From NCBI GenBank assembly GCA_016839865.1, contig JAEOTN010000148.1, forward strand, positions 1 to 5,064: 5,064 bases of DNA. Reading direction: 5' to 3'. The DNA comes from Promethearchaeota archaeon. Its GTDB lineage: Archaea > Asgardarchaeota > Lokiarchaeia > Sigynarchaeales > MK-D1. The notes under the pieces are model-generated. The model was not told where the DNA came from. It did no database searches and worked only from the letters and a program-made list of their open reading frames with translations. A program made the position numbers and the translations under genes. Shown here one piece after another: positions 1-5,064 of this stretch; the stretch's first letter is position 1, and every line of letters starts with the position of its first letter.

Positions 1-2591
1 ACAGAGATTATAACTTATGTATTCTTTGTGGAAGATGTGTTCGAGTTTGTAACGATTTACGAGGAATTAGTGCCATTAATTTTATGCATCGAGGTCATGA
101 AACGAAAATCTCAACAGGTGGAGATGTACCATATATAGATTCTAACTGCATTTATTGTGGTTCATGCTTGGATGTTTGTCCGACTGGCGCATTGTCATCC
201 AAAAATACCAAGTGGGTAAAGAAATCAGAGAAAAATCAAACACATTCCTCTTGTACTTTTTGCAGCGTAGGCTGCGGTTTTAATTATTACACCGTCGATG
301 AAGAATTAATGGAGTCGATTCCAAGTAAACAAGACCGTGTAAATAAAGGACAAGGTTGCCTACTCGGAAGATTTTGTACTCCACAATTCATGAATAGTAA
401 ATCCCGTTTAAAGTATCCCACGAGTCAAGATGAAGACTCAATGGTTCCTAGGACGTGGGAAGAAGTTTATGATTTCCTAAAGGAGAAATTATCTGCTTAC
501 AATCCTGAAGAAATTGCGTTAATAGCTTCTCCGGACCTAACCAATGAATCTGCTTATCTTCTGAACAAATTTGGGAACGAAATACTCAAAACCCCAAATA
601 TTGTATTATCCACAGATTTCATACCTATTATTAGTCAAAATGAGCATTCGTTTGACAATATATCAAAATCTCAATGGATTTTACTTCTGAACGCAAATGT
701 TCAATTAACTCATCCTGTGCTATTGGTGCGAATAAAACAAGCTAAAGATAAAGGAGCAAAAATTCTTTCGTTGAATATGGGGGATGTAGATCTACCTTAT
801 GAGACTCGAAATCTGATTGATATCGAATTAAATCTACCAATTCAAGATGCAACTTCAGTTCTTTTTGCAATGTTGGGAACACAAAATAAGTTATTATTAC
901 GAGATCTTGGTTTAAAAATTGATGAGCATGTTTTAGAACGGCAACACCTAACTCAATTCGTGGAATTACGTCGTTATCAGACAGGTTCTGTTATAATAGG
1001 AAATTACGTCAATCTACCCCCCTTATATGTCAATGAACTGCAAAAATTAGTCTTTACACTAGCATCTGAGGGAGAAAGTAAAATAACGTGTTTTGGTTTA
1101 TGGAATCATGGAAATCTTAATGGAGTTTCGAAATTTATCAAGAAACCTATAACAGAAATCAAGGAAGACATTAAATCAGGAGTAATTAAAGCACTTATCA
1201 CTACAGAAAGACTAGATGATCTGATTACCGATAAACTAGAGTTTCTCACCGTGCTCGATGTATTTGAATCCGATTTTTCAAATAAAGCAGACGTTGTATT
1301 ACCTATCACTAGCTTTACTGAACAATCCGGTCATACTACCAATGCGGAATTAGTTACTAGGGAACTTAAAGAATCGGCTGCACCATTGGGGAATTCAAAA
1401 CCTGATTGGCTTATATTTACTGAATTAGCACAAAAATTCGAAGCTGGAGCAGGATTCAAATATAAGAATTCTGATGAAATTGACGAAGAAATAAAACAGC
1501 TTAACATAGATGAAACACCGAAAGAAATGAATTTCAAGGATATATTGAAGATCCCCGTTGAGGAAAATTATCCTAAATTTAAATTAAGCGATTTTCAACA
1601 TAGAGGTCAAAAAATTGCTCAATTAGTTCCCGATTTTAAATTTTTAATTGATAACAAAAGTGGAGTCAGTGAAGAACCATCGAAAACTCCAGAAGAAGAA
1701 ACCACTGATTTTAAAGTAGTTCACATTGAGGAAAATGTTCCCAACGTATTCAAATTGGTAGTTCATGCTCCATTACTTGCGAAGAAAGCAAAACCGGGTA
1801 ATTTTGTATTAATTATGGCAAAAGAAACCAGCGAGAGAATACCTATTACACTGTCAGATTGGGATGAAGAGGCTGGAACTGTAACATTTTTCTTCCAAGA
1901 GAGGGGATACTCCACCAAAGAATTATCTGAAGTAAAATCAGATGGATATCTCCATAGCTTAGTAGGGCCATTAGGTAATTCAGTTGAACTTGAAGAAGGA
2001 AAAACAATATTACTTGGTGCAGGATGTTATGGAATTGCAGCAAATTTCGCTTTGGCAAAAGCAGCGAAAGCAATGGGTAACAAAGTGATTGCTATCATTG
2101 AAGGTAAATCTAGCGATATTATTTACCTTCGCGAAGAATATGAGAAACTTGTAGACAAATTGGTAGTTGTCACTCCAAGCGGTTCTGGAGGGTATAGGGG
2201 AAATGAACATGGTAAAATCACCACTGGAATCGAAATTGTTTCTCAAACGGAATCTATAGATGTTGCATATTTCGTAGGGTGCAAAATGATGATGATGGAG
2301 GCTTCTAAGGCAACGGAAAAATTGAAAATCCCAACCTTTGTAAGTCTTGATACGATTATGCTTGACGGAACTGGTATGTGTGGGGCATGTAGATTAACAT
2401 TAAATGATGATGGAAGAAAAATTACTAAGTTTGCTTGTGTTGATGGACCAATTTTCGATGGTCACAAAGTTGATTGGGACGAACTCATGAAGCGTGCTGT
2501 TTCATTCGACCATGAAGAGGTTGAAGTGTATCGGAGTAATTCTTGCAAAGCAATTGCCAAATTCAATTCAGAACAGGAGGGATCCTCATGA
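1..2591 (+). CDS. FDH/NuoG-like iron-sulfur protein fused to NfnA module (5' partial)
   Basis: The frame is open from the left edge (first full codon at nt 3), so the N-terminus is missing and Met at nt 84 is internal. Residues below count from nt 3; 862 are visible. Residues 1-65 form a 2x[4Fe-4S] ferredoxin domain (C6, C9, C12, C16; C49, C52, C55, C59), like that of NuoG and FDH alpha subunits. Residues 84-125 are the [4Fe-4S] entry of the molybdopterin-oxidoreductase fold (C84, C87, C91, C119). Residues 130 to about 490 are a shortened molybdopterin fold that includes a DVVLP...SG..TN segment near 430-447 and KPDW at 466-469. The active-site Cys/Sec-His segment is absent, the lysine after C119 is Leu121, and no C-terminal pterin-binding domain follows. 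After a Glu/Pro-rich linker, residues 569-862 are NfnA-like: flavin motif RIPITLSD (612-619), then D788, C793, C796 and C812 for [2Fe-2S]. The likely role is a cytosolic electron conduit plus small subunit of an Nfn-type bifurcating oxidoreductase with the next gene. True formate dehydrogenase activity is unlikely. By family comparison, a [2Fe-2S]/His-Cys N-terminus probably lies upstream. Confidence 0.9.
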   Translation, partial: RDYNLCILCGRCVRVCNDLRGISAINFMHRGHETKISTGGDVPYIDSNCIYCGSCLDVCPTGALSSKNTKWVKKSEKNQTHSSCTFCSVGCGFNYYTVDEELMESIPSKQDRVNKGQGCLLGRFCTPQFMNSKSRLKYPTSQDEDSMVPRTWEEVYDFLKEKLSAYNPEEIALIASPDLTNESAYLLNKFGNEILKTPNIVLSTDFIPIISQNEHSFDNISKSQWILLLNANVQLTHPVLLVRIKQAKDKGAKILSLNMGDVDLPYETRNLIDIELNLPIQDATSVLFAMLGTQNKLLLRDLGLKIDEHVLERQHLTQFVELRRYQTGSVIIGNYVNLPPLYVNELQKLVFTLASEGESKITCFGLWNHGNLNGVSKFIKKPITEIKEDIKSGVIKALITTERLDDLITDKLEFLTVLDVFESDFSNKADVVLPITSFTEQSGHTTNAELVTRELKESAAPLGNSKPDWLIFTELAQKFEAGAGFKYKNSDEIDEEIKQLNIDETPKEMNFKDILKIPVEENYPKFKLSDFQHRGQKIAQLVPDFKFLIDNKSGVSEEPSKTPEEETTDFKVVHIEENVPNVFKLVVHAPLLAKKAKPGNFVLIMAKETSERIPITLSDWDEEAGTVTFFFQERGYSTKELSEVKSDGYLHSLVGPLGNSVELEEGKTILLGAGCYGIAANFALAKAAKAMGNKVIAIIEGKSSDIIYLREEYEKLVDKLVVVTPSGSGGYRGNEHGKITTGIEIVSQTESIDVAYFVGCKMMMMEASKATEKLKIPTFVSLDTIMLDGTGMCGACRLTLNDDGRKITKFACVDGPIFDGHKVDWDELMKRAVSFDHEEVEVYRSNSCKAIAKFNSEQEGSS
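2575..2580 (+). promoter_or_regulatory. Shine-Dalgarno site for nfnB
   Basis: A perfect AGGAGG lies 7 nt before the ATG at 2588, inside the 3' end of the upstream gene. It decides the nfnB start at 2588 over the in-frame ATG at 2543, which has no such site. The resulting ATGA overlap of stop and start suggests translational coupling and fixed subunit stoichiometry. Confidence 0.85.
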
Positions 2592-4018
2592 GTGCTCCAA
2601 CACCCAAACCAGCACGTAAGAAAAGGGTAATATTACCAAGACATAAAATCCCTGAGCAAGATCCACACCTTCGAGCAAAAAATTTCAATGAGGTAAACTT
2701 GGGATATACTCCAGAAATGGCATTTGCAGAAGCTTCACGATGTTTACAATGCCCTAAACCTGCTTGTCAGCAAGGATGCCCAGTAGGAGTAGACATTCCA
2801 GGATTTATTAAACTAATTCGAGAAAATGATTTCATAGAAGCATCTCATCACATCAAAGAAACTAATGCTCTTCCTGCTGTGTGTGGACGAGTGTGTCCTC
2901 AAGAGAATCAATGTGAAGGTAGTTGCGTTTTAGGAAAATCGAAAAAATATAAACCAGTCGCAATTGGGAACTTAGAAAGATTTGTAGCAGATGCTGAAAG
3001 GGCAACTAATGCATGTTATATCTGTGAAAAAGATCCTCCTACAGGAAAGAAAGTCGCAATTATTGGATGTGGACCTGCAGGATTGACAGTAGCTGGAGAT
3101 CTTACTAAGAAGGGACATGGAGTGACAATCTTCGAGGCTTTTCACAAAGGAGGAGGAGTATTAGCTTATGGTATTCCGGAATTCCGTCTTCCGAAGGAAA
3201 TAGTAAATTGGGAAATCCGGGAACTAGTTGAGAATGGAGTTCAAATCAAATATAACACGATAGTTGGAAAACTCATAACCATTCAAGAACTTAGAGATCA
3301 AGGTTTCGATGCGATATTCATTGGGATTGGAGCAGGATTACCGAGATTTATGGGAATTCCTGGAGAAAATCTCAAAGGAGTCGTATCAGCTAATGAATAT
3401 TTGACTCGTTCGAATCTTATGAAGGCATTTGATTTTCCAAATTATAAAACCCCTCCACTACGAGGAAAAAATGTTGTAGTTGTAGGAGGTGGCAATGTTG
3501 CAATGGATTCTGCTCGAACTGCTTTGAGAAGCGAAGCAGAAACTGTGACAATCGTATATCGACGTGCAATGGAACAATTACCGGCTCGAGTTGAAGAAGT
3601 TCATCATGCTCAAGAAGAAGGTGTTATTTTTAATCTTTTGACTAATCCCATCCAATTTATTGGAGGTGAAAAGGGTAACCTCATTGAAGCTGAAGTCCTT
3701 CGGATGGAATTGGGAGAACCTGACGCATCTGGAAGAGCACGACCTGTACCAATTGAAGGCTCGGAATTTCGGGTCAAGTGTGACCTCGCAATTATTTCTA
3801 TTGGGAATAATAGTAATCCATTACTTACTGGAACAATGCCTGAATTAGAATTGAATCGTTGGGGAAATATTGTGACTGATGAAAATGGATCTACAAACTT
3901 ACCTGGCATATATGCGGGTGGAGATATTGTTACTGGTGCAGCAACGGTTATCTCGGCAATGGGCGCTGGAAGAAGAGCTGCTAACGCAATCCATGAATAC
4001 TTGATAAAACCAGAATAA
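2588..4018 (+). CDS. nfnB: NfnB: NADPH/ferredoxin-type bifurcating oxidoreductase large subunit (GltD-like)
   Basis: This 476-residue protein is full length for the NfnB / glutamate-synthase-small-subunit-like family. In characterised NfnAB enzymes this subunit carries the bifurcating FAD, two [4Fe-4S] clusters and the NADPH site, and couples NADPH oxidation to reduction of ferredoxin and NAD, or the reverse. The N-terminal Fer4_20-type domain shows IPEQDP (21-26), RCLQC, and eight cysteines in two groups (52, 55, 60, 64 and 99, 103, 109, 113). The FAD Rossmann motif is G160-x-G162-x-x-G165. The NAD(P)H fold has GGGNVAMD (300-307) and YRR (324-326), where arginines are expected to meet the 2'-phosphate of NADPH. 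The FAD-closing motif YAGGD (442-446) is followed by an Ala/Gly-rich helix. The start at 2588 is chosen from the Shine-Dalgarno site and because family members begin shortly before PEQDP. It overlaps the upstream NfnA fusion by 4 nt, so both products should form one cytosolic complex. Without that context it could be called a glutamate synthase small subunit, but no large GltB subunit is visible and NfnA is adjacent. Confidence 0.93.
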   Translation: MSAPTPKPARKKRVILPRHKIPEQDPHLRAKNFNEVNLGYTPEMAFAEASRCLQCPKPACQQGCPVGVDIPGFIKLIRENDFIEASHHIKETNALPAVCGRVCPQENQCEGSCVLGKSKKYKPVAIGNLERFVADAERATNACYICEKDPPTGKKVAIIGCGPAGLTVAGDLTKKGHGVTIFEAFHKGGGVLAYGIPEFRLPKEIVNWEIRELVENGVQIKYNTIVGKLITIQELRDQGFDAIFIGIGAGLPRFMGIPGENLKGVVSANEYLTRSNLMKAFDFPNYKTPPLRGKNVVVVGGGNVAMDSARTALRSEAETVTIVYRRAMEQLPARVEEVHHAQEEGVIFNLLTNPIQFIGGEKGNLIEAEVLRMELGEPDASGRARPVPIEGSEFRVKCDLAIISIGNNSNPLLTGTMPELELNRWGNIVTDENGSTNLPGIYAGGDIVTGAATVISAMGAGRRAANAIHEYLIKPE

Positions 4019-4040
4019 TTCATTATCTTTTTAGATCCAA

Positions 4041-4205
4041 ATGAAATCCAAGAAAAAATATAAGAAATCTATATCAAAAAATTTATTTTTACCTATTATC
4101 GATTCGATTATCCTTCAATCGGAAGATGTAGAAATTAAAGAAAATTTGGTTCTACCACCATCAGATGAAATTGGAACAGTACATGTTTTATGTGAAGTTT
4201 CTTAG
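4041..4205 (+). CDS. possible small hypothetical protein, 54 residues
   Basis: I do not recognise this one. The frame opens at the ATG at 4041, nine bases after an in-frame TAG, and closes at the TAG ending at 4205, filling most of the gap between nfnB and the acetyltransferase. The product is Lys-rich at the start (KSKKKYKKS), then has a hydrophobic patch (LFLPIIDSII) and an acidic, Val-rich second half. Codons in the second half are rich in G-first triplets (gat, gta, gaa, gtt), which looks like coding sequence. Against it: no Shine-Dalgarno site before the ATG, short length and no known motif. It lies 22 nt after nfnB, so it could be read from the same transcript. It may equally be spacer DNA or the remnant of a longer gene. 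Confidence 0.35.
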   Translation: MKSKKKYKKSISKNLFLPIIDSIILQSEDVEIKENLVLPPSDEIGTVHVLCEVS

Positions 4206-4229
4206 CATTGAGTTGTTCTTTCCTCTGAT

Positions 4230-4234
4230 AGGTG
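4230..4234 (+). promoter_or_regulatory. Shine-Dalgarno-like AGGTG before the TTG start
   Basis: AGGTG matches part of the GGAGGTGATC anti-SD complement and sits 8 nt before TTG at 4243. It supports translation from TTG over the in-frame ATG at 4270, which is preceded only by an A-rich stretch. Confidence 0.5.
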
Positions 4235-4242
4235 TATAATTA

Positions 4243-4803
4243 TTGACTGATTCTACAGAAAAACAAAAAATGCTAGCAGGGGAATTATATTTTGCTGGAG
4301 ATCCTCTGTTGATAAGGGAACGTGTGAATGCCCGTAGGTTAACTCGTCAATTCAACTTAAGTTCTGAGACGGAACTAAAGAAACGGAATTTCATTCTTAA
4401 GGAACTTTTAGGAAAGTGGTCAAACGGAGTATACATTGAATCCCCTTTTCGCTGCGATTATGGTTATAATATATTTCTGGGAGAATGGGTGTATATGAAT
4501 TTTGGATGTGTTTTTCTAGATGTGAATCCGATCACTATTGGAGAACATACTATGCTAGGACCGTATGTACAGATTTACACAGCTACACACCCATTAGAAG
4601 CAGAAAAACGATGTGAAGGTCCTGAATCAGGTAAACCTATCACTATTGGGAGTAGATGTTGGATAGGAGGGGGAGTGATTATTAACCCAGGTGTGACGAT
4701 TGGAGATAATACAACAATTGGAGCTGGTTCAGTGGTTACCAAAGACATCCCACCAAATGCTTTTGCAGCAGGAAATCCATGTGAAGTAATAAAAGAATTA
4801 TAG
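4243..4803 (+). CDS. maa: Maltose/galactoside-type O-acetyltransferase (Maa/LacA family)
   Basis: This 186-residue protein is the usual length for maltose O-acetyltransferases, which transfer acetyl from acetyl-CoA to a sugar hydroxyl; the true sugar here is unknown. The N-terminal Mac domain is clear: EKQKMLAGELY (6-16), RARRLT-like NARRLT (29-34), then FRCDYGYNIFLG (69-80), which is nearly invariant in the family. The left-handed beta-helix follows as hexapeptide repeats (ITIGEH, ITIGSR, VTIGDN, TTIGAG). The catalytic histidine is H116 in YTATHP, and WIGGG (140-144) followed by NPG forms part of the acetyl-CoA site. The end is the typical GNPxxVIKEL. The TTG start is preferred because the residues before MLAGELY match the usual family N-terminus and AGGTG lies upstream; starting at ATG 4270 would remove them. 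It should be a soluble cytosolic trimer, as for the family. No pathway partner is visible, and it may be expressed independently of the nfn operon. Confidence 0.92.
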   Translation: MTDSTEKQKMLAGELYFAGDPLLIRERVNARRLTRQFNLSSETELKKRNFILKELLGKWSNGVYIESPFRCDYGYNIFLGEWVYMNFGCVFLDVNPITIGEHTMLGPYVQIYTATHPLEAEKRCEGPESGKPITIGSRCWIGGGVIINPGVTIGDNTTIGAGSVVTKDIPPNAFAAGNPCEVIKEL

Positions 4804-4940
4804 AAGTTTAATTTCTGGATTTTCTGAGGTATTTTTTTAAACACTAATTTAACAGAGAAAAACTCTTGTGTTCGTCCATTTTCCGAAATTTCCATATTCC
4901 CCATCTCGGATTTTACTTCCTTGTAGTCAATTTCATTCAT
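4804..4940 (-). other. coding-looking minus-strand stretch, possible gene remnant
   Basis: Reading leftwards from an ATG at 4940, about 45 codons outside the acetyltransferase look protein-like (MNEIDYKEVKSE..., later KLVFKKIPQKIQK), with many GAA, AAA and GAG codons. The frame then continues another 229 nt antisense to the acetyltransferase and stops at 4575; that part is Pro/Ile/Val-rich, as expected for the antisense of hexapeptide repeats, and is not believable protein. So either this is a 5' gene fragment whose 3' part has been lost, or chance. There is no Shine-Dalgarno site, but a TATA-like box lies upstream. No family is recognised. Confidence 0.22.
4832..4838 (+). terminator. possible oligo-T terminator after the acetyltransferase
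   Basis: A run of seven T lies 28 nt after the acetyltransferase stop. I see no GC-rich hairpin before it, so it is not a classic bacterial intrinsic terminator; archaeal termination can use bare T-runs. In such AT-rich DNA this could be chance. Confidence 0.3.
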
Positions 4941-4979
4941 ATAATAAGATAAAAGATATTTAATGAAAAATGAGAAGTT

Positions 4980-4987
4980 CTTTTATA
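4980..4987 (-). promoter_or_regulatory. TATA-box-like element on the minus strand
   Basis: On the minus strand this reads TATAAAAG, a close match to an archaeal TATA box. A start about 25 nt downstream would fall near 4957, leaving a short leader before the ATG at 4940. Its meaning depends on the host being an archaeon, which is not established, and AT-rich spacers give such matches by chance. Confidence 0.25.
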
Positions 4988-5064
4988 CACAAATTTCAAA
5001 CGAATGTTTATTTTTGGAATCCTAATAAGGTGTTTTTATCAGCTTGAGATGATCCAAGAAAGAC

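What the first reader, a model, noticed from the sequence alone, without database searches (positions are those of the whole stretch)
1..4018. FDH/NuoG-like module fused in frame to NfnA and paired with NfnB
Nfn enzymes as characterised are two-subunit NfnA/NfnB complexes. Here one continuous frame joins a NuoG/FDH-alpha-type Fe-S and molybdopterin-fold module to a full NfnA module, with NfnB overlapping by 4 nt. The visible chain holds three [4Fe-4S] sites, then FAD and [2Fe-2S] in NfnA, with two more [4Fe-4S] sites and FAD in NfnB. That resembles other bifurcating complexes in which an Nfn-like flavoprotein is combined with Nuo-type parts (for example the Sporomusa-type transhydrogenase), but with a different wiring. 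It could link bifurcation to a third redox partner such as a hydrogenase, a formate dehydrogenase or another Nuo-like subunit.
Basis: partly seen in the sequence, partly recalled or inferred. Interest (0 to 1): 0.75.

Follow-up and report, generated by a model that had tools for sequence, protein, structure and literature searches.

The report
Asgard enzyme joining two electron splitters
An Asgard archaeon carries part of a large, widespread but apparently undescribed enzyme that joins two different kinds of electron-splitting machine, in which the usual NADH-binding pocket of one partner seems to have been rebuilt with two cysteines and an acidic residue.

Summary
In detail: one open frame (3-2591) joins a NuoG/FDH-like module, cut at its 5' end by the window edge, to NfnA; NfnB overlaps it by 4 nt. 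It is no chimera: 67-69% identical full-length fusions exist in Asgard genomes. Two things were missed. (1) In relatives the genes directly upstream are BfuC (NuoE-like) and a complete BfuB (NuoF-like, bifurcating type), giving BfuC-BfuB-[BfuA~NfnA]-NfnB; the same set, fused or not, occurs in several bacterial phyla. The FDH-like site has lost its catalytic Cys. (2) NfnA of this complex has changed at three NAD(H)-loop positions, Gly/Gly/Pro to Cys/Glu/Cys (window C675, E700, C760); no mixed form in 460 NfnA rows, one side of a branch in a tree. NfnB, the NfnA fold and the [2Fe-2S] ligands are unchanged. Best reading: a Bfu-family transhydrogenase whose NfnA flavin no longer uses NAD(H) but is wired into BfuA, putting two bifurcating centres in one enzyme. 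The wiring, and whether Cys-Glu-Cys holds a metal, an Fe-S cluster or a disulfide, are inferred. I found no paper describing it. New variant of a known kind.

The parts
3..2591 (+). BfuA/NuoG-like module fused to NfnA (862 aa in window; 5' end cut, about 166 aa missing)
3..1667 (+). BfuA part: 2x[4Fe-4S], N7-like [4Fe-4S], inactive molybdopterin-type fold
18..50 (+). C6, C9, C12, C16: first [4Fe-4S] site
147..179 (+). C49, C52, C55, C59: second [4Fe-4S] site
252..359 (+). C84, C87, C91, C119: N7-like (Molybdop_Fe4S4) site
1668..1709 (+). linker between BfuA and NfnA parts (corresponds roughly to low-confidence residues 720-729 of the P0001 model)
1710..2588 (+). NfnA part (FAD domain, altered NAD domain, [2Fe-2S])
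2025..2030 (+). C675-Y676: G-C-Y-G in place of the NAD(H) loop GGGxGxA
2100..2102 (+). E700: Glu in place of the conserved Gly after strand 2 of the NAD domain
2280..2282 (+). C760: VG-C in place of VG-P
2364..2438 (+). D788, C793, C796, C812: [2Fe-2S] ligands of Asp(Cys)3 type, as in NfnA
   Evidence: ligand type from PMC8097209 (passages)
2575..2580 (+). AGGAGG, ribosome-site-like, inside the end of the fusion, upstream of NfnB
2588..4018 (+). NfnB (476 aa), 4-nt overlap with the fusion, cluster ligands and R200 kept

Best explanation
The window holds the last two genes of a Bfu-family electron-bifurcating complex, BfuC-BfuB-[BfuA~NfnA]-NfnB, most likely of a Lokiarchaeota-type Asgard archaeon. 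It works as a ferredoxin/NAD(H)/NADP(H) transhydrogenase with two bifurcating centres. NADPH reacts at the NfnB flavin, which splits electrons: one goes down the two NfnB [4Fe-4S] clusters to ferredoxin, the other over the NfnA [2Fe-2S] to the NfnA flavin. There the pair is not given to NAD+ but crosses the Cys-Glu-Cys site into the BfuA cluster chain (probably first the N7-like cluster in the dead FDH fold) and reaches the BfuBC FMN/Fe-S centre, which exchanges it with NAD(H) and ferredoxin. All steps reversible. Shown by sequence: gene order in relatives, ligands, loss of the FDH catalytic Cys, replacement of the NAD(H)-loop positions, repeated fusion. Inferred: the window's own upstream genes, complex formation, the wire, the cofactor at Cys-Glu-Cys, the direction.
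For: Gene order: of 27 loci looked at, 22 have BfuB, BfuA and NfnA in that order on one strand and 21 of these have NfnB directly after; L113-L116 likewise, fused. BfuB of the nearest relative scores 797 bits to the bifurcating A. mobile HydB and 404 to Nqo1; its eight C-terminal ferredoxin Cys are complete in 28 of 30 BfuB. FDH catalytic Cys absent in 52 of 53 rows, yet the N7-like Cys are unchanged in every row that holds them, also in 525-556 aa BfuA. Cys/Glu(Asp)/Cys versus Gly/Gly(Ser)/Pro without mixed forms. NfnB R200, seven cluster Cys and E106 in 49 of 49 linked NfnB. Fusion of BfuA to NfnA needs 3 changes on the NfnA tree, and starred branches force 3. The three residues lie at the ends of three strands of the NAD domain in the P0001 model.
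Against: BfuC and BfuB are outside the window and known only from relatives. L019 has the whole set with an FDH-like Cys motif and Gly/Gly/Pro NfnA, so linkage does not require Cys-Glu-Cys; P0053 has Cys-Glu-Cys with an intact-looking FDH, so it does not require a dead FDH. L018 has no NfnB next to NfnA and L026 no BfuBC in the held stretch. In Stn the C1/C2 clusters of the FdhF-like domain are called a non-functional remnant (PMC10482914, passages). NfnB shows no change that would force a new partner. No distances could be measured: the model tool gives no coordinates, and no complex was modelled.
Confidence: 0.5

Rival explanations
1. Stn-like wiring: NfnB feeds BfuA through its own [4Fe-4S] clusters, and the altered NfnA site reduces a different small acceptor, for example by a disulfide on the Cys pair.
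For: In StnC the NfnB-like domain is wired through C7-C6-C5 to BfuA-type clusters (PMC10482914, passages). Two Cys and an acid beside a flavin would suit a redox disulfide. P. furiosus NfnII also has an altered NfnA NAD site with unknown acceptor (PMC8097209, passages).
Against: NfnB shows no matching change at its clusters; repeated BfuA-NfnA fusion suggests that NfnA, not NfnB, is the direct partner.
Confidence: 0.2
2. NfnA still binds NAD(H) in a changed way; BfuA is only a scaffold or an extra input and NfnAB is an ordinary Nfn.
Against: Three loop positions exchanged together without mixed forms; NAD_binding_1 found in 5 of 5 canonical and 0 of 5 Cys-Glu-Cys NfnA given.
Confidence: 0.15
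3. Two independent enzymes share an operon, and the fusion only keeps their amounts equal.
For: In L018 and L026 one half lacks its neighbour.
Against: Fusion in one chain needs 3 changes on the tree; fixed gene order in archaea and bacteria; Cys-Glu-Cys goes with linkage but for L019.
Confidence: 0.1
4. A formate dehydrogenase linked to Nfn.
For: FDH-like fold; P0053 and L019 keep an FDH-like Cys motif.
Against: Window: catalytic Cys and the PF01568 domain absent.
Confidence: 0.02

Closest known systems
Sporomusa-type transhydrogenase StnABC / Nfn-Bfu / Nfn-ABC (PDB 8oh5, 9bov; 9n5u by its match pattern)
   Same: BfuBC core plus a NuoG/BfuA with dead FDH-type fold plus a GltD/NfnB-type NADP(H) flavoprotein.
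   Different: There the NfnB-like domain is part of BfuA and no NfnA is described (PMC10482914, PMC9304861); 9bov_A and 8oh5_C match both our NfnB and our NuoG part. Here NfnA is fused to BfuA and NfnB is a separate subunit.
Canonical NfnAB (PDB 5jca, 4ylf)
   Same: NfnB cofactor ligands and Arg; NfnA fold and Asp(Cys)3 [2Fe-2S].
   Different: NfnA NAD(H)-loop positions Gly/Gly/Pro are Cys/Glu/Cys; NfnA sits on BfuA.
Bam-Bfu (benzoyl-CoA reductase complex)
   Same: Proposed to hold a Bfu core plus a second bifurcating module, HdrA (PMC9304861, section 5).
   Different: Second module is HdrA, not NfnAB.
Hydrogenedentota sub-type I BfuABC [FeFe]-hydrogenase
   Same: [quoted passage not shown]
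   Different: Hydrogenase; extra domain on BfuB; no NfnA mentioned in the passages seen.
P. furiosus NfnII (5vj7)
   Same: NfnAB with altered NfnA NAD site, acceptor unknown (PMC8097209, passages; that 5vj7 is NfnII is recalled).
   Different: Loop is GAYTG and VGP, no Cys-Glu-Cys.

Membership tests
Bfu family (Schut 2022) | BfuBC core with the full set of Fe-S sites and FMN domain | tested here: met
   In relatives only: BfuC 2Fe-2S_thioredx; BfuB 51K, SLBB, NADH_4Fe-4S, Fer4; Cys sets in 30 BfuB, C-terminal eight complete in 28. The window does not reach these genes.
Bfu family (Schut 2022) | BfuA with 4Fe-4S and [2Fe-2S] domains | tested here: met
   4Fe-4S sites in window; N-terminal [2Fe-2S] Cys complete in 49 of the 50 relatives whose N-terminus is held, one Cys gapped in L111.
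Bfu family (Schut 2022) | bifurcating activity | not testable with these tools
   needs protein
canonical NfnAB | NfnB: two [4Fe-4S], FAD/NADPH domain, Arg at N5 of the bifurcating FAD | tested here: met
   (R200 aligns with P. furiosus R201)
canonical NfnAB | NfnA: FAD domain and Asp(Cys)3 [2Fe-2S] | tested here: met
   FAD binding by fold and alignment only
canonical NfnAB | NfnA NAD(H)-binding loop | tested here: not met
   Cys/Glu/Cys instead of Gly/Gly/Pro; PF00175 not found in the window or in 5 of 5 Cys-type relatives given
StnABC / Nfn-Bfu | NfnB-like domain within BfuA | tested here: not met
   NfnB is a separate gene
formate dehydrogenase alpha | catalytic Cys/Sec and Molydop_binding domain | tested here: not met
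   P0053 as positive row
complex I subunit NuoG | membership in an 11-14 subunit membrane complex | tested here: inconclusive
   Neighbours were matched only to the five module references; few others were named

The most novel reading that the evidence does not exclude
The NAD(H) pocket of NfnA was rebuilt, once in evolution, into a Cys-Glu-Cys metal or Fe-S (or redox-disulfide) site that connects two mechanistically different bifurcating centres, the NfnB FAD and the BfuBC FMN/Fe-S site, in series in one soluble complex, changing the ferredoxin:NAD(H) ratio per NADP(H) to about 3:1.
Probability: 0.33. Interest if true: 0.85.

Novelty: new variant of a known kind. Interest (0 to 1): 0.6.

Why it matters
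How the Bfu FMN/Fe-S centre bifurcates is not settled (PMC9304861, PMC11406978), and which acceptor the altered NfnA of P. furiosus NfnII uses is stated to be unknown (PMC8097209). A complex that carries both a classic-looking NfnB flavin site and a Bfu core, with one sharp three-residue switch separating it from ordinary Nfn, makes both questions testable by exchanging three residues. It would also name a candidate NADP(H)-balancing enzyme of Lokiarchaeota-type Asgard archaea: in G092 and G003 the operon NfnB (84%, 68% identity) was the only close NfnB found, other long hits being 35-38% (draft genomes).

Tried and rejected
Rejected: assembly chimera or frameshift (same joint in P0001, P0002 and others). 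Active FDH in the window. A selenocysteine reading: one motif pattern for the catalytic site with Cys, Sec or stop, run over loci L001-L122, matched with a sense Cys only in L019 and (two separate genes) L026, plus one chance match with TGA in L042. The extra Cys triplet of BfuA as a mark of the Nfn-linked type: it also occurs in L001, L118, L012, L019, L075 and P0053. Pfam NAD_binding_1 as a sole marker: weak, see rival 2.

Led nowhere: scans of genome contigs and viral contigs with the window protein alone found no relative; the alignment scan then gave 80 loci. VIA-align rows covered mainly residues 1-721.

Counting notes: linked/solo labels came from BfuB or NuoG hits in the same held stretch. 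Of 220 NfnA domain rows 170 were labelled linked or fused and 50 solo. Of the 50 solo, 4 were Cys-Glu-Cys (L031, L099, L103, L104), all on stretches of 2.4-3.3 kb where neighbours may be cut off. Of the 170, 5 were Gly/(Gly or Ser)/Pro: L019 is a true exception; in L052 BfuABC lies on the other strand; L119, L120, L122 are second NfnA copies in another gene pair; one row had a gap. The 115 fused protein rows were best hits to the window itself and so are not an independent sample; some rows are near-copies of each other. The 240 later rows are best hits to L018 and L019, so each set is close kin of its query. The tree used 102 rows: 21 of the 115 protein rows and 22 randomly kept canonical solo rows (24 dropped). 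Of the 27 loci the five without BfuB-BfuA-NfnA in order are L001, L012 (contig ends), L026, L059 and L075.

Full report
What is in the window. The window (5064 bases, G+C 36.8%) holds one long frame 3-2591 and NfnB 2588-4018 with a 4-nt overlap, then a sugar O-acetyltransferase 4243-4803. No whole genome is held for it. The best relatives are Asgard proteins: P0001 (69%), P0002 (67%, named Candidatus Lokiarchaeot... by its source), P0003 (Promethearchaeota, partial), so the source is most likely a Lokiarchaeota-type Promethearchaeote (inference from similarity). P0001 and P0002 are 1027 and 1029 aa; about 166 aa of the N-terminus lie before base 1.

The fusion is real and repeated. Of the best 120 proteins, 115 passed a simple fused filter. 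In the tree of 102 NfnA domains the fused state needs 3 changes and starred branches force 3: once in the Asgard set with the window, once in a bacterial set, once in P0053 (quick search, SH-aLRT only).

The neighbourhood. In the nearest locus held, L113 of genome G092, the order is BfuC (170 aa), BfuB (597), fusion (1029-1040), NfnB (475), with fusion 67% and NfnB 84% identical to the window. L114, L115, L116 and L066 have the same fused order; L117 and L012 end inside the BfuA gene; L013, L119, L120 and L122 have BfuC-BfuB-BfuA-NfnA-NfnB with NfnA as its own gene; L121 ends inside BfuB; L001 and L118 have BfuB and BfuA but no NfnA. Of the 27 genome-contig loci examined, 22 have BfuB, BfuA and NfnA in order, 21 of them with NfnB next. 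Record titles of such loci name Desulfobacteraceae, Hydrogenedentes, Aminicenantes, Bacteroidales, Zixibacteria, Opitutales, Cloacimonadota, TA06, Thorarchaeota and Lokiarchaeota; a Methanothrix draft genome has the parts in two incomplete pieces (L018 without NfnB beside it, L026 without BfuBC in the stretch). In a search of 227 genomes of the phylum with the fusion, 144 had a match at E 1e-30 or better, in the rows listed mostly to NfnA alone (list cut).

BfuB is of the bifurcating kind. Pfam shows thioredoxin-like [2Fe-2S], 51K, SLBB, NADH_4Fe-4S and 4Fe-4S domains. Against PDB sequences the L113 BfuB scores 797 bits to A. mobile HydB (7t2r_B), 746 to 9n5u_B, 732 to HydB 7q4v_B, 404 to Nqo1. 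In 30 BfuB sequences C437, C454, C457, C460, C500 are present in 30 and the eight C-terminal ferredoxin Cys in 28; L002 and L006 have a GltD-like tail there instead. Which Cys hold the B2 cluster I did not test.

BfuA is not a formate dehydrogenase here. In a 53-row alignment only P0053 has the catalytic Cys (39 rows another residue, 13 a gap); the PF01568 domain is not found in the window. The six Cys/His sets of BfuA, including the N7-like set, are unchanged wherever the stretch is held: of 58 rows, 53-58 hold the N7-like columns and all letters there are Cys. This includes BfuA of 525-556 aa (L119, L120, L122, L008, L011), with 241-260 aa left after the N7-like site. I take this as a sign that the cluster still carries electrons (inference).

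The NfnA switch. Three positions separate the complex's NfnA from ordinary NfnA: third Gly of GGGxGxA to Cys, Gly after strand 2 to Glu (3 times Asp), Pro of VGP to Cys. Of 220 domain rows, 168 have Cys at both Cys positions (Glu 165, Asp 3), 51 have Gly and Pro (middle Gly 49, Ser 2), one has a gap. Of 240 more, 120 are Cys-Glu-Cys and 120 Gly-Gly-Pro, each set gathered with a query of that type. No mixed form was seen. With these columns and one neighbour removed, Cys-type and canonical NfnA still part at one branch, SH-aLRT 97. In the model of P0001 (mean pLDDT 83.8, pTM 0.81) the residues C840, E865 and C925 stand at or just after the ends of strands 833-838, 859-866 and 919-923, the nucleotide edge of this fold by general knowledge of ferredoxin reductase-type domains. 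Pfam NAD_binding_1 was found in 5 of 5 canonical NfnA and 0 of 5 Cys-type NfnA given, ten that I chose; it is also absent from the precomputed annotation of L019-type NfnA.

What is unchanged. NfnB: Cys 52, 55, 60, 64, 103, 109, 113, E106 and R200 are the same in 49 Cys-linked and 42 canonical NfnB; R200 aligns with P. furiosus R201, whose bond to N5 of the NfnB FAD is stated in PMC10482914 (passages). StnC is reported there to have lost bifurcation at this flavin; whether this NfnB kept it is an inference from the residues.

How it works. I commit to: NfnB flavin bifurcates; its high-potential branch runs over NfnA into BfuA instead of to NAD+; BfuBC exchanges electrons with NAD(H) and ferredoxin. 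With the approximate in vivo potentials in PMC9304861 Table 1 (NADPH -380, NADH -280, Fd -500 mV), such wiring moves electrons to ferredoxin and NAD in ratio 3:1, mean -445 mV (my arithmetic); so the favoured direction would be NADPH formation, 4 NADPH from 3 reduced ferredoxin (2e each) and 1 NADH. This is an inference to be tested, not a result.

What is known. I read sections 4 (part 1 of 2) and 5 (all) of PMC9304861 and passages of PMC10482914, PMC7483475, PMC6405883, PMC8097209, PMC11406978 and PMC5736913. None of what I read describes BfuBC with BfuA~NfnA and NfnB. Ten text searches gave listings with no title or abstract start that does; figures, supplements, most subscription papers and preprints were not seen, and two papers on the ordinary Nfn enzymes were not held.

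Co-occurrence. In six fused-lineage genomes the operon NfnB was the best NfnB in five (68-84%); G096 has a second at 53%, and in G091 the contig ends before NfnB. NfnA-like hits elsewhere were 33-41% (57% for one short piece) and were not resolved. Completeness of these genomes is not stated.

Verdict. Real, widespread, apparently undescribed; a new variant of the Bfu family with a clear sequence switch. Mechanism plausible, not shown.

Noticed in passing
window 4243-4803 +: Sugar O-acetyltransferase (Mac cap plus hexapeptide repeats), TTG start as called; no link to the complex seen.
   Followed up: no
P0053 (1229 aa): Intact-looking FDH alpha (Cys motif, PF01568) fused to a Cys-Glu-Cys NfnA: possibly a formate-linked version of the same complex. 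Genomic context not seen.
   Followed up: partly
L019 2902-11666: Dehalococcoidales operon: BfuC, BfuB with GltD tail, BfuA with FDH Cys motif and PF01568, NfnA of Gly/Gly/Pro type with loop GGFAVA, NfnB.
   Followed up: partly
L002 6237-9458; L006 6357-9488: BfuB whose C-terminal ferredoxin pair is replaced by a GltD/NfnB-like domain, with a second separate NfnB downstream.
   Followed up: partly
L001 1851-4766; L118 2608-5592: Asgard BfuA without NfnA but with a C-terminal extension ending in a 4Fe-4S dicluster; partner unknown.
   Followed up: no
L119 14421-16253; L120 14127-15974: A second NfnA fused behind a further domain (Pyr_redox_2 in L119), 610-615 aa, followed by its own NfnB, in the same stretch as the Bfu-Nfn operon.
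   Followed up: no
P0001 residues 124, 127, 133 and relatives: An extra CxxCxxxxxC triplet after the His-Cys motif of BfuA, in 50 of 50 rows that hold it; possible additional Fe-S or metal site.
   Followed up: partly
L024 about 5474: Stop in the BfuA frame of one Bacteroides-labelled draft genome, in a Cys-rich stretch that looks like the Fe4S4 motif; not at the FDH catalytic position.
   Followed up: no
[not shown]
   Followed up: no
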